Shown one piece after another: positions 1 to 64,000 of a stretch of DNA of 64,000 bases. Under the pieces are notes generated by a model. It had not been told where the DNA came from, ran no database searches, and worked only from the letters and a program-made list of their open reading frames with translations. Source of the DNA: Salinicola acroporae (GTDB lineage Bacteria > Pseudomonadota > Gammaproteobacteria > Pseudomonadales > Halomonadaceae); assembly GCF_003206615.1 (NCBI RefSeq), contig NZ_PZJW01000002.1, positions 481,803-545,802 of the forward strand, given 5' to 3'. The stretch's first letter is position 1, and each line of letters opens with the position of its first letter. Made by a program: the position numbers and the translations under genes.

Positions 1-633
1 CATCATCAGCTCGACGTCCGTCGGATTGCGACCCAGCGCCTTGAACGCCTCGACCAGATAGTCGATCTCGTCTTCCGCCAGGGCCAGGCCGAGCTGGCTA
101 TTGGCATCCGCCAGCGCCGGGCGTCCGCCCTCGATCACGTCGATGGTCGCCAGCGGTGCCGGCTGGTGATGGGAGAACAGCTTGGCGGCATCGCTGGCGT
201 CGTACAGCACGGTTTCCGTCATGCGGTCATGCAGACGCGAGACCAGGATGGCGTAGGCGTCGGCAGTCGGCGCGCTTTTCAGCGTCAGTCGATAGGCGAT
301 GCCGCGCTCGATGCGTGCCACCTGCTCGAGCCCGCAATTGTGGGCGATGTCGGTCGCCTTGGATGACCACGGCGAGATCGTGCCGATACGGGGCACGACC
401 AGAAACAGATGCCCCTCGGGCGGTGTGCCCCGTCCGGGTTCGGCACCATGGCCATAGTCCAGCAGCCGCTCCAGTACCCGATGTGCTTCATCGTCGAGCT
501 CGTCATGGTGGTCGACGAAATGAACGTAGTGCGCCTTGAGGGACTCGACTTCGGGAACGGCGGCGCGAAGATCGGCGAGCAGTTTGGCGTGACGGAATGC
601 AGATAGCGCGGGGGCGCCTTGCAATTCGAGCAT
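1..633 (-). CDS. purL: Phosphoribosylformylglycinamidine synthase, N-terminal part (runs off left edge)
   Basis: PurL makes formylglycinamidine ribonucleotide from FGAR, glutamine and ATP in the cytosolic purine pathway. Only the first 211 residues are present and the gene continues beyond base 1. The start is the ATG at 633, giving an N-terminus [13 protein letters not shown] that matches the enterobacterial enzyme (a GSPALSAF-like start). The conserved [19 protein letters not shown] block lies about residues 90-110, and the ERGIAYRL segment follows it. The frame is open to the window edge in the proper phase. Longer open frames on the same strand that overlap this one are in the wrong phase. 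It is divergent from mltF; no PurR-like operator was recognised between them. Confidence 0.95.
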
Positions 634-906
634 GGCGTGGAAAGCCTCCAGGACGGTCGAGGATCGCATTTGTCTCGTGCGAGACGGGCAGCAATGCCGG
701 GATCAGGGCGACATGATACTGGAAAGCGACGACGCTCGCTAAGGCAACGCAACCGGCGCCGGCCGATGCTCCTGCAGAGCGTCAGGCCGTCCCTTCCACC
801 AAAGCCGCGCCCCCGCCTCGCGGGACGTTTAGCGTGTTAGCCAATAGATGACAGCGGGACGGCGGCCGGCTATGGTGTGCCGTCACGCTCTCACCGACCC
901 GACTGC
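634..906. other. purL-mltF divergent intergenic region
   Basis: These 273 bp lie between the 5' ends of two divergent genes and so must hold both promoters. I see no convincing -35/-10 pair, PurR-like box or RNA structure, and no credible small gene. The short open frames here lack ribosome binding sites and protein-like composition. Confidence 0.4.
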
Positions 907-2358
907 ATGGCCAAGCTCCTGACACGTCTGCGGCGCGCACTGGTACTGCTGTTGGCGCTGACGATCGTCCTCTGCCCAGCTCAATGGATACCGCGTTTCA
1001 GCGACGGACTCGAGCCGATCCAGAAGCGCGGTTTCCTGCAGGTGGCGACACGCGGCGGGCCGATCACCTTCTATTCCGGGGGCCATGGCCCGACCGGCTT
1101 CGAGTACGAGCTGATGCGCCGTTTCTCGGCGTCGCTGGGGGTCAGCCTGTCGGTCGACACCGAAGCCAGTATCGGAGGCGTCATCGGCAAGGTGAGACAT
1201 GGCGATGCGGACGTGGGGGCCGCAGCCCTGGCACTCGACCTGGACCGGGAAGGCATCCGCTACAGCCAGCCGATCCTGACGCTGCAGCCGCTGGTGGTCT
1301 ATCGCCGGGGGTTGCCGCCGGTACGCACGCTGAACGATCTTCCGGGGTTGCGGATCGGCGTCATTGCCGATTCCGGCAATGCCGCGGCGCTGCGCACGCA
1401 GCAGCGGAATCTGCCGGGGCTGGGCTGGAAGGAGGCCGAAGGCCTGACCATCGCCGATCTGATGGAGATGGTCGAACGTGACGATCTCGATGCCGCCGTG
1501 GTCTACACCCAGCAATTCAGGCTCAACCGGTTGTTCTTTCCCAATGTCGAGCGCGGTTTCCCACTAGGCAAACCCGTGAGTCTGGCCTGGGCCTTCTCGA
1601 CGAACCAGCCGATCGATCTGCTCAACGCCGCCAACGATTTCCTGGAAGACCAGCGTCGCAACGGTGAGCTCGATGGACTCGTGGGACGCTATTTCGGCCA
1701 CGACGATTATCTCGAATACGTTGGCGCTCGACTGTTCATTCACCATGTCGGGACGCGGCTGCCGCGCTTTGTACCTTACTTCAAGGAGGCCGCCCGGGAG
1801 ACCGGCTTCGACTGGCATCTGCTGGCCGCGCTCGGTTTCCAGGAGTCGCACTGGGAGGCCGATGCCGAATCGCCGACCGGCGTTCGCGGGCTGATGATGC
1901 TGACGCACCCCACCGCCGAAGAGGTCGGCATCGACAACCGTCTCGACCCGCGCCAGAGTATCGACGGTGGCGCCAGATACCTGCTTCAAGTCAAACAGCG
2001 CCTGGCCGATGACATACCTGAACCCGATCGAACCTGGCTGGCACTCGCTGCCTACAATGTCGGCCTGGGACATCTGTTCGACGCCCAGGAGATCGCCCGC
2101 ATGCGCGGCGGGGATCCCAAGCGCTGGGCCGACGTCCGTGAAGCGCTGCCGTTGCTGCAGGAGCGCGAGTGGTACTCCCGGGTGCGCCATGGTTACGCTC
2201 GTGGCGGCGAACCGGTAATCTACGTTCGTAACATCCGCCGTTATTACGAGATACTGAAGTACGTCAATCGCAGCCAGCAACAGTTCAACCAGCTGGGCGA
2301 GCGCGCGCTGGACGATGAGAGCACCACGCCCTTCGAAATCGTCGCCCCGCTGCTGTAA
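907..2358 (+). CDS. mltF: Membrane-bound lytic murein transglycosylase F
   Basis: MltF cleaves the MurNAc-GlcNAc bond of peptidoglycan with 1,6-anhydro product formation at the outer membrane. A short hydrophobic N-terminal segment (about residues 8-24) precedes an amino-acid-binding-protein-like (SBP_bac_3) domain to about residue 270. The goose-lysozyme-like SLT domain follows, with the catalytic Glu in FQESHW (Glu313 counted from the ATG at 907) and the [12 protein letters not shown] and [10 protein letters not shown] motifs. Residue order follows E. coli MltF almost end to end. The ATG at 907 starts directly on the membrane segment; a GTG at 877 would add ten residues. Next to purL, an arrangement also found in enterobacteria. 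Confidence 0.95.
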
Positions 2359-2391
2359 TCGGCGACCGCGCCGTGGAGAACCATAACGCCT

Positions 2392-4350
2392 ATGCCCATG
2401 GTGGTGTCTCGTCTGTCGCTGTACCTGGCTTTTCCGGTCGCGTTAATTGCCTTCTGGCCCGCCGACGGACCGGATCAACGCTGGCTGCTGATACCACTGC
2501 TGGGCGCACTCTGGCTAGGCCAGATCTTCGCATTGCACCAATGGATCCGGGCCAGTCGCTGGCTGCTGATTCCTACTGGACTCCTCACCCTGACCATCCT
2601 CGCCAGTTATCTGGTGGCAGAGACCTGGCTCAGCGCCGATATCTGGCAACGCTGGCTCGATCATCTGCCGGGCAACTGGGAGCTCTTCCGCAGCCGGCCT
2701 CCGGTTCTCTCGCTCTGCATGATGTTCGGCCTGACTCTCAACGTGCTGTTGCTGTCGCGCCTGGGCCTGGGCTCACCGATTCTACTGCTGCTGGTCGCCA
2801 TGGGCGGCGTCTGGCTCAGCTACCGCTCGTTGGCTCCACCGCCGGAATACGCCTCCAGCACGACGGCAGTGCCCCTCGCGATCCTGGCGGCGTTATGGCT
2901 GTTCTGGTCCGCCCAGTGCCTTGCGCTTCTTCCCACGCTCCATCGCTACTGGCGGCGGATCCTGCCACCCTTGGCAGTCGGCGGACTGATCGCGCTGCTG
3001 GCCATGATCAGTTGGCAGGAGCAACGCCAGACCGACAACCTGCGCCTGTATGACCTTGCCGCTGGCGAGGGCAACGACATCGCCACCAGGATGGCTTCGG
3101 AAACGGCCTCCCATTTCAAGGCGATGCGACGCTTCACCAGTTTCTGGAACATGCTGGGCTATATTCCGTCCCGCTCCGAATGGGAGCAACAGGCCAAGCT
3201 ATACCACGACGACTTCGGCTATTTCCGCAACATCGCCTTCATCGACCTCGAGGGCACCGTCATCCGCGTCTACCCGCTAAGAGGCAATCAGAAAGTGCTC
3301 GGCACCAACCTCTACCTGGCGGACTCACAGGACCGGGCGGCGCTGGACCATCCCCTGGTCTACGGCATCGAGGGGCAGACGGGGATCGTCGATTTCATTC
3401 AGGGCGGACGTGGCGTGATCAGCTATCTCCCGGTACGCGATGTCGTCGATGGAACCCTGCGCGGTGCCGTGGGGATGGTAGTGAGCGTCGACAAGCTGCT
3501 CAATTCGCTACTGGCGCAGACGTCCAACCAAGACCGCGCGGTGACGCTCAGTGGCGATCGCCAGCTCTACTTTCACTACGGCCCGCTGGGCAATCTCGCG
3601 GACTGGCAGTATCAACAGCCGGTCACCCTGGGCGCCGACCTGCTGACCCTGAGAGTGGCGCCATCTCTGCACTGGTTACAGGTACAACGGAGTCGGCTGC
3701 CGGAAATCACTCTCGCCTTCGGCATCCTGCTGGCCTACCTGCTGCACATGGTGCTTTATATCTACCGGAGACTGGCCCACCAGCATCGCCTGGCGAACCG
3801 GGCCAATGTCTCTCTGCGCGAGGAGATGAAGGAGCGCGAGCGACTTCAGCAGGAGATCGAGTGGATCGCCCGCCACGACGAGTTGACCCAGTTGCCCAAT
3901 CGTCGCGAACTGCTGCGATGGATGGACGATCATCGGGACCCACTACCGCTGGCACTGCTGATCTGCGATCTGGATCACTTCAAAAGCGTCAACGACCACT
4001 TCGGCCACCTGGAGGGCGACCGCTATCTCAAGACGATCGCCCAGCGCTGCCGGCTACCGGTCGAGCGGGCAGGCGGGCTGTTCGCCCGTTATGGCGGAGA
4101 GGAGTTCGTGGCCTGCCTACCGAACTGCGATCGCCAGACCGCCGGAGAGATTGCCGAGGCGCTGCGCCGGGCGGTGGCCGAAAGTGGCCTGTTCCTGCCA
4201 GGCAACGTGCCGGTGACGCTCAGCATCGGCGTCAGTATCACCGACGAGCCTCCGATCCGTCGCGATCGACTCTTCCAGGCCGCCGACGATTCGCTCTATC
4301 GGGCCAAACAGGGCGGACGCAATCGCGTGGTCCTCACCGACGCCAGTTGA
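2392..4350 (+). CDS. Membrane-anchored diguanylate cyclase (GGDEF) with periplasmic sensor
   Basis: This enzyme should make cyclic di-GMP from two GTP. About seven N-terminal membrane helices fill residues 1-205. A periplasmic region of about 240 residues follows and looks CHASE/dCache-like, with YFRNIAFIDLEGTVIRV as a typical ligand-domain core. One more helix (about 440-460), a short coiled coil and a C-terminal GGDEF domain complete it. The active-site motif is GGEEF at residues 568-572, with LICDLDHFKSVND upstream as the metal-binding segment. The inhibitory I-site position reads RAGG (559-562) where active-feedback enzymes have RxxD, so product inhibition is probably lost. It follows mltF after 33 bp and may be co-transcribed. 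Signal sensed is unknown. Confidence 0.9.
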   Translation: MPMVVSRLSLYLAFPVALIAFWPADGPDQRWLLIPLLGALWLGQIFALHQWIRASRWLLIPTGLLTLTILASYLVAETWLSADIWQRWLDHLPGNWELFRSRPPVLSLCMMFGLTLNVLLLSRLGLGSPILLLLVAMGGVWLSYRSLAPPPEYASSTTAVPLAILAALWLFWSAQCLALLPTLHRYWRRILPPLAVGGLIALLAMISWQEQRQTDNLRLYDLAAGEGNDIATRMASETASHFKAMRRFTSFWNMLGYIPSRSEWEQQAKLYHDDFGYFRNIAFIDLEGTVIRVYPLRGNQKVLGTNLYLADSQDRAALDHPLVYGIEGQTGIVDFIQGGRGVISYLPVRDVVDGTLRGAVGMVVSVDKLLNSLLAQTSNQDRAVTLSGDRQLYFHYGPLGNLADWQYQQPVTLGADLLTLRVAPSLHWLQVQRSRLPEITLAFGILLAYLLHMVLYIYRRLAHQHRLANRANVSLREEMKERERLQQEIEWIARHDELTQLPNRRELLRWMDDHRDPLPLALLICDLDHFKSVNDHFGHLEGDRYLKTIAQRCRLPVERAGGLFARYGGEEFVACLPNCDRQTAGEIAEALRRAVAESGLFLPGNVPVTLSIGVSITDEPPIRRDRLFQAADDSLYRAKQGGRNRVVLTDAS

Positions 4351-4356
4351 TTCGGT

Positions 4357-4899
<543 letters not shown>

Positions 4900-4927
4900 T
4901 CACCGACGCGCCATCAAGGATACCCGA

Positions 4928-5740
4928 ATGACACAAGCGCTGAACGACCTTATCCAGCTTCTTGGCCTGGAAGCGCTGGAGGAGAACCTGTTCCGTGGCC
5001 AGAGCCAGGACCTGGGGCTGCCGCAACTCTTCGGCGGGCAGGCTCTGGGCCAATCCGCCGCCGCCGCGACTCGCACGGTGCCCGAGGATCGCTATCTGCA
5101 CTCGCTGCATGGCTACTTCCTCCGCCCCGGAGACGCCCAACTCCCGGTGATCTACTCCGTCGACCGCGTTCGCGATGGCGGCAGCTTCACGACGCGGCGC
5201 GTCACCGCAATTCAGAAAGGCAAACCGATATTCTTCTGCAGCGCCTCCTTCCAGGGCCGTGAACACGGCCTGAGCCACCAACCCAAGGCACCCGAGGTGC
5301 CCACGCCGGAGGCGTTGCTGGCGGAAGGCAAGGCGGTCCACCAGCGCTTTCGCGGACACCCCGTCGAATTCATCACCGTGGAAGAGCGCCATGACTGTCC
5401 GCCCTCCCGGATGATCTGGTTCCGCATGGCCGGCGGCCCGATGCCGGACGACCCGGCACTGCACCGCTACCTGCTCTCCTACAGCTCGGACTTCAACCTG
5501 CTGTTGACCTCGCTGCTGGCCCACGACGTGGAGTTCGGCGATCCGCGCCTGCGCATCGCCAGCCTGGATCACGCCCTGTGGATCCACGAGGACCCCAGAA
5601 TCGACGAGTGGTTGCTGTACGTGATGGAAAGCCCTTGGGCGGGCGGCGCACGCGGTTTCGCTCGTGGCAGTTTCTACGACCGCGAAGGCCGCCTGGTGGC
5701 CTCGACGGCGCAGGAGGGGCTGGTGAGGGTTCAGCCCTGA
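4928..5740 (+). CDS. tesB: Acyl-CoA thioesterase II
   Basis: TesB hydrolyses medium- and long-chain acyl-CoA to free acid and CoA. It is a double-hotdog protein of 270 residues. The N-terminal hotdog carries LFGGQALGQS and the GYFLRPGD turn; the C-terminal hotdog holds the catalytic Asp214 in SLDHALWIHED and Gln262 in STAQEGLVR, matching the Asp/Gln/Thr site of E. coli TesB. The ATG at 4928 gives a start aligned with E. coli TesB, while the longer frame from 4820 overlaps tadA's 5' end. Its last codons lie inside a heptanucleotide repeat that continues past the stop. Confidence 0.94.
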   Translation: MTQALNDLIQLLGLEALEENLFRGQSQDLGLPQLFGGQALGQSAAAATRTVPEDRYLHSLHGYFLRPGDAQLPVIYSVDRVRDGGSFTTRRVTAIQKGKPIFFCSASFQGREHGLSHQPKAPEVPTPEALLAEGKAVHQRFRGHPVEFITVEERHDCPPSRMIWFRMAGGPMPDDPALHRYLLSYSSDFNLLLTSLLAHDVEFGDPRLRIASLDHALWIHEDPRIDEWLLYVMESPWAGGARGFARGSFYDREGRLVASTAQEGLVRVQP

Positions 5741-5781
5741 GCCCTGAGCCGCGAGCCGCGAGCCGCGAGCCGCGAGCCGCG
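5733..5781. repeat. Seven-unit heptanucleotide tandem repeat overlapping the tesB stop
   Basis: Two AGCCCTG units are followed by five AGCCGCG units without interruption. The array begins inside tesB, so the last codons and the TGA of tesB (5738-5740) are part of the first two units. No spacers are present. It ends in a short A run. Confidence 0.9.
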
Positions 5782-5807
5782 AAAAACAGCGTGGCCGTGG
5801 AACGAAA

Positions 5808-5834
5808 AACGCCAGTGACATCGTCGCTGGCGTT
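5808..5834 (-). terminator. Rho-independent terminator of the alcohol dehydrogenase gene
   Basis: A 12-bp stem with one G-U pair and the loop ATC, read on the reverse strand, is followed by a run of five T. It lies just beyond the stop of the reverse-strand alcohol dehydrogenase gene and probably also serves tesB from the other side. Confidence 0.8.
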
Positions 5835-5835
5835 C

Positions 5836-5863
5836 GAGGCTCGAAGCTCTTGGCTCTTAGCTC
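5836..5863. repeat. Degenerate heptamer repeat overlapping the adh stop
   Basis: Four 7-bp units GAGGCTC, GAAGCTC, TTGGCTC and TTAGCTC lie in phase. The last overlaps the stop codon of the alcohol dehydrogenase gene (TAA at 5857-5859, reverse strand). All units end in GCTC, and the array faces the perfect heptamer array at 5733-5781 across the terminator. Confidence 0.75.
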
Positions 5864-6927
5864 TCCTTGATCGATGCCATGTCGATCACGAAACGATACT
5901 TCACGTCGCCCTTCTGCATGCGCTCCCAGGCCTCGTTGATCTGATCGATGTTGATCATCTCGACGTCGCAGGTAATCCCGTTGTCGGCACAGAAATCGAG
6001 CACTTCCTGGGTTTCCGGCATGCCACCGATCAGCGAACCTGCCAGCACCCGACGACGGAAGACCAGGTTGGCGCCGGATACCGCCGGATCGAGCGGCTCG
6101 AGCAGGCCGACGAGGATGTGCGTGCCATCCGGCTTCAGGGCATTGAGATAAGGGTTGATATCATGCTGCACCGGCACCGTGTCGAGCATGAAGTCGAAGG
6201 TCTCGGTGATCGCTGCCATCTCGTCGTCGTTGGTGGAGATCACGACGTGATCGGCGCCCTGCTTTCTGGCCTCGGCCTTCTTGGACTCGGACCGCGTGAA
6301 CAGCGTGACCTCGGCACCCAGCGCCTTGGCGAGCTTGACCCCCATATGGCCGAGACCGCCCATGCCGATGATGCCGACCTTGTCACCCGGCTTGACGCCG
6401 TAGTGTTTCAGCGGTGAATAGGTGGTGATACCGGCGCACAGGATCGGCGCGGCAGACTTGAGGTCGATGCCATCGGGCATGCGCACGACGAAACGTTCGC
6501 TGACCACGACCTTGTCGGAGTAGCCGCCCTGGGTCAGGGTGCCGTCATGTTTGTCGGGACTGCCGTAGGTCATCACGAAACCTTCGGCGCAGTAGTTCTC
6601 GAGGCCTTCGTTACAGGCCTGGCACTGGCGGCAGGAGTCCACCATGCAGCCGACGCCGACCAGGTCGCCGACCTGGTACTGGCTGACGTCGTCGCCCACG
6701 GCCGTGACGCGGCCGACGATCTCGTGCCCCGGCACGACCGGATAGGAGGCCATGCCCCAATCGTCGCGAGCAAAGTGAAGATCGCTGTGGCAGACGCCGC
6801 AGTAGAGGATTTCGATCGAGACATCATCCGGGCGCGGCGCACGGCGCTCGAAGTCCCAAGGCGCCAACGGCGTCGTGGCGGAATGCGCAGCGTAACCTTT
6901 GGCGGGCGTGGCGGTAGCCTGAGTCAT
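5857..6927 (-). CDS. Zinc-dependent alcohol dehydrogenase / aldehyde reductase (YahK-like)
   Basis: A 356-residue medium-chain dehydrogenase of the cinnamyl-alcohol/YahK group, expected to reduce aldehydes with NADPH in the cytosol. Catalytic zinc ligands are Cys43 (CGVCHSDLH), His68 (PGHE) and Cys164 (PILCAG); the structural zinc is bound by Cys99, Cys102, Cys105 and Cys113. The Rossmann motif is GMGGLGHMG at about 198-206, followed by TRSESKK, the basic residues of which favour NADPH. It is divergent from an AraC-type regulator of the YqhC type, which in E. coli controls aldehyde reductases, so induction by toxic aldehydes is a reasonable inference. Substrate is not fixed by the sequence. 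Confidence 0.92.
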   Translation of the reverse strand: MTQATATPAKGYAAHSATTPLAPWDFERRAPRPDDVSIEILYCGVCHSDLHFARDDWGMASYPVVPGHEIVGRVTAVGDDVSQYQVGDLVGVGCMVDSCRQCQACNEGLENYCAEGFVMTYGSPDKHDGTLTQGGYSDKVVVSERFVVRMPDGIDLKSAAPILCAGITTYSPLKHYGVKPGDKVGIIGMGGLGHMGVKLAKALGAEVTLFTRSESKKAEARKQGADHVVISTNDDEMAAITETFDFMLDTVPVQHDINPYLNALKPDGTHILVGLLEPLDPAVSGANLVFRRRVLAGSLIGGMPETQEVLDFCADNGITCDVEMINIDQINEAWERMQKGDVKYRFVIDMASIKES

Positions 6928-7069
6928 AGCGGTAATCCTTGGTTAAGGAGACAAATGACGCGCCGTGAAACGGGGCGCGGAAACGCGATCAGTGTGGTCG
7001 ATGCGCTTGACGGCCGCCATGCCGAATCCTGTCGAACATCCGCCCTATTCTCTTGAAATGACGTATTTT

Positions 7070-7082
7070 GTTATCTTATAAC
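7070..7082. promoter_or_regulatory. Inverted repeat in adh-araC divergent region (possible operator)
   Basis: GTTAT-CTT-ATAAC is a perfect 5-bp inverted repeat with a 3-bp centre, in a locally AT-rich patch 58 bp before the regulator start. It could be the regulator's binding site or part of its promoter; the AraC regulator itself usually binds direct repeats, so the assignment is tentative. Confidence 0.4.
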
Positions 7083-7139
7083 GCTATTTTCATGCACAAT
7101 ACGCTGATCCTCCGTATCGCCTCACTTTCGGGAGACATC

Positions 7140-8072
7140 ATGCTCGAGCACGTATTCCAGGTGGCACCCAGCGATCAGCCATCGCGGGGCGGCATTGAAC
7201 CGACCCGGCCGGCCCCCGACTGGGCTTCCCATCTGGCCCGGACGCTGGCACCGCTGGCCAGGGCCGACGGCTTCTCCACCACCACCATCGACGGAGTGAA
7301 GTTGATCGCCTCGGAATGCAGCTGTCCACGCACGCCGCTGATCTACGAACCGGGGCTCTTCATCATCGCGCAGGGTGACAAGATCGGCTATCTGGAGGAC
7401 CGAGTCATTCATTACGGTCCCGGCAACTATCTGGTGCAGGCGATGCCGCTACCCTTCGAATGCGAGACGCTCGCCCGCCCCGGCGCGCCGCTGCTGGGCC
7501 TGTCCATCGACGTGGACCCGTTGACGTTGAGCGAACTGGTTCACCACCTGCCGGCGCCGACCGATGGCAATCGTCGCTCCCCCGAGCCCATGGCAGCGGT
7601 CACCCTCGATGCCACCATGGCGGAAGCGGTACAACGGCTGGCCGACTGCCTGGGGGACGAGAGCACCAGCCGGGCGCTAGGCGCGGGCCGGGTGCGGGAG
7701 GTGCTGTTCGCGGCGCTCAACGGCCCGCAAGGCCAGTCTTTGCGGGAGCTGGTCCAGCAGCAGGGACACTACGCGCGCATCGCCGAGTCGCTGAACTACC
7801 TTCATCGCCATTTCGCGCTGCCGCTGACCGTGGAAGCGCTCGCCGAGCGCGCCAACATGAGCGCCTCGCACTTCCATCACCACTTCAAGCGCGTGACACA
7901 GTTGTCGCCGGTGCAGTATCTCAAGCGCCTGCGACTACTTCGGGCGCGGGTCCTGCTGGGCCAGCAGCGGGTCAACGTGGCCAGGGCTGCCGGCGATGTG
8001 GGCTATCGCAGCACCTCGCAGTTCAGTCGCGAGTACAAGCGCTATTTCGGCGTCAGCCCGTCCCAGGAGTAG
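7140..8072 (+). CDS. AraC-family transcriptional regulator (YqhC-like)
   Basis: A 310-residue regulator with an N-terminal AraC_N domain (about residues 25-190; FIIAQGDKIGYL is characteristic of the group) and two C-terminal helix-turn-helix units (about 205-305; LTVEALAERANMSASHFHHHFK and the VGYRSTSQFSREYKR second unit). The ATG at 7140 follows a good ribosome binding site (GGGAGA six bases upstream); longer frames from 7068 would begin in the AT-rich promoter. It is divergent from the alcohol dehydrogenase gene, as YqhC is from yqhD, so it most likely activates that gene in response to reactive aldehydes (inference). Confidence 0.9.
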   Translation: MLEHVFQVAPSDQPSRGGIEPTRPAPDWASHLARTLAPLARADGFSTTTIDGVKLIASECSCPRTPLIYEPGLFIIAQGDKIGYLEDRVIHYGPGNYLVQAMPLPFECETLARPGAPLLGLSIDVDPLTLSELVHHLPAPTDGNRRSPEPMAAVTLDATMAEAVQRLADCLGDESTSRALGAGRVREVLFAALNGPQGQSLRELVQQQGHYARIAESLNYLHRHFALPLTVEALAERANMSASHFHHHFKRVTQLSPVQYLKRLRLLRARVLLGQQRVNVARAAGDVGYRSTSQFSREYKRYFGVSPSQE

Positions 8073-8105
8073 ACGTCTTGCCGGCAGCCCCGCCGATGGG
8101 CGCGA

Positions 8106-8846
8106 TCACGCCCACAACCCCATCAGTCCCCGGATCAGGTAATAGGCCCCCACCACGGTGACAATCCAGCGCGTCCAGTAGCGAAAGCCGGCATCCGTCA
8201 GCCGGGAGAGCACCAGATTGCCGGTGCGCGTGCCCGCGAAAGCGAAAGGAATCGCCAACGCCACCCAGCCCCACTCGCCGCTATCCATCGCCAGGGCCGC
8301 CTGCCAGTAGAAGAGGATCTTGAGGCTGTGCGCGATGACCTGGATGGTGGCCTTGGTCGCCACCACGGTGCGCCGATCGAGATGGGTACGGATGAAGCCG
8401 AGGTCGATGGTCGGGCCGGATACGCCAACGGCAATGGTCAATCCCCCGGAGACGAGTCCGCACAGGACGGCATGCCCCGGCCGCGAGACATCGAAATGGA
8501 ACCAACGCTTGGGTATCCATACCATCACCGGCATCAGCCCGAGCACGATCAGCACCACCGTCTCGCTGGGGGAGTAGCGCACCAGGGCCAGTAACGCGGC
8601 CGCGATCAATACGCCGCAGGCGATCATGGCGACAATGCGCCAGTCGATGAAGCGACGCGACAGCCAGGCGCGCGACGCGTTGGCGGTGAGCTGGATCACG
8701 CCGTGAACGGCGATCGCCGTCGCCGCCGGCAACCAGGCGAGCAGGAAGCCAAGCAGAATCAACCCGCCAGCCATGCCGAAGACGCCGGACAACACCGAGG
8801 TCGAGAACACCACGGCCAGAAACAGCAATCCAACGGATAGTGCCAT
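8106..8846 (-). CDS. TauE/SafE-family membrane permease
   Basis: A 246-residue integral membrane protein with about seven or eight hydrophobic helices. Family features are the N-terminal SGVFGMAGGLILLGFLL segment and the internal repeat with GVSGPTIDLGF, both typical of TauE/SafE anion exporters (sulfite, sulfoacetate and related organosulfur anions). The ATG at 8846 starts just before the first helix; longer frames to 9254 are not protein-like and run across a divergent promoter. Substrate is unknown: no sulfur gene is adjacent. It is convergent with the AraC regulator after 33 bp. Confidence 0.85.
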   Translation of the reverse strand: MALSVGLLFLAVVFSTSVLSGVFGMAGGLILLGFLLAWLPAATAIAVHGVIQLTANASRAWLSRRFIDWRIVAMIACGVLIAAALLALVRYSPSETVVLIVLGLMPVMVWIPKRWFHFDVSRPGHAVLCGLVSGGLTIAVGVSGPTIDLGFIRTHLDRRTVVATKATIQVIAHSLKILFYWQAALAMDSGEWGWVALAIPFAFAGTRTGNLVLSRLTDAGFRYWTRWIVTVVGAYYLIRGLMGLWA

Positions 8847-9014
8847 ACGAGGTCTATACTCCAGTGGCGGGCCAACAGTGCCCGTGAAAGATCCACGGCC
8901 GCTGACGCCGTGGAGAATGAGCCAGTTCGACGGGCGCGACGCGCTCATCCAACTGGTAGCCGACGACACGCCACCGGCACCGCCCCTTTCCTCGGCAACA
9001 AGGACCGTTCGCTC

Positions 9015-9440
9015 ATGCGCCGTTTCACGCCCTACATCGCCCCAACCTGCCTCGCCACGGCGCTGCTCGCCATGGCCGGCCCCGCCCGCGCCTCCAGCGA
9101 TGCCGCCTGGGAGGAGCACGACCGGGCGGTCATCGAACAGTGCCAGCAAGCCAGCCAGTTTCCTGATGCCGCGCCGGCTGGAGAGCCGGTATTGTTCGAC
9201 GACGAGGCCGGCATGACGGCCCTGTTGATCCAGGGCCACTACCCGCAGGACCACATGAACGGTCAGGCCGGCCAGGAACTCTGCCTGTTCCTGCGCAGCA
9301 GCCAGGAGGTCTACATCGCCGACGCCGACAAGCTGGCGATGGGTTCCGATGCGCTGCCGAGCACCCCGACGGAGGCCATCAACGGCAATGCCGACAGCGG
9401 CAGCACCGGCCAGTCGGACAAGCCCGACGATGCCCCCTGA
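9015..9440 (+). CDS. Small secreted protein of unknown function
   Basis: I do not recognise a family. The 141-residue product starts with a clear signal peptide (MRRFTPYIAPTCLATALLAM, cleavage likely after GPARA). The mature part has two cysteines, in VIEQCQQASQF and QELCLFLR, that could form a disulfide after export, and a low-complexity polar tail rich in Asn, Asp, Ser and Gly. The ATG at 9015 is chosen because it begins the signal peptide. It stops exactly where the convergent acetyltransferase gene ends (stop codons adjoin at 9440/9441). It is divergent from the TauE-like permease with 168 bp between starts. Confidence 0.7.
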   Translation: MRRFTPYIAPTCLATALLAMAGPARASSDAAWEEHDRAVIEQCQQASQFPDAAPAGEPVLFDDEAGMTALLIQGHYPQDHMNGQAGQELCLFLRSSQEVYIADADKLAMGSDALPSTPTEAINGNADSGSTGQSDKPDDAP

Positions 9441-10010
9441 TCACTCCGCGCGAGGGCGCTCCGGCGTCGCCAGGATCCGCTGGTAGAAGGCCAGATCGAG
9501 CCAGCGCCCGAACTTGAAGGCGGCCTGGCGGACAGTGCCGGCGTGTTCGAAGCCCAGCCGTTCGTGCAGCACGATGCTGGGAGCGTTAGCGGCATCGATG
9601 CCGCCGATCAGGGTGTGGTACTGCTGAGCCTCGGCGCGCGCGATCAGCGCCGTCATCAGGTGCCTGGCGACGCCCCGCTGGCGGAAGTCGCCATCCACGT
9701 AGACCGAGTGCTCGACGCTGTAGCGATACGCGGCATGGGGCCGAAACGGGCCATAGCTGGCGAAACCCATCAGCCGACCGCTATCGCCGTCGAGCATGCC
9801 GAGGATCGGGAAGTCGCCTTCGCGCTTGGTCTGGAACCATTGCTCGACGACAGCCCTCGTCCGTGGCCGATACTCGTAGAGCGCAGTGGTATTGAGGATG
9901 GCGTCATTGAAGATCGTCAGCACGGCATCGCCGTGCAGGTCGAACTCGCAGTCGATCAGGGTCAAGGTACGGTTCTCACGGTCGAATCGGGGAGCTTGCG
10001 TATCGCTCAA
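9441..10010 (-). CDS. GNAT N-acetyltransferase, phosphinothricin-acetyltransferase-like
   Basis: A 189-residue acetyl-CoA-dependent N-acetyltransferase of the PAT/Bar-like group (methionine sulfoximine and sulfone, phosphinothricin and similar). Typical features are FNDAILNTTALYEYRPRT near residue 35-52, VYVDGDFRQRGVARHLM (acetyl-CoA pyrophosphate loop, R-x-x-G-V-A) and GIDAANAPSIVLHERLGF. The start is a TTG at 10008-10010 that overlaps the TGA of the upstream HslJ-like gene (TTGA), so translation is probably coupled to it. The natural substrate is not shown; amino-acid analogue detoxification is the usual role of relatives. Confidence 0.88.
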   Translation of the reverse strand: MSDTQAPRFDRENRTLTLIDCEFDLHGDAVLTIFNDAILNTTALYEYRPRTRAVVEQWFQTKREGDFPILGMLDGDSGRLMGFASYGPFRPHAAYRYSVEHSVYVDGDFRQRGVARHLMTALIARAEAQQYHTLIGGIDAANAPSIVLHERLGFEHAGTVRQAAFKFGRWLDLAFYQRILATPERPRAE

Positions 10011-10471
10011 TACAGCGCATTGGCCTTGAGCCTGGCCAGCGTTCTGTCAGCCGCGTCCTTCAGCACGAGCGACTGCCCGGAAATCGAGTAGTGCGCCGTC
10101 TCGGAAAGCGTCGCCAGCCACCCCTGCTCGAGGGTCGCCATCTCACCGGGGCACGCCATTCGGGTCGAGGCCAACTGCGAGAAGGTCAGCGTATCCCCTT
10201 CCATCCGGTACCCCCCCATCAGCCGGTTGCACCCCGTCGAGCCGGCAACGCGTCCCTGCGCATCGAGCACCAGGTGCGCTTCGCGCTGGTTGTCCGCCAC
10301 GGGTACCGGTTCACCGTCGAGTGTCATCAGTTTCCAGTAGGTACCGACCAGGGCTTCGCTGGCCGCCGGGGTGTTGGTGCCGGTTGCGGCACCCTCGTCA
10401 CCTGGGTTCGAAGCACAACCGGCAACGCTCACGACGATGGCGGCGACGAATAGGGAAAGGCGTGACAGCAC
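10007..10471 (-). CDS. META-domain (HslJ-like) outer-membrane lipoprotein
   Basis: A 154-residue lipoprotein: signal segment LSRLSLFVAAIVV, lipobox VAGC (acylated Cys near residue 19), a Thr/Ala-rich linker and one META domain with the conserved GTYWKL start and STGCNRLMGGY and ACPGEMATLEQ motifs of HslJ. HslJ itself is linked to novobiocin resistance and heat shock in E. coli; the molecular role is not established. The start is a GTG at 10471 with GAGGAC upstream. Longer frames extend into non-coding sequence. Its stop overlaps the TTG start of the acetyltransferase gene. Confidence 0.85.
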   Translation of the reverse strand: MLSRLSLFVAAIVVSVAGCASNPGDEGAATGTNTPAASEALVGTYWKLMTLDGEPVPVADNQREAHLVLDAQGRVAGSTGCNRLMGGYRMEGDTLTFSQLASTRMACPGEMATLEQGWLATLSETAHYSISGQSLVLKDAADRTLARLKANALY

Positions 10472-10620
10472 GTGAACGTCCTCATGTGGGAAGCGTGAAG
10501 CAAACGGGGCGATTTTGCGCGCGGGCGACCCCGGAGGCAATCCGGACCGCCCCCTCGGCGAAAACGCCAGGGCCTGTCCAAACGATTCACCCGGCTCACG
10601 ACGTCGCGTGTGAACACGTC

Positions 10621-12087
10621 CTAGTGGCGCTCGATCATCGCGGTCAGGTCGTCGGCAACCATCGGCAGCGTCTCGCGCCAGGAGAGATACGGCGTCGACG
10701 CGGTACCGTTGACCAGCACGGCGAAGCTGCCCCAACGGCCGCTGTCGGTGCGGAAATAGCCCGCCACCGCGCGTACCGTCACCGGCTCGTTGAGCGTGCC
10801 CGTCTTGAGCATCACGTGGTCCTGGAAGGTCTGGCTGCCACGACGGATGAAATGCATCGGCCCGTTGGCGGGTACCTGCATGCCGGCCACGAACGTGGGA
10901 AACAGCGAGGCATTGCCGTACATCGCGTTCAGCAGTGCGTTGACGCTCTGCGCCGACACCCGGTTTTCCGGCGTCAGCCCGCTACCGCTGCGCAGTATCG
11001 CCGCACCGTGTCCCGGCAGGCTGGTGGCGAAACGCTCGAGCTCCCGCCCGGCGTCCGGCAGATTCTGCTGGGTGCCGGAGGTCAGATCCAGCGCCAGGGT
11101 GTCGGCCATGAAATTGTTCGAGTAGTTGAGCGTGCGCAGCAGCAGTTCCTGCAACGGCTTGCCTTCGACGGCGGCCAAGTCCTTGGCGACCGACGGCGGA
11201 GCCTGCCGACTGACGGCGTAGCCGCCGCTGACAGGCACGCCCGCCTGGCGCAGCAGCGACAGCAGCGTCTGCCCGGTCTGGTCCGCCGGATCCGAGCTCG
11301 CCTTGTAGATGGGACGGGGATAGGTCCCGGCAGGAATCCGGCCGCTGATCTTGAGCGTGTCCCCCTGGCTGTCGGTCACCCGCTTGGCGTAGAGGTCGGC
11401 GGAGCCGCTCGCGGCGACCGTGGTCACGTCGTTCTCGATTCGCAGGGTCGGCGCTACCGTATCGCAACTGGTGATCCGTGCCGGCTGGCCGACCACCCCC
11501 GGCATCACCGTGGCGCACCAGCTGCCGTAGTTGACCGCCGCGGAAGAGAGCAGCGACGCGTAGGCGTTGGTGCCCTCCGTCTGTGTCTTGCAGCGATCGC
11601 TGGTCTCGCAGGTCACCGGGCCAAATCGCCACTGGCTGATCACCAGTTGCCCGTCGACGCTGGAAACCCCGAGCTCTCGCAGCTTCTGGATCAGCCGCCA
11701 CAGCTCTTCCGATGTCAGCGCCGGGTCACCGCCACCCTCGAGTACCAGGTCGCCGTGCAGCACGCCGTTGCCATCGAGCGTGCCGGTGGAGACGAAGCGC
11801 GTGGTGAACCGGTGCTGCGGCCCCCAGCGATCCAGGGTGGCGGCGGCGGTGTAGAGCTTGGTGACGGATGCCGGCGACAGCGGTTGCGAGGGATTGAGGG
11901 CGCCCAGCACCTCCCCGCTATCCAATAGCCGCGCCTGGGCGCTGATCACGAACCCTTTGTCGGCGAGCCGGGCAACATGATCGAACCCGGCCGCCTGGAC
12001 GACGACAGAGACCACCGATAGTGACAACGCACCGAGAAACAGAGAACTCCGACCTAGCCACCGCCGCATAATGGATGCTCGCTTCAA
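10621..12087 (-). CDS. dacB: D-alanyl-D-alanine carboxypeptidase/endopeptidase (PBP4)
   Basis: A periplasmic class C low-molecular-weight penicillin-binding protein that removes terminal D-Ala and cleaves cross-links in peptidoglycan. After a signal peptide (cleavage near AQA/VQA, about residue 32), the catalytic motifs appear in order: S74-V-T-K77 in LSPASVTKLYT, S-N-N in LNYSNNFMAD, and K-T-G in MLKTGTLNEP. Between the first two is the large extra domain with paired cysteines (VTCETSDRCKTQ; WCATVM...ITSCDT) typical of DacB. The 488-residue length fits. Start at 12087; an ATG six codons in is possible. Confidence 0.94.
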   Translation of the reverse strand: MKRASIMRRWLGRSSLFLGALSLSVVSVVVQAAGFDHVARLADKGFVISAQARLLDSGEVLGALNPSQPLSPASVTKLYTAAATLDRWGPQHRFTTRFVSTGTLDGNGVLHGDLVLEGGGDPALTSEELWRLIQKLRELGVSSVDGQLVISQWRFGPVTCETSDRCKTQTEGTNAYASLLSSAAVNYGSWCATVMPGVVGQPARITSCDTVAPTLRIENDVTTVAASGSADLYAKRVTDSQGDTLKISGRIPAGTYPRPIYKASSDPADQTGQTLLSLLRQAGVPVSGGYAVSRQAPPSVAKDLAAVEGKPLQELLLRTLNYSNNFMADTLALDLTSGTQQNLPDAGRELERFATSLPGHGAAILRSGSGLTPENRVSAQSVNALLNAMYGNASLFPTFVAGMQVPANGPMHFIRRGSQTFQDHVMLKTGTLNEPVTVRAVAGYFRTDSGRWGSFAVLVNGTASTPYLSWRETLPMVADDLTAMIERH

Positions 12088-12209
12088 AGAAAAATGAGGG
12101 CCAATCTGGTCCAGAGCGTACCAATTAACGCCCCCCGGAGGCGATGCCTGGCGTCATGTCAAAGTACCAAAAGACGAAAGTGCTGAAAGAGAGGCGGCGC
12201 TATCGCACG

Positions 12210-12539
12210 TCAATGCGACGACAGCCTCGAAAAAACCTGGATGACGGCGACGCCGGCAATGATCAGCCCCATGCCCAGGTAGGCGGGCAGATCCGGTTTC
12301 TCGCCGTAGAACACGATACCGATCAGCGTCACCAGCACGATACCGAGGCCGGCCCAGATCGCGTAGGTGATGCCCACGGGCAGCGACTTCAGCACCAGCG
12401 ACAGCGCATAGAACGAGAAGCCGTAGCCCACGACCACCACGAGACTGGGCAGCCAGCGTGTGAAACCGGCCGAGGCTTTCAGCGAACTGGTCGCCACGAC
12501 TTCGGCGACGATCGCCAGGGCGAGGAGCAGATAGCTCAT
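12210..12539 (-). CDS. SMR-family small multidrug efflux protein (EmrE/Qac-like)
   Basis: A 109-residue proton-coupled antiporter of the small multidrug resistance family, working as a dual-topology dimer in the inner membrane. Four helices are visible. The essential membrane glutamate is Glu13 in IVAEVVATSSLK (Glu14 in EmrE), and YAIWAGLGIV and GEKPDLPAYLGMGLIIAGV are the family's TM3 and TM4 motifs. The ATG at 12539 overlaps the stop of the upstream methyltransferase gene by 4 bp (ATGA), so the two are co-translated. Likely exports quaternary or guanidinium-type cations; the exact substrate cannot be told. Confidence 0.92.
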   Translation of the reverse strand: MSYLLLALAIVAEVVATSSLKASAGFTRWLPSLVVVVGYGFSFYALSLVLKSLPVGITYAIWAGLGIVLVTLIGIVFYGEKPDLPAYLGMGLIIAGVAVIQVFSRLSSH

Positions 12540-13225
12540 CGGGCGGGCTCCCCGTTCGGTAGCGAGGGAGCGAGATCGACGCGATAACGCCATAGCGTCT
12601 GGCCGCTCTCGCCATATTTTCGCTCGAATGGCGTCATGAAGGTGACGCCGGGAGTGAAGGACGCGATCTCGCCCTCGATCCCGAGCAGCACCTCGACGCC
12701 GAAGGCGAACTCCTCGACATAGATGGCCCAGTTGGAGCGCAGTTCCAGCACTCCGCCGAGCGCGAGCAACGAGGGAAAGACCGGATGGCCGTGCCAGCGC
12801 TTCTTGAGTTGCGTGCTCTTGGGATAGGGATTCGGATACAGCAGGTAGTGTCGCGCCGGCCGCCACCCGGCGGCGCGCGCCAGGCGCCAGAAATCGACCA
12901 GATCGGCACGCACCAGTCGCGCGTTGTCCGGCAAGGGACCGTGATCTCGTGACAGCCGCAGCTCGCTGCGATCCACCCCGATCACGGCGTGATCGGGGTG
13001 ACGTTCGGCGAGCCGGCGCGTGGAGAGCCCCACGCCACAGCCGGCATCGAGGATCAGTGGCCGGCACTGGGCCTCCAGCCACCGAGCCGCTTCCGCGAAG
13101 GCCAGTCGCGTATGCTCGGCGGGTGGGCGTTGCCACTCGCTATCGCGCGCGCGCTGGACGCGGCGCATCAAATCCTGGTGCGGCCCCTGCTGACTTGAGA
13201 CGATGGCGCGCGATGAGGCTTGCAT
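12536..13225 (-). CDS. TrmB-like class I SAM-dependent methyltransferase
   Basis: A 229-residue methyltransferase related to tRNA (guanine-46-N7) methyltransferase TrmB. The SAM-binding motif I is ILDAGCGVGLSTRRLA (about 58-73), followed by GVDRSELRL; the post-motif LYPNPYPKSTQLKKRWHGHP corresponds to the FPDPWxKxRHxKRR tRNA-binding loop of TrmB but with altered residues. The C-terminal TPFERKY matches the TxFE end motif of TrmB. It is probably a divergent paralogue, and its modification target could differ. Start ATG 13225. It overlaps the SMR gene by 4 bp and is divergent from fabY. Confidence 0.8.
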   Translation of the reverse strand: MQASSRAIVSSQQGPHQDLMRRVQRARDSEWQRPPAEHTRLAFAEAARWLEAQCRPLILDAGCGVGLSTRRLAERHPDHAVIGVDRSELRLSRDHGPLPDNARLVRADLVDFWRLARAAGWRPARHYLLYPNPYPKSTQLKKRWHGHPVFPSLLALGGVLELRSNWAIYVEEFAFGVEVLLGIEGEIASFTPGVTFMTPFERKYGESGQTLWRYRVDLAPSLPNGEPAR

Positions 13226-13548
13226 GAGAACACCGATGATAAAGCTGCGACAGGCCGGGTATTCTAGCAGCCGGCCGCCCGACCTTGGCATCCGGAACGC
13301 ACGATAGCTTACCTGGCGTGGCATGACGGCGCGCGCGCGCAGGTGTATCATCCCTGCCCACATTCAGCCAATCCTGGCAATACGGCCTTCGATGGCATGT
13401 GCGATCACTGTTTTCCCTGTTCGCTCGGGGGCTTTTCTCCACCGGTTCGGGCCGAAAGCTGAGTCCCGGCGGGAATATCCTTTCATCGCAGTCGATCCAT
13501 CCCCATGTCATGGTTACCGATTGCCCCAATGTTCACGAGGGACGTGGC
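13226..13548. other. Divergent region between trmB-like gene and fabY
   Basis: The 323 bp hold the 5' regions of both genes. An open frame continues upstream of fabY through this region with in-frame ATGs at 13399 and 13510, but the encoded residues are not conserved in FabY. There is a short alternating GC run near 13329-13339. I see no RNA structure or clear operator. Confidence 0.4.
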
Positions 13549-16305
<2,757 letters not shown>

Positions 16306-16386
16306 GCCCGCTCGCCCCACTCCCGTGACCTGTGTATGAGCCCACCGCACATCCGGGTCGCGCTCGTTACCCGCGAAACGCCCACC

Positions 16387-16932
16387 ATGAAGATCAATGT
16401 CGTCGGTACCAGTGGAAGCGGCAAGAGCACGCTGGCGAGAAAACTCGCCAGCGTGCTGGACGTTCCGCATATCCAGCTCGACCAGCTTTACTGGCAAGCC
16501 GACTGGCAAGGCACGCCCGACGACGAGTTCTTCGCGCGTCTCCGCCGGGCCATGGCAGCATCACCGGACGGCTGGGTCATCGACGGCAACTTCGATCGCA
16601 CGCGTCATATCAAGTGGCCCGAAGCGGATATCGTCATCTGGCTCGACCTGGGCTTCTGGCGAGTGCTGGGCCAATCCGTGCGCCGCGCCATCGAACGCAT
16701 CGTCACCCGCGAGGAACTCTGGCCCGGTACCGGTAACCGGGAAAGCTTTCGCCAGACGTTCCTCAGCCGCCGTTCGATCCTGCTCTGGTCGCTGGGAACC
16801 TGGCGCCAGAACCGCAGACGCTACCTGGACGCCATGATCGACCCGGCCTACCGGCACATCCGCTTCGTTCGCCTGACCCATCGCCACGAGCTGGCCACCT
16901 TGGTCGCCGCGCTGGACCAGCGCAATCCCTGA
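16387..16932 (+). CDS. P-loop kinase-like protein (adenylate-kinase/FlaR-like)
   Basis: A 181-residue nucleoside/small-molecule kinase-like protein. The Walker A loop GTSGSGKST is at residues 7-15. VPHIQLDQLYWQADW and DGWVIDGNFDRTRHIKWPEADIVIWLDL are the segments typical of the FlaR / DNA-topology-modulation annotation group, whose biochemical role is unknown. An Arg-rich lid (WRQNRRRY) follows. The ATG at 16387 gives an N-terminus directly on the first beta strand; an upstream ATG at 16336 adds unconserved residues. Function beyond ATP binding is not claimed. Confidence 0.8.
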   Translation: MKINVVGTSGSGKSTLARKLASVLDVPHIQLDQLYWQADWQGTPDDEFFARLRRAMAASPDGWVIDGNFDRTRHIKWPEADIVIWLDLGFWRVLGQSVRRAIERIVTREELWPGTGNRESFRQTFLSRRSILLWSLGTWRQNRRRYLDAMIDPAYRHIRFVRLTHRHELATLVAALDQRNP

Positions 16933-16935
16933 AAA

Positions 16936-16977
16936 CGCCGGTGCCGCTCCGATTTCCGGGTCGAAGCGGCGCCGGCG
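16936..16977. terminator. Terminator hairpin between convergent genes
   Basis: A 13-bp GC-rich stem (one G-U pair) around a 16-nt loop separates the P-loop kinase gene and the reverse-strand outer-membrane gene. On the reverse strand it is followed by four T, so it best fits termination of the outer-membrane gene, with likely action in both directions. Confidence 0.65.
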
Positions 16978-16997
16978 CATTATCGTTCATGGCACGG

Positions 16998-18416
16998 CTA
17001 GAACGTGTAGGTCGCGTAGAGCTCGAACAGCTGAGCGGTGTCGTCGTTGCCACCGAAGCGCTCCTCGGCCCCCTGCTGCGGGTCAGCAATGGCGTAGATA
17101 CCCGATAACGAGAGACGCTCGGTGATCGACCAGTCGGCATAGAGATTGAATTCGCTGGCGAAGTCGCTATGGCTCGCACCCGCCGCTTCGGTGTCGTGAT
17201 AGCGGAACCGGTAGCCGATCGCCCCGATCTCCAGATCGCCCCGCGGCGCCACCGAAAAGCGCAGCATGTCGACATCCAGATTGGCGTTGAACAGCATGTA
17301 CTCGCCGACGATCTCGCCCATGAACCAGTTGCCCCAGCCGCCGGCGAAGTCGTAGAACAGCGTGTCGTAGTCCTCGCCGAATTCGGCGTGACGATAGGCG
17401 ATCTGCGGCGTCCAGGGCACATCGGAGAAGTCGTAGGTCGCCTGGAGGTACCAGCCGTTGTCGTCGATGCCTTCATCGCTGTTCTTCTCGCGGACGATCT
17501 GTCCCCCCAGCGAGAAATCGGGGACGGCGGCGAACGGCTTGCCCTTGGCTCGCAGGTTGTAGACGTCCATGCCGTCGCGGCCGGCGATGTCGCTGTCGTA
17601 GACTCGCAGGTAGGCCGCGCCCACCTTGGCCCGATCACCCCAGGTGTAGTCGACGTTGGCGCCATTGGTGCTGGTTTCGTTATCCGGGCCGCCGCTGACG
17701 TACTGATCGGCCTCGAGGTGGAACAGGTCGCCGTGCCAGCCGTGACTCTCGATCGAGGCGACGGCACTGTTCTTGAAGCCTTCGCTGGGGCCGATGTAGT
17801 AGCCCGCGTACTTGCCGGTATCGGTAAAGCCGTCACCGACCAGAAAGCCGTCGCCGAATTCGAATTTCTGGCGTCCGGCCGAGAGCGTGATCGCGTCCTC
17901 GCCAAGCGTATCGGCCCACAGATCGCCGCTGCGCCATCCGAGATAGGCACGATCAAGGCGCGCATGCTCGGGATGTCCGGGTGTCGCGCCGGCCGCGTCG
18001 CCGTAGGCGCTGCCGCGAGTCAGCGCGTAGCTGCCCTGAACACCGGTGAACCAGGTGCCGCCGCCGAGGATGTCCCACTCCGCCGTCAGCGCCGGCTGGC
18101 CTGCGGCTTCCATCCAGTCAGGGCTGGTCCCGGTGGGCGCGCCGCCATCGATACTGGACCCCGATCCGAAATTGACGTTATCGGTCACGGCGCCGAAACC
18201 GTAGAGGGTCAGCCCACCGTTGAGGCGAAGACGTCCATCGTCACTCTCGTAGAGCGAATGCGGGGCGCTCGGTGTGGCGATGCCGGCACCGAGATAATCG
18301 ATATCGGTGACAGCAGTGATGGCGTGGGCCTGGGAGGAGAACATTCCCCCCATCAGAAAGGCGCACGTGAGTGCACGACGACCGGGCAAGGCCGGCTGCT
18401 CGCGGCTTGGCGACAT
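16998..18416 (-). CDS. Outer-membrane beta-barrel protein, alginate-export/porin-like
   Basis: A 472-residue exported protein. The signal peptide ends near SSQAHA (about residue 32). The rest has alternating strands rich in Gly, Tyr, Trp and Asp and ends in YATYTF, a C-terminal aromatic suitable for recognition by the Bam machinery. LTAEWDILGGGTWFTGVQG and LSAGRQKFEFGDGFLVGDGF resemble AlgE/alginate-export barrel proteins, but I cannot name the cargo. It stands alone, between a terminator and a divergent MATE pump gene. A general porin or substrate-specific channel are alternatives. Confidence 0.7.
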   Translation of the reverse strand: MSPSREQPALPGRRALTCAFLMGGMFSSQAHAITAVTDIDYLGAGIATPSAPHSLYESDDGRLRLNGGLTLYGFGAVTDNVNFGSGSSIDGGAPTGTSPDWMEAAGQPALTAEWDILGGGTWFTGVQGSYALTRGSAYGDAAGATPGHPEHARLDRAYLGWRSGDLWADTLGEDAITLSAGRQKFEFGDGFLVGDGFTDTGKYAGYYIGPSEGFKNSAVASIESHGWHGDLFHLEADQYVSGGPDNETSTNGANVDYTWGDRAKVGAAYLRVYDSDIAGRDGMDVYNLRAKGKPFAAVPDFSLGGQIVREKNSDEGIDDNGWYLQATYDFSDVPWTPQIAYRHAEFGEDYDTLFYDFAGGWGNWFMGEIVGEYMLFNANLDVDMLRFSVAPRGDLEIGAIGYRFRYHDTEAAGASHSDFASEFNLYADWSITERLSLSGIYAIADPQQGAEERFGGNDDTAQLFELYATYTF

Positions 18417-18634
18417 GGTCAGGTTCCCTTGGCTCTCGGCTTTTGTTCAGCCGTTGGCGATAGCGAATGCGGTCTCCGGGATCGGCCGGTCAGACGACGA
18501 TGGCATTCGCGTGACATCGAGCTAAGCCTAGAAAATTTCGCCGACAGCGCAACTCGCGACCCGCACGGGACCGAGTTGCGAGTATGCTGGCGGACGCCGC
18601 TGGCTGGATTTCGACGAACCGCAGGAAGCACGAC

Positions 18635-19939
18635 TTGGCCTCTCAATATACGACCCGCCATATCTGGAAGCTGGCGTGGCCGATCATCCTCTCCAACATC
18701 ACCGTCCCGCTGCTGGGTCTGGTGGACACGGCCGTCGTCGGCCATCTCCCCGACTCGCGCTATCTGGCGGCGGTAACGCTCGGCGCCACGCTGTTCAGCT
18801 TCCTCTACTGGGGATTCGGTTTTCTGCGAATGGGCACCACCGGCCTGACCTCCCAGGCGGTGGGTCGCGAGAACGACAGCGACGTGCGCCTGCTGCTGGC
18901 GCAGTCGCTGGTCATGGCCGCCACGATCGGGTTGGCGCTGATCCTGCTGTCGCACCCGTTGATCGATTTCGGCCTGTGGCTGCTCGACGGCAGCGAGGCG
19001 GCGATGCGGCTCGCCGCCGACTACGCGCATATCCGGATCTTCTCGGCCCCGGTGGTGCTGGCCAATTACGCCATCCTGGGCTGGTTCATCGGCCAGCAGA
19101 AGACGCGTATCACGCTGGCGATCCTGCTGCTCACCAATGGCGTCAACATCGTGCTCGACCTGCTGTTCGTGGTCGGCTTCGGCCTGGCCAGCGACGGCGT
19201 GGCCTGGGCCTCGCTGATCGCCGACTACAGCGCGCTGGCCTTCGGCCTGTGGCGAGTCGCCGTCCACTGTCGGCAGCTGGGCGGGTCGCTGTCGCGCCAG
19301 GCGCTGTGGGTATGGGGCCACTACTCGGCGCTGATTCGCGTCAACCAGCACCTGTTCGTGCGGACGCTGGGGCTGCTGTTCGCCCAGGCGTTCTTCACTG
19401 CCCAGGGGGCCAATTTCGGCGACACCGTCCTCGCTGCCAATGCCGTGCTGCTGCAGTTCATCATGCTTGTCTCGTTCGCCCTGGACGGCTTCGCCAACGC
19501 CGCCGAAGCGCTGACCGGGCGCTCGGTGGGACGGCGCGACTGGAGCGACTTCGGCGCCGCCGTCGGTGCCGCCGGCAAACTGTCGCTGCTGGTGGCGGGC
19601 GGCTCGATGCTACTGTTTGCAGTGGCAGGAAATGGGCTGATATCGCTGCTGACCGACCTGCCGGAAGTCCGCACCACCGCTGCCGACTACCTGCCCTGGA
19701 TGATCGCCATGCCGGCGCTGGCGGTATGGAGCTACCTGCTCGATGGCGTCTTCATCGGCGCTACTGAAAGCCGTGCGATGCGCGACACCGTCTGGCTGGC
19801 CCTCGCCTGCTACCTGCCGGTGTGGTGGCTGACCCAGGACTACGGCAATCACGGCCTGTGGTTCGCGTTTTTGTTTTTCACCCTGGTGCGTTCGACCTCT
19901 CTCGCCTTCTGCTACCTGTACTACCGAAGGACGCGCTAG
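18635..19939 (+). CDS. dinF: MATE-family efflux protein, DinF type
   Basis: A 434-residue cation-coupled multidrug/antioxidant exporter with twelve helices. The N-terminal WPIILSNITVPLLGLVDTAV is nearly identical to E. coli DinF, and FLRMGTTGLTSQAVG and LDGFANAAEALTGRSVG are the two pseudo-symmetric MATE motifs. The proposed start is a TTG at 18635 with AGGAAG upstream; an ATG at 18584 would add residues without resemblance to the family and overlap the promoter. Unlike E. coli, it is not next to lexA, so SOS control is not implied. Divergent from the beta-barrel gene. Confidence 0.9.
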   Translation: MASQYTTRHIWKLAWPIILSNITVPLLGLVDTAVVGHLPDSRYLAAVTLGATLFSFLYWGFGFLRMGTTGLTSQAVGRENDSDVRLLLAQSLVMAATIGLALILLSHPLIDFGLWLLDGSEAAMRLAADYAHIRIFSAPVVLANYAILGWFIGQQKTRITLAILLLTNGVNIVLDLLFVVGFGLASDGVAWASLIADYSALAFGLWRVAVHCRQLGGSLSRQALWVWGHYSALIRVNQHLFVRTLGLLFAQAFFTAQGANFGDTVLAANAVLLQFIMLVSFALDGFANAAEALTGRSVGRRDWSDFGAAVGAAGKLSLLVAGGSMLLFAVAGNGLISLLTDLPEVRTTAADYLPWMIAMPALAVWSYLLDGVFIGATESRAMRDTVWLALACYLPVWWLTQDYGNHGLWFAFLFFTLVRSTSLAFCYLYYRRTR

Positions 19940-20295
19940 TCGCCGACCGCCGGCAGCGAAACTTCCCCGGAAACAAGTCGCTAGACCAAGGTTGACTAAT
20001 GGAGAGTGCGGGGATGCGTTAGGCTCGCGCCAAGCCAACGCTGCATGAATTGACGAGCAGGATGAAGTCGGCGACACGTCGTCGCAAGGCGCACGGAGCG
20101 CAGACTCGAAGCGAAGCGGAGAGAACGTCCTCAAGACGGCACCGAAGGGGCGAGAATCCGCAGGTCTCGAGTCAGCCGGGGCATACGGTTGATATGCGAC
20201 GATTCCGCTCGGACCGGCACCGCGCAACGAAGCCGCTTCGCCTGCTCGAACAGTGATGCAGTGTCTCCCTAACGTTCACCGACGAGATCTCCCCC
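19940..20295. other. Intergenic region dinF-atoE
   Basis: These 356 bp contain no gene I can support. A TTGACT hexamer at 19992-19997 followed about 20 bp later by TTAGGCT is the only promoter-like pair, with poor spacing. The stretch 20045-20240 is unusually rich in purine-heavy words such as AAGCGAAGCGGAGAG and could be a decayed repeat. Nothing folds into an obvious RNA by eye. Confidence 0.4.
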
Positions 20296-21609
20296 ATGCT
20301 GCAGCGCCTCTCCCGCCCGGCGGTCAAGCTGGTCGAGCGCTACCTGCCCGACCCCTACATCTTCGTACTGCTGCTGACGATCGTCGCCGCACTGGCCGCG
20401 ATGCTGCTCGAACGACAATCGCCACTGGCGGTCATGCAGTACTGGGGCGACGGGTTCTGGGGCCTGCTATCGTTCTCGATGCAGATGCTGATGGTGCTGG
20501 TGACCGGGTTCATGCTGGCCAACTCGCCGCCGATCAAGCGCCTGCTGGACAGACTCGCCGCCACCGCCCGGACGCCCGCCGGCGCGATCATTCTGGTGAC
20601 CTTGGTATCGCTCGCCGCGAGCTGGATCAACTGGGGCTTCGGGCTGGTCATCGGCGCGCTGTTCGCCAAGGCGCTGGCGCGACAGATACGGGTCGATTAC
20701 CGCCTGCTGATCGCCAGCGCCTACTCCGGTTTCGTGGTGTGGCACGGCGGCCTGGCCGGCTCGATTCCGCTGACCATCGCCACGCCGGGGCACTTCAGCG
20801 AGGCCCAGATCGGCATCATTCCCACGTCGCAAACAATCTTCGCCGGCTACAACCTGGCCATCGTCGTGGCGCTGTTCGTCATCATGCCGTTGATCAATCG
20901 CTGGATGCTGCCACCGGAGAACGAGAGTGTCTTTGTCAGCCGCGACCAGCTCTCGGAACCGGAAGCCCCGGACGCCAGCCAGGCCCTGCGACCCGCCGAA
21001 CGACTGGAGAACAGTACCCTGCTGTCACTGCTGGTGGGTGTACCCGGACTGCTCTACCTAGTCCACTACTTCGTCTTTGCCGGCGGCGGACTCAACCTCA
21101 ACAGCGTCAACTTCCTGTTCCTGTCGCTCGCCATCGTGTTCCATCGCACGCCGCGCAGCCTGCTTGCCAGCCTCAACGAGGCCATCAGGGGCGGCGCCGG
21201 GATCGTGATCCAGTTTCCGTTCTATGCCGGCATCATGGGCATCATGATGCAGTCCGGCCTGGCGCAATCGCTCTCGGAGATGTTCGTCGCCATCGCCACC
21301 GCCGATACGCTGCCGTTCTGGTCGTTCGTCAGCGCCGGCATCGTCAATCTGTTCGTGCCCTCCGGCGGCGGCCAATGGGCAGTTCAGGCTCCGGTCATGC
21401 TGCCGGCGGCCGAAGCACTGGGAGCCGATGTCTCGCGCGTCGCCATGGGCGTGGCCTGGGGCGATGCCTGGACCAATCTGCTGCAGCCGTTCTGGGCCTT
21501 GCCGGTGCTCGCCATCGCCGGTCTCAAGGCCAAGGACATCATGGGATTCTGCCTGATCCAGCTGGCGGTCACGGGGGTGGTGATCGGGCTGGGACTGACC
21601 CTGATCTAG
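20296..21609 (+). CDS. atoE: Short-chain fatty acid transporter, AtoE type
   Basis: A 437-residue inner-membrane carrier of the AtoE family (short-chain fatty acid uptake, such as acetoacetate and butyrate). About eleven helices; SWINWGFGLVIGALFAKAL, SAYSGFVVWHGGLAGSIPL and NLFVPSGGGQWAVQAPV are the hallmark motifs. The ATG at 20296 gives the typical start ahead of PDPYIFVLLLT. No ato catabolic genes are nearby; the next gene is an acyl-CoA thioesterase, so a link between short-chain acid uptake and acyl-CoA turnover is possible but not shown. Confidence 0.9.
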   Translation: MLQRLSRPAVKLVERYLPDPYIFVLLLTIVAALAAMLLERQSPLAVMQYWGDGFWGLLSFSMQMLMVLVTGFMLANSPPIKRLLDRLAATARTPAGAIILVTLVSLAASWINWGFGLVIGALFAKALARQIRVDYRLLIASAYSGFVVWHGGLAGSIPLTIATPGHFSEAQIGIIPTSQTIFAGYNLAIVVALFVIMPLINRWMLPPENESVFVSRDQLSEPEAPDASQALRPAERLENSTLLSLLVGVPGLLYLVHYFVFAGGGLNLNSVNFLFLSLAIVFHRTPRSLLASLNEAIRGGAGIVIQFPFYAGIMGIMMQSGLAQSLSEMFVAIATADTLPFWSFVSAGIVNLFVPSGGGQWAVQAPVMLPAAEALGADVSRVAMGVAWGDAWTNLLQPFWALPVLAIAGLKAKDIMGFCLIQLAVTGVVIGLGLTLI

Positions 21610-21616
21610 CCAACCG

Positions 21617-21644
21617 CCCTCGCGCCCGAGAGCCGGCGCGAGGG
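21617..21644 (+). terminator. Hairpin after atoE
   Basis: A perfect 10-bp stem (CCCTCGCGCC / GGCGCGAGGG) with an 8-nt loop lies 8 bp after the atoE stop. There is no T run, so it may be a pause or mRNA-stabilising hairpin and not a full terminator. Confidence 0.5.
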
Positions 21645-21731
21645 AACCTGCAGGACGACCAATGGGCAGTCCAGGCCAAACGTGGTACATCTGGCGCATA
21701 AAAACACGCACCAGACGACCCCGAGGATACC

Positions 21732-22250
21732 GTGACGCCCGATGATCTACCCCGACAGCATGAGCTGTCGATGACCGTACTCATGACCCCCGACATGGCC
21801 AACTTCAGTGGCAAGGTGCATGGCGGGGCGATTCTCAAGAAGCTCGACGAAGTCGCCTACGCCTGCGCCAGCCGCTATGCCGGTAGCTACGTGGTGACCC
21901 TTTCCGTCGATCAGGTCCTGTTCAAGCAGCCGATCCACGTCGGCGAACTGGTCACCTTCCTGGCGATGATCAATCACGTCGGCCGTTCGTCGATGGAGGT
22001 CGGCATCAAGGTGCTGGCCGAATCGATCCAGGAACGGGTGATACGCCACACCAACAGCTGCTACCTGACCATGGTCGCCGTCGACCATGAAGGCAATCCC
22101 GTCCCGGTACCGTCGCTGGAATTGAAGACCCCACTGCAGAAGCTACGCTTCGAGAAGGCGGCGCTGCGCAAGAAGCTGCGCAAGCAGGAAGCCGAGGAAG
22201 AGCGCAACGCCATGGCCGAACATCTCAAGGCCTATCCGGCCGGACAGTGA
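21732..22250 (+). CDS. Hotdog-fold acyl-CoA thioesterase (YciA-like)
   Basis: A 172-residue hexameric-type acyl-CoA hydrolase. The motif FSGKVHGGAILKKLDEVAYACASRYAG contains the catalytic Asp (in LDEVAY) and the HGG turn of the YciA/acyl-CoA hydrolase group; VDQVLFKQPIHVGELVTF follows as in relatives. The C-terminal 45 residues are a charged helix (KLRFEKAALRKKLRKQEAEEE) longer than in YciA. The start is a GTG at 21732 with GAGG seven bases upstream. It may be co-transcribed with the upstream transporter, though a hairpin intervenes. Confidence 0.88.
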   Translation: MTPDDLPRQHELSMTVLMTPDMANFSGKVHGGAILKKLDEVAYACASRYAGSYVVTLSVDQVLFKQPIHVGELVTFLAMINHVGRSSMEVGIKVLAESIQERVIRHTNSCYLTMVAVDHEGNPVPVPSLELKTPLQKLRFEKAALRKKLRKQEAEEERNAMAEHLKAYPAGQ

Positions 22251-22309
22251 CATTTCACCCTCTCGCGACATCGTCGCCGGCCTGAACGCCCGACGAACAA
22301 GGATGTTCG

Positions 22310-23377
22310 ATGCCTGAAACCGAATTCCGTCAAGCCCGCACCGCCAGGCGGTCCAGTCCCCTCGGCGAGCGGCTGCTGATGATCTGGGATCTTGCCGTCG
22401 TCGTGCTGGTGGCGATCAACCTGGCACTGCTGCTGTTCGACAGCCTGTTCCTGATCCCGCCGCTCAACAGCGCTTTCGGCGCCGTGGCGCCGGGCCTTCA
22501 TACCGCCTACGACACCTACATCAGAGCCAATTTCGTCGAGATCGACCTCTGTTTCGTCGCCATCTTCCTGCTCGACGTGCTGCTGGGCTGGGCCATCGCC
22601 ATCGCCCAGCGCCGCTATGCCCGCTGGTTCTTCTATCCGTTCGTGCACTGGTACGACGTGCTCGGCTGCATCCCCCTGGCCGGATTCCGCCTGCTGCGCG
22701 TGCTACGAGTCGTCTCGCTGCTGATCCGGCTGCAGCGCCTGGGCCTTGTCGACGTGACGCGCTGGCGCCTCTACCGCTTCTATCGCACCTATTACGGTGT
22801 GCTGATGGAAGAGATCTCCGATCGCGTCGCCATCAACCTGCTCGGCGACCTGCAGAAGGAGATACGCAACAGCGAACACCTGACCCAGCGCATCTCGAGC
22901 GAGGTGATTCAGCCGCGCAAGGCGGCGCTCGTCGACGAGATCGCCAGCCGGCTGGAGCGTACCGTCAGCAAGGGCTACGCCGAGAATCACCAGCAGGTGC
23001 ACCGCTACGTCGCGGCGCTGGTGGCCAGGACGATGGAGGAGAACGAGGAGCTGCGGCGGCTGCGGCGACTGCCCATGGGCGACGCCGTGGCGGAGAGCAT
23101 CGAACGCAGCCTCAGCGACATTGCCAGTCGCGTCGTCCACGAAGCCATCGATGGCCTGCGTTCGCCGCATTTCCACTCGTTGATGACCGACCTGGTCGGC
23201 AGCGGTATCGATGCCTGGCTGCAGGTCGACGACAAGACCGACCGGGTGACCCAGCAGGTGCTGATCGACATGCTGGAGCTGCTCAAGGAGCAGGTCGCCA
23301 TCAAGCGTTGGAAAAGTGAGCTCAGCGAGCCGCAAACCCGGCGCGACGACACTGCCGGACCGACCAGCGGGGTCTGA
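22310..23377 (+). CDS. Voltage-sensor-like membrane protein without a pore domain
   Basis: A 355-residue protein whose first 150 residues look like a channel voltage-sensor domain: helix 1 about 24-48, helix 2 about 75-100 with acidic residues (Glu78, Asp80, Asp89), helix 3 about 108-122 with WYDVLGCIPL, and an S4-like helix with arginines at 127, 130, 133, 140 and 143. No pore helix, selectivity filter or second membrane bundle follows. Residues 150-340 are predicted soluble, helical and highly charged (for example NEELRRLRRLPMGD). Ion-transporter annotation is common for such proteins, but a conductance is not supported here. It is convergent with cytochrome b561 with only 9 bp between. Confidence 0.75.
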   Translation: MPETEFRQARTARRSSPLGERLLMIWDLAVVVLVAINLALLLFDSLFLIPPLNSAFGAVAPGLHTAYDTYIRANFVEIDLCFVAIFLLDVLLGWAIAIAQRRYARWFFYPFVHWYDVLGCIPLAGFRLLRVLRVVSLLIRLQRLGLVDVTRWRLYRFYRTYYGVLMEEISDRVAINLLGDLQKEIRNSEHLTQRISSEVIQPRKAALVDEIASRLERTVSKGYAENHQQVHRYVAALVARTMEENEELRRLRRLPMGDAVAESIERSLSDIASRVVHEAIDGLRSPHFHSLMTDLVGSGIDAWLQVDDKTDRVTQQVLIDMLELLKEQVAIKRWKSELSEPQTRRDDTAGPTSGV

Positions 23378-23386
23378 ACCGGCGAG

Positions 23387-23920
23387 TCAGTCGGGCGCCG
23401 GTCCCAGCATTCGGCGCAACGTGCCATCCCGAAGCCGGAAGTGGTGGTACATCGCCATGCAGACGTGACCGACGATCATGAGCGTCAGCAGCCAAGCGAA
23501 GGTGCCGTGCAGGCCACCGAAGCTGGCGGCCCAGGGAACGTCGGCGCCGGCGAACCAGGCCTTGCCGAATACATGGACGCCGTAGCCCATGCCCCAGGTC
23601 ATCAAGGCCCCCGACAGCGGCATCAGTATCAGCAACGCATACATCGTCATGTGGCCGACGATGGCCAGGCGCTGCAACCGGCCTTCGTGGCGCGGGCGAT
23701 GCCGGTGCTGGGAAAAGGCCCACGAGGTACGAACCGCCATCAGGATCAGCACGCTCACCCCGATGGTGGTGTGCCACGGGAAGATCGCCTGGCTGAAGGC
23801 GTTATCCTTCCAGACGGCGTTGACGAACACGCTGCTCAATTGCGTGACGATCAGCACCGCGACCAGCCAGTGCAGGATTCGCGTCACTCGGCCGTAGGCG
23901 CGCGGGGAGTCCTTCAACAT
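23387..23920 (-). CDS. Cytochrome b561-type diheme membrane protein
   Basis: A 177-residue inner-membrane cytochrome with four helices. Histidines placed as heme ligands are in RILHWLVA (about residue 17), PWHTTIGV (about 50), VGHMTMYAL (about 89) and IVGHVCMAMYHH (about 151), the bacterial CybB pattern. These proteins move electrons between the quinone pool and acceptors such as superoxide. The ATG at 23920 is used; the longer frame to 24082 runs into the neighbouring gene's 3' end. It lies 70 bp downstream of an uncharacterised cytosolic protein on the same strand. Confidence 0.9.
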   Translation of the reverse strand: MLKDSPRAYGRVTRILHWLVAVLIVTQLSSVFVNAVWKDNAFSQAIFPWHTTIGVSVLILMAVRTSWAFSQHRHRPRHEGRLQRLAIVGHMTMYALLILMPLSGALMTWGMGYGVHVFGKAWFAGADVPWAASFGGLHGTFAWLLTLMIVGHVCMAMYHHFRLRDGTLRRMLGPAPD

Positions 23921-23990
23921 GGTCTCGTTTTCCTGTCTCGGCTTCCGGCGACGCGCCACGGCGCGCACGGGATCGCCAGCGCTGCCGCGA

Positions 23991-25046
23991 TCATGCCAGG
24001 ATTCGCAACAGCGTGTAGGGTGCCTCGCACGCCTCCCGTTCATCCCGCGGGTCGATTCGGCCCAGTGACATGTCACGATCATTGTCGTAGGCCACGAACA
24101 GCCGCTCGGCGTCGAGCACCGCCAACCCCTCCGCCTTGTGCTCGAACTCCAGCACCTCCCCGTGGAGGTTCTCCACGATCGCGGGTGGGGTCCCGCGACT
24201 CAGATCGGCCAGTGCCATCGACCACAGGTAGCCGCCGATCTGCTCGCCATGCTCGTCCTCCACCTCGAAACTGGCCATCAGATAGAGGCGATCGTTGAAG
24301 GGATCGTATTCGAGGCTCGATAGACCGCAGATGTGCCGGACGCCCGCGTACTCCGAGGGGTCGAAGCGATAGCGCTCGCGGAGCTCGTCGACGAACTCCA
24401 GATTGCCAGCGGCCGTCATCCGATAGTGAACGCCCACCACGCGAGCCACGTAATCGAAGTCGTCGTGGGCGCGCCCCTGCTCTCGGACGCCGAACAGCAA
24501 CAATCCATCGCAGGGTTCGCCCAGATCAGGCGATGCCGGAACTGCCGCCAGGCCCTCGATCTTGTAGTAAGGCAGGCCGATGGCATCGTCGAGCTTGCGA
24601 CGCAGCTCCAGCGAACCCTCGACACCGTCGCGGGGATCGGGATCCACGACCTGCACCCGCTCCGGCTCGCCCACCGGCCAGATCAGCAGGTGATTGTAGA
24701 CGTTGAGATCGTGACTCTCGTCGTCGATGCGGTCGAACCCGGTGGTCGCCAGAATGTAGCGCCCATCGACGGTCAAGGCGAAGTCCTCGTACTTGACCGC
24801 GCGCCGGATGGCATCGGCGGTCAGGAATCGATGACTCTCGGGATCCGGCAATCCCTCCACCAGATCGAAGGCGAAGACGGCCGAGCGTCCCTCTCCGGGA
24901 ATCGGCTTGTCGCTGGCCAGCAGCAGACGACGGCCGTCGAAGACCACCGCCGACACCTCGACGTTGACCGGAGAGCCGTCCTCGTATTGCAGGCCGGGAG
25001 AAAAACAGGTCAGCGTCCCCTCGGTGATGATCTCGGTACGTAGCAT
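23991..25046 (-). CDS. Uncharacterised soluble protein, possible beta-propeller
   Basis: I do not recognise the family with certainty. The 351 residues have no signal peptide or membrane helix. The sequence is built of repeated short strands ending in acidic turns (VVFDGRRLLLASDKP, FALTVDGRYILATTG, LEYDPFNDRLYLMASFE, LAVLDAERLFVAYDNDRD), about five or six blades, which suggests a beta-propeller of the phytase-like or NHL type. It is acidic, as is usual for halophile cytosolic proteins. The ATG at 25046 has GAGG upstream. It could be co-transcribed with cytochrome b561. No enzymatic residue can be named. Confidence 0.6.
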   Translation of the reverse strand: MLRTEIITEGTLTCFSPGLQYEDGSPVNVEVSAVVFDGRRLLLASDKPIPGEGRSAVFAFDLVEGLPDPESHRFLTADAIRRAVKYEDFALTVDGRYILATTGFDRIDDESHDLNVYNHLLIWPVGEPERVQVVDPDPRDGVEGSLELRRKLDDAIGLPYYKIEGLAAVPASPDLGEPCDGLLLFGVREQGRAHDDFDYVARVVGVHYRMTAAGNLEFVDELRERYRFDPSEYAGVRHICGLSSLEYDPFNDRLYLMASFEVEDEHGEQIGGYLWSMALADLSRGTPPAIVENLHGEVLEFEHKAEGLAVLDAERLFVAYDNDRDMSLGRIDPRDEREACEAPYTLLRILA

Positions 25047-25083
25047 GGCAACCTCCTCGGTCGGGCCCGCTGCGTGAAAGAAA

Positions 25084-25104
25084 AGGGCCGAATGGTTCGG
25101 CCCT
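25084..25104 (-). terminator. Rho-independent terminator of the I78 lipoprotein gene
   Basis: A perfect 9-bp stem (AGGGCCGAA / TTCGGCCCT) with a 3-nt loop is followed on the reverse strand by a TTTTCTTTC run, 22 bp after the stop of the reverse-strand lipoprotein gene. Confidence 0.85.
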
Positions 25105-25125
25105 CGAAGTTCGCTGTTCCCGCGA

Positions 25126-25443
25126 TCAACCGCAGGAGATATCCGTGATCATGCGCTGATCGTCGACCTTGATATCGAGCCGCTCCGCACGATAGTCCAT
25201 GGTGTAGCTCTTGCCGGGCTCGATGACCCGAATCTCGGCGGCCCGTGACCGATCCGCGATCTCTGCCTGCAGCGCATCGGTGAGGGTTTCCCCGACCAGG
25301 CTACCCACCGTCTGAGCACCGCAGGCATCCTCGGGGACCGGCTTCACGTCGGGGGGTCGAGGCGCATCGTCGGGCTTGGGTGCCGTGCTGCAGCCCGCCA
25401 ATAGAAAGCCACTCACGATCAGCGCCGCACCGGAAATTTTCAT
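25126..25443 (-). CDS. I78-family peptidase-inhibitor-like lipoprotein
   Basis: A 105-residue lipoprotein. The signal segment ends in a lipobox LLAGC (Cys about 18), followed by a Pro/Asp-rich linker. The C-terminal 65 residues match the I78 inhibitor pattern: DACGAQTVGSLVGE, then IRVIEPGKSYTMDYR, then RLDIKVDDQRMITDISCG, with the two cysteines at either end likely bonded. Such proteins are thought to inhibit serine proteases in the periplasm. The ATG at 25443 has AAGGAG upstream; longer frames are not supported. It has its own terminator and is divergent from osmF. Confidence 0.85.
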   Translation of the reverse strand: MKISGAALIVSGFLLAGCSTAPKPDDAPRPPDVKPVPEDACGAQTVGSLVGETLTDALQAEIADRSRAAEIRVIEPGKSYTMDYRAERLDIKVDDQRMITDISCG

Positions 25444-25689
25444 GCCTTGCTCCTTGCTGGAGAAACCGCTCTCGTTGATTGAGGCGCACCGAACCGGGCG
25501 CCATGTCGGATTCGCCAAGCCTAGCAGGTCGCGTCGAGCTCGGCATCGGCTGGTCGACCCGGCGCAGTGCCGCTAGACTCAAACTCTCATTGGCCGACCC
25601 TTGTTGCGGTCAGCCACGCAGAGCCGTCCCGGACGGACGCCCCAAAACAACCGAGTCTTCAAGCTCATCGATCGCAAAGGAACGCCGCC

Positions 25690-26634
25690 ATGCGCCCGTC
25701 GCTCTCCGTTCGCCTCCTCACCTCCGTCGCCGCCGTGGCGATCACCGCCAGCTTCGGCGTGGGTCAAGCCTTGGCGCAGGACGACCAGCAACCGATTCGC
25801 GTCGCCTCCAAGATCGACACCGAGGGCTCCCTGCTCGGCAACATGATCGTCGACGTACTGGAAAACGCCGATCTGCCGGTCGATAGCCGGCTGCAGCTCG
25901 GCCCCACCAACATCGTGCGCCAGGCACTGGTGGCGGGCGATATCGATCTCTACCCCGAATATACCGGCAACGGCGCGTTCTTCACCGACACGACCGACGA
26001 TCCGGCCTGGAAGGACGAACAGGCGGGCTACGACAAGATCAAGGCTGCCGACAGCGAAGCGCATCAACTGGCATGGCTGACGCCGGCGCCGGCCAACAAC
26101 ACCTGGGCCATCGCCGTACGCCAGGACGTGGCCAATGACAAAGACCTCTCCACCATGGCCGATTTCGGTCAGTGGGTCAGTGACGGTGGCGAGATCAAGC
26201 TGGCCGCCTCGGCCGAATTCGTCGAGAGCGATGCGGCGCTGCCCAGCTTCCAGCGGGCCTATGACTTCACGCTCGACGAAGACCAGCTGCTGGTGCTCTC
26301 GGGCGGCAACACCGCCGCCACCATCCGTGCCGCTGCCGAAGGCACCAGCGGCACCAACGCGGCCATGGTCTACGGCACCGACGGCGCCATCGCCGCCGCC
26401 GGGCTCAAGGTGATGGACGATCCCAAGGGCGTGCAGATGGTCTACGAGCCGGCCCCGGTGGTGCGTCAGTCGGTGCTCGACACCTATCCCCAGATCGCGG
26501 AACTGCTGAAGCCGGTATTCGAATCCCTCGACCGTGAGACGCTGCAGACACTGAACGGCAAGATCCAGGTCGACGGACTGCCGGCCGATCAGGTCGCCCA
26601 TGACTACCTGACCGAGCAAGGCCTGCTGGACTGA
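25690..26634 (+). CDS. osmF: Osmoprotectant ABC transporter substrate-binding protein
   Basis: Periplasmic binding protein of the YehZ/OsmF (ProX/OpuBC-like) group, 314 residues. A signal peptide ends near QALAQ (about residue 27). SKIDTEGSLLGNMIVDVLE, DLYPEYTGNGAFF, LTPAPANNTWAIAVRQDVA and AMVYGTDGAIAA match E. coli YehZ almost word for word, including the aromatic and Asn residues around the ligand pocket. E. coli YehZ binds betaine weakly, so the true ligand remains uncertain. First gene of the osmF-yehY-yehX-yehW operon; 8 bp separate it from yehY. Confidence 0.95.
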   Translation: MRPSLSVRLLTSVAAVAITASFGVGQALAQDDQQPIRVASKIDTEGSLLGNMIVDVLENADLPVDSRLQLGPTNIVRQALVAGDIDLYPEYTGNGAFFTDTTDDPAWKDEQAGYDKIKAADSEAHQLAWLTPAPANNTWAIAVRQDVANDKDLSTMADFGQWVSDGGEIKLAASAEFVESDAALPSFQRAYDFTLDEDQLLVLSGGNTAATIRAAAEGTSGTNAAMVYGTDGAIAAAGLKVMDDPKGVQMVYEPAPVVRQSVLDTYPQIAELLKPVFESLDRETLQTLNGKIQVDGLPADQVAHDYLTEQGLLD

Positions 26635-26642
26635 GTTCGATC

Positions 26643-27830
26643 GTGGCGCTTCCCGAACGACGCCGATGGTTCGGCAACCGGGTGTTGGCGACGCTGCTGA
26701 TCGCGGCCGTCGCCAGCGCCGTGCTGCTGCCGTTTGCCAGCCTGTCGCCCAATCGGCTGGTGTCGGGGCAACCGGTCATGCTGTGGCAGGCGCTGGCCGG
26801 CTGGCAACTCGCGACCTTCGCACTGATCGGACTCCTGCTGCTGATCGCGGCGCTGGCCGGGCCGCTGCCCCGACGCCTCGCACTGTGGCTGTCGCTGGGC
26901 GCCACGCTACCGCTGCTGGCGCTCGATTTTCAGGCACTCGGGGCCTACGCCCATGGCGCCCTGGCCAACGCCTCGCCAGCCGCTCGCGTATCGCAGGGCG
27001 CAACCTTCTGGATTCTGCTGTTCGTCAGCGCGCTGATCGCCATCGATGCCCTGCAACGGCTGCGTCTCGGCCCGGCGGGACGCGCCCTCTACGGCGTCGC
27101 GGCGCTGGCGGTGATCGGCGTCTGCTTCTCCGGCGAGCTGCTCTCGCCGGTGTCGATCATGCGCGAATTCGCCAACCAGCGGGACAACTTCATCGACCAG
27201 TTGGTGCGACACTTGCTGCTGGTCGGCGGTGCGCTGCTGCCCGCCCTGCTGGTCGGTCTGCCGCTGGGCCTGCTGGCCAATCGTCGGGCCCGCCTGCGCA
27301 ACGGCCTGTTCAGTGTGCTCAACGTATTCCAGACGCTGCCGTCGATCGCGGTGTTCGGACTGCTGATCGCGCCGCTCTCGGCGCTCGGCCGGGCGGTGCC
27401 GTGGCTGGGCGAGCTAGGGGTCAGCGGTATCGGCGTGGCGCCGGCGATCATCGCCCTGGTGCTCTATTCGCTGCTGCCGATCGTGCGCAACACCTACGCC
27501 GGCCTCGCCGGTGTCTCGACCGGCGCCCTGGAGGCGGCCCGCGGTATGGGCATGACGACGCGCCAGATTTTGTGGCGGGTGGAGATCCCGCTGGCGCTAC
27601 CGGTGATCCTGTCGGGGCTGCGCATCGTCACCGTCCAGGCGATCGGGCTGGTGGTGGTCGCCGCCCTGATCGGCGCCGGCGGCTTCGGCGCCTTCATCTT
27701 CCAGGGGCTGGGCCAGTACGCCATCGACCTGGTGCTGCTGGGCGCCATCCCGACCATCGTGCTGGCGGTCATCGCCGACTTTGCGCTGCAGATTCTGGTC
27801 AGCCTGAGCCGCCCTTCCGGTACTCGCTGA
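26643..27830 (+). CDS. yehY: Osmoprotectant ABC transporter permease YehY
   Basis: A 395-residue inner-membrane permease. Several extra N-terminal helices (about residues 14-170) precede the conserved binding-protein-dependent transport domain, whose EAA loop is GALEAARGMGMTTRQILWRVEIPLALP (about 295-322). The start is a GTG at 26643, 8 bp after osmF, consistent with coupled expression. The long N-terminal extension is normal for YehY (385 residues in E. coli). It should pair with YehW to form the heterodimeric channel. Confidence 0.93.
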   Translation: MALPERRRWFGNRVLATLLIAAVASAVLLPFASLSPNRLVSGQPVMLWQALAGWQLATFALIGLLLLIAALAGPLPRRLALWLSLGATLPLLALDFQALGAYAHGALANASPAARVSQGATFWILLFVSALIAIDALQRLRLGPAGRALYGVAALAVIGVCFSGELLSPVSIMREFANQRDNFIDQLVRHLLLVGGALLPALLVGLPLGLLANRRARLRNGLFSVLNVFQTLPSIAVFGLLIAPLSALGRAVPWLGELGVSGIGVAPAIIALVLYSLLPIVRNTYAGLAGVSTGALEAARGMGMTTRQILWRVEIPLALPVILSGLRIVTVQAIGLVVVAALIGAGGFGAFIFQGLGQYAIDLVLLGAIPTIVLAVIADFALQILVSLSRPSGTR

Positions 27831-27861
27831 CGCCGTTTCAGGCACCGATCAGGAAAGACCC

Positions 27862-28941
27862 ATGATTGAATTGCAAGGGCTGACCAAGACCTACGCGGGC
27901 AAGAACGTCGTCGAGGACGTCTCGATGACGCTGGAGACCGGTGAGTTCGGCGTGCTGATCGGCCCTTCCGGCTGTGGCAAGTCGACCACCCTGAAGATGA
28001 TCAACCGGCTGGTGCCGCTGAGCAGTGGCCGGATCATTCTCAACGGCGACGACGTAACCGAGCTACCGGCCGAGCAGCTCAGGCGACGGATCGGCTACGC
28101 CATCCAGTCGACCGGGCTGTTCCCGCACTGGAGCGTGGCCCGGAATATCGCCACCGTGCCGCAGCTGTTGAAATGGTCGAAGTCCCGTATCGACGACCGG
28201 GTCGACGAACTGATGGCGATGTTCCACCTCGACCCTGCCGAGTTTCGCGACAAGTACCCGCACCAGCTCTCCGGCGGCCAGGCGCAGCGCGTCGGCGTGG
28301 CTCGCGCGCTCGCCGCCGATCCGGAAGTGCTGCTGATGGACGAGCCGTTCGGTGCGGTCGACCCGATCACCCGCGAGGCGCTCCAGGCGGAGATGCGTCG
28401 GGTTCATGGCCAGACCGGCAAGACCATCGTCTTCGTCACCCATGACATGGACGAGGCGCTGCAGCTGGCGACCCGGATCGCGCTGCTCAACAACGGCAGG
28501 CTGGTCCAGTACGACCGCCCCATCGAGATGATGGTGAAACCCGCGGACGACTTCGTTCGCGAGTTCTTCGGCCAGGCCGACCTGGGGCTCAAGCTGCTCT
28601 CGCGACGCTGGGTCCATCAGTACCAGCGGCCTCCGAGCCTGACCCATCACGCCACGCTCCCCGGCCTCGATCACTGCTGGCGACTCGACGAAGCCGGCCG
28701 GCCGATCGTCCTCGAGGGCGCCCGGCTGGACGACCAGCATCAGCACACCGACGTCAGGTCGGAATGGATCGCCACGCCGGAGATGAGCATGAAGGAAGCG
28801 CTCTCGCGAATGGTCTGGTATCGCGTGATGGTGCTGCCGGTCGTCGATGAAACCGGCAAGCTGATCGGCGAGGTGGGCATGCAGGGCATCATGGGAATCG
28901 AGTCAGACGGCGGGCTGCACGCCGGTGGGCCGGCCTCATGA
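27862..28941 (+). CDS. yehX: Osmoprotectant ABC transporter ATPase YehX, with C-terminal CBS-like segment
   Basis: ATPase of the OpuA/ProV-like family. Walker A is GPSGCGKST (about 34-42), the signature is [15 protein letters not shown] (about 135-149) and Walker B is [13 protein letters not shown] (about 155-167). At 359 residues it is longer than E. coli YehX (about 308). The C-terminal part resembles a CBS module ([23 protein letters not shown], then [16 protein letters not shown]), which in OpuA senses ionic strength. Its last 4 bp overlap yehW (ATGA). Confidence 0.93.
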
Positions 28942-29711
28942 GCGGCGTCGCTCGAAGCGCGCGACAGTGGCGGGCGGCTTCCGCCGGCAACGGCGTACTG
29001 TTTTTGCTGATCGCGCTGTTGATCGCACTGACGCTGGGAATGGCCCAGCTCGAGCCGCTGTTTCGGGCGCTGTTTCCCGATCTCGGCAACCCGCTCTATG
29101 CCCGCGACAGCTTCCTCAACCTGATGCTGGCGCATATCGGGTTGGTGCTGGTGTCGTCGCTGATCTCGGTGACGATCGGCATCGCGGCCGGCCTGTTCGT
29201 CACTCGCCCGGTCGGACGCGAGTTCGAACCGATGGTGTCGTCATTGGCCGCCATCGGCCAGACCTTCCCGCCTGCCGCGGTGCTCGCCATCGCCGTCCCG
29301 CTGGCCGGTTTCGGCTTCGCCCCGACCATCATCGCCCTCTCCCTCTACGGCCTGCTGCCGGTGATCCAGAACACCATCGCCGGTCTTGGCACGGTACCGC
29401 AGACCACGCTGGAGGCCGCCCGCGGCAACGGCATGAGCCGTTGGCAGATTCTGCGCCGCGTCGAACTGCCGCTGGCGATGCGGGTGATCATCGCCGGCAT
29501 TCGCGTCTCGGTGATCATCAACATCGGCACCGCCACCATCGGCTCCACCGTCGGCGCCAAGAGCCTGGGCACGCCGCTGATCGCCGGCCTGGTCGGCAAC
29601 AACCTCGCCTACGTGATCCAGGGCGCGCTGCTGGTCGGGCTGCTGGCGATCGTCACCGACCTGCTGTTCGAGCGGCTGGAGCGACGCTACTCGTTCGGGG
29701 GCCAAGCCTAG
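28938..29711 (+). CDS. yehW: Osmoprotectant ABC transporter permease YehW
   Basis: A 257-residue second permease of the YehZYXW transporter with six helices. The EAA loop is [27 protein letters not shown] (about 155-181), and [24 protein letters not shown] is the family's next motif. It starts by a 4-bp overlap with yehX. It ends at 29711, directly at the edge of a possible dispersed repeat. The operon order binding protein, permease, ATPase, permease is the same as in E. coli. Confidence 0.93.
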
Positions 29712-29830
29712 GTGCTGTCTGAAAAGTTGACGAGCGAAGGCAAGACAAGGCAAAAATCGGCGAAAACGGACCGGGCTGGCGCGCCAGTTCACGGGGTGTA
29801 AATGAGCATCTTGATCAGACCGGCGCTCCG
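29712..29830. repeat. Probable dispersed intergenic repeat
   Basis: Immediately after yehW. It has short imperfect terminal inverted repeats: GTCTGA near 29716 and TCAGAC near 29815. The centre is a purine-rich stretch (AAGGCAAGACAAGGCAAAAA), then a perfect 12-bp palindrome CTGGCGCGCCAG at 29776-29787. No protein-coding frame fits. Its word content resembles intergenic repeats I recall from other gammaproteobacterial genomes; the copy number cannot be checked in this window, where it occurs once. Confidence 0.5.
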
Positions 29831-29866
29831 GCATCGCACACCGACGTGATTTGCCCGTGCAGCCCT

Positions 29867-30802
29867 TTACGCCATGTTTCCCTGACCGGCGGTACTCCCC
29901 TCCTCATCGAAGGGGAAGTTATCGGTGGGCGGGATCTGCTTGCGCAACTGCCGAAGGAAGGCGTCCAGCGCCGGCGAGGCGTGCAGCGGCTTGCGCCGGA
30001 GAATGCCGATTTCCCGTGGCTCCTGCATGTTGACGGGCAACCGGGTGATAGCGTCGAGATTGAAGACGTCGACGCTGGAGGCCGGTAGCAGCGCGTAGCC
30101 GAGCTTCGCTCTCACCATGGCGATCGCCGAGCTCATGAAGCTCACCTCCCAGCTGGGCGCGACCTGCCTGCCGGCGTGTTCCATCGCCAGATCCGCGTAG
30201 TGCCTGGCACTCGAGCCCGGGGTCATGGCGATGTACGGCACCTGGTCGAGCCCGTACCAGGGCGATTCACTGCGCCTCACCACCCGTGGTGGCGTGATCA
30301 GCAGCAGATCGTCGTGGAACAGCGGCTGGAAATCGAGTTCCCGGTCCCGCTGCAGAGGCGACCCCAGCCCCATGTCGACCTCGCCCCTGCGCACCCAATG
30401 GTGGACCTGGTCGGCCAGGCCGTCGCGCAGGACCACGGTCACCTTGGGATGACGCTTGCGAAAGGCGGCGATGGCCCGTGGCAGCAACGATGAGGCCACC
30501 GAAGGCAGCCCGGCCACCGTGACCTTCCCCCGCTCGAGTTCGCGCACGTTGCGGGTATCGTCCAGCGCCAGCGACATGTCGGCGAGGATACGCCGGGCGT
30601 GGCCCAGAAACAGCGCCCCACCCTCCGTCAGGACCACGGTACGGGTATTGCGCGCGAACAGCGCGATGCCCAGTTCTCCTTCCAACTTTCGTATCAGATA
30701 GCTCAACGCAGGCTGCGACAGGTGAATGTCCTTCGCGGCCCGCGTGAAGCTGGCCAACTCGGCGGTTCGCACGAATGCCTGCAGTTGCCGCTGATGAAAC
30801 AT
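29867..30802 (-). CDS. LysR-family transcriptional regulator
   Basis: A 311-residue LysR regulator. The winged helix-turn-helix is at residues 1-60 (RTAELASFTRAAKDIHLSQP, then ALSYLIRKLEGELGIALF), followed by the linker helix and a two-lobe effector domain (about 90-295; ESPWYGLDQVPYIAMTPGSS contributes to the pocket). It is divergent from the AtuA-like gene with 106 bp between starts, the usual LysR arrangement for control of the adjacent operon. The effector is unknown, but a carboxylate or CoA-linked intermediate of that pathway is likely. Confidence 0.93.
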   Translation of the reverse strand: MFHQRQLQAFVRTAELASFTRAAKDIHLSQPALSYLIRKLEGELGIALFARNTRTVVLTEGGALFLGHARRILADMSLALDDTRNVRELERGKVTVAGLPSVASSLLPRAIAAFRKRHPKVTVVLRDGLADQVHHWVRRGEVDMGLGSPLQRDRELDFQPLFHDDLLLITPPRVVRRSESPWYGLDQVPYIAMTPGSSARHYADLAMEHAGRQVAPSWEVSFMSSAIAMVRAKLGYALLPASSVDVFNLDAITRLPVNMQEPREIGILRRKPLHASPALDAFLRQLRKQIPPTDNFPFDEEGSTAGQGNMA

Positions 30803-30825
30803 TTCGCCCCCGGATCGAAATTTTC

Positions 30826-30842
30826 TATCAATTCATAAGATA
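30826..30842. promoter_or_regulatory. LysR-type T-N11-A dyad (likely operator)
   Basis: TATC-N9-GATA forms a short dyad containing the T-N11-A pattern of LysR sites. It lies between the divergent regulator and the AtuA-like gene, 24 bp from the regulator start and 67 bp before the structural gene, in AT-rich DNA. Confidence 0.5.
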
Positions 30843-30908
30843 TATGGCTTTGCCTGATCCTGTCGCGCTACGCCATTGTTTTTCGATATTCGATGCCACG
30901 GACCCCTC

Positions 30909-32270
30909 ATGCACCCTTCCTCTCGACGCATAGCGCATATCGGCTGCGGTGCCGGCTTTGCCGGTGATCGACCCGACGCGGCGATCGCGCTGGTGGCGGC
31001 ACTCGCCGAGCGCGACGGCCCGCGCTATCTGTTCTTCGAACTGCTGGCCGAACGTACCCTGGCCGAAGCCCAGTTGCGGCGGCTGGAAGACCCCGATCTT
31101 GGCTACGCCACGCACCTGTTCGCGTTTCTCGCGCCGATCCTCCGGCCCTGTCTGACTCACGGCATCCCGATCATTACCAACGGCGGCGCCGCCAACCCGG
31201 TGGCGGCGGCGCGTCGGCTGCGACGAGAACTCGAATCACAGGGGCTCGAGGCCCGCATCGCCTGCGTGCTGGGCGATGACCTGGGCGATGCGCTCGACGA
31301 CACGGCCGATTGGCTTCCCGCCGACTGTCCACGCGAGGAGATCGTCTCCTGCAACGTGTACATCGGTGCGGAGGCGGTCACGGAGGCGCTTCTCGGAGGG
31401 GCGGACATCGTCATCGGCGGGCGGCTGGCGGACCCTTCGATGGTGGTCGGTGCCTTGCGCCACGCCCACGGCTGGGAGGCCGACGACTGGCAGCACCTGG
31501 CGGTGGCCACGGCCGCCGGTCATCTGCTGGAGTGCGGCACCCAGGTCACCGGTGGCTATTTCGCGGATGCGGGACGCAAGGCGATTCCCGACCCTGCCCA
31601 CCTCGGCTGCCCGATCGCCGAAGTCGGCAGCGACGCCAGCCTGGTCCTCACCAAGACCCCGGGCAGCGGCGGCTGCGTCACCGAGCAGACGGTCAAGGAG
31701 CAACTGCTCTACGAGGTCCACGACCCTGCGGCCTACCTGACCCCGGACGTCACCCTCGATGTCTCCCGGGCGAGCCTGGAAACGGTGGGCCCGGATCGTG
31801 TCGCCATACACGGCATCCAGGGCCACCCGGCCCCGGCGACGCTGAAGGGCAACCTGGGGCTGCGCGGGCTGTGGTTCGGCGAGGCGGGAATCTCCTACGC
31901 CGGCCCCGGCGCGGTGGAGCGGGCCCGGCTGGCCATGGACATTCTGCGCCAGCGGCTGGATGACCGGTTGCCAGCGCTGCGGCCCCATTTCGATCTGATC
32001 GGCGTCGCCAGCCTGTTCAACGATGGCAGCGGGGAATGGTTGGCGGATCGTCTGCAGGATGCTCCCGCCGTCGAGGACGTCCGCCTGCGCCTGGGCCTCG
32101 TCGATCGCGATCGCGAGGCCGTCGAGCTGGCGCTGCAGGAGCTCGAGACGCTCTACCTCAACGGGCCGGCCGGCGGCGGCGGCGTCCGCCGACAGCTCGG
32201 CGAGTCGCTGCGCACCCGATCCTTCCTGATCGCGCGCGAACGGGTGACACCGTTCGTGACCTGGCCATGA
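30909..32270 (+). CDS. AtuA-like (DUF1446) protein, N-terminal part of a split AtuA family protein
   Basis: A 453-residue protein of the acyclic-terpene-utilisation AtuA / DUF1446 family. Characteristic parts are IGCGAGFAGDRPDAAIALV at the N-terminus, GIPIITNGGAANPVAAARRLRRE, DIVIGGRLADPSMVVGAL and TPGSGGCVTEQTVKEQL. Family members are thought to act in CoA-linked catabolism of branched or hydroxylated acids, but the reaction is not established. In P. aeruginosa AtuA the C-terminal domain is fused; here it is a separate gene 10 bp downstream. No atuC-H genes are present, so true terpene catabolism is not implied. First gene of an operon with a CitMHS transporter. Confidence 0.85.
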   Translation: MHPSSRRIAHIGCGAGFAGDRPDAAIALVAALAERDGPRYLFFELLAERTLAEAQLRRLEDPDLGYATHLFAFLAPILRPCLTHGIPIITNGGAANPVAAARRLRRELESQGLEARIACVLGDDLGDALDDTADWLPADCPREEIVSCNVYIGAEAVTEALLGGADIVIGGRLADPSMVVGALRHAHGWEADDWQHLAVATAAGHLLECGTQVTGGYFADAGRKAIPDPAHLGCPIAEVGSDASLVLTKTPGSGGCVTEQTVKEQLLYEVHDPAAYLTPDVTLDVSRASLETVGPDRVAIHGIQGHPAPATLKGNLGLRGLWFGEAGISYAGPGAVERARLAMDILRQRLDDRLPALRPHFDLIGVASLFNDGSGEWLADRLQDAPAVEDVRLRLGLVDRDREAVELALQELETLYLNGPAGGGGVRRQLGESLRTRSFLIARERVTPFVTWP

Positions 32271-32280
32271 GGTACCGACG

Positions 32281-32607
32281 ATGACACCTGACGTGCTACT
32301 CGCCGATGTCGCCCACGCCCGCGCCGGCGACAAGGGCAACACGCTGAACGTGGCGGTGTTCGCCTTCGAGCGCCGTCACTACGCCTGGCTCGAGCGACAC
32401 CTCTCCGAAGACGCGGTGGCGGCGCGCTTCGGCCATCGCCATCCGAACAGGGTAACGCGCTACTGCCTGCCCCAGCTCGCCGGCATCAACTTCGTCATCG
32501 AGGGCGCGCTGGAGGGCGGCGTCAACCAGAGTGCCACCCTCGACCGCCACGGCAAGAGCCTGAGCTATCTGCTGCTGGGCATGTGCCTGCCCTCGCCCGG
32601 GGATTGA
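32281..32607 (+). CDS. AtuA C-terminal-domain protein (small subunit of split AtuA-like pair)
   Basis: A 108-residue protein equal to the C-terminal domain of long AtuA proteins. The start LLADVAHARAGDKGNTLNVAV is the domain's signature, and the hydrophobic INFVIEGALEGGVNQSATLD closing strand is also conserved. Together with the preceding gene it would give about 561 residues, near full-length AtuA. The ATG is 10 bp after the previous stop, so the two are presumably a two-subunit form. Confidence 0.85.
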   Translation: MTPDVLLADVAHARAGDKGNTLNVAVFAFERRHYAWLERHLSEDAVAARFGHRHPNRVTRYCLPQLAGINFVIEGALEGGVNQSATLDRHGKSLSYLLLGMCLPSPGD

Positions 32608-32726
32608 ACGCGACCGGGGTCGTCGCGTCGTGACGATCGGCAGCCAGCGGAGGACGGTGCCATGGGCCTCGTTCCCATCCAAGAGGCGCCCAAGCGCCCC
32701 AACCTACGCCAACTCACGGAGCCATC

Positions 32727-34034
32727 ATGATAACAACGCTCGGATTCGTGATGATGCTGGGCATCATCGCACTGATACTGCTCAAACGACTGCCCCCGGT
32801 GGTCGCGTTCGCCCTCGTTCCGGTCGCTGCCAGCCTGCTGGCAGGCTTCACCCCCGCCGAGACCGGCGGTTTCATCAAGGATGGCCTGACCGCCGTCGCC
32901 CCGACCGCGACGCTGTTCATCTTCGCCATCCTCTATTTCGGGATCATGCGTGAACGCGGGATGTTCGACCCGCTGGTCAACTTCCTGATCAAGCGTACCC
33001 GCGGCGAGCCGCTCAGAGTCGCCATCGTCACCGTGCTGGTCGCCGCCATCGCCCATCTCGACGGCGTCGGCGCGGCGACCTTCCTGCTCACGATTCCGGC
33101 CTTCCTGCCGCTCTACCAGCGCCTCAACATGAGCCCGCTGATCCTGCTCTGCCTGGTCGGGCTGAGTGCCGGGGTGATCAACATGGTGCCCTGGGGCGGC
33201 CCCACGGCCCGCGCGGCGGCCACCGCCGGCGTGGACGCCTCGGAACTGTGGCTCCCGCTGATACCGGTACAGGCGCTGGGGATCGTGCTGCTGCTGGGAT
33301 TGGCGAGCTACTTCGGCATCAAGGCGCAGCGCCACAACCGGGTCACCGGGCACGGCCATGCCAGCGGCGACATGAGCGCCTACCTGCTGCCGCCGCGGGA
33401 AACGGCACTGCCACTCAGCGATTGGCGCTACTGGGCCAACGTGGGGCTGACGCTGATCATTCTGCTGATCCTGTTCACCGGCGCCTTCCCGCTCTACGCC
33501 AGCTTCATGGTCGGTCTCGGCATCGCCCTGCTGCTCAACTACCCGCGTCCGGAAGCTCAGGGCAAGGAACTGGCCAGGCATGCCAACGATGCACTGCAGA
33601 TGGCGCTGGTGATGCTCGCCGCCGGCATCCTGCTCGGTATCCTGGCCGGCGCCGGCATGTCCGATGGCATGGCCGGTGCGCTGATCGAGCTGCTACCGGC
33701 GGGGTCGGCGAGCGTACTGCACTTGATCGTCGGCTTCTTCGGCGTTCCCCTGGGAATGCTGTTCTCGCCGGACGCCTACTATTTCGCGCTGATGCCGATC
33801 GTGCGCGACATCGCCACCGCCGCCGGCGTCCCCGTGGAGGCGGTCGCCCGCGCGATGCTGATCGGCGAGAACACCGGCTTCAGCATCAGCCCGGTGGTGC
33901 CCAGCGTCTACCTGGCCATCGGCCTGGCCGGCGTCGAGCTGCGTGAACATCTCAAGTTCACCTTCCTGTGGGCCTGGGGTATCGGCATCATCCTGCTCGC
34001 CTTCGCCTGGCTGATCGGCGCCATCGGTGGCTGA
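32727..34034 (+). CDS. CitMHS-family carboxylate transporter
   Basis: A 435-residue inner-membrane carrier with about twelve helices, of the CitMHS (metal-citrate:proton symporter) family. Key parts are IAHLDGVGAATFLLTIPAFLP, GVINMVPWGGPTARAAATAG and GENTGFSISPVVPSVYLAIGL, which hold the conserved polar residues of the two halves. CitMHS carriers take up divalent metal complexes of citrate and other tri- or dicarboxylates. It lies 119 bp after the AtuA pair and overlaps the following hydrolase gene by 8 bp, so uptake and breakdown of one carboxylate substrate is the likely theme. Confidence 0.9.
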   Translation: MITTLGFVMMLGIIALILLKRLPPVVAFALVPVAASLLAGFTPAETGGFIKDGLTAVAPTATLFIFAILYFGIMRERGMFDPLVNFLIKRTRGEPLRVAIVTVLVAAIAHLDGVGAATFLLTIPAFLPLYQRLNMSPLILLCLVGLSAGVINMVPWGGPTARAAATAGVDASELWLPLIPVQALGIVLLLGLASYFGIKAQRHNRVTGHGHASGDMSAYLLPPRETALPLSDWRYWANVGLTLIILLILFTGAFPLYASFMVGLGIALLLNYPRPEAQGKELARHANDALQMALVMLAAGILLGILAGAGMSDGMAGALIELLPAGSASVLHLIVGFFGVPLGMLFSPDAYYFALMPIVRDIATAAGVPVEAVARAMLIGENTGFSISPVVPSVYLAIGLAGVELREHLKFTFLWAWGIGIILLAFAWLIGAIGG

Positions 34035-34749
34035 TCGCGTCGCCGGTCCGGCCGGTCGATTGACCGCCCTGCCCGGTACGCTGCTGCCGCCGACGATCTT
34101 CGAACCGGTAGCGCTGGAAGCGGGCTGGACGTGGGAATCCCTCGACTGGCTTGCCGGGCCGGGCGCCGGCGACCTGGAGCTCGCTGCCGGGGAGATCGTT
34201 GCCCGCTGGCCCGCCCGGGAGCCAGGCTACCGGCTGCTGGTAGGCCACTCGGCCGGCGGCGTCGTGGCATTGCAGGTCGCGGCAGCGCTGGGCGAGTGCC
34301 TCGACGGCCTGGTCCTGGTCGATACCGGCGCCAGCGCCGCCCGTCATGGCGATCCCGATCTGCCGCAGCGCCTGCGGGCGCAGTGGGGGCCGGCGTTCAT
34401 CGACGCCTTCCTGTTGCGCTGCGTCGGACGGGAAGCACTGGATCGCCACGGCGATGCACTGCGTCGCTACGCCCTTGCCACTGGCCCCGAACGCGCCCAT
34501 CGCGCCATGACGAGCCTGCGTGGTCTCGACCTCGCCTCGCGGCTTGGCGATATCCGCTGTCCGACGCTCATCCTCCACGGCATCCGCGACCCGGCTCGCT
34601 CGCTTCGACACGCCCGGGAGCTGGCCACCGGTATCGCCGGCGCGCGGCTCAAGACGCTCGACGCCGGTCACACCCCGATGCTCGAGCGCCCCGAGGCGGT
34701 GGCCAGCTGTCTCGACGGTTTTCTCGCCAGGTACCCCCAGTCAAAGTGA
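34027..34749 (+). CDS. Alpha/beta-hydrolase
   Basis: A 240-residue alpha/beta-hydrolase fold protein. The nucleophile elbow is VGHSAGG (Ser near residue 78); the acid is likely in HGIRDPARSL and the catalytic His in DAGHTPMLERPEAV near the C-terminus. The oxyanion region is around PGTLLPPTIFEP. The GTG start at 34027 overlaps the transporter stop by 8 bp. Such small hydrolases act on esters, lactones or CoA thioesters; in this operon opening of a lactone or ester of the imported acid is a plausible but unproven role. Confidence 0.82.
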   Translation: MADRVAGPAGRLTALPGTLLPPTIFEPVALEAGWTWESLDWLAGPGAGDLELAAGEIVARWPAREPGYRLLVGHSAGGVVALQVAAALGECLDGLVLVDTGASAARHGDPDLPQRLRAQWGPAFIDAFLLRCVGREALDRHGDALRRYALATGPERAHRAMTSLRGLDLASRLGDIRCPTLILHGIRDPARSLRHARELATGIAGARLKTLDAGHTPMLERPEAVASCLDGFLARYPQSK

Positions 34750-34750
34750 C

Positions 34751-34792
34751 GTTAGCCAAAGTCGGTTAACCAAAAGTGCCGTTAGCCAAAGT
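34751..34792. repeat. Triplicated 12-13 bp motif at convergent gene ends
   Basis: GTTAGCCAAAGT occurs at 34751-34762 and again at 34781-34792, with a variant GTTAACCAAAAGT between at 34765-34777. The last copy encodes the final residues (YFG) and stop of the reverse-strand SDR gene, so the others look like duplicated fragments of that gene end. Confidence 0.7.
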
Positions 34793-35543
34793 ACTGGGCA
34801 CCGTTGATATCGATGATGGTGCCGGAGACGAAAGCCGCCCCGTCGCTGGCCAGCCACAGTGCCGCCGAAGCGACGTCCTCGGGCAATCCGGCCCGCCCGG
34901 CGGGAATCGTCTCGAGGGTGGCGCGCTTCGATTCGTCGGTGGTGAAGGTGGCGTGAAACGGCGTCGCCTCGATGAAGCCCGGCGCCAGCGCATTGACGGT
35001 GATGCCGCGACCGGCCACCTCCTTGGCCAGCCCCCGGGTGAAGCCGAACAGCGCCGCCTTGGCGGTGGCATAGGCCGTCGCGCCGGGGTGGCCGCCGTTG
35101 CGCGCGGCCAGCGAGGAGACGGTCACGACGCGCCCGCCATCGCGAAACAGCGGAAGCAGGTGGTGGGTGACCAGAAACACCGAGTCCACGTTGAGCGCCT
35201 GTACCCGACGCCACAGCGAGAACGGCATCTCCTCGATGGTCGAACGCTGAATCAGGCCGCCGGCGTTGTTGACCAGAATATCGACACCGCCGACTTCCTC
35301 CCCCAGCCATCTGGCGAACCCTTCGACGGCGGTTTCGTCGGTCACGTCCAGCGACCGCGCCAGCGCCGGTTCGCCGCCGCTGGCGGTCAGCGCTGCCAAT
35401 CTCCCGGCATCAGGCTCGTGGGAGCGATAAGTGATCACCAATCGCGCCCCGGCAGCGGCCAGCGCCTGGGCGATGGCGAAACCGATCCCCACCCCGCCAC
35501 CGGTGACGACGGCGACTCGTCCCTTCAGTTGATCGTCTGGCAT
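34782..35543 (-). CDS. Short-chain dehydrogenase/reductase
   Basis: A 253-residue NAD(P)-dependent SDR of the FabG-like classical type. The cofactor motif is TGGGVGIG (about 14-21), the NNAG motif follows at about 86-89, and the catalytic set is Ser in VVTVSSLAA with YATAK (Tyr and Lys). YRSHEP after the second strand would favour NADPH by its Arg. The ATG at 35543 has GGAAG upstream. It converges with the hydrolase operon. Specific substrate unknown; a hydroxy/keto acid of the neighbouring pathway is possible. Confidence 0.9.
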   Translation of the reverse strand: MPDDQLKGRVAVVTGGGVGIGFAIAQALAAAGARLVITYRSHEPDAGRLAALTASGGEPALARSLDVTDETAVEGFARWLGEEVGGVDILVNNAGGLIQRSTIEEMPFSLWRRVQALNVDSVFLVTHHLLPLFRDGGRVVTVSSLAARNGGHPGATAYATAKAALFGFTRGLAKEVAGRGITVNALAPGFIEATPFHATFTTDESKRATLETIPAGRAGLPEDVASAALWLASDGAAFVSGTIIDINGAQYFG

Positions 35544-35592
35544 CTGACTTCCTTTCCCGGTGATCGTGAAGTGCATCGATACCGGCATTGAG

Positions 35593-35880
35593 TCAGCAAG
35601 TGGTGGCCAAAATCAACCGCAGGGCAGGACTGGCGCCACCGACCGGCGTGGCCGTGACCCAGCCGTCGCTCTCGAGTTCGGCCGCCGCCCGGCGGACAAG
35701 CGCGTGCTCGAGGCCCAGACGACGGGATACCAGTGCCGTGGAGACGCCGCTGTCACCCGCTACGCTGGAGTGACGAATCGCCAGCAGCACCAGCGCCGCC
35801 AGCGGGTCGAGTTCGGGATGTTCGGCCTGCAGCGTCGCCAGTCGACGCTGCAGAGCCTCCGGGTCGAGCGGTTCAGGCAA
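35593..35880 (-). CDS. Small winged-helix-like protein coupled to the FdhF/YdeP-like gene
   Basis: A 95-residue basic/acidic mixed protein. The middle (LAALVLLAIRHSSVAGDSGV, then STALVSRRLGLEHALVRRAAAELESDGWV) reads as a winged helix-turn-helix, with the tail VTATPVGGASPALRLILA as the wing. The start is a TTG at 35880 that overlaps the end of the molybdoenzyme gene by 8 bp, indicating translational coupling. It may be a regulator or an assembly partner of the enzyme. I do not know a named family. The start codon is inferred from the overlap, so the exact N-terminus is uncertain. Confidence 0.65.
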   Translation of the reverse strand: MPEPLDPEALQRRLATLQAEHPELDPLAALVLLAIRHSSVAGDSGVSTALVSRRLGLEHALVRRAAAELESDGWVTATPVGGASPALRLILATTC

Positions 35881-38236
35881 GTCGTGTGCTCGCCTCGAGC
35901 CTGACGGCGATCGACTTGGAGGCCGGGGTGTGACTGAAATCGCCCTTGTGGGAAAGCGGAATCAGCGGATTGGTTTCCGGATAGTAGGCTGCGGCGCAGC
36001 CCTGCGGGGTGTCGTAGGCGACGATCTTGAAGCCGTCGACACGGCGGACGACGCCATCGTCGGACTCGCCCACCAGGTCGACCCACTGACCGGCCTCGAA
36101 CCCGAGCCGCGCAATGTCGTCACGGTTGAGGAAGATCACCTGGCGACCGCCCTCGATGCCGCGATAGCGATCATCGTAACCGTAGACGGTGGTGTTGTAC
36201 TGGTCGTGGGAGCGCATCGTCTGCAGCGTCAGCCACCCTTCGCGCGAGGCGAGCTGCTGGTGCATCACCGCCGCTGGCAGCGGGTCAGCGGAAAATTCGG
36301 CCCTGCCGGTCGCGGTGCCGAACTCGAGCCCGGCCACCGGATTGGCGAGCCAGAACCCCCGCGGCACGCGCACGCGGCTATTGAAATCGTGAAACCCGGG
36401 AATCACCGCGGCGATATGCTCGCGGATGACGTCGTAGTCCTCGCGCATCGCTGCCCAATCGATGACCTTGTCAGCGATCGCCTCGTCGGCGAACAACCGC
36501 TCGGCAATGCCGGTCAGAATGGCGATCTCGGAGCGCAGCGACTGGTCCGCCGGCTTGTTGATCCCGGCCGAGCCGTGAACCATGCTCATCGAGTCTTCCA
36601 CCGTGATCAGTTGCGACTTCCCGGCCGCGTTGCGATCGATCTCGCTGCGGCCGATACACGGCAGGATCAGGGCCTGGTCTCCGGTAACCAGGTGACTGCG
36701 GTTGAGCTTGGTACTGATGAAGGCGGTCAGGCGGCAGTTGGCCATCGCCTTCTCAGTGACGACGCTGTCGGAAATGGCGCGGGTGAAGTTTCCGGCCAAG
36801 CCAATGAACACCTTGCCCGGCTGGTCACGCATCGCCTCGACCGCCGCCACCGAGTCGACACCATGTTCACGCGGCATCGGCCGCGCATATTTCGCCTCCA
36901 GCGCGTCGAGCAGCGCCTTCGACGGCTTTTCGAAGACGCCCATGGTGCGGTCGCCCTGGACGTTGGAGTGGCCGCGAACCGGCGAGGTGCCGGCACCGGG
37001 CTTGCCGAGGTTGCCGCGCAGCATCAACAGGTTGACGATCTCGCGCACTGTCGGCACGGAGTGCTTGTGCTGCGTGATGCCCATGGCCCAGCAGGCGATG
37101 GTGGCATTGGAGCGCGCATAGAGCTCGGCCGCCTGCTCCATCTCCTCCCGGGTCAGGCCGGACTGGGCTTCCAGCGTCGCCCACTCGGTCGCCTCGACGC
37201 GAGCACGGTAGGCTTCCAGGTGCGCGGTGTGTCGGTTCAGGAAGTCATGGTCGAGCACCGCCTCCCCGGCAGCATCGCGGGCGAAAAGCGCCTTGGCCAT
37301 CCCCCGCACCACGGCCATGTCGCCGCCCAGCTTGGGCCGGAAGTAGTGGCTGCTGATGCGATGGCTGCCGTTGTGCAGCATCTCCAGCGGCTTCTGCGGG
37401 TCGGCGAATTTCTCCAGCCCACGCTCCTTCAGGGTATTGAAGGTGACGATGGTCGCCCCGCGTTCCGCCGCCTCGCGCAGCACGCCGAGCATGCGCGGAT
37501 GGTTGGTGCCCGGGTTCTGGCCGAACACGAAGATCGCCTCGGCCTTCTCGAAATCTTCCAGCCGCGCGCTGCCCTTGCCGGTGCCCAGCGCGGCGTTGAG
37601 CGCCACGCCGCTGGCTTCATGGCACATGTTGGAGCAGTCCGGCAGGTTGTTGGTCCCGAACAGGCGCGCCAGCAGCTGGAACACGTAGGCGGATTCGTTG
37701 CACGCCTTGCCGGAGGTGTAGAAGATGCCGTCGTTCGGGGTCGGCAGCGCCTTGAGCTCGTCGGCGATCAGATCGAGCGCCTCGTCCCACGCCACCGGCT
37801 CGTAATGATCGGTCTCGGCGTTATAGCGCATCGGCTCGACCAGACGCCCCTGGTCCTCCAGCCGATAGTCGTCCCAGGTCTTGAGTTCGCTGACGCTGTA
37901 CTTGGCGAAGAACTGGCGGGTGACGCGCTTGGCGGTCGCTTCCCAGGTCACCGCCTTGACCCCGTTCTCGCAGAACTCGAACGACGAGCCGTGCTCGGGA
38001 TCGCCCCAGGCGCAGCCCGGGCAGTCGAACCCGTCGGGCTGGTTGAGCTTGAACAGCGAGCGGGCGTTGAGTGCCGGCGAGCGGCTGTGCAGCAGATGCC
38101 GGCCCACCGACTTCAGCGCGCCCCAGCCACCGGCCGGGTTGTGATAGTCGAATATCTTGGGTGCCTTGGCCGACGCGGCCCTTGGGGCATCCTCGGCGGG
38201 AGACTCGGGACGGGACTCTGGTTGAAACTGGGACAT
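35873..38236 (-). CDS. FdhF/YdeP-family molybdopterin oxidoreductase
   Basis: A 787-residue molybdenum enzyme of the YdeP family (formate-dehydrogenase alpha-like). N-terminal cysteines CPGCAWGD and EFCENG (three Cys, about 70-90) are the cluster-related motif of this group. The predicted molybdenum ligand Cys is in NLPDCSNMCHEASGVAL. FVFGQNPGTNHPRM and RGNLGKPGAGTSPVRGHSNV are molybdopterin-guanine-dinucleotide binding motifs. No Tat signal is visible, so it is likely cytosolic. E. coli YdeP is tied to acid resistance, but the substrate is not established. It is followed by the coupled small winged-helix gene; fdhD upstream supplies sulfur to the cofactor. Confidence 0.9.
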   Translation of the reverse strand: MSQFQPESRPESPAEDAPRAASAKAPKIFDYHNPAGGWGALKSVGRHLLHSRSPALNARSLFKLNQPDGFDCPGCAWGDPEHGSSFEFCENGVKAVTWEATAKRVTRQFFAKYSVSELKTWDDYRLEDQGRLVEPMRYNAETDHYEPVAWDEALDLIADELKALPTPNDGIFYTSGKACNESAYVFQLLARLFGTNNLPDCSNMCHEASGVALNAALGTGKGSARLEDFEKAEAIFVFGQNPGTNHPRMLGVLREAAERGATIVTFNTLKERGLEKFADPQKPLEMLHNGSHRISSHYFRPKLGGDMAVVRGMAKALFARDAAGEAVLDHDFLNRHTAHLEAYRARVEATEWATLEAQSGLTREEMEQAAELYARSNATIACWAMGITQHKHSVPTVREIVNLLMLRGNLGKPGAGTSPVRGHSNVQGDRTMGVFEKPSKALLDALEAKYARPMPREHGVDSVAAVEAMRDQPGKVFIGLAGNFTRAISDSVVTEKAMANCRLTAFISTKLNRSHLVTGDQALILPCIGRSEIDRNAAGKSQLITVEDSMSMVHGSAGINKPADQSLRSEIAILTGIAERLFADEAIADKVIDWAAMREDYDVIREHIAAVIPGFHDFNSRVRVPRGFWLANPVAGLEFGTATGRAEFSADPLPAAVMHQQLASREGWLTLQTMRSHDQYNTTVYGYDDRYRGIEGGRQVIFLNRDDIARLGFEAGQWVDLVGESDDGVVRRVDGFKIVAYDTPQGCAAAYYPETNPLIPLSHKGDFSHTPASKSIAVRLEASTRLA

Positions 38237-38396
38237 GCTGTTCCTTACACGTTCGGTGACGACCGGAAATCGCGGACGGATGCCCGCCGGCGCGCAGCGA
38301 TACGGTCGGCTTGGGTCGGCATGAGATTCTGGATCCGGTGTCGGCGCAAAGCGGCTGATGCCCGCGAGAAGCGACGAGCGCGCTGCAGACGTTGGT

Positions 38397-38418
38397 CGTA
38401 ATACAAAAGTATATTACG
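38397..38418. promoter_or_regulatory. Inverted repeat upstream of the FdhF/YdeP-like gene
   Basis: CGTAATA and TATTACG form a perfect 7-bp inverted repeat with an 8-bp spacer, in the only AT-rich patch of the 295-bp gap between fdhD and the molybdoenzyme gene, about 160 bp before the start of the latter. A good candidate operator; the regulator is unknown. The rest of the gap shows nothing recognisable. Confidence 0.5.
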
Positions 38419-38531
38419 CCGCTGACGTTTCGGCTGTCGACAACTGGCGGGAGCTAGCAGGCACGCGGAACGAGGTAACGTATCGGCCGATACGCGCCAG
38501 GCTTTAGAGGCAGCAGCGGCGGCGTTCCGGC

Positions 38532-39335
38532 TCAGCCGTCGCCACGGCTCAACAGTTCGAGCCGCTTGCCGCGGTGGCAGTTGATCAGGGTCAGGTTGCA
38601 GCTGCGGGCGACCTCGACCGCGAGCCGGGACGGGTAGGAGAGCGTCGCCAGCGCCGGAATCCGGGCCCGGACGCTCTTCTGCACCAGTTCGAGGCTACAA
38701 CGACTGGAGGTCATTACCAGCGCCGGCATCCGGCCTGTCATCAGGCTGGCACCGATCACCTTGTCCAGCGCATTGTGGCGCCCGATATCGCGGCCGACGG
38801 TGTCGATTCGGCCCTGCTCGGAAAGCCCCAGTGCCAGATGAACGCCCGGCGAGGACTCGGTTCGCAGCGCGTCCAATCCCACGCCGAGGCTCTCCACGAG
38901 CGGCAACGACGACACGGGCAGTCGGGTCAGGCCGAACAGTAGTTGCGACTCCTCCTGAACCCCGCAGGCACCGCAGCCGCTGGTCGACAGGGTCGCCCGC
39001 GCCTGACTGCCGGCCCGCCGGGCAATCCGCTCGGCCACCTGCAGCCGGACCCGAAAACCGTGGCGGCTGGTCTCGACCGCCGTCGCCTCGACATCGGCGT
39101 ATCGGTCGATCACGCCCTCGCTGAACGCGAAACCGACCGCCAGCGCCTCGAGCTGGTGCGGCGTTGCCAGCACCGTGGCGTAGGCGGTGTCGTTGAAAAC
39201 GATGGAAACGGGAGATTCCTGCGGTCCGGGCAGCGTGTCGAGTGCGTGCGGGCTGGCATCATCGTAGCCGGTCAGCGGCTCGCGATCGCTTTGGCGCCCC
39301 TGCGGGCTGGACTCGGTGCGGAGAGGGGACGTCAT
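38532..39335 (-). CDS. fdhD: Formate dehydrogenase accessory sulfurtransferase
   Basis: FdhD carries sulfur from IscS to the bis-MGD cofactor of formate dehydrogenases. The essential cysteine pair is in TSGCGACGV at Cys121 and Cys124, the same numbers as in E. coli. SGQRDIGRHNALDK-type sequence appears here as VGRDIGRHNALDKVIG (about 178-193), and VMTSSRCSLELVQKSVRARIPAL is the other conserved block. The ATG at 39335 has GGAG upstream. It lies upstream of the FdhF/YdeP-like gene on the same strand and most likely matures that enzyme. Confidence 0.94.
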   Translation of the reverse strand: MTSPLRTESSPQGRQSDREPLTGYDDASPHALDTLPGPQESPVSIVFNDTAYATVLATPHQLEALAVGFAFSEGVIDRYADVEATAVETSRHGFRVRLQVAERIARRAGSQARATLSTSGCGACGVQEESQLLFGLTRLPVSSLPLVESLGVGLDALRTESSPGVHLALGLSEQGRIDTVGRDIGRHNALDKVIGASLMTGRMPALVMTSSRCSLELVQKSVRARIPALATLSYPSRLAVEVARSCNLTLINCHRGKRLELLSRGDG

Positions 39336-39436
39336 GGCAGACTCCGATCCATCGACGATTGCCGGGGAGACAAGATGACGATATCACGCATCGGAGGGAG
39401 GAAAAGGGCCACGTCGGAACGAGCAAGAAAGAAACC

Positions 39437-39465
39437 AATGCCCGATCCGTCGTGGATCGGGCATT
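39437..39465 (-). terminator. Rho-independent terminator of the first entericidin-like gene
   Basis: A perfect 12-bp stem with a 5-nt loop lies 6 bp after the stop of the small lipoprotein gene. On the reverse strand it is followed by a T-rich GTTTCTTTC run. Confidence 0.85.
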
Positions 39466-39471
39466 CGGCTA

Positions 39472-39603
39472 TCAGCTGGCAGCGTCCTGAACGGCTTCAC
39501 CGCCGCTTTCGATGTCCTTGCCGGCACCGTCGACCGTATTGCAGCCTGCCAGGATACCTGCGCTGAACAGTGCGGACAGAGAGAAAGCGATTAGGCGTTT
39601 CAT
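39472..39603 (-). CDS. Entericidin A/B-family lipoprotein
   Basis: A 43-residue lipoprotein read directly from the sequence. The N-terminus is MKRLIAFSLSALFSAGILAG with the lipobox Cys at position 21, followed by NTVDGAGKDIESGGEAVQD, the classic entericidin tail. The ribosome site AAGGAGGA lies just upstream. Entericidins are small antidote/toxin-type lipoproteins of the envelope linked to stationary phase and osmotic stress in E. coli. A second, diverged copy lies upstream on the same strand. Confidence 0.9.
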   Translation of the reverse strand: MKRLIAFSLSALFSAGILAGCNTVDGAGKDIESGGEAVQDAAS

Positions 39604-39746
39604 GATGTCGTCCTCCTTAACGTTTTAGGCGGATGGACGCGAGGTCCATCCGGGCCGTTGTGTGATCGGCCTGTCATCAAAGTAGCAGAGAGTCGCGCAA
39701 ACGCGTATGAGATCTTGCCTAACTCGCGGATTTGGCGTCCAAACCG

Positions 39747-39875
39747 CTATTGCGAAGCGTTCTGGATCTTCTCGCCGCCACGCTCGATGTCCTTGCCCAG
39801 GCCATGCATGGTATTGCAGGCGCTCAGTGTCAATATCAGCCAGCCGACGGCCAGCCATCCCAAACCAGCTTTCAT
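39747..39875 (-). CDS. Second entericidin-like lipoprotein
   Basis: A 42-residue lipoprotein: MKAGLGWLAVGWLILTLSA followed by lipobox Cys20 and the tail NTMHGLGKDIERGGEKIQNA, clearly homologous to the neighbouring entericidin-like protein (CNT-x-x-G-x-GKDIE-x-GGE). The ATG at 39875 has GAGGA eight bases upstream; an ATG two codons earlier is possible. The lipobox region LSAC is normal. It lies 143 bp from the first copy with its own start, so the two may be regulated separately, as ecnA and ecnB are. Confidence 0.85.
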   Translation of the reverse strand: MKAGLGWLAVGWLILTLSACNTMHGLGKDIERGGEKIQNASQ

Positions 39876-40032
39876 CGCCATGTTCCTCAGTTGCAAGGCC
39901 GCCGACCGATGCGACGGAATCGAGAGCTTACCATCGTTGCCTCGTTCGCGGCGCAACTCGACGCTCCCGTGGCCTCGACGTAAAGTGACGACTTGCGATC
40001 CGCTTCTCCCTTTCTTCACCGCCGGAGGCGTC

Positions 40033-40458
40033 ATGCCCAATTTCACGCTCGACTCTCGCCTGCAGCAGGACAGCATCCACGTCGTCGATCTGCCCCTGTG
40101 TCAGGTTCGGCTGAGCGGAGATGCCCGCTACCCCTGGATCATCCTGATCCCGCAGCGCGCCGATATCGTCGAGATCTACGATCTGCCAGGCGACGATCAG
40201 GCGAGCCTATGGCAGGAAGCCACGCGACTGGGGCAGGCGATGATGACGTTCTACGGGGGGGATAAATTGAACATCGCCACGCTTGGCAACGTCGTGCCGC
40301 AGTTCCATCTCCATGTCATCGTGCGCTTTGCCGGCGATGCCGCCTGGCCCGGCCCGGTCTGGGGCCATGGCAATATCGAAGCCTATTCGGCGGACGCGCT
40401 CGAACAGCGTCGTGCAGAGATCGCGCGGCTGGCGAGCGCTGCGACGTCATCACTGTGA
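40033..40458 (+). CDS. HIT-family (histidine triad-like) protein
   Basis: A 141-residue HIT-superfamily protein. The core is LNIATLGNVVPQFHLHVIVRF near residues 80-100. The usual H-x-H-x-H-x-x is Q-F-H-L-H-V-I here, so the first His is Gln while the catalytic middle and third His remain. PWIILIPQR and EIYDLPGDDQ are typical of the small HIT group common in pseudomonads. The ATG at 40033 follows GGAGG. Likely a nucleotide phosphoramidase or AMP-ester hydrolase; the substrate is unknown. Confidence 0.88.
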   Translation: MPNFTLDSRLQQDSIHVVDLPLCQVRLSGDARYPWIILIPQRADIVEIYDLPGDDQASLWQEATRLGQAMMTFYGGDKLNIATLGNVVPQFHLHVIVRFAGDAAWPGPVWGHGNIEAYSADALEQRRAEIARLASAATSSL

Positions 40459-40494
40459 CGCCGACGGGAGGCGTTCACCTCACCACCGTGAGGA

Positions 40495-41583
40495 TCAGCC
40501 TCGCCCGGCGCCGAACGGACCCGGCGCGGGGGCGGATTGCTGCGCGGTAGGCGCGCCAAGCATGGGGGGGCCGGCGGCCGGCCCTCGCTGCCACTGGGCC
40601 AGGGTCAGCGACAGGCCCAGCACCAGTATCAGCGCCCCGCCCGCCAGACCGACCCATGACTGCCACTGGCCACCGCCCCTGGCGGGCTTGAGGTGGCGCT
40701 TGACCCAGTCGCGCGCCAGCACGCTGAGCAAGGCCAGCGACGAGACGGTCAGCGCCGTCCCCAGCGACATTGCCATGACCGCGACCACCCCCTTGCCGAA
40801 CTGATCCAGCAGGGAGGCGGCACCCAGCAGCAGCACCGCGCCGCTACAGGGGCGGATGCCGATCGACAGCACCGTCAGCAGCGCCACGCGCCAATCTCCC
40901 GCCTGCCGGGGATCGATATGATGCTCGTGCCCGCACCCGCAATGGGCGTCGTGGGCGTGGCGCTGCGCGGGCGTCACCAGGCCTTTCGCCGAATGACGCG
41001 ACGCCGGAGCGGTCGTCGCCACCGCCGTGAAGGTCGAGGTGAAGGCCGTCGTGGCAGCGGTGCCAGCGCTGTGGCGCGTTCGCCACAGGCGTCGCAGCGA
41101 CCGGATACAGAGCCACAGCCCGACCAGGGTGACGATCGCGAAACTCGCCAGTTCCGCCTGATCGATGCTGCCCATTGCCTCGCGGGTCAACCATCCCAGA
41201 CCGAATACCAGAATGCCGATGATGGCGATCGCCATCACGCCCTGCAGCAGTGCCGCCAGCGCGGAGAGGCTCAGCGCGCGGCGCCAGGCGCCCCCCTGCG
41301 ACGCCAGATAGGTACTCAACACCACCTTGCCATGGCCCGGTCCCGCGGCATGGAAAACACCGTAGCCGAAGCTCACGCCGAGCAGCACGGCCCAGGTCGT
41401 CGCGTCGGGAGCGCGCTTCAGCGCACTGACGGCCTCGACCAGGGCGTGATAGAACTCGCCCTGCCAGAAGACGATCTGGACCGCGACCTGCTGCCACCAC
41501 CCCAGCGCATAACCAACCCCGCCAACGCCAATCAGCAGCGCCAGCGGCACCAGGAATCTCAGCGTCATTTTCAAGCCGGGCAT
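40495..41583 (-). CDS. NicO/RcnA-family nickel/cobalt-type metal permease
   Basis: A 362-residue membrane transporter of the NicO (nickel/cobalt) family. Helix I motif region: GVSFGYGVFHAAGPGHGKVVLSTYLA, with the conserved His residues and GPGHGK; the second half contains SIGIRPCSGAVLLLGAA. Between the halves a cytosolic loop is rich in His and Cys (HAHDAHCGCGHEHHID), a metal-binding trait. Its start overlaps the DUF1007 gene by 13 bp. Direction of transport and metal (Ni, Co or Zn) cannot be read from sequence alone. Confidence 0.88.
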   Translation of the reverse strand: MPGLKMTLRFLVPLALLIGVGGVGYALGWWQQVAVQIVFWQGEFYHALVEAVSALKRAPDATTWAVLLGVSFGYGVFHAAGPGHGKVVLSTYLASQGGAWRRALSLSALAALLQGVMAIAIIGILVFGLGWLTREAMGSIDQAELASFAIVTLVGLWLCIRSLRRLWRTRHSAGTAATTAFTSTFTAVATTAPASRHSAKGLVTPAQRHAHDAHCGCGHEHHIDPRQAGDWRVALLTVLSIGIRPCSGAVLLLGAASLLDQFGKGVVAVMAMSLGTALTVSSLALLSVLARDWVKRHLKPARGGGQWQSWVGLAGGALILVLGLSLTLAQWQRGPAAGPPMLGAPTAQQSAPAPGPFGAGRG

Positions 41584-42257
41584 GTAATTTCTCCGGTCTC
41601 GGCAAAGAAGCGCCCGAGATTCGGCTCGCCATTCTCACCCTTGTCCAGCATCGCCGCCTCCATCACCTTCTGCGGGTCCGGGGTCGCCTTGACGATCCGG
41701 GTGGTGCAGCCCGCCGGCGGATGGTCCAGTGTCAGGGCGTCGGGCAGTGGCTGGGAGCCGTCCTCGTTGGCCTCGTGCACCATCTCGATGTAGTAGGTGG
41801 GATCGAAAATCCGATAGCTCAGGGTATGGCCGGCCAGCCGTTGCGGTGTCGACAGCGGCAGCACGAACTCGTACACCAGTCGGTCGTCGCGATAGTCGGT
41901 ATTGGTGTCGGTGACGTCGCCCTGGGCGACGGGCTGACCATCGAGCGTGATGTTGGTCAGGTTGTGCTGGGTGGCAAGATTGTTGCGGATCTCCAAGCCC
42001 AGCGCATCGAGGCGCTGGGCCATGCTGGTACCGTCCTTGACGGTCGCCATCTCCTCCATCACCACCTGGCTGTAGAACGGATCCATGCGCCAGCGCTGGC
42101 GCAGTGCGGTCAGGTTACCTTGATCGTCGAAGACACCCTCGACGCTCATGTCGACCCAACCGTGTGGATGCGCCAGCGCGGCCGGCGAAGCCCCCAGGAG
42201 CACGCTCATCGTCAACCCCAGCCACGCGCAGTGTCGCCAAAAAAACCGTTTCCTCAA
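41571..42257 (-). CDS. DUF1007-family periplasmic protein
   Basis: A 228-residue exported protein of the DUF1007 family. A signal peptide ends near AALA (about 29), and the mature start AHPHGWVDMSVEGVFDDQ is the family hallmark; the two N-terminal His may bind metal. LRQRWRMDPFYSQVVMEE and YRIFDPTYYIEMVHE are also conserved. DUF1007 genes usually neighbour NicO permeases, as here, so a periplasmic metal-delivery or sensing role for the permease is likely. It overlaps its neighbours on both sides (4 and 13 bp). Confidence 0.9.
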   Translation of the reverse strand: MRKRFFWRHCAWLGLTMSVLLGASPAALAHPHGWVDMSVEGVFDDQGNLTALRQRWRMDPFYSQVVMEEMATVKDGTSMAQRLDALGLEIRNNLATQHNLTNITLDGQPVAQGDVTDTNTDYRDDRLVYEFVLPLSTPQRLAGHTLSYRIFDPTYYIEMVHEANEDGSQPLPDALTLDHPPAGCTTRIVKATPDPQKVMEAAMLDKGENGEPNLGRFFAETGEITCPA

Positions 42258-42700
42258 GGCAGCAATCCCAATCGAGTCTGAACGTCGATGAACAAGGGGT
42301 CGAGTTCCAGCGCATCCAGGGGCTGGCCGCCACGCCGACCGCTCAAGGTGAGGTAGGTATCGCCATTCTGCATCACGAGCCCCGGCGGGCGTTCGCCGCC
42401 GCTGGTGATCTGGGCGTGAATCTCGTAGCCGGAGCGAGAGGCCAGCACGGCATCGAGCTGGCCCAGGTCGCCATCGCCGTGGCGAATCACGAACCCGCGC
42501 TCGGCCAGCATCGCCAGCGTCGCCTTGAGCGTCTCCTCCGCCGTGGCCTGGACGGCAATACTCCGCGGCTGTGGCTGCGGCGACACCGCACAGGCGGTCA
42601 GCAACAGCAATCCGACCAGCGCGCCCAGCCAGGCGGCCTTGCGCCCGCCGGACCTCGCTGTCACGACTCGCCTGCGAGGCATGGTCTCGCGGTCTCTCAT
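42254..42700 (-). CDS. Small lipoprotein, second gene of NicO/DUF1007 operon
   Basis: A 148-residue lipoprotein. A basic N-terminus, hydrophobic core (WLGALVGLLLLTA) and lipobox Cys at about 37 are followed by one alpha/beta domain: LKATLAMLAERGFVIRHGDG, then DLGQLDAVLASRSGYEIHAQ. This pattern is repeated in the preceding lipoprotein, so the two share a domain. No named family was recognised; the layout recalls the small helix-grip-like domains of outer-membrane lipoproteins. 4-bp overlaps with both neighbours (ATGA) show translational coupling. Confidence 0.7.
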   Translation of the reverse strand: MRDRETMPRRRVVTARSGGRKAAWLGALVGLLLLTACAVSPQPQPRSIAVQATAEETLKATLAMLAERGFVIRHGDGDLGQLDAVLASRSGYEIHAQITSGGERPPGLVMQNGDTYLTLSGRRGGQPLDALELDPLFIDVQTRLGLLP

Positions 42701-43284
42701 GGTGTCACTCCGGTGGCGGGCGGGTTCAGACGAGATTCGATATCCTGGCGCAACTGCTGGCAGAACGAAGGCTGATTGTAGCTACGTGCATCGATCAGAT
42801 AACCGTTGTGATCGACCACCACCGAATCGCGGTCGACCAGCGTCGTCGCCTCCGGTGTCACCACCGAGACACGCTCGATCTGCACCGGATCGGTGTTGTA
42901 GCCACCGCCGAAGTTCTGGAACACCCCCAGCGAATACCCGCTCCTGCCACCCAGGCCGAACCCTCCCCACAAACCGGTACGCCCGAACGGGCTGTTGACG
43001 GCGCCAAGGCCTGGCTGTGAGGTCTTGCGTTCGGCGCTGACCAGCCCCAGCGACACGTCGGTATCCAGGATAGAGTAGCCCTGGCTTTCCAGCGCATCCC
43101 GCGTGGCCCGCAGACGCACCAGCGGGTCGCCGCTACCGGCCGGCCAGCGGCAGGCGGCGGGCAAGGCGTTACCGCCCATCGCCGAGGTGGGCTCCGGCGC
43201 CGACATGGCCTGACATCCGCTCAAGACACCCAGTCCGACGCACATCGCTGCCCAGCGCCCCAACCGATATCGCAGATCGTTCAT
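42697..43284 (-). CDS. Glycine-rich lipoprotein, first gene of NicO/DUF1007 operon
   Basis: A 195-residue lipoprotein starting at ATG 43284 (a GTG one codon earlier is possible). Lipobox Cys in LSGCQAM at about 24. The domain PLVRLRATRDALESQGYSIL, then DTDVSLGLVSAERKTS, matches the downstream lipoprotein's domain, but a Gly/Phe-rich insertion follows (GRTGLWGGFGLGGRSGYS, then FQNFGGGYN), then VQIERVSVVTPE and a C-terminal Cys-containing helix. Head of the four-gene operon. Unknown function. Confidence 0.7.
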   Translation of the reverse strand: MNDLRYRLGRWAAMCVGLGVLSGCQAMSAPEPTSAMGGNALPAACRWPAGSGDPLVRLRATRDALESQGYSILDTDVSLGLVSAERKTSQPGLGAVNSPFGRTGLWGGFGLGGRSGYSLGVFQNFGGGYNTDPVQIERVSVVTPEATTLVDRDSVVVDHNGYLIDARSYNQPSFCQQLRQDIESRLNPPATGVTP

Positions 43285-43648
43285 CACGGCATCCTCGCAG
43301 AAGATTGCGAACAGTGTTCAGCATGCCAGTTTCGCGGCCACCGTTCCATGCTGCTTCCGCCGTGGCCGACACTCCGTTCCCCCCGCTTGGCCGACCGCAG
43401 GCCGCCGCCCGTCGCTGCCGGCTTGCAACGACGTTATGCTAAGGCCCGTCTGCGGGACCGATCGCCGCGGGAAAGATGGGTTCTGAGTCAAGTTTATCGA
43501 TCGGATAAGGCGAATGGCCCGCTGTTTACAGCATCCGATAGAATGAACTTGGCCATAGGCCCGGGATTCACGGCAGATCAGTATCAAGTCCGACAGACGC
43601 CCAGGCGCCACCACGATGCGTTTCGATTCACTCCCAGCCGAGGATGCC
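43285..43648. other. Divergent region between lipoprotein operon and glycerate kinase gene
   Basis: These 364 bp hold both promoters. The part 43490-43570 is less GC-rich than the surroundings and the only plausible promoter area for the kinase gene. No small gene, RNA or operator was recognised. Confidence 0.4.
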
Positions 43649-44788
43649 ATGAACATCGTCATCGCCCCCGATAGCTTCAAGGATGCCCTTTCCGCCCGCG
43701 ACGCCGCTGCCGCCATCGCCGCCGGCATCGAGCGGGAACTGCCCGACGCCATCCTGCACCAGTGTCCGATGGGCGACGGCGGCGAGGGTACGCTGGATGC
43801 CCTGCTGGTGGCGACGGATGCCGAGCGGAGGACGGCAAGCGTGCAGGATGCGCTGGGGCGCGAGGCCACCGCGGCCTGGGGCTGGCACGAGGCATCGCGC
43901 ACCGCGTTCGTCGAGCTGGCCGAGGCCAGCGGTCTGCAGCAGCTCGAGCGTGACGAGCGTACCGCGCTCGACAGCACGACCTTTGGCGTCGGGCAACTGA
44001 TCGTGGCGGCGCTGGATGCCGGCGCGAAGTCGCTGGTATTGACCCTGGGCGGCAGCGCCACCAACGACGCCGGTGCCGGCATGCTGGCGGCGCTTGGCGG
44101 ACGACTGCTCGACAACAGAGGCAATCCCCTGCCTCCCGGCGGTGCCGCGCTGGCCGAACTGGCGACACTCGATCTCGAGGACCTTGATCCACGGCTGGCC
44201 TCGCTGACGGTTCAGACCGCCGTCGATGTCGATAACCCGCTGCTCGGGCCACGTGGCGCCAGCGCCGTGTTCGGCCCGCAAAAGGGCGCCACCGAGGCCG
44301 ATGTCGAGCGGCTGGATCAGGCGCTGTCGCACTTCGCCGACCATGTCGCCAGGATTCTGGACGAGGATTTCAGGGAGCTGCCGGGTGCCGGCGCCGCCGG
44401 CGGGATGGGCTTCGCGGCTCGCGCCTTTCTCGGCGCCACCCTGCGCCCCGGCATCGAACTGGTGATGGATCAGGTCGATTTCGACACATTGCTGGCCGAT
44501 GCCGACTGGGTCATCACCGGAGAGGGCCAGCTCGACGGCCAGAGTCTCTCGGGCAAGACGCCGATCGGCATCGCCCGCCGGGCAGAACGCTTCGGCGTTC
44601 CCTCCATCGTGCTGGCCGGACGGCTGGGCGATCAGTGGCAAGCCTCCTTCGATCATGGCATCACGGCCGCGTTCGCCCTGGCGGATGGTCCGATCACCCT
44701 GGACGAGGCGCTGGCTCGCTGCGGCGAACTGCTGGCCGATCGCGCGCGAACGCTGGCCAGACTGTGGCGTGCGGGCAACCACGGATGA
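43649..44788 (+). CDS. Glycerate kinase (GlxK/GarK type)
   Basis: A 379-residue glycerate 2-kinase that converts D-glycerate to 2-phosphoglycerate with ATP. Family features are IVIAPDSFKDALSARDAAAA at the N-terminus, CPMGDGGEGTLDAL, LGGSATNDAGAGMLAALG, FGPQKGATEADV, and DWVITGEGQLDGQSLSGKTP. The ATG at 43649 has GAGGA upstream and begins the conserved strand; the frame from 43616 adds 11 unconserved residues. No glyoxylate genes (gcl, garR) are adjacent. Confidence 0.94.
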   Translation: MNIVIAPDSFKDALSARDAAAAIAAGIERELPDAILHQCPMGDGGEGTLDALLVATDAERRTASVQDALGREATAAWGWHEASRTAFVELAEASGLQQLERDERTALDSTTFGVGQLIVAALDAGAKSLVLTLGGSATNDAGAGMLAALGGRLLDNRGNPLPPGGAALAELATLDLEDLDPRLASLTVQTAVDVDNPLLGPRGASAVFGPQKGATEADVERLDQALSHFADHVARILDEDFRELPGAGAAGGMGFAARAFLGATLRPGIELVMDQVDFDTLLADADWVITGEGQLDGQSLSGKTPIGIARRAERFGVPSIVLAGRLGDQWQASFDHGITAAFALADGPITLDEALARCGELLADRARTLARLWRAGNHG

Positions 44789-44873
44789 CGCGCCACCGGA
44801 CGATCTTTCGCGACGCTTGTTTTGTCGTCATGTAGCCCTGATATACCCAGGCATGGAACGCGCTTAACGTCCT

Positions 44874-44890
44874 GATAGAACGACGCTATC
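44874..44890. promoter_or_regulatory. OxyR-like half-site upstream of dps
   Basis: ATAG-N7-CTAT at 44875-44889, flanked by G and C to form GATAG-N7-CTATC, is the OxyR consensus pattern, about 80 bp before the dps start. The inner bases do not match the full consensus and no second phased site is clear. OxyR control of dps is known in E. coli. Confidence 0.5.
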
Positions 44891-44968
44891 CGTGCCATAT
44901 CGAGACTTGGATGGGGCTTCGGAGAGTGCCCGGTTACACTGTCACGATCACCTTTCAGGAGAGATACC

Positions 44969-45448
44969 ATGTCCGACATCGATACCAATGCCATCGGCCT
45001 GTATACGTCCAGCGCCGAGCAGCTCGCCGAAAAGCTCAACACGCTGCTCGCCAACTACCAGGTGTTCTACATGAACACCCGCGGCTACCACTGGAACGTC
45101 AAGGGCGAGCAGTTCTTCGAGCTCCACGCCAAGTTCGAGGAGATCTATACCGACCTGCTGACCAAGGTCGACGAGGTCGCCGAACGTATCCTGACCCTGG
45201 GCTACCAGCCGCTGCACGCCTATAGCGACTACGCCAAGGTATCGCAGATTCAGGAAGACAAGCAGGTCGCCGACGGCAAGCAGTGCGTACAGGGTCTGGT
45301 GAAGGGATTTCAGGTCCTGATCGAGCTGCAGCGCGAGTTGCTCTCCCAGGCCAGCGACGCCGACGACGAGGGCACCGCCTCCCTGGCCAGCGACTACATC
45401 CGCGAGCAGGAAAAGACCGTGTGGATGCTCAACGCCTACCTCGGCTGA
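44969..45448 (+). CDS. dps: Dps-family DNA-binding ferritin
   Basis: A 159-residue dodecameric mini-ferritin that oxidises and stores iron and protects DNA. The inter-subunit ferroxidase residues have exact Dps spacing: His41, His53, Glu57, Asp68 and Glu72 (GYHWNVKG, FELHAKFEEIY, KVDEVAERI). The N-terminal tail is short and not Lys-rich, so direct DNA binding may be weak. The ATG at 44969 has AGGAGAG upstream. An OxyR-like site precedes it and a strong terminator follows, so it is a single-gene unit. Confidence 0.95.
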   Translation: MSDIDTNAIGLYTSSAEQLAEKLNTLLANYQVFYMNTRGYHWNVKGEQFFELHAKFEEIYTDLLTKVDEVAERILTLGYQPLHAYSDYAKVSQIQEDKQVADGKQCVQGLVKGFQVLIELQRELLSQASDADDEGTASLASDYIREQEKTVWMLNAYLG

Positions 45449-45480
45449 AGCGCTCACGCTAACCGCCGCTGCCAATGTCG

Positions 45481-45510
45481 ATGCCGCCCCGAGGGGCGGC
45501 ATCGTCTTTT
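45481..45510 (+). terminator. Rho-independent terminator of dps
   Basis: ATGCCGCCCC and GGGGCGGCAT form a 9-10 bp stem with a tiny loop, followed by CGTCTTTT, 33 bp after the dps stop. Confidence 0.9.
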
Positions 45511-45645
45511 GGGGCACGGGCTATCTCACCGATAGTCGAGATTAATTAAACTTCGACAATCCTCCGGCCGATGTTGTGCGGTACCCACCACGAGCCCTGC
45601 GATCCGGCAGGCTCGCGGCTTACTTCCCGCCCAGCGGAGGCCATC

Positions 45646-47016
45646 ATGCCCCTCGATACGCCCACCGACAGCTTCGACGCACTCGCCGCCCCGCCGATGG
45701 AGGCGCTGTGGCAGGCGGTCAATCGCTCCCAGGCGGTGATCGAGTTCGATCTCGACGGCCATGTGCTCGATGCCAACGCATGCTTCCTCGACGTCATGGG
45801 CTACCACCGCGACGAGGTGGTAGGTCAGCACCACCGCCTGTTCTGCGACGAGCGCTACGCTCAGAGCCGCGCCTATCAGGAGTTCTGGAAGCGCCTGGGG
45901 CGCGGCGAGTTCGTCAGCGGCGAGTTCCATCGCGTCACCCGCCAGGGCGAGGATATCTGGCTGCAGGCGACCTACAACCCGGTGCTCGACGCCGAGGGCA
46001 GGCCCTATAAGGTGATCAAGCTGGCCTCGGACATCACCCTGCAAAAGCGCGCCGTCGCCGAGTACGAAGGCAAGGTCAAGGCGATGGATCGCGCCCAGGC
46101 GGTGATCGAATTCGATCTCAAGGGCAACATCCTCGCCGCCAACCAGAACTTCCTCGATACCCTGGGCTATCACGCCGACGAGATCGTGGGTCAGCATCAC
46201 CGCCTGTTCTGCGAACCCGACCATGTGGTCAGCCGCGAGTACCGCGACTTCTGGCTGGCGCTGAGCCGCGGCGAGCTATTCGATGGCCGCTTCATGCGTC
46301 TGGGCAAGCATGGCCGCCGGGTCTGGATCCAGGCCACCTACAATCCGATCTTCGATGCCGACGGCAAGCCCTACAAGGTGATCAAGTTCGCCACCGATAT
46401 CACCGCCGAGGTCGAGCTGGAGGAGCATATCCAGGCCCAGACCGAGGCCATGAGCCGGTCGATCCACGCGCTCAACGCCTCTATCGCTTCGATCGCCGAG
46501 AATACCCAGCTGACCCGCTCACTGGCCCGCGAGACCCAGCAGGAAGCCGGCCGTGGCACCCAGTCGCTGAACGACTCGCGCGAGGCGATGGCGGCGATCC
46601 AGAAGTCTTCCGAGGATATCGATGCGATCGTCAAGGTGATCGGCGAGATCGCCTCGCAGACCAACTTGCTGGCGTTCAACGCCGCGATCGAGGCAGCCCG
46701 CGCCGGCGAGCACGGGCTGGGTTTCTCGGTGGTCGCCGACGAGGTGCGCAAGCTGGCCGAGAAGTCCGCCGACGCCACGCGCCAGATCAACCGCCTGCTG
46801 GGCGAGTCGCTCAAGCGCATCGACAGCGGCAACATGGTAACCCAGCGCGCGACCGACTCGTTCGCACGTATCGTCGAGGGCGTGGCCCAGACCACCGACT
46901 CGATCGAGGAGATCGCCACCACCGCCAGCGCCCAGCTCGAGACCGCCAACCGGGTCGATAGCGCGATCCGTGAACTGGCCCGGGCAACCCGTGGCGAGGA
47001 GCGGGCGAGATCATGA
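45646..47016 (+). CDS. Soluble tandem-PAS methyl-accepting receptor, BdlA-like
   Basis: A 456-residue cytoplasmic chemoreceptor without membrane helices. Two PAS domains (about 30-135 and 150-258) carry the near-identical repeats VGQHHRLFC and LQATYNP / IQATYNP. A short MCP signalling domain follows (about 280-456) with the hairpin tip [24 protein letters not shown] and [20 protein letters not shown]. Domain order and PAS motifs match P. aeruginosa BdlA, which drives biofilm dispersion in response to nutrient and cyclic-di-GMP cues. The ATG at 45646 has GGAGG upstream. Its end overlaps the triple-CheW gene by 4 bp. Confidence 0.88.
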
Positions 47017-48575
47017 GCGCGCGCGTCTTCGGCATCCTGCGCGTCGGTGCCGGCGATGTCGCGCTCGATGCCCACGATCTGCAAGAGGTGGTGCGCCTGG
47101 AGAAACTGCCACCGCCGCGGCCGCGGGCGCCGGCCTGGTCGCGGGGCACGCTGTCGCTGCGCGGCCAGCCGCTGCCGCTGGTCGATCTGGCAGGGCTGCT
47201 GCAGCTCGACCATGCCCCCCAGGCAGCGCCCACTTTCGATATCCATGACGCCGTCCATGTCGACGAGCCCCAGAGCAAGGCTCAGGCCAGCTTCGTCGCC
47301 GTGGTGGCGCATCGCGGCGCGCGTTTCGGGCTGTGTGTGACCCAGATCGTCGATGTGATCGAGGTGCTGCCCAACCAGCGCCATGCGGTGAGCCACGGCG
47401 ACGGCAGCACGCTGGCGCTGACCCCGGCGCTGATCGACCACCCGAGCCTGGTCCACCCGGCTTACCTGCTCGACCTGGATGCACTGTTCGCGCTGAAGGA
47501 GATGGTTGCGGTGACACCCTCACCGGAACGGACCGAGCGCCCATCCTTCGACACCTCGGCGCCGCCGACGCTGACCAGTGACGCCACGCCGACGCGGCTC
47601 ACTGCCCGACGCTGGCTGATCGTGGAGAGTGGCGGCCAGGCGCTGGCGCTGGATACCGCGATCGTCGGCGAGGTCGCCAACTGCCCCGAGATCGAACCGC
47701 CGCCGATCGAACTCGACGCCTATCTCGGCAACGTCACGCTGCGCGGCGCGCGGCTGCCGCTGTTCGCCCCCGGCGAGTTGATCGGGCGTGCCACGCAGCG
47801 CGTACAGCCCAGCTACATGGTGGTGCTCGATGGCCCCGAGGGGCGTCTGGCACTGGCCCTGGAGCACGTCGCCGCGCTCAGCGCCGACGGCACCCTGTCA
47901 CCGGCCGGCCCGGGCCAGGCGGCGGCGGTGGCCGGGCTGGTCGTCGGGCCCTCGGGGCGCGATGCGCTGGCGCTAGATCACCGGGTGTTGCTGTCGGCGC
48001 TCAATCTGAGCGCACTGTCACGCCTGCATGCGCGGCTCGATGGCAAGCGAGCCGGCAACTCAGCCGCCGAACACCAACCCCGGCGGCGCTTCGCGCTGGT
48101 GCGCTTCACCTGTGCGGGCGACTACACCACCCTGCTCGACCAGCTCGACGCGGTCGATGCCGCCCCCACCGACTATCTCGCCAGCGGCGGCGACCCGCGC
48201 TTCGTCGGCGTGTGGCGCCGTCACGGGCGCAGCGTGGCCCTGGTCGATCTGCGCCGCCTGCTGGGCCGCGACACGTCGCGCCCACCTCAGCACGTGCTGA
48301 TCGCCGACAGCGGCCAGGGCCTGATCGGCTTTCTCGCCGATGCGGTGCAGCGCATCGATTACGTCGAGGCGGCCGAAGAGAGCCTGGTGGTGCGCTGGCG
48401 GGGTGACATCGATCCCGCGGCCCCGGCGATCGAACGCGCCAAGCGGCTGGTGGCGCTCGGCGTCGGCCCCGACCATCAGGTGATGGCGCTGCTCTGCCTG
48501 CAGGGCCTGGCGATCGACTTGGCGACGAGCAGCGCGACGCTGCCGAACGCCGACGCGACCCCCGAACCCGCCTAG
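47013..48575 (+). CDS. Triple CheW-domain coupling protein
   Basis: A 520-residue protein made of three consecutive CheW-like modules (about 5-165, 195-345 and 365-505), separated by Pro/Thr-rich and Arg-rich linkers. Each has the CheW core pattern: strand, then [30 protein letters not shown] and [15 protein letters not shown] in turn. CheW couples receptors to CheA. Overlap by ATGA with the BdlA-like receptor gene argues that the pair works together. No CheA, CheY or CheR is in the window, so partners must be encoded elsewhere. Its TAG stop shares CTAG with the convergent rmuC stop. Confidence 0.85.
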
Positions 48576-50143
48576 CCCGGTCTGCCCGGGTCCGGGCGGC
48601 CTTGCGCCGCGGGCACGTCATTGTCCGCGCCGCCAACGGCGTCCACCCCGTCTTCGCCACGCTCGCTCTCGCCCCTCTCGTTTTCACCGTCATCACCCAC
48701 GCGACTCGCGTCGGCGCCGCGCGGCGTTCGATCGAGTGCCGTCTCGTCGGCGTCCGCCTCCCGGGTCAGGTGCTCGGGCAGCGCTCGCTTCATGCGCACG
48801 CCGAGCTTCTCCAGCGCCAGCGCCTGGCCGACCAGACTACCCTGGCCAGTGGCGAGCCGTCCCATGGCCTGATCGTAGCTGCCACGGGCACGGCCCAGGT
48901 GGCGTCCGACATCCTCGAGACTCGAGACGAAGCCTTGGAACTTGTCGAGCAGCTTGCCGGCGCGCTCGGCGATATGACGCGCGTTCTCGTTCTGACGCTC
49001 CAGATTCCACAGGCTCGCCACGGTGCGCAGGCTGGCCAGCAGCGTGGTCGGCGTGACCACCACGATGTCGCGCGAGAAGGCGTCCTGGAACAGGGTGTCG
49101 TCGAACTGGAAGGCGACCGCGAAGGCCGGCTCGATGGGCATGAACAGAAACACGAAATCCGGCGAGCGCAGCCCCGGCAGGCGCGGATAGTCGCGCCCCG
49201 CCAGGCCGTCGATATGCGCGCGGATCGCCTGCACGTGGGCGCGCAGCGCCTGCTCGCGCTCGGCATCGTCCTCGGCATTGACGTAGCGCACGTAAGCGTT
49301 GAGCGAGACCTTGGCATCGACGATCAGATGCTTGTCGTCGGGCAGGTAGATCACCGCGTCGGGGCGCTGACGGCCCTGTTCGCCCTCGATCGAGACCTCG
49401 CGGCGGTACTCGATGTCGCGGCGCAGCCCGGAGCGTTCGAGCACCGACTCCAGCATCATCTCGCCCCAGTTGCCCTGCATCTTCTTGTCGCCCTTGAGCG
49501 CCCGGGTCAGGTTGGCCGCTTCTTCGGTGATCTGACGATTGAGGGTGGCGAGCTGGTCGATCTGCACCTTGAGCGTGGTGCGCTCGCGCACCTCTTGGCC
49601 ATGGATCTCTTCGAGACGCTGGCGAAAGCCGCTGACCTGCTCGCGGAAAGGCTTGAGCAGCGCTTCGAGGCTGTCGCGGCTCTGGGCGCTGTAGGCGCGC
49701 TGGCGCTCGTCGAAAATGCGTCCGGCGAGGGATTCGAACTCGTGCCCCATCCGCGTCTTCGCCTGCTCCAGCAACTGGAGCTGTTCCGCGTGCTGGTTCT
49801 GCTGCTGCTCGTACCGGGTCTCGAGCCGCCCATACTGCTCGCGCAGCGTCGCCAGGCGCTCGTTGAGGGCCTCGAGTTGCTGCTCGCGGGCACCAAGCTG
49901 CTGCTGCAGTTGCCCCTGCCGTTCGCGCAGATCGTCCTGCTGGGCATCGCTCTGGGCCAGTTCCTGCTCAAGGCGCCGGCACTGCGTCTCGCTGGTCTGG
50001 AGCCGCACCTGGAGGCTGTCGCGCTCGCCCCTCCAGCGCCGGCGCTGCCACACCAGGACGCCGACTAGGATCGTCACCAGGCCACCCAGCAGGACGAGCC
50101 CACCGGCAGACGGCAACAGCCATTCCCCCACTCCGCCATTCAT
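48572..50143 (-). CDS. rmuC: DNA recombination protein RmuC
   Basis: RmuC limits recombination at inverted repeats and is thought to be a nuclease-fold protein. One N-terminal membrane helix (about 12-32) is followed by a long coiled coil (about 40-160, Gln/Glu/Leu-rich) and the conserved core: KGDKKMQGNWGEMMLESVLERSGL, RPDAVIYLPDDKHLIVDAKVSLNAY and VFLFMPIEPAF. A C-terminal Asp/Glu/Gly-rich tail of about 60 residues is extra. The ATG at 50143 has AGAGGAAG upstream. Stop overlaps the triple-CheW gene end. Confidence 0.95.
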   Translation of the reverse strand: MNGGVGEWLLPSAGGLVLLGGLVTILVGVLVWQRRRWRGERDSLQVRLQTSETQCRRLEQELAQSDAQQDDLRERQGQLQQQLGAREQQLEALNERLATLREQYGRLETRYEQQQNQHAEQLQLLEQAKTRMGHEFESLAGRIFDERQRAYSAQSRDSLEALLKPFREQVSGFRQRLEEIHGQEVRERTTLKVQIDQLATLNRQITEEAANLTRALKGDKKMQGNWGEMMLESVLERSGLRRDIEYRREVSIEGEQGRQRPDAVIYLPDDKHLIVDAKVSLNAYVRYVNAEDDAEREQALRAHVQAIRAHIDGLAGRDYPRLPGLRSPDFVFLFMPIEPAFAVAFQFDDTLFQDAFSRDIVVVTPTTLLASLRTVASLWNLERQNENARHIAERAGKLLDKFQGFVSSLEDVGRHLGRARGSYDQAMGRLATGQGSLVGQALALEKLGVRMKRALPEHLTREADADETALDRTPRGADASRVGDDGENERGESERGEDGVDAVGGADNDVPAAQGRPDPGRPG

Positions 50144-50381
50144 CGCATCGCTTCCTCTTGCCCTGGCACCCACTCGCCATCTCGCGGCGGCCACCATCCC
50201 CGAGTCGGCTCCCGCGCGCAAGCGGCGTGCTCCAGACCGGGGGTGCCCACGCGCGTTTTTCCTTGAACTTTGCCCAGACTATCCCAAACTTCCTGAGTGA
50301 GCCGAGACATGGACCAGGATGGCTCATGGGCTTGCTATTCACCGAAACATCAAGCCGATATATCAAGACCAGGAGGTCAAG

Positions 50382-50945
50382 ATGGCTCAGCAACTTAACG
50401 GTAAACGTGTCGCAATTCTCGCCGCCGACGGCTTCGAGGAGTCCGAACTTGCCTCCCCTCGTGCCGCGCTGCAGGGCCAGGGCGTCGAGACTCATGTCAT
50501 CACCCCGGACGGCAAGGGCATTCGCGCCTGGGCCGAGACGGAGTGGGGCGACACCTACGAGGCAGACAAGAGCCTCGACGCGGTCAACGAATCCGACTAC
50601 CACGCTCTGGTACTGCCGGGTGGCCTGTTCAACCCGGACACCCTGCGACTCAACGACAAGGCACTGGCGTTCGTCAGGCACTTTTTCGAAGCCGGCAAGC
50701 CAGTCGCGGCGATCTGTCATGCGCCATGGATCCTGATCAACGCCGGCGTCGTCGAGGGCCGCAAGATGACCTCGGTGCCCTCGGTCGCGCAGGATCTGAA
50801 AAACGCCGGCGCCCAGTGGTTCGACGAGTCGGTCGTGGTCGACAGCGGCCTGGTCACCAGCCGCACGCCAAAGGATCTCGACGACTTCAACGGCAAGTTG
50901 CTCGAAGAGTTGGCCGAGGGTCGTCACAGCAAGCAGCACGCCTGA
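50382..50945 (+). CDS. PfpI/DJ-1 superfamily protease or deglycase (YhbO-like)
   Basis: A 187-residue PfpI-type protein. The nucleophile is Cys112 in AAICHAPWILI, with His113 next to it; the Glu of the site is in DGFEESEL (Glu19/20). LVLPGGLFNPDTLR is the conserved oxyanion segment. Relatives such as YhbO protect against oxidative and thermal stress and may act as protein deglycases or proteases. The ATG at 50382 has AGGAGG six to eight bases upstream. A terminator follows. Confidence 0.92.
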   Translation: MAQQLNGKRVAILAADGFEESELASPRAALQGQGVETHVITPDGKGIRAWAETEWGDTYEADKSLDAVNESDYHALVLPGGLFNPDTLRLNDKALAFVRHFFEAGKPVAAICHAPWILINAGVVEGRKMTSVPSVAQDLKNAGAQWFDESVVVDSGLVTSRTPKDLDDFNGKLLEELAEGRHSKQHA

Positions 50946-50969
50946 TCGACGCTCGACAACGACCGTCCG

Positions 50970-50996
50970 GACGCCCACCCTATGGTGGGCGTCTTG
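50970..50996 (+). terminator. Terminator of the PfpI-like gene
   Basis: A perfect 10-bp stem (GACGCCCACC / GGTGGGCGTC) with a 4-nt loop lies 24 bp after the stop; only a short T-rich tail (TTGGT) follows. Confidence 0.75.
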
Positions 50997-51079
50997 GTAT
51001 CTGGTATCGGTGAACGGCTCGGCCAGACTTTGCACGATAACCTGCAAGTTCCCATACTCATCGTTAATCGAACCTAGGA

Positions 51080-52258
51080 TTGCCAGCTATCGTGCCCCAC
51101 TCTTCCGACACCGCTTCCGACACCGCCCGCGCTGGCTCGCTCCCCCGGCTGTTCGTGACCAAGCTCATCCACTTCACCAAGAAGCTGGTTCGCCTGTTCA
51201 TTCGGCCCATGCGCGGGGGCGACAAGGGCGAGGGTGGGGTGATCGTCCATCCCTATCGCGGCTACGGCTCGCATACGGAAGCCTTCATCATGGGCCGTGT
51301 CTTCCGCCAGCCCGGACGACTGATGAAATGGGAGAAAGGTGGTGCGGCGCGCGACCTGGTCGACGTCACACGTCGCCTGGTCAGGCATGGAGTCAGGGAT
51401 GCGCGGGTCGACATCCGGCTCGGCGCGACCCACGCCACCGTCACCACCGATCGCGATGGCTACTTCCACGCCCATATCGACATTACCCACACCCTGCCCG
51501 CCGAAGCAATCTGGCACTCGGTCAAGCTGGAAGTCCTCTCGGAGGACGACGCCATCAGCACCGAGACCGAGATCTACATCCCGCCGGCGAGCACCGACCT
51601 GATCGTGATCAGCGATATCGACGACACCGTGATGTACACCGGCGTCGCCAACAAGTTGAAGATGCTCTATCGGCTGTTCATGGAAAAGGCCGACCGGCGC
51701 ACCGCGTTCCCAGGCGTCGCCGCCCTCTATCGCGCGCTCTACGGCGGTGCCGAGGGCAACCGCAAACGCCCCATGCTGTATGTCTCGCGGGGGCCCTGGA
51801 GCATCTACGAGGTCCTCGAGATGTTCTTCAACATGAATCGTATCCCGGTCGGGCCGATCCTGTTCCTGCGCGAGTGGGGCATGACGCTCAAGCGGCCCTG
51901 GCCACGCAAGGCGGAGGACCACAAGTCCGATGTCATCTGCAACATGCTGTCGCTCTACGACACGCTCCCCTTCATTCTCATCGGCGACAGCGGCCAGCGC
52001 GATCCGGAGGTCTACACCGAGATCGTCAAGATGCATCCCGACCGCGTCCGTGCCATCTACATCCGCAAGGTGGACGACGACCCGCAGCGGGACGCCGCCA
52101 TCGAGGCCCTGGCCAATGAAGTCAAGCACGCCGGTTGCGAACTGATCCTCGCCCGCGACAGCGTCAGCATCGCCGAGCATGCGCTGGCGAAAGGCTATAT
52201 CTCGGAAGAGGGCTGCGAGGCGGTACGCGAGGACACGCACCGCCAGCAGCAGCAATAA
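51080..52258 (+). CDS. App1-type (DUF2183) phosphatidate-phosphatase-like protein
   Basis: A 392-residue protein with the App1 phosphatase catalytic domain in its second half. The HAD motif I is SDIDDTVM (Asp179 and Asp181 counted from 51080), the second motif region is MLYVSRGPWSIYEVL, and FILIGDSGQRDPEVY gives the closing acidic motif. The N-terminal part (about 50-160) has a strand-rich domain with HPYRGYG and TTDRDGYFHAHI. Yeast App1 is a phosphatidate phosphatase; the bacterial substrate is not known. The start may be TTG 51080 or GTG 51092. No lipid genes are adjacent. Confidence 0.85.
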   Translation: MPAIVPHSSDTASDTARAGSLPRLFVTKLIHFTKKLVRLFIRPMRGGDKGEGGVIVHPYRGYGSHTEAFIMGRVFRQPGRLMKWEKGGAARDLVDVTRRLVRHGVRDARVDIRLGATHATVTTDRDGYFHAHIDITHTLPAEAIWHSVKLEVLSEDDAISTETEIYIPPASTDLIVISDIDDTVMYTGVANKLKMLYRLFMEKADRRTAFPGVAALYRALYGGAEGNRKRPMLYVSRGPWSIYEVLEMFFNMNRIPVGPILFLREWGMTLKRPWPRKAEDHKSDVICNMLSLYDTLPFILIGDSGQRDPEVYTEIVKMHPDRVRAIYIRKVDDDPQRDAAIEALANEVKHAGCELILARDSVSIAEHALAKGYISEEGCEAVREDTHRQQQQ

Positions 52259-52447
52259 GACGTGGTTATCGCCCTTTGACGACCTGTATTACCGTCGTTT
52301 GCAGGAGAGAGGCCCGCCAAATGTTGGCCTCTGGTCCATGGAGACGAGGGGGGCACCATGGAGAGTGATTCTCTCAATTCAATGGCGTTCCGGCGGGAGC
52401 GCCATTGCCGCGAGAGAGCACTCGCCAGATTCGCTTCCGGACCGGCC

Positions 52448-53923
52448 TCAGGCAGCCTTGCCGGAGGCGATGTCGGCGACCAGCGCCTTGAGCACCTTCC
52501 AGAACTCCTCGACCGAGGCCAGCTCGGTACGCTCGGTGGGTGAGTGGGCGCCACGGATCACCGGGCCGAAGGAGATCATTTCCAACTGCGGATATTTGCC
52601 ACCGATGATGCCGCACTCGAGGCCGGCATGGATCACCTTCACCGCGGGGTCGCTGCCTAGCTGTTCCTGGTGAAGCCGACGAAAGCGGGTCAGCAGCGTG
52701 CTGTCCGCGCTCGGAGTCCAGCCAGGATAGGCGTTCTCGACCCGCGTCTGGGCGCCGATCAGGCCGAACAGCGCCGTGAAACGATCCGCCAGGTTGCGCG
52801 TCGCGCTGTCCCGCAGCGATCGCACCAGCGCGCAGAGGTGGAAGCGCCCCTTCTCCAGCGATACCACCCCCAGGTTGTTGGAGGTCTCCACCACGCCCGG
52901 CACCTCGACGCTCATGCGCTCGACACCGTAAGGCGCGGCGTGGAGGGCGGAAACCAGCAGTTGGGTGGCAGTGTCGGTCAGCGCGTCCACGTCCTCGCAA
53001 GAGACCGCGGCCGGCGACAGCGAGAGCGTCACGTCGTCGTCGACGCCGGCCAGCTCCTCGCGGTAGAGCGCCTGAAGGTCGGCGAGCGCCTGCTCCACCG
53101 CCGGCAGATGGTGTTCGTCCACCACGATGGTGGCGAACGCCTCACGAGGCAGCGCATTGCGCAGCGTGCCCCCCTGGTAGTCCACCAGTCGAATCTCGAA
53201 CTCGCCCAGTCCTCGCAGCGCCCTCACCAGCAACTGGTTGGCGTTGCCCCGCTCCTTGTGAATATCGGCACCGGAGTGCCCGCCGACCAGGCCGGTCAGG
53301 GAGAGGCGACGCATCACCTCCTCCTCATCGCAGCCACGCATCGGCAAGTCGGCGTCGACCACGACATCGGCGCCGCCAGCGCAGCCAATATAGACTTCGC
53401 CGCGATCCTCGGAATCGAGATTGAGCAGGTAGCGCCCCTCCAGCCAGTTCTCGTCCAGCGACAGCGCACCCTGCAACGAGGTCTCCTCCTCCAGCGTGAA
53501 CAGCGCCTCGATCGGGCCGTGATCGATGTCGTCCGCCTCGAGAATCGCCAGCGCCGCCGCGACACCGAGACCATTGTCGGCACCCAGCGTGGTACCGCGG
53601 GCGTGGAGCCAGCCATCCTCGACGTAGGTGTCGAGTGGATCGTTGAGGAAATCGTGGGGGTGGTCGCTGTTGGCCTGCGTGACCATGTCGAGATGGCCCT
53701 GCAGGATCACGCCGGGGACGGCCTCGCAGCCCGGACTCGGCCCCTTGCGGATTCGCAGGTTACCGTAGCTATCGCGATCGTGGGTCAAGCCCTTGTCGTC
53801 GGCCCAGCGCTGCAGGATGTCGATCAACTTCGCTTCGTGGCCAGAGGAGCGCGGCGTATTGCAGAGCGTACGAAAATGACGCCACACGGGCTCGGGGGAG
53901 AGTTGCAGCAGATGATCGTTCAT
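52448..53923 (-). CDS. pepD: Cytosol nonspecific dipeptidase (aminoacyl-histidine dipeptidase)
   Basis: PepD hydrolyses a wide range of dipeptides, including Xaa-His, in the cytosol. It is an M20-type zinc peptidase, 491 residues. Metal and catalytic motifs are GHLDMV (His, Asp), TLGADNGLGVA (Asp), TLEEETSLQGA (Glu pair), LDSEDRGEVYIGCAGG (Asp) and VIHAGLECGIIGG (His, Glu). The ATG at 53923 gives MNDHLLQLSPEPVW, aligned with E. coli PepD; a start at 53965 would add an Arg-rich stretch without resemblance to the family. It is single, between the App1-like and tmcA genes. Confidence 0.95.
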   Translation of the reverse strand: MNDHLLQLSPEPVWRHFRTLCNTPRSSGHEAKLIDILQRWADDKGLTHDRDSYGNLRIRKGPSPGCEAVPGVILQGHLDMVTQANSDHPHDFLNDPLDTYVEDGWLHARGTTLGADNGLGVAAALAILEADDIDHGPIEALFTLEEETSLQGALSLDENWLEGRYLLNLDSEDRGEVYIGCAGGADVVVDADLPMRGCDEEEVMRRLSLTGLVGGHSGADIHKERGNANQLLVRALRGLGEFEIRLVDYQGGTLRNALPREAFATIVVDEHHLPAVEQALADLQALYREELAGVDDDVTLSLSPAAVSCEDVDALTDTATQLLVSALHAAPYGVERMSVEVPGVVETSNNLGVVSLEKGRFHLCALVRSLRDSATRNLADRFTALFGLIGAQTRVENAYPGWTPSADSTLLTRFRRLHQEQLGSDPAVKVIHAGLECGIIGGKYPQLEMISFGPVIRGAHSPTERTELASVEEFWKVLKALVADIASGKAA

Positions 53924-54086
53924 GGTCGATTCCAGCCTCGTCGCGCGGCGAGCAGCTCGCCGCAACGGGTGTCGAAAGAGTGATGAATGAAACCCGAGCC
54001 GCCAGCGGACCGCAGCTCGTTTTGAGGTGCGAACACCTTACTCGTCTGACTGCGGCTTGACCATATGTGCCGAGTGCTCGCACGCT

Positions 54087-56465
54087 TCAGCCAGGCGCCG
54101 GTGCGGTGCCCTCGACATCGCGGCGGTCGTGGTACCAAGCCAGCAGCGCCGCGGCCAGCCCGCGCGCGCTCGCCAGCCGTTCCCGCCGCCCCTGTCGCGA
54201 GAGCGCCTCGTCGCGATACTGGAACAACGCCGGGACGGCCACCCGCACCGATCGCGTCAGGTCGCCGGGCAGCAATGGCCCCTCCTCCTCGCACGCCAGC
54301 AGGCGTTCGACCGTGGCCAACGGCTGTTGCCGCCACCAGCCAAGCCAGGCCTCCCGCAACCAGGGCCGGACGGGGCCCAGCTCGCCGCCTCCTGACGCGA
54401 ACCAGTCCAGTCGTTCGTGGCAATCGGTGGACAGGACCGGCTCGGGCCCCTCGTGCAGCCAGGCCGCCACGACGAGAGGCTCGATCTCCCGCAGTTCAGC
54501 TGCCAGCAGGTCCGGCAGATGACGCACGAAATCGTCATGCATCCGGTCGAGGAGCCGCGCCGATTCATTCGCCAGCGCCAACGCCATCATCTGCGCAGGT
54601 TCCCCGCTGGACGCCTCTCGGGTCAGCCCGATCCGTAGCGAGCGAAACCCCTGCCGACGCCAGAAGCCGGTCAACGACGGCTCCGCGCCGTAGCTCACAC
54701 CCAGGTGATCGACAGCACGCTCCCGTGCCGTCGCGGCAACCCGTTCGATCATCGCCGAGCCGATCCCCTCCCGCCGGGCCTGCGGGTGAACGGCGATCCG
54801 CATGATTCGCCACCAGCTGGCGAGTGCGGCCTCCCGGTAACCGCCGTGGGTGGCCAGCGATTGCGCCAGCAGATGCCCCCGCGGTCGCCGCTGCCCCCGA
54901 TGGATCGCCTCGGCCAGTGCGACATCGAAGCCCCCTTCCTGCTGCACCACGCAGATACCGACGGCCATGTCGCCGACGAAAGCCGCCAGCAGGTGAACGT
55001 CGGGGCCGTCCAGCAGGTGGCGAAGATCGCTCGGCGACGTACGGTAGTGAGCCTGCACCAGCAGGCCGAAAATCGATCTCAGCAAGCCGTCGTCCCGGGC
55101 CAGCGCCGCCCGGTCCAGCCAGACATGGGTGACCGGCATCGGGGACGCGACAGCGGCGACGGAGTCGGCGGCGACGATCTCGGCATCCAGGCACAGCAGG
55201 TCGCGGGTCAACGCCTCCAGCGGGTCGCCGGCCGCCCAACGAATGGGGGTATCCAGCGGTAGCCGCCGCCACTCCGGGGTCAGCCGATTCAACGCCTCAC
55301 GCAGACGAACCTCGAACCCGCGGCCGGTGCCCTCGTAGCCATGCACCGTGGTGGCGAAGGCGATCCGCGGGAAGCGACGCAGCCAGTCGACCAGACGCGC
55401 GGCGGGAATCGCGGCCGCCTCGTCGACGAACAGCGTCGGCGGCGACTGCGCGTCGATGTCGGGCGCCGATAGCGCGGGAACGACCTGCTCCGGCGCCAGC
55501 CATTCGACCCGGCACTCCCGGCCGTCGACGCGGACCTCGAAACGCCCCGCGTCGCGCCTACCGTCGGGCAGCAATCGCTGGAGGCGTTCGAACACCGCTT
55601 CCACCGCGACCGCACTCGATGCCGCGATCCAGAGCCGTCGCTCTCCCCGCATCAGCCGACGCGCAGCCGCGATGCCCAGCGCCGCGCTCTTGCCACGGCC
55701 GCGATCGGCCACCAGCACCACCGGCCGGCGCCGCCGCATTCGCGTCAGTCGCGAAACCGCTTCGGCCTGGTCACGGGTCAGGCAGTCGCTGTCGTTGACG
55801 CGATCCTCGATGTAAGAGTCAGGGTCGAGCTCTGGGTCGATGTTTGAATCGATGATGGGATCGGAACTCGGGCCGGAGAAGATCGCTGAAGACGAAAGCG
55901 GCAACGCGGCATCAGACGGCCATACCGCCAGATCGGCGCTGTCTCGAAGCCCTCCGGCGAGGCGCTGCAGGTAGTGCGTCGACAGGGTTTCCGCATCATG
56001 GGGCCAGTGCGCTAGCCGTCGATAGTCGGCATCCGGCAGCCAGTCCGCATCGGTGGGCTGCTGCCAGTGCCTCGGCGTCAACAGCACCAGCCACCCCCCG
56101 GCCAGGACGGTACCGCTGATGGCACCGAAGGCATCCGGATCGAACCCCGCCTCCGGGGATAGGGCGTCGAAGATCACCAGATCGTGCTCGCTGCCCAACT
56201 GGCCGCGGGCGCGGGAGGCACTCAGCCGCGTCACCCCCTCGGGTAGTGGGGACGCCTGGGAGAAAGAGGCCAACTCGGGGCCGATCCACAGCGGAGAGCG
56301 CCAGCGCCCCGCCGCGATCCAGGCCCGAGCCTTGCTGACTGCCTGGGGGGCGTCGTCGGCGATCCACAGCACGCCTCGCCAGCGACGGCACCGAAGTTCC
56401 TCGCTGCGAACGACCAGCCAGTCGCCGAGCCTGGGATGCGCATTCGAGGCGGACATGACCGACAT
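54087..56465 (-). CDS. tmcA: tRNA(Met) cytidine acetyltransferase TmcA
   Basis: TmcA makes N4-acetylcytidine at the wobble base of elongator tRNA-Met using acetyl-CoA and ATP. An N-terminal DUF1726-type domain is followed by a RecD-like helicase domain with Walker A VADRGRGKSAALG (about 252-264) and Walker B-like TLFVDEAAAIPA (about 345-356). A GNAT domain (RIAVHPQARREGIGSAM, about 555-571) and a tRNA-binding tail come last. At 792 residues it is longer than E. coli TmcA (671); part of the excess is a Ser/Asp/Glu-rich linker about 205-230. An ATG three codons downstream is an alternative start. Confidence 0.92.
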   Translation of the reverse strand: MSVMSASNAHPRLGDWLVVRSEELRCRRWRGVLWIADDAPQAVSKARAWIAAGRWRSPLWIGPELASFSQASPLPEGVTRLSASRARGQLGSEHDLVIFDALSPEAGFDPDAFGAISGTVLAGGWLVLLTPRHWQQPTDADWLPDADYRRLAHWPHDAETLSTHYLQRLAGGLRDSADLAVWPSDAALPLSSSAIFSGPSSDPIIDSNIDPELDPDSYIEDRVNDSDCLTRDQAEAVSRLTRMRRRRPVVLVADRGRGKSAALGIAAARRLMRGERRLWIAASSAVAVEAVFERLQRLLPDGRRDAGRFEVRVDGRECRVEWLAPEQVVPALSAPDIDAQSPPTLFVDEAAAIPAARLVDWLRRFPRIAFATTVHGYEGTGRGFEVRLREALNRLTPEWRRLPLDTPIRWAAGDPLEALTRDLLCLDAEIVAADSVAAVASPMPVTHVWLDRAALARDDGLLRSIFGLLVQAHYRTSPSDLRHLLDGPDVHLLAAFVGDMAVGICVVQQEGGFDVALAEAIHRGQRRPRGHLLAQSLATHGGYREAALASWWRIMRIAVHPQARREGIGSAMIERVAATARERAVDHLGVSYGAEPSLTGFWRRQGFRSLRIGLTREASSGEPAQMMALALANESARLLDRMHDDFVRHLPDLLAAELREIEPLVVAAWLHEGPEPVLSTDCHERLDWFASGGGELGPVRPWLREAWLGWWRQQPLATVERLLACEEEGPLLPGDLTRSVRVAVPALFQYRDEALSRQGRRERLASARGLAAALLAWYHDRRDVEGTAPAPG

Positions 56466-56879
56466 CTAACCGAAGGCGTCACCCAGATCGGGTTTCATCG
56501 TGGAGCAGTATCGGGCTGCGGCCACCGCGAGGAGAATCCCGACCAGGGTCAGCGCGACCGGCAGCCAGCTGAACACGACGCCGGAAGAGGTGTAGAGATA
56601 GAGGAAGAACACCGTCATCACGCCGCCACCCAGCAGCCGACCGGCCCTGACACCGGCGAGGTAGACGCTGGCCAGCACGCCGACGAATGGAATCAGCACG
56701 CTGAAGAGGTTGATCGTGAACGCTCGCCCGGCCGCCGCCACGGCGGGAAGTACCAGCCACGCCACCAGTTCCCAGGCCACCAGGTAGATCGCCACCGGCG
56801 CGGCGAAACTCCCGATCAGGCGCAACACGGTGCGGGTCGGTTCGTCGGCGCCGGGTTTATTTGACTGAGGCGTTTTCAT
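56466..56879 (-). CDS. Small four-helix inner-membrane protein of unknown function
   Basis: A 137-residue protein with four predicted helices (about 20-45, 52-75, 80-103 and 108-130) and a polar N-terminus (MKTPQSNKPGADEPTR). No cofactor or catalytic motif is visible, and I do not recognise the family. Its stop directly adjoins the tmcA start, so the two are likely co-transcribed. The hydrophobic, Gly-rich pattern (YLAGVRAGRLLGGGVMTVFF) is typical of small uncharacterised membrane proteins. Confidence 0.65.
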   Translation of the reverse strand: MKTPQSNKPGADEPTRTVLRLIGSFAAPVAIYLVAWELVAWLVLPAVAAAGRAFTINLFSVLIPFVGVLASVYLAGVRAGRLLGGGVMTVFFLYLYTSSGVVFSWLPVALTLVGILLAVAAARYCSTMKPDLGDAFG

Positions 56880-56945
56880 AGCGGCAAACCATCCTGAACG
56901 ATCGAACGAAACGCTGAGGCGGGTCAGCAGGAGAGCCAGATTACA

Positions 56946-57022
56946 GACGGAAGACGGAAGACGGAAGACGGAAGACGGAAGACGGAAGACGGAAGACGGA
57001 AGACGGAAGACGGAAGACGGAA
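56946..57022. repeat. Perfect 11-unit heptanucleotide tandem repeat
   Basis: Eleven uninterrupted copies of GACGGAA (77 bp) between a small membrane-protein gene and emrB. It has no spacers and is intergenic, so copy-number change would not alter a reading frame but could change promoter spacing of the upstream gene, whose start is at 56879. Confidence 0.95.
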
Positions 57023-57115
57023 GACCAAACCATCACCATAAAACAAAGCGACCGGTTTTCGTCTTTGGTCTGGCTTTTTCTTCCGACTTTCCTCTTCCAG
57101 GCACGAAGTGCCGCT

Positions 57116-57150
57116 CTTCCAGCTTATCGCTTACAGCTCCGAGCGAAGCT
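57116..57150. repeat. Degenerate heptamer repeat near the emrB end
   Basis: Units CTTCCAG, CTTATCG, CTTACAG, CTCCGAG and CGAAGCT follow in 7-bp phase, 26 bp before the emrB stop. A related heptad-like stretch (TTCCGAC, TTTCCTC, TTCCAGG) lies just before it. The sense is opposite to the perfect array at 56946. Confidence 0.6.
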
Positions 57151-57175
57151 CAGGTGCGGCTCCGGCGTAGCCGGC

Positions 57176-58726
57176 TCAATGCTCGATCTTCTTGAGCAGG
57201 AACACCAGCGGCACGCTCAGCAGGTAGATGCAGCCAAGCCACAGGAAGATGTCGTTGTAGGCGAGCACCTGGGCCTGGACGCCAAAGCGCTGGCCGAGCA
57301 GCGCCACCGCGCTGTGGTAGGGATCGGCGACATGCCCGATCAGCATCGCCTGATAATTGTCGATCTGCTGCTGGACCACGACTCGCCCCTCGTTGAGCGC
57401 GGGGATCAACTGGTTCCAGTGATAGTCCTCGCGCCAGTCGCGGACGGTGTCGAGCATCGCCAGCCCCACCGCGCCGCCGAGGTTACGCATCACGCTGAAG
57501 AGCCCGGCGGCGTTGCCCAGCTCCTGCGGCGGCAAGGTGCCGAGCGCGATGCGGGAGGCCGGGATGATGCACATGATCATGCCGATGCCGCGCACGATCT
57601 GCGGCCAGAAGAACTGCCAGAACCCGGATTCGCTGGTGAGGTTGTTATTCATCGCCGTCCCGATGCCGATCAGCGTCAGACCGAAGAACAGCAGCACACG
57701 CAGATCGACCGAATTGGTCAGCCGCCCCACGACAGGGGCGGTGAAGAACATCGCGACTCCGGTGACGAACATGACTTCACCGATCTGAAGGCTCGAGTAC
57801 CCCCTCACGCCGCCGAGAAACAGCGGCATCAGATAGACAAGGCCGTACATCGCGATACCGACCACGAACACGAGCCCGGTGCCGATGGAGAAATTGAGAT
57901 TGCGAAAGGCGTGCAGGTCGACGATGGGAAATTCATAGGTGAACACGCGCCAGAAAAAGCCGACGCAGGAGGCCGCGCAGAGCAGTGCCATCCACACGAT
58001 CAGCTCGCTGGAGAACCAGTCGTCGCCCGGCCCCTCCTCGAGTACGAACTCGAGGCTGCCGAGAAACAGCGCGATCAGGATCAGGCCGCGAAAATCGAGA
58101 CGTTTGGCGACTTCCTTGTCACCCTTGTCGATGTCGAGGAAGCGCCACGCCGCCAGGGTGACGAAGATCCCCGGAATCACGTTGGCCAGGAATAGCCAGT
58201 GCCAACTGAACAGCTCGGTGACATAGCCTCCGACGGTCGGTCCGATCGACGGCGCCATGGTCACCACCATGCCGATCACGCCCTGGACGGCCCCCATCGC
58301 GCGCCGGGGAAACAGCGAGAAGCTGATCGCCTGGGTGATCGGGATCATCGCGCCCCCCATGAAACCCTGGATGGCACGCAGCACGATCAGTTGCTCGATG
58401 TTCGAGGCAAGCGCACAGCCGAGGCTGGCCAAGGTGAAACCGGCGCAGGAGATGACGAAAGCGACCCGCGTCGAGAGCCAGCGCATCAGTACGCCGGAGA
58501 GCGGGATCATGATGATCTCGGCGACCAGGTAGGAGGTCTGGATCCAGGATATCTCGTCGCTCGAGGCCGAGACGCCGGCCTGAATCTCGTTCAGCGAGCT
58601 GGCGACGATCTGGATGTCCAGAATCGCCATGAACATGCCGAACACCGCCGCGATGAAACCGAAGCGGTAATGCCAGGACGGCATCTCCTGCGGGCCGGCG
58701 CCGGCTGGTGCCGCCACTTCACTCAT
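57176..58726 (-). CDS. emrB: EmrB-type MFS multidrug efflux protein (DHA2 family)
   Basis: A 516-residue proton-driven drug exporter with fourteen helices. Typical parts are FMAILDIQIVASSLNEI in helix 1, SWIQTSYLVAEIIMIPLSG (motif D1), LRAIQGFMGGAMIPITQA, and GPTVGGYVTELFSWHWLFLANV (motif C). It should assemble with EmrA and an outer-membrane channel. It follows emrA after 22 bp. No TolC-like gene is next to the pair, so an outer-membrane partner encoded elsewhere is expected. Confidence 0.93.
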   Translation of the reverse strand: MSEVAAPAGAGPQEMPSWHYRFGFIAAVFGMFMAILDIQIVASSLNEIQAGVSASSDEISWIQTSYLVAEIIMIPLSGVLMRWLSTRVAFVISCAGFTLASLGCALASNIEQLIVLRAIQGFMGGAMIPITQAISFSLFPRRAMGAVQGVIGMVVTMAPSIGPTVGGYVTELFSWHWLFLANVIPGIFVTLAAWRFLDIDKGDKEVAKRLDFRGLILIALFLGSLEFVLEEGPGDDWFSSELIVWMALLCAASCVGFFWRVFTYEFPIVDLHAFRNLNFSIGTGLVFVVGIAMYGLVYLMPLFLGGVRGYSSLQIGEVMFVTGVAMFFTAPVVGRLTNSVDLRVLLFFGLTLIGIGTAMNNNLTSESGFWQFFWPQIVRGIGMIMCIIPASRIALGTLPPQELGNAAGLFSVMRNLGGAVGLAMLDTVRDWREDYHWNQLIPALNEGRVVVQQQIDNYQAMLIGHVADPYHSAVALLGQRFGVQAQVLAYNDIFLWLGCIYLLSVPLVFLLKKIEH

Positions 58727-58748
58727 GCCACGGCCTCACGAGGGACTG

Positions 58749-59840
58749 TCACGATCGCGGCCCATCGTCCAGCTCGGGGCCGGGATCGAAGTAGATCGCC
58801 TGGCCGTCGACCTCGCGGGTATCCACCGAGGGTTCGACCGAAAGGCCGGACTGCAGCCGCCACAGTTGATCCTTGGGCCCGGTGACCCGGATCTTGACCG
58901 GCACGCGCTGGACGATCTTGTTGAAGTTGCCGGTGGCGTTGTCCTGGGGCAGCAGACTGAACTGGGTGCCGGTGGCCGGCGCCACGCTGTCGACCTTGCC
59001 GGTGAACGTGATATCCGGATAGGCATCCACCGCAAGCGTTACCGGCTGGCCCACCCGCATCCGCTCGATCTCGGTCTCCTTGTAGTTGGCGACCACATAG
59101 GCGCTGGCGACCGGAACCAGCTGCATCAAGGTGAGCGACGGCTGGGCGAGATCGCCGGGCTCGACGGTCAGATTGCCGATGATACCGTCGCGACGGGCGA
59201 CGATACGCGTCTTGGCCAGTTGGCTCTGGTTGTAATCGATGTCCGCCTCGGCGGCGTCTCGATTGGCCTTGGCGCTGTCGATGGCAGCCTGGTCGGCCGA
59301 CAGTCGCCGTTTGGCCGATTCGACGCTCGCCTGTCGCGCCGCCAGCGTGGCCTGGGCGACCCGCAGTGACGCCTGGTCGTCCTGCAACTGCTGGCGCGAG
59401 GCGTAGTTGTTGGCCGCCAGCGACTGCGAGCGCTCGAGATGCTGGCGCGCCTGGGCGACATCGGACTGGGCAGCGGTCACCTGAGCCTGCGCCTCGTCGA
59501 TACTGGCCTGGTCGAGTTCGACCTGGCGCTGGGCCTGGGTCACGTTGGCCGAGCTGACGGCCAGTTGCGCCTGGGCCTGGGCCAACTGGCTGCGGGTATC
59601 GCGGTCGTCGAGCCGCACCAGCAGATCGCCCTGCTTCACACGCTGGTTGTCGTCCACCGCCACCTCGAGCACCCGCGCACTGACCTCCGCGCGCACCGCG
59701 ACACTGTCGGTATGTATATAGGCGTTGTCGGTCTCGATGAAAAAGCGACTGGTCTGCCACCAGTGCCACGCGAAGACGAGCGCCACCGCCAGCGCGACCA
59801 GTATCACGACTGCCGTGTAGAGTTTCTTTTTGATCTTCAT
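58749..59840 (-). CDS. emrA: EmrA-type membrane-fusion (adaptor) protein
   Basis: A 363-residue HlyD/EmrA adaptor. One N-terminal helix (about 8-26) anchors it, followed by the split lipoyl domain (TDNAYIHTDSVAVRAEVSARV, then RRDGIIGNLTVEPGDL), a long alpha-hairpin (about 85-200, Gln/Ala-rich coiled coil) and the beta-barrel (VVANYKETEIERMRVGQPVTL). The ATG at 59840 starts just before the membrane helix; the longer frame to 59876 overlaps the promoter and operator. First gene of emrAB, divergent from tetR. Confidence 0.93.
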   Translation of the reverse strand: MKIKKKLYTAVVILVALAVALVFAWHWWQTSRFFIETDNAYIHTDSVAVRAEVSARVLEVAVDDNQRVKQGDLLVRLDDRDTRSQLAQAQAQLAVSSANVTQAQRQVELDQASIDEAQAQVTAAQSDVAQARQHLERSQSLAANNYASRQQLQDDQASLRVAQATLAARQASVESAKRRLSADQAAIDSAKANRDAAEADIDYNQSQLAKTRIVARRDGIIGNLTVEPGDLAQPSLTLMQLVPVASAYVVANYKETEIERMRVGQPVTLAVDAYPDITFTGKVDSVAPATGTQFSLLPQDNATGNFNKIVQRVPVKIRVTGPKDQLWRLQSGLSVEPSVDTREVDGQAIYFDPGPELDDGPRS

Positions 59841-59884
59841 GCCGAGCCTATTTTGATGCCAGAACTGCGCGCCCAATCAATGTG

Positions 59885-59901
59885 TAGTGTAGACTACACT
59901 A
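59885..59901. promoter_or_regulatory. Palindromic operator between emrAB and tetR
   Basis: TAGTGTAG-A-CTACACTA is a perfect 8-bp inverted repeat with a 1-bp centre, 44 bp upstream of emrA and 61 bp upstream of tetR. Size, symmetry and position fit a TetR-type operator controlling both directions. Confidence 0.8.
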
Positions 59902-59962
59902 TCTTTTTGAAAACGCCACCGCGTATCGAAAAAATCCAGCCTTGCCGGCACGAGGGAACGCC

Positions 59963-60610
59963 ATGCCATCACCACGCCCCCAAGACTCCCCCCCGACCAC
60001 CGCGCGGGGCCTTCAGCGTCGGGATGCCCTGCTCGACGCGGCACAGCAGCTGTTTCTCGAGCACGGCTACGGCCAGGTCAGTGTCAACGACATCGTTGGC
60101 CGCGCCGGCGGTTCACTGTCCACTCTCTACCGCCATTTCGGTAACAAGGAAGGCCTGTTCCAGGCCATGGTCGAACGCCGTTCCCATCATATCTACGGCA
60201 CCCTGACCGACGAGGGGGTCGACGAGCTGGCCATCGAGGCGGCGCTCCAGCGACTCGGCATCGATCTGCTGGTCAAGGTCATGGGCGAGGAAACCCTGGG
60301 TATCTACCGCGAAGTGGTGGCCGAGAGCCCCCGCCAGCCACAGCTGGCCCGGCTGTTCTTCGATGGCGGCCCCGGTCGCGTTCGGCTCGCCCTGGCCAAC
60401 TACTTCGAGCGCCGGGTGCAGCGGCAACTGATGCCAGCCTGCGATACCGTCGAGCTCGCCGGCATATTCCTTGGCATGCTGCTGGGCGAATGGCACCTGA
60501 TTCGCGTGCTGCAACTGAAATCGCCGCCCTCGCGGGCGGCGATAGAGGAGCGGGTGACACGCTGTGTCGACCTGTTCCTGCATGGCGTCAAGGGTCTTCC
60601 GTCACGATGA
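59963..60610 (+). CDS. TetR-family repressor
   Basis: A 215-residue TetR regulator. The helix-turn-helix is at about residues 20-65 (ALLDAAQQLFLEHGYGQVSV, then NDIVGRAGGSLSTLYRHFGNKEGLF). The C-terminal ligand domain resembles the AefR/TetR_C group (EETLGIYREVVAESPRQPQLARLFF). The ATG at 59963 has GAGGGA upstream. It is divergent from emrAB around a perfect palindrome, so it very probably represses the pump genes and itself. Its end overlaps the stop of the convergent oxidoreductase gene by 9 bp. Confidence 0.92.
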   Translation: MPSPRPQDSPPTTARGLQRRDALLDAAQQLFLEHGYGQVSVNDIVGRAGGSLSTLYRHFGNKEGLFQAMVERRSHHIYGTLTDEGVDELAIEAALQRLGIDLLVKVMGEETLGIYREVVAESPRQPQLARLFFDGGPGRVRLALANYFERRVQRQLMPACDTVELAGIFLGMLLGEWHLIRVLQLKSPPSRAAIEERVTRCVDLFLHGVKGLPSR

Positions 60611-62836
60611 CGCCAACAGTGCCTCGATGGTGATCGGCAGGTCGCGATGGCGCTTGCCGGTGGCGTGGTAGATCGCATTGGCGATCGCCGACGCCACGCC
60701 GGTCAGGCCGATCTCGCCGACGCCACGACCACCGAACTCGTTGTGCTTGAAGTCCGGGTAGTCGAGCAATTCGACGTCGATCTCCGGCGCATCGGCGTGC
60801 GTCGGGACAATGTAGTCGGCCACGTTGGCGTTGATCAGCCGCGCATCCCGCGGGTCGTAGTCGAGCTTCTCGAGCAGGCCCATGCCGACGCCCATGACGA
60901 TGCCGCCCTCGACCTGATTACGCGCCGTCGGCGGGTTGATCGCCCGGCCGATATCGATCGAGGAGACCACGCGCGCCACGCGCACCCGGGAGATTTCCGG
61001 ATCGATACGGACCTCGACGAAGTGCGCGCCGAAGGAGCGAAAAGCGTACTCGCTCCGCTCGTCGCCGGGCGCGGCGCTGCCCTGACCGTTGACGCTCGAC
61101 AGCTTGCTGGTCTCGAGGATCTCCTCGAAGCTCACGCGGCGCTCACCATCGGTGAGACCTCCCGCTTCCGCGGAGAGCGCATCGGCGTCGCTGCCCTCGA
61201 ATGCCCCGCCGCTGCCGACTGCCACCTCCTTGATCGCATCCAGCGCATCGCGCACCGCCGCCGCCACGGCGGGCAGCACCGTCGCCGTTGCCATGGAGCC
61301 ACCGGAGAGCGGCCCCGCCGGCAGGCTGGTCTCACCCAGCTTGACCTCGATACGGGAGAGCTCGGCGCCGGTGAGTTCGGCCACGGCCTGGGCGACGATA
61401 GTGTAGGTGCCGGTCCCGATGTCCTGAGTGCCGCAGGCGGCGAACAGCGAGCCGTCGGCGCGCAGCTCGACCCGTGCCTCGCAGGGCTGGCGCCCGGCGG
61501 ACCAGGTGCAGGAGGCCATGCCGTAGCCGATGATTTCGTCACCGTCGCGCATCGAGCCGACGGCCGGGTTGCGCTGCTCCCAGCCGAAGCGCTTGGCAGC
61601 GCTGGTCAGGCATTCGTCGAGATGCTTGCTCGACCACGGAAGCCCGCTCGCCGGGTCCTGCTCGGCGTTGTTTTTCAGCCGCAGCTCCACCGGGTCCATC
61701 TCGAGCGCCACCGCCAGCTCATCCATGGCGGTCTCCAGCGCGAAGATGCCGGAGACCTCACCCGGGGCCCGCATCGGGCACGGCGTGCCGTGATTCACCT
61801 CGAGCACGCGCTGGCTAGTCGAAACGTTGTCGCAGGCGTAGAAACTCGGCGTGGCGCTGCCGCAGGTGTCGACATACTGATGCACCAGCGAGGTCTCGGT
61901 GGTGCTGTCGTGGATCACCGAGGTGAGCTTGCCGCTGCGGTCGGCACCCAGGCGGATACGCTGACGCGAGGCGGGCCGATTGCCACCGCTGGTCATGTCC
62001 TGCTGGCGCGGCAGCACGACCTTCACCGGCCGGCCGATCATCCGCGCCGCCACCGCGGTGGCGACCGAGTGGGGCCACATGAACAGCTTGTTGCCGAATC
62101 CGGAGCCGACGTAATGCGAGATCACCTCGAGGTTCTCCTGGGCGAGCCCGAAGACCCGCGCCATGGCGTTGCGCTGGAAGAAGACACCCTGGGTCGATTC
62201 ATGCACCACCAGGCGCTTGCCCGCGTCACGCCACTCGGCGAGGGTCGCGTGCATCTCCATCTGCAGGTGGCTTTCGGCGGCGATGTGGTAGGTCGAGTCG
62301 ACCTTGACCTCGGCGCCGCCGAATGCCGCTTCCGGATCGCCACGGGAGCTACCGGCGCTCTCCTGCAACGTGCCTTCGGCCTCGGTCTGTAGCAGGCTGA
62401 CGACGGCGCCGCGCTCTTCACGGTAATGGGCAACCACGCGTTGGGCCGCGGCTCGCGCCTGCTCGAAGGTCTCGGCGACGACGAGGGCGACATACTGGCC
62501 GTGGTAGTAGATGCGCTCGTCCTCGAACGGCAGGCGCACCTCGTTGACCATGTCACCATGGGCCATGGAGTTGGGCGAGCGGTGCAGCGCCTCGAAGTGG
62601 CCGTGGTGAAAGATGTCCACTACGCCCGGCATCGCGCGGGCGGCATCAAGATCGAGGGATTCGAGCACGCCGTTGGCGATGGTGGCCGACACCGGGTAGC
62701 CGTAGAGCATGCCGTCGACGTGGAGTTCACCGGTGTAGCCGGCTCGGCCGGTGAGCTTGAACTCGCCGTCGATGCGCGGCGTGCGCTGGCCGACGACGCG
62801 GGGTTTGTCGAAGTCGGGTCGGGTCATGTCGTTCAT
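60602..62836 (-). CDS. Aldehyde oxidoreductase molybdenum-binding subunit, PaoC-like
   Basis: The 744-residue large subunit of a xanthine-oxidase-family enzyme like the E. coli periplasmic aldehyde oxidoreductase PaoABC. FGLAQENLEVISHYVGSGFG and CPMRAPGEVSG (with a PaoC-like active-site Arg) surround the molybdopterin cytosine dinucleotide, SGGSMATATVLPAVAAAV and RGVGEIGLTGVASAI (catalytic Glu) are near the C-terminus. The start at ATG 62836 overlaps the FAD-subunit gene by 4 bp. Probable reaction: oxidation of aldehydes to acids. Substrate range is not shown. Confidence 0.92.
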   Translation of the reverse strand: MNDMTRPDFDKPRVVGQRTPRIDGEFKLTGRAGYTGELHVDGMLYGYPVSATIANGVLESLDLDAARAMPGVVDIFHHGHFEALHRSPNSMAHGDMVNEVRLPFEDERIYYHGQYVALVVAETFEQARAAAQRVVAHYREERGAVVSLLQTEAEGTLQESAGSSRGDPEAAFGGAEVKVDSTYHIAAESHLQMEMHATLAEWRDAGKRLVVHESTQGVFFQRNAMARVFGLAQENLEVISHYVGSGFGNKLFMWPHSVATAVAARMIGRPVKVVLPRQQDMTSGGNRPASRQRIRLGADRSGKLTSVIHDSTTETSLVHQYVDTCGSATPSFYACDNVSTSQRVLEVNHGTPCPMRAPGEVSGIFALETAMDELAVALEMDPVELRLKNNAEQDPASGLPWSSKHLDECLTSAAKRFGWEQRNPAVGSMRDGDEIIGYGMASCTWSAGRQPCEARVELRADGSLFAACGTQDIGTGTYTIVAQAVAELTGAELSRIEVKLGETSLPAGPLSGGSMATATVLPAVAAAVRDALDAIKEVAVGSGGAFEGSDADALSAEAGGLTDGERRVSFEEILETSKLSSVNGQGSAAPGDERSEYAFRSFGAHFVEVRIDPEISRVRVARVVSSIDIGRAINPPTARNQVEGGIVMGVGMGLLEKLDYDPRDARLINANVADYIVPTHADAPEIDVELLDYPDFKHNEFGGRGVGEIGLTGVASAIANAIYHATGKRHRDLPITIEALLASS

Positions 62837-63846
62837 GCCTGGCTCTCCTGTGTCTCGCTCGCCGGCGTCTCGCCACGGGCCGCGTTGCGCAGCGCGCGCA
62901 CGACCGCCTGACGCGCCAGGGGAATCTTGTAGCCGTTGTGCTCGCACGCCTGGGCATCCTTCAGGGCGATGTCGGCGGCGCGCTCGAAGCTCGCCTTGTC
63001 GGCGACCTGACCGACCAGCGCCGCCTCGGCATCGCTGCAACGCCATGGCTTGGTGGCGACGCCGCCAAGCGCGAGGCGCGCTTCCCGAATCGTGTCGCCG
63101 TCGAGCACCACCTGGGCGGCGCAGGAGGCAAGCGCGAACTCGTAGGAAGCACGGTCACGCAGCTTGAGATAGTGTGAACCGGCGTTTGCCAGCGGCGCGT
63201 CCAGGGTGATCGCGGTGATCAGCTCACCGTCGGCCAGATCATGCTCGATGTGCGGTGTGTCGCCCGGCAGGCGATGGAAGTCGGCGAAGTCGACCTCGCG
63301 TTCACCGTCAGGCCCCTGCAGCGTCAGCGTCGCGCCGATGGCGGCGATACCGACGCACATGTCCGAAGGATGCACGGCGATACAGGCGTCGCTGCCGCCG
63401 AGCACGGCATGCATGCGGTTGATGCCGTCTATCGCGTCGCAGCCGCTGCCCGGCTCGCGCCGATTGCACTTGGCCGCCGGATCGCGATAGTAGGGGCAGC
63501 GGGTGCGCTGCATCACGTTGCCGGCGGTGGTCGCCATGTTGCGCAGCTGCGTCGACGCCCCCGCCAGCAGCGCTTCGGAAAGCACCGGATAGTGCGACTT
63601 GACCTCGGGGTGATGGGCCAGGTCGGTATTGGTGACCAGCGCGCCGATCTTGAGCCGACCATCGTCGAGCCGCTCGACCCGCTTGAGCGGCAGCGCATTG
63701 ATGTCGACCACGTTTTCCGGCTTCAGCACGTCGAGCTTGATCAGATCGAGCAGGGTGGTGCCACCGGCGACGAAGGCGGCGTGGGGCATCGTTCGATGGG
63801 CGGCGTGATCGACGCTATCGGCGCGGGAGTAGGCGAAGGTTCTCAT
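62833..63846 (-). CDS. Aldehyde oxidoreductase FAD-binding subunit, PaoB-like
   Basis: A 337-residue FAD subunit of the CO-dehydrogenase/xanthine-oxidase flavoprotein fold. AAFVAGGTTLLDLIKLDVLKPE is the FAD-binding N-terminal motif. The insertion RCPYYRDPAAKCNRREPGSG with a further Cys supplies the extra [4Fe-4S] cluster typical of PaoB. It overlaps both neighbours by 4 bp (ATGA), so the three subunits are produced together. Confidence 0.92.
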   Translation of the reverse strand: MRTFAYSRADSVDHAAHRTMPHAAFVAGGTTLLDLIKLDVLKPENVVDINALPLKRVERLDDGRLKIGALVTNTDLAHHPEVKSHYPVLSEALLAGASTQLRNMATTAGNVMQRTRCPYYRDPAAKCNRREPGSGCDAIDGINRMHAVLGGSDACIAVHPSDMCVGIAAIGATLTLQGPDGEREVDFADFHRLPGDTPHIEHDLADGELITAITLDAPLANAGSHYLKLRDRASYEFALASCAAQVVLDGDTIREARLALGGVATKPWRCSDAEAALVGQVADKASFERAADIALKDAQACEHNGYKIPLARQAVVRALRNAARGETPASETQESQA

Positions 63847-64000
63847 GCCGCTCCCTCCTTGCGCGTGGCGTCATGGCCCAACTGCACGCGGGATTTCTGG
63901 ATTGCCTCGACGATGTTCTTGTACGCCCCGCAGCGGCAGATGTTGCCACTCATCGCCTCTTTCACCGAGGCGTCGTCGGTGCCGATACGCTCGTCGTTGA
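63843..64000 (-). CDS. Aldehyde oxidoreductase [2Fe-2S] subunit, PaoA-like, C-terminal part (runs off right edge)
   Basis: Only the last 52 codons are in the window. The residues contain GNICRCGAYKNIVEAI, the CxRCG/C motif of the second [2Fe-2S] cluster of xanthine-oxidase-family small subunits. The stop overlaps the start of the FAD-subunit gene (ATGA). The N-terminal ferredoxin-like half, and any Tat signal that would show periplasmic export, lies beyond base 64000. Confidence 0.9.
   Translation of the reverse strand, partial: NDERIGTDDASVKEAMSGNICRCGAYKNIVEAIQKSRVQLGHDATRKEGAA

Follow-up and report, generated by a model that had tools for sequence, protein, structure and literature searches.

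The window, a stretch of 64,000 nucleotides from the salt-loving Salinicola acroporae (family Halomonadaceae), carries a pair of overlapping genes that encode a soluble PAS-MCP receptor and a protein whose single chain holds three CheW modules, behind what is probably a promoter of the flagellar regulon. We read the pair as an optional, FliA-controlled cytoplasmic sensor that comes with its own multivalent coupling protein and would feed the sole flagellar CheA of the cell, a reading to which we give about an even chance of being right. Triple-CheW proteins (CheW3) are known as such; CheW3 together with PASn-MCP receptors and a FliA-type motif, and without DosM or CheA, appears to be new, as we found no description of this combination in the parts of the literature available to us. 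The features of the locus, numbered from the first letter of the window, are as follows.

45479..45504, plus strand: terminator-like hairpin after the upstream dps-like gene (11-pair stem, then TCTTTT)
45547..45574, plus strand: sigma-28 (FliA)-type motif TAAA-N16-GCCGATGT ahead of the receptor start (strict pattern match)
45646..47016, plus strand: receptor gene, PAS-PAS-MCP, 456 aa, with a short hairpin (open reading frame and Pfam)
45727..46047, plus strand: receptor PAS 1, residues 28-134 (PF08448 stretch)
46132..46389, plus strand: receptor PAS 2, residues 163-248 (PF08447 stretch)
46522..46983, plus strand: receptor MCP signalling hairpin, residues 293-446 (PF00015, E 6.9e-43)
47013..47016, plus strand: stop/start overlap ATGA of the receptor and triple-CheW genes (sequence)
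47013..48575, plus strand: triple-CheW gene, 520 aa (three PF01584 stretches, whole-protein E 3.8e-33)
47037..47492, plus strand: CheW module 1 (PF01584 53.5 bits; 99.5% profile match)
47613..47996, plus strand: CheW module 2 (PF01584 38.2 bits; 98.2% profile match)
48195..48368, plus strand: Pfam-matched part of CheW module 3, diverged (PF01584 30.0 bits, profile positions 36-95; 97.1% profile match)
48572..48575, both strands: convergent overlap CTAG, in which the stop codons of the triple-CheW gene and of the rmuC-like gene (minus strand) overlap (sequence)

The two genes share the ATGA reported in an earlier note on this DNA, and they may be translationally coupled. In the 30 family loci the receptor and triple-CheW genes overlap by 4 nt in 16 cases and by 8 nt in one, or are separated by 1-2 nt in nine and by 28 nt in four, counts that depend on the start codons chosen for the genes. 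The terminator-like hairpin further upstream is a consensus match only (1 found against 0.6 expected in shuffles). The names Dps, RmuC and glycerate kinase for neighbouring genes, as well as FliD and MotA below, were assigned by eye and are our presumption.

Searches with the triple-CheW protein gave matches in 32 of 275 genomes of the family at E<=1e-3, 30 of them near full length; the two remaining matches were other things, namely an F9 cluster (genome G226) and, in G247, a short, weak hit within a long frame that contains a stop. Since the receptor gene lies directly upstream on the same strand in all 30 near-full-length loci, chance pairing is excluded, and the survey that the earlier note had proposed thus found the pair together, not separate, in close relatives. 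The five named relatives of the triple-CheW protein (84-88% identical) come from three Salinicola, one Modicisalibacter and one gammaproteobacterium. Within the genus the pair is an optional slot: it is present in 11 of 18 genomes, where it adjoins the rmuC-like gene every time and has the dps-like gene on its other flank in 10 (in the eleventh, G179, this place is taken by a glycerate-kinase-like gene without a dps match). In the seven genomes that lack the pair, rmuC is followed by dps in six and by the glycerate-kinase-like gene in one. Spread of the pair on plasmids was considered and rejected, as the triple-CheW protein had no match in the plasmid collection at E 1e-10.

All three CheW modules scored above the PF01584 cut-off of the genome search (23.5 bits), module 3 being the weakest, and three such matches were found within the frame in all 30 family carriers. 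Module profiles built from the 30 family sequences were compared with a small CheW alignment, composed of two single CheW proteins and nine third modules of F9 proteins; they gave the values listed above, and a PAS control gave a probability of 0.1-0.2% in the same profile comparison. These profiles are the basis for the fold, and the presence of three CheW modules in the 520-residue chain, as reported in the earlier note, is confirmed. In this protein Pfam detected nothing but CheW domains, and no receiver domain. The protein resembles canonical CheW and CheV in its CheW domain and in the LRG arginine of modules 1 and 2, and differs from them in having three modules, no receiver domain found and a diverged module 3. 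Vass and others (2022) reportedly surveyed CheW domains.

Residues at positions of E. coli CheW were compared in 13 family proteins; two of these positions, E38 and R62 (the LRG arginine), have roles in CheW. The arginine is present in 13/13 first, 12/13 second and 6/13 third modules, and the E38 glutamate in 13/13, 12/13 and 5/13, respectively. D107, reported as a receptor contact (PMC6954272), is D in module 1 of 10/13 proteins, and the residues listed for modules 2 and 3 do not include it. Binding to receptor residue E402 is reported for R40 (PMC6954272), which none of the modules of the 13 proteins shows in its residue list; F9 modules are without it too. The interface-2 residues R117 and F122 are mostly lost, with R117 kept in three of 13 second modules. 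In module 3, just downstream of the Pfam-matched part, W462 within RWRGD is invariant (30/30) and aligns, at a place where the alignment has an insertion, with the E. coli CheW residue F122, which belongs to interface 2 (PMC5181776). Module 3 (48195-48575) also has a conserved C-terminal CLQxLA-like stretch that is absent from the CheW sequences aligned.

The receptor contains PAS and MCPsignal as its sole Pfam domains, none of them of a membrane type, which supports a soluble protein with the layout of BdlA and McpS. We know of no CheW partner gene for either of these; the pair differs from both in that a CheW3 gene follows the receptor and that PAS copies vary. BdlA (PA1423) and McpS (PA1930) of Pseudomonas aeruginosa are described as proteins in which an unusually short MCP domain comes after a pair of PAS domains (PMC8694187), and our comparison is with that description. 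A search of the PDB with the receptor named no BdlA entry at E 1e-10. The likeness to BdlA claimed in the earlier note holds for the tandem-PAS and short-MCP layout, and the number of PAS domains is not constant: the 30 family loci, window included, have two copies in eight, three in seven, four in 14 and five in one, and six occur outside the family. Because the hairpin tip and the triple CheW are retained while the PAS number varies, 'BdlA-like' fits the short form alone. Judged from these sequences, sensor domains are gained or lost in tandem, and rapidly, between close relatives. Across the window and loci L081-L117, two or three PAS domains stand beside triple-CheW proteins 85-89% identical to that of the window, and four to six are found elsewhere. 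The receptor tip retains EVR and has L in place of the arginine of the GRG present in three other receptors of the host genome, the tip positions following Tsr numbering.

The PAS tandem (residues 34-221) matches the solved PAS tandem 3ewk, which we take to be the flavin sensor MmoS, with E 1.2e-20 in the PDB search. The receptor PAS domains also match the NifL model, below its curated cut-off, and the heme (DosP) and LOV models match too. Flavin is predicted for the PAS domains of BdlA and McpS (PMC8694187). From the similarity to NifL and 3ewk and from this prediction, flavin or redox sensing is perhaps the function of the stack; with NifL below the cut-off and the heme and LOV models matching as well, flavin is not established.

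The motif upstream of the receptor gene is the only plus-strand match of the strict pattern in the 64-kb window. The only other strict match in the window lies on the minus strand at 38506, ahead of a 787-aa frame without a chemotaxis match. For scoring across relatives we used the FliA consensus TAAA-N15-GCCGATAA and a stretch from 300 nt before to 150 nt after the first possible receptor start, with a threshold of 9.5 of 12. Thirty-two loci were scored, 29 from the family plus G445, G325 and G464 from outside it, and the window was scored apart (9.5). The threshold was reached in 24/32 receptor loci, against 17/1264 equal stretches elsewhere in those loci, and in 0/32 cases on the reverse strand of the same receptor stretches; the loci are related and not independent, and among them the spacers vary and the two boxes stay. 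The eight loci below 9.5 are both F53 loci (L120 and L121, from G325 and G464) and six family loci, L113 included. The strict pattern occurred within the stretch in 20/32 loci, with one other hit in 634,062 strand-bases, counts that are not blind because the pattern was written after the first list had been viewed. That other hit, in L113, falls 4 nt beyond the preset stretch, inside an overlong receptor frame. The -10 box reads GTCGATAT in 10/32 loci; in the five che regions of relatives, a looser search found this box once, inside a cheA-like frame.

As a control, the motif was sought ahead of chemotaxis genes. In the host genome the strict motif stands ahead of cheA, cheY and a receptor gene, likewise in G177, and in G125 it stands ahead of a FliD-like gene. 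Locus L165 (G130 region) has two strict hits, neither ahead of a che gene, and no hit occurs in the che regions of G122 and G153. In relatives a looser pattern was found ahead of genes resembling those for FliD, MotA, CheR and MCPs, and in the host ahead of further MCP genes, with a few hits ahead of no such gene, and the 40 kb flanking the window contain neither pattern. No sigma-70 promoter was found in 45400-48750. The pair is probably transcribed with the flagellar genes from a FliA promoter, and the motif points to flagellar chemotaxis rather than to biofilm dispersion, the role suggested in the earlier note, for which we found no support beyond the shared layout.

No CheA, CheB, CheR or CheY gene lies beside the pair in the window. 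The host genome (4.37 Mb) has its sole CheA, that of the flagellar cluster, and its sole single CheW on another contig than the pair, in agreement with the original remark that no CheA is nearby. The coupling of one receptor to several kinases, also proposed there, is rejected for the host, which has a single CheA. One CheA-type and one single CheW match were found in 18/18 genomes of the genus, and the 11 carriers among them add the three modules and nothing else that matches the CheW domain. The same holds for 27/30 family carriers, the host included, with exactly one CheA-type match and exactly one match to single CheW. Two of the exceptions are G119, with a second CheA in an F9 cluster, and G143, with extra CheW-domain matches; the third, G170, carries the pair and has no CheA and no single CheW detected outside the triple protein. 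In the host the pair must use the single CheA of the cell or work without a kinase.

In a kinase-free function of the BdlA type, the receptor would target c-di-GMP enzymes during biofilm dispersion, and CheW3 would be a scaffold for this with no CheA involved. For BdlA itself, an activating cleavage between the PAS domains, action on DipA and RbdA, and a role in dispersion are described (PMC9769550). The common layout and the carrier without CheA speak for this alternative, and the FliA-type motif and the receptor tip sequence, with its EVR retained, speak against it. In addition, FlhA also went undetected in G170, a genome rated 100% complete, and 14 MCP matches besides the pair receptor remain; as only about 9-10 kb separate cheA from flhA in the host genome, a single assembly gap could take out both and is likely. 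We set G170 aside as proof of a kinase-free function, a gap being at least as likely, and consider the alternative very unlikely. Elsewhere in the host genome, off the contig of the flagellar cluster, there is a second FHIPEP (FlhA/type III export) match (G000:C27:331395-333386).

Alternatively, the pair could belong to the main polar membrane array, where CheW3 would replace single CheW in the CheW rings and the soluble receptor would tune or disturb the array in the manner of McpS. The same kind of promoter and the presence of only one CheA are consistent with this. So is McpS, a protein of like layout that appears in a published list as a modulator of chemotaxis and of receptor clustering (PMC9864684), and whose PAS domains group with those of BdlA (PMC8694187). 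The dimensions of the receptor argue the other way. Beyond the tip its hairpin continues for 102 residues, where three other receptors of the same genome have 166-179 and the receptors of four related loci 117-127 (lengths in residues). Receptors of Halomonas titanicae belong to the 36H class, with one 40H exception (PMC5907407), so that the shorter hairpin of the pair receptor stands apart, and in E. coli receptors altered by a single heptad do not co-pack (PMC7534058). With up to five PAS copies in the family and six outside it, and with interface-2 residues mostly not kept, we regard membership of the polar array as decidedly unlikely.

The closest known relative in architecture is the CheW3 of F9 systems. 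The earlier note had taken a three-CheW chain to be foreign to chemotaxis operons; such chains are described, as unique to F9 systems (PMC9321776), where they occur with the double-tipped receptor DosM (PMC9321776, PMC7534058). The example of Vibrio cholerae cluster I (VC1402, with DosM VC1403) resembles the protein of the pair in its length of about 500 aa, its three modules and the position of its gene beside that of a soluble receptor. With an F9-type query, such proteins were found in 8/398 genomes of the phylum (E 1e-40), one of them cut by a contig end. The pair differs from F9 loci in its receptor, which has a single tip and PAS domains in place of the double-tip DosM, in the lack of CheA, CheB, CheR and CheY beside it, and in the FliA-type motif, for which the pair loci were scanned. 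In V. cholerae, the base plates of cytoplasmic arrays consist of CheW3 and CheA of the F9 system, these arrays can form without CheA, and two-PAS 24H receptors are suggested as F9 partners (PMC7534058).

The pair might be a reduced F9 system. Its CheW3 would then derive from that of an F9 cluster in which DosM, CheA and CheY have been lost, and its PAS receptor would once have been the sensory receptor of that cytoplasmic array. CheW3 is the hallmark of F9, the V. cholerae two-PAS receptors fit this origin, and in F9-type loci too the receptor gene (DosM) directly precedes that of CheW3. Partial F9 sets without CheA are described in 8/2781 species (PMC9321776), so the missing F9-type CheA, found neither in the host cluster nor elsewhere in the host genome, does not by itself exclude F9 membership. 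Among these, Nitratiruptor and Nautilia have dosM, cheW3 and cheBR without cheA (PMC9321776); they resemble our host in having CheW3 without a cognate CheA in a one-CheA genome, with signalling through the CheA of another system proposed there, and differ in having kept DosM and cheBR, neither of which accompanies the pair. No DosM-type receptor was found in the host genome, where each of the 15 MCP matches lies in a frame of its own, and the receptor beside the triple CheW has one MCP domain by Pfam.

Descent was examined with a tree of 82 CheW modules from 13 of the 30 family proteins, G445, three F53 proteins and nine F9 CheW3, together with two single CheW proteins and two CheA P5 domains (the F9-type loci L134, L136 and L141, where frame choice or contig ends hid some of the neighbours, were left out). 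Modules 1, 2 and 3 of the non-F9 proteins formed clades of their own with support of 100, 96 and 95, and all 51 non-F9 modules formed one clade apart from the F9 modules (UFBoot 78). Forcing orthology of modules 1-1, 2-2 and 3-3 with F9 cost 19.9 lnL units (p-AU 0.031); the constrained tree reached the same likelihood from both seeds in full searches, two of the four runs having stopped at the time limit. This weakly rejects a triplication shared with F9 and favours, not decisively, an independent one; gene conversion between modules would give a similar tree. The pair looks like a line separate from F9. G119 contains an F9 cluster (DosM, CheW3, CheR, CheY and CheA; L142, G119:C7:79000-98500) and the pair as different proteins. 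Together with the absence of DosM from the host, these results make a reduced F9 system unlikely in our view.

In a wider draw from the class, 10/369 genomes gave matches at E 1e-20; two of these belong to the family and eight lie outside it. Of the eight, G445 has the pair, its receptor with five PAS domains. G325 and G464 have receptor, CheR, CheD and CheW3 in a row, with six and four PAS domains, respectively, and no CheA within the 20 kb read; CheD is Pfam-confirmed in G464 and was read by eye in G325. The position of CheR and CheD between receptor and CheW3 in these two loci indicates that the set belongs to receptor signalling. L120 and L121 thus keep adaptation enzymes beside a kinase-less set. 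The locus of G568 stops at a contig edge, and four further matches (families f118 and f149) are of the F9 type, with a DosM-like double-tip receptor beside CheW3; Pfam confirmed the double tip for L122, one of these, and for the remaining three it was read by eye.

The shared promoter type, the single CheA and the optional slot together suggest a plug-in sensor of flagellar chemotaxis, and the short hairpin and variable PAS stack suggest an assembly away from the membrane. In the reading we prefer, the two genes make up an optional chemosensory module that belongs to the flagellar regulon, and their sigma-28 (FliA) promoter would produce receptor and CheW3 together with the flagellar genes. 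The soluble receptor would sense the cell interior through its stacked PAS domains, perhaps by flavin or redox state, and the overlapping gene would supply a dedicated coupling protein of three linked CheW modules. Multivalent binding of these modules to receptor tips would join the tips in an assembly, which is most likely cytoplasmic given the short receptor hairpin; the triple CheW may thus nucleate a cytoplasmic array, one of the roles suggested in the earlier note. The assembly would then capture the one flagellar CheA of the cell and bias swimming. We infer each of these steps, from FliA transcription through module-receptor contacts, cytoplasmic assembly and CheA capture to the behavioural output; what the sequences show is how the genes are built, that the pair is conserved, that there is one CheA, and that the promoter motif and the optional slot exist. 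The LRG arginine retained in modules 1 and 2 speaks for this reading. The missing R40, the mostly lost interface-2 residues, the seven of 13 third modules without the LRG arginine, the eight loci below the motif threshold, the -10 box GTCGATAT and the G170 carrier with no CheA detected speak against it.

More tentatively, with a chance that we place well below even, the pair may represent a second, F9-independent triple CheW tied to variable-PAS receptors, forming a lattice in the cytoplasm without DosM, which would use the flagellar CheA or no kinase at all. If this were true, linking three CheW modules would be a general way to build arrays off the membrane. The presence of CheW3 without DosM in single-CheA genomes, and the contrast with empty sites in the same genus, make the role of linked CheW testable in a simple host, as strains with and without the two genes allow receptor clustering, CheA sharing and swimming to be compared.
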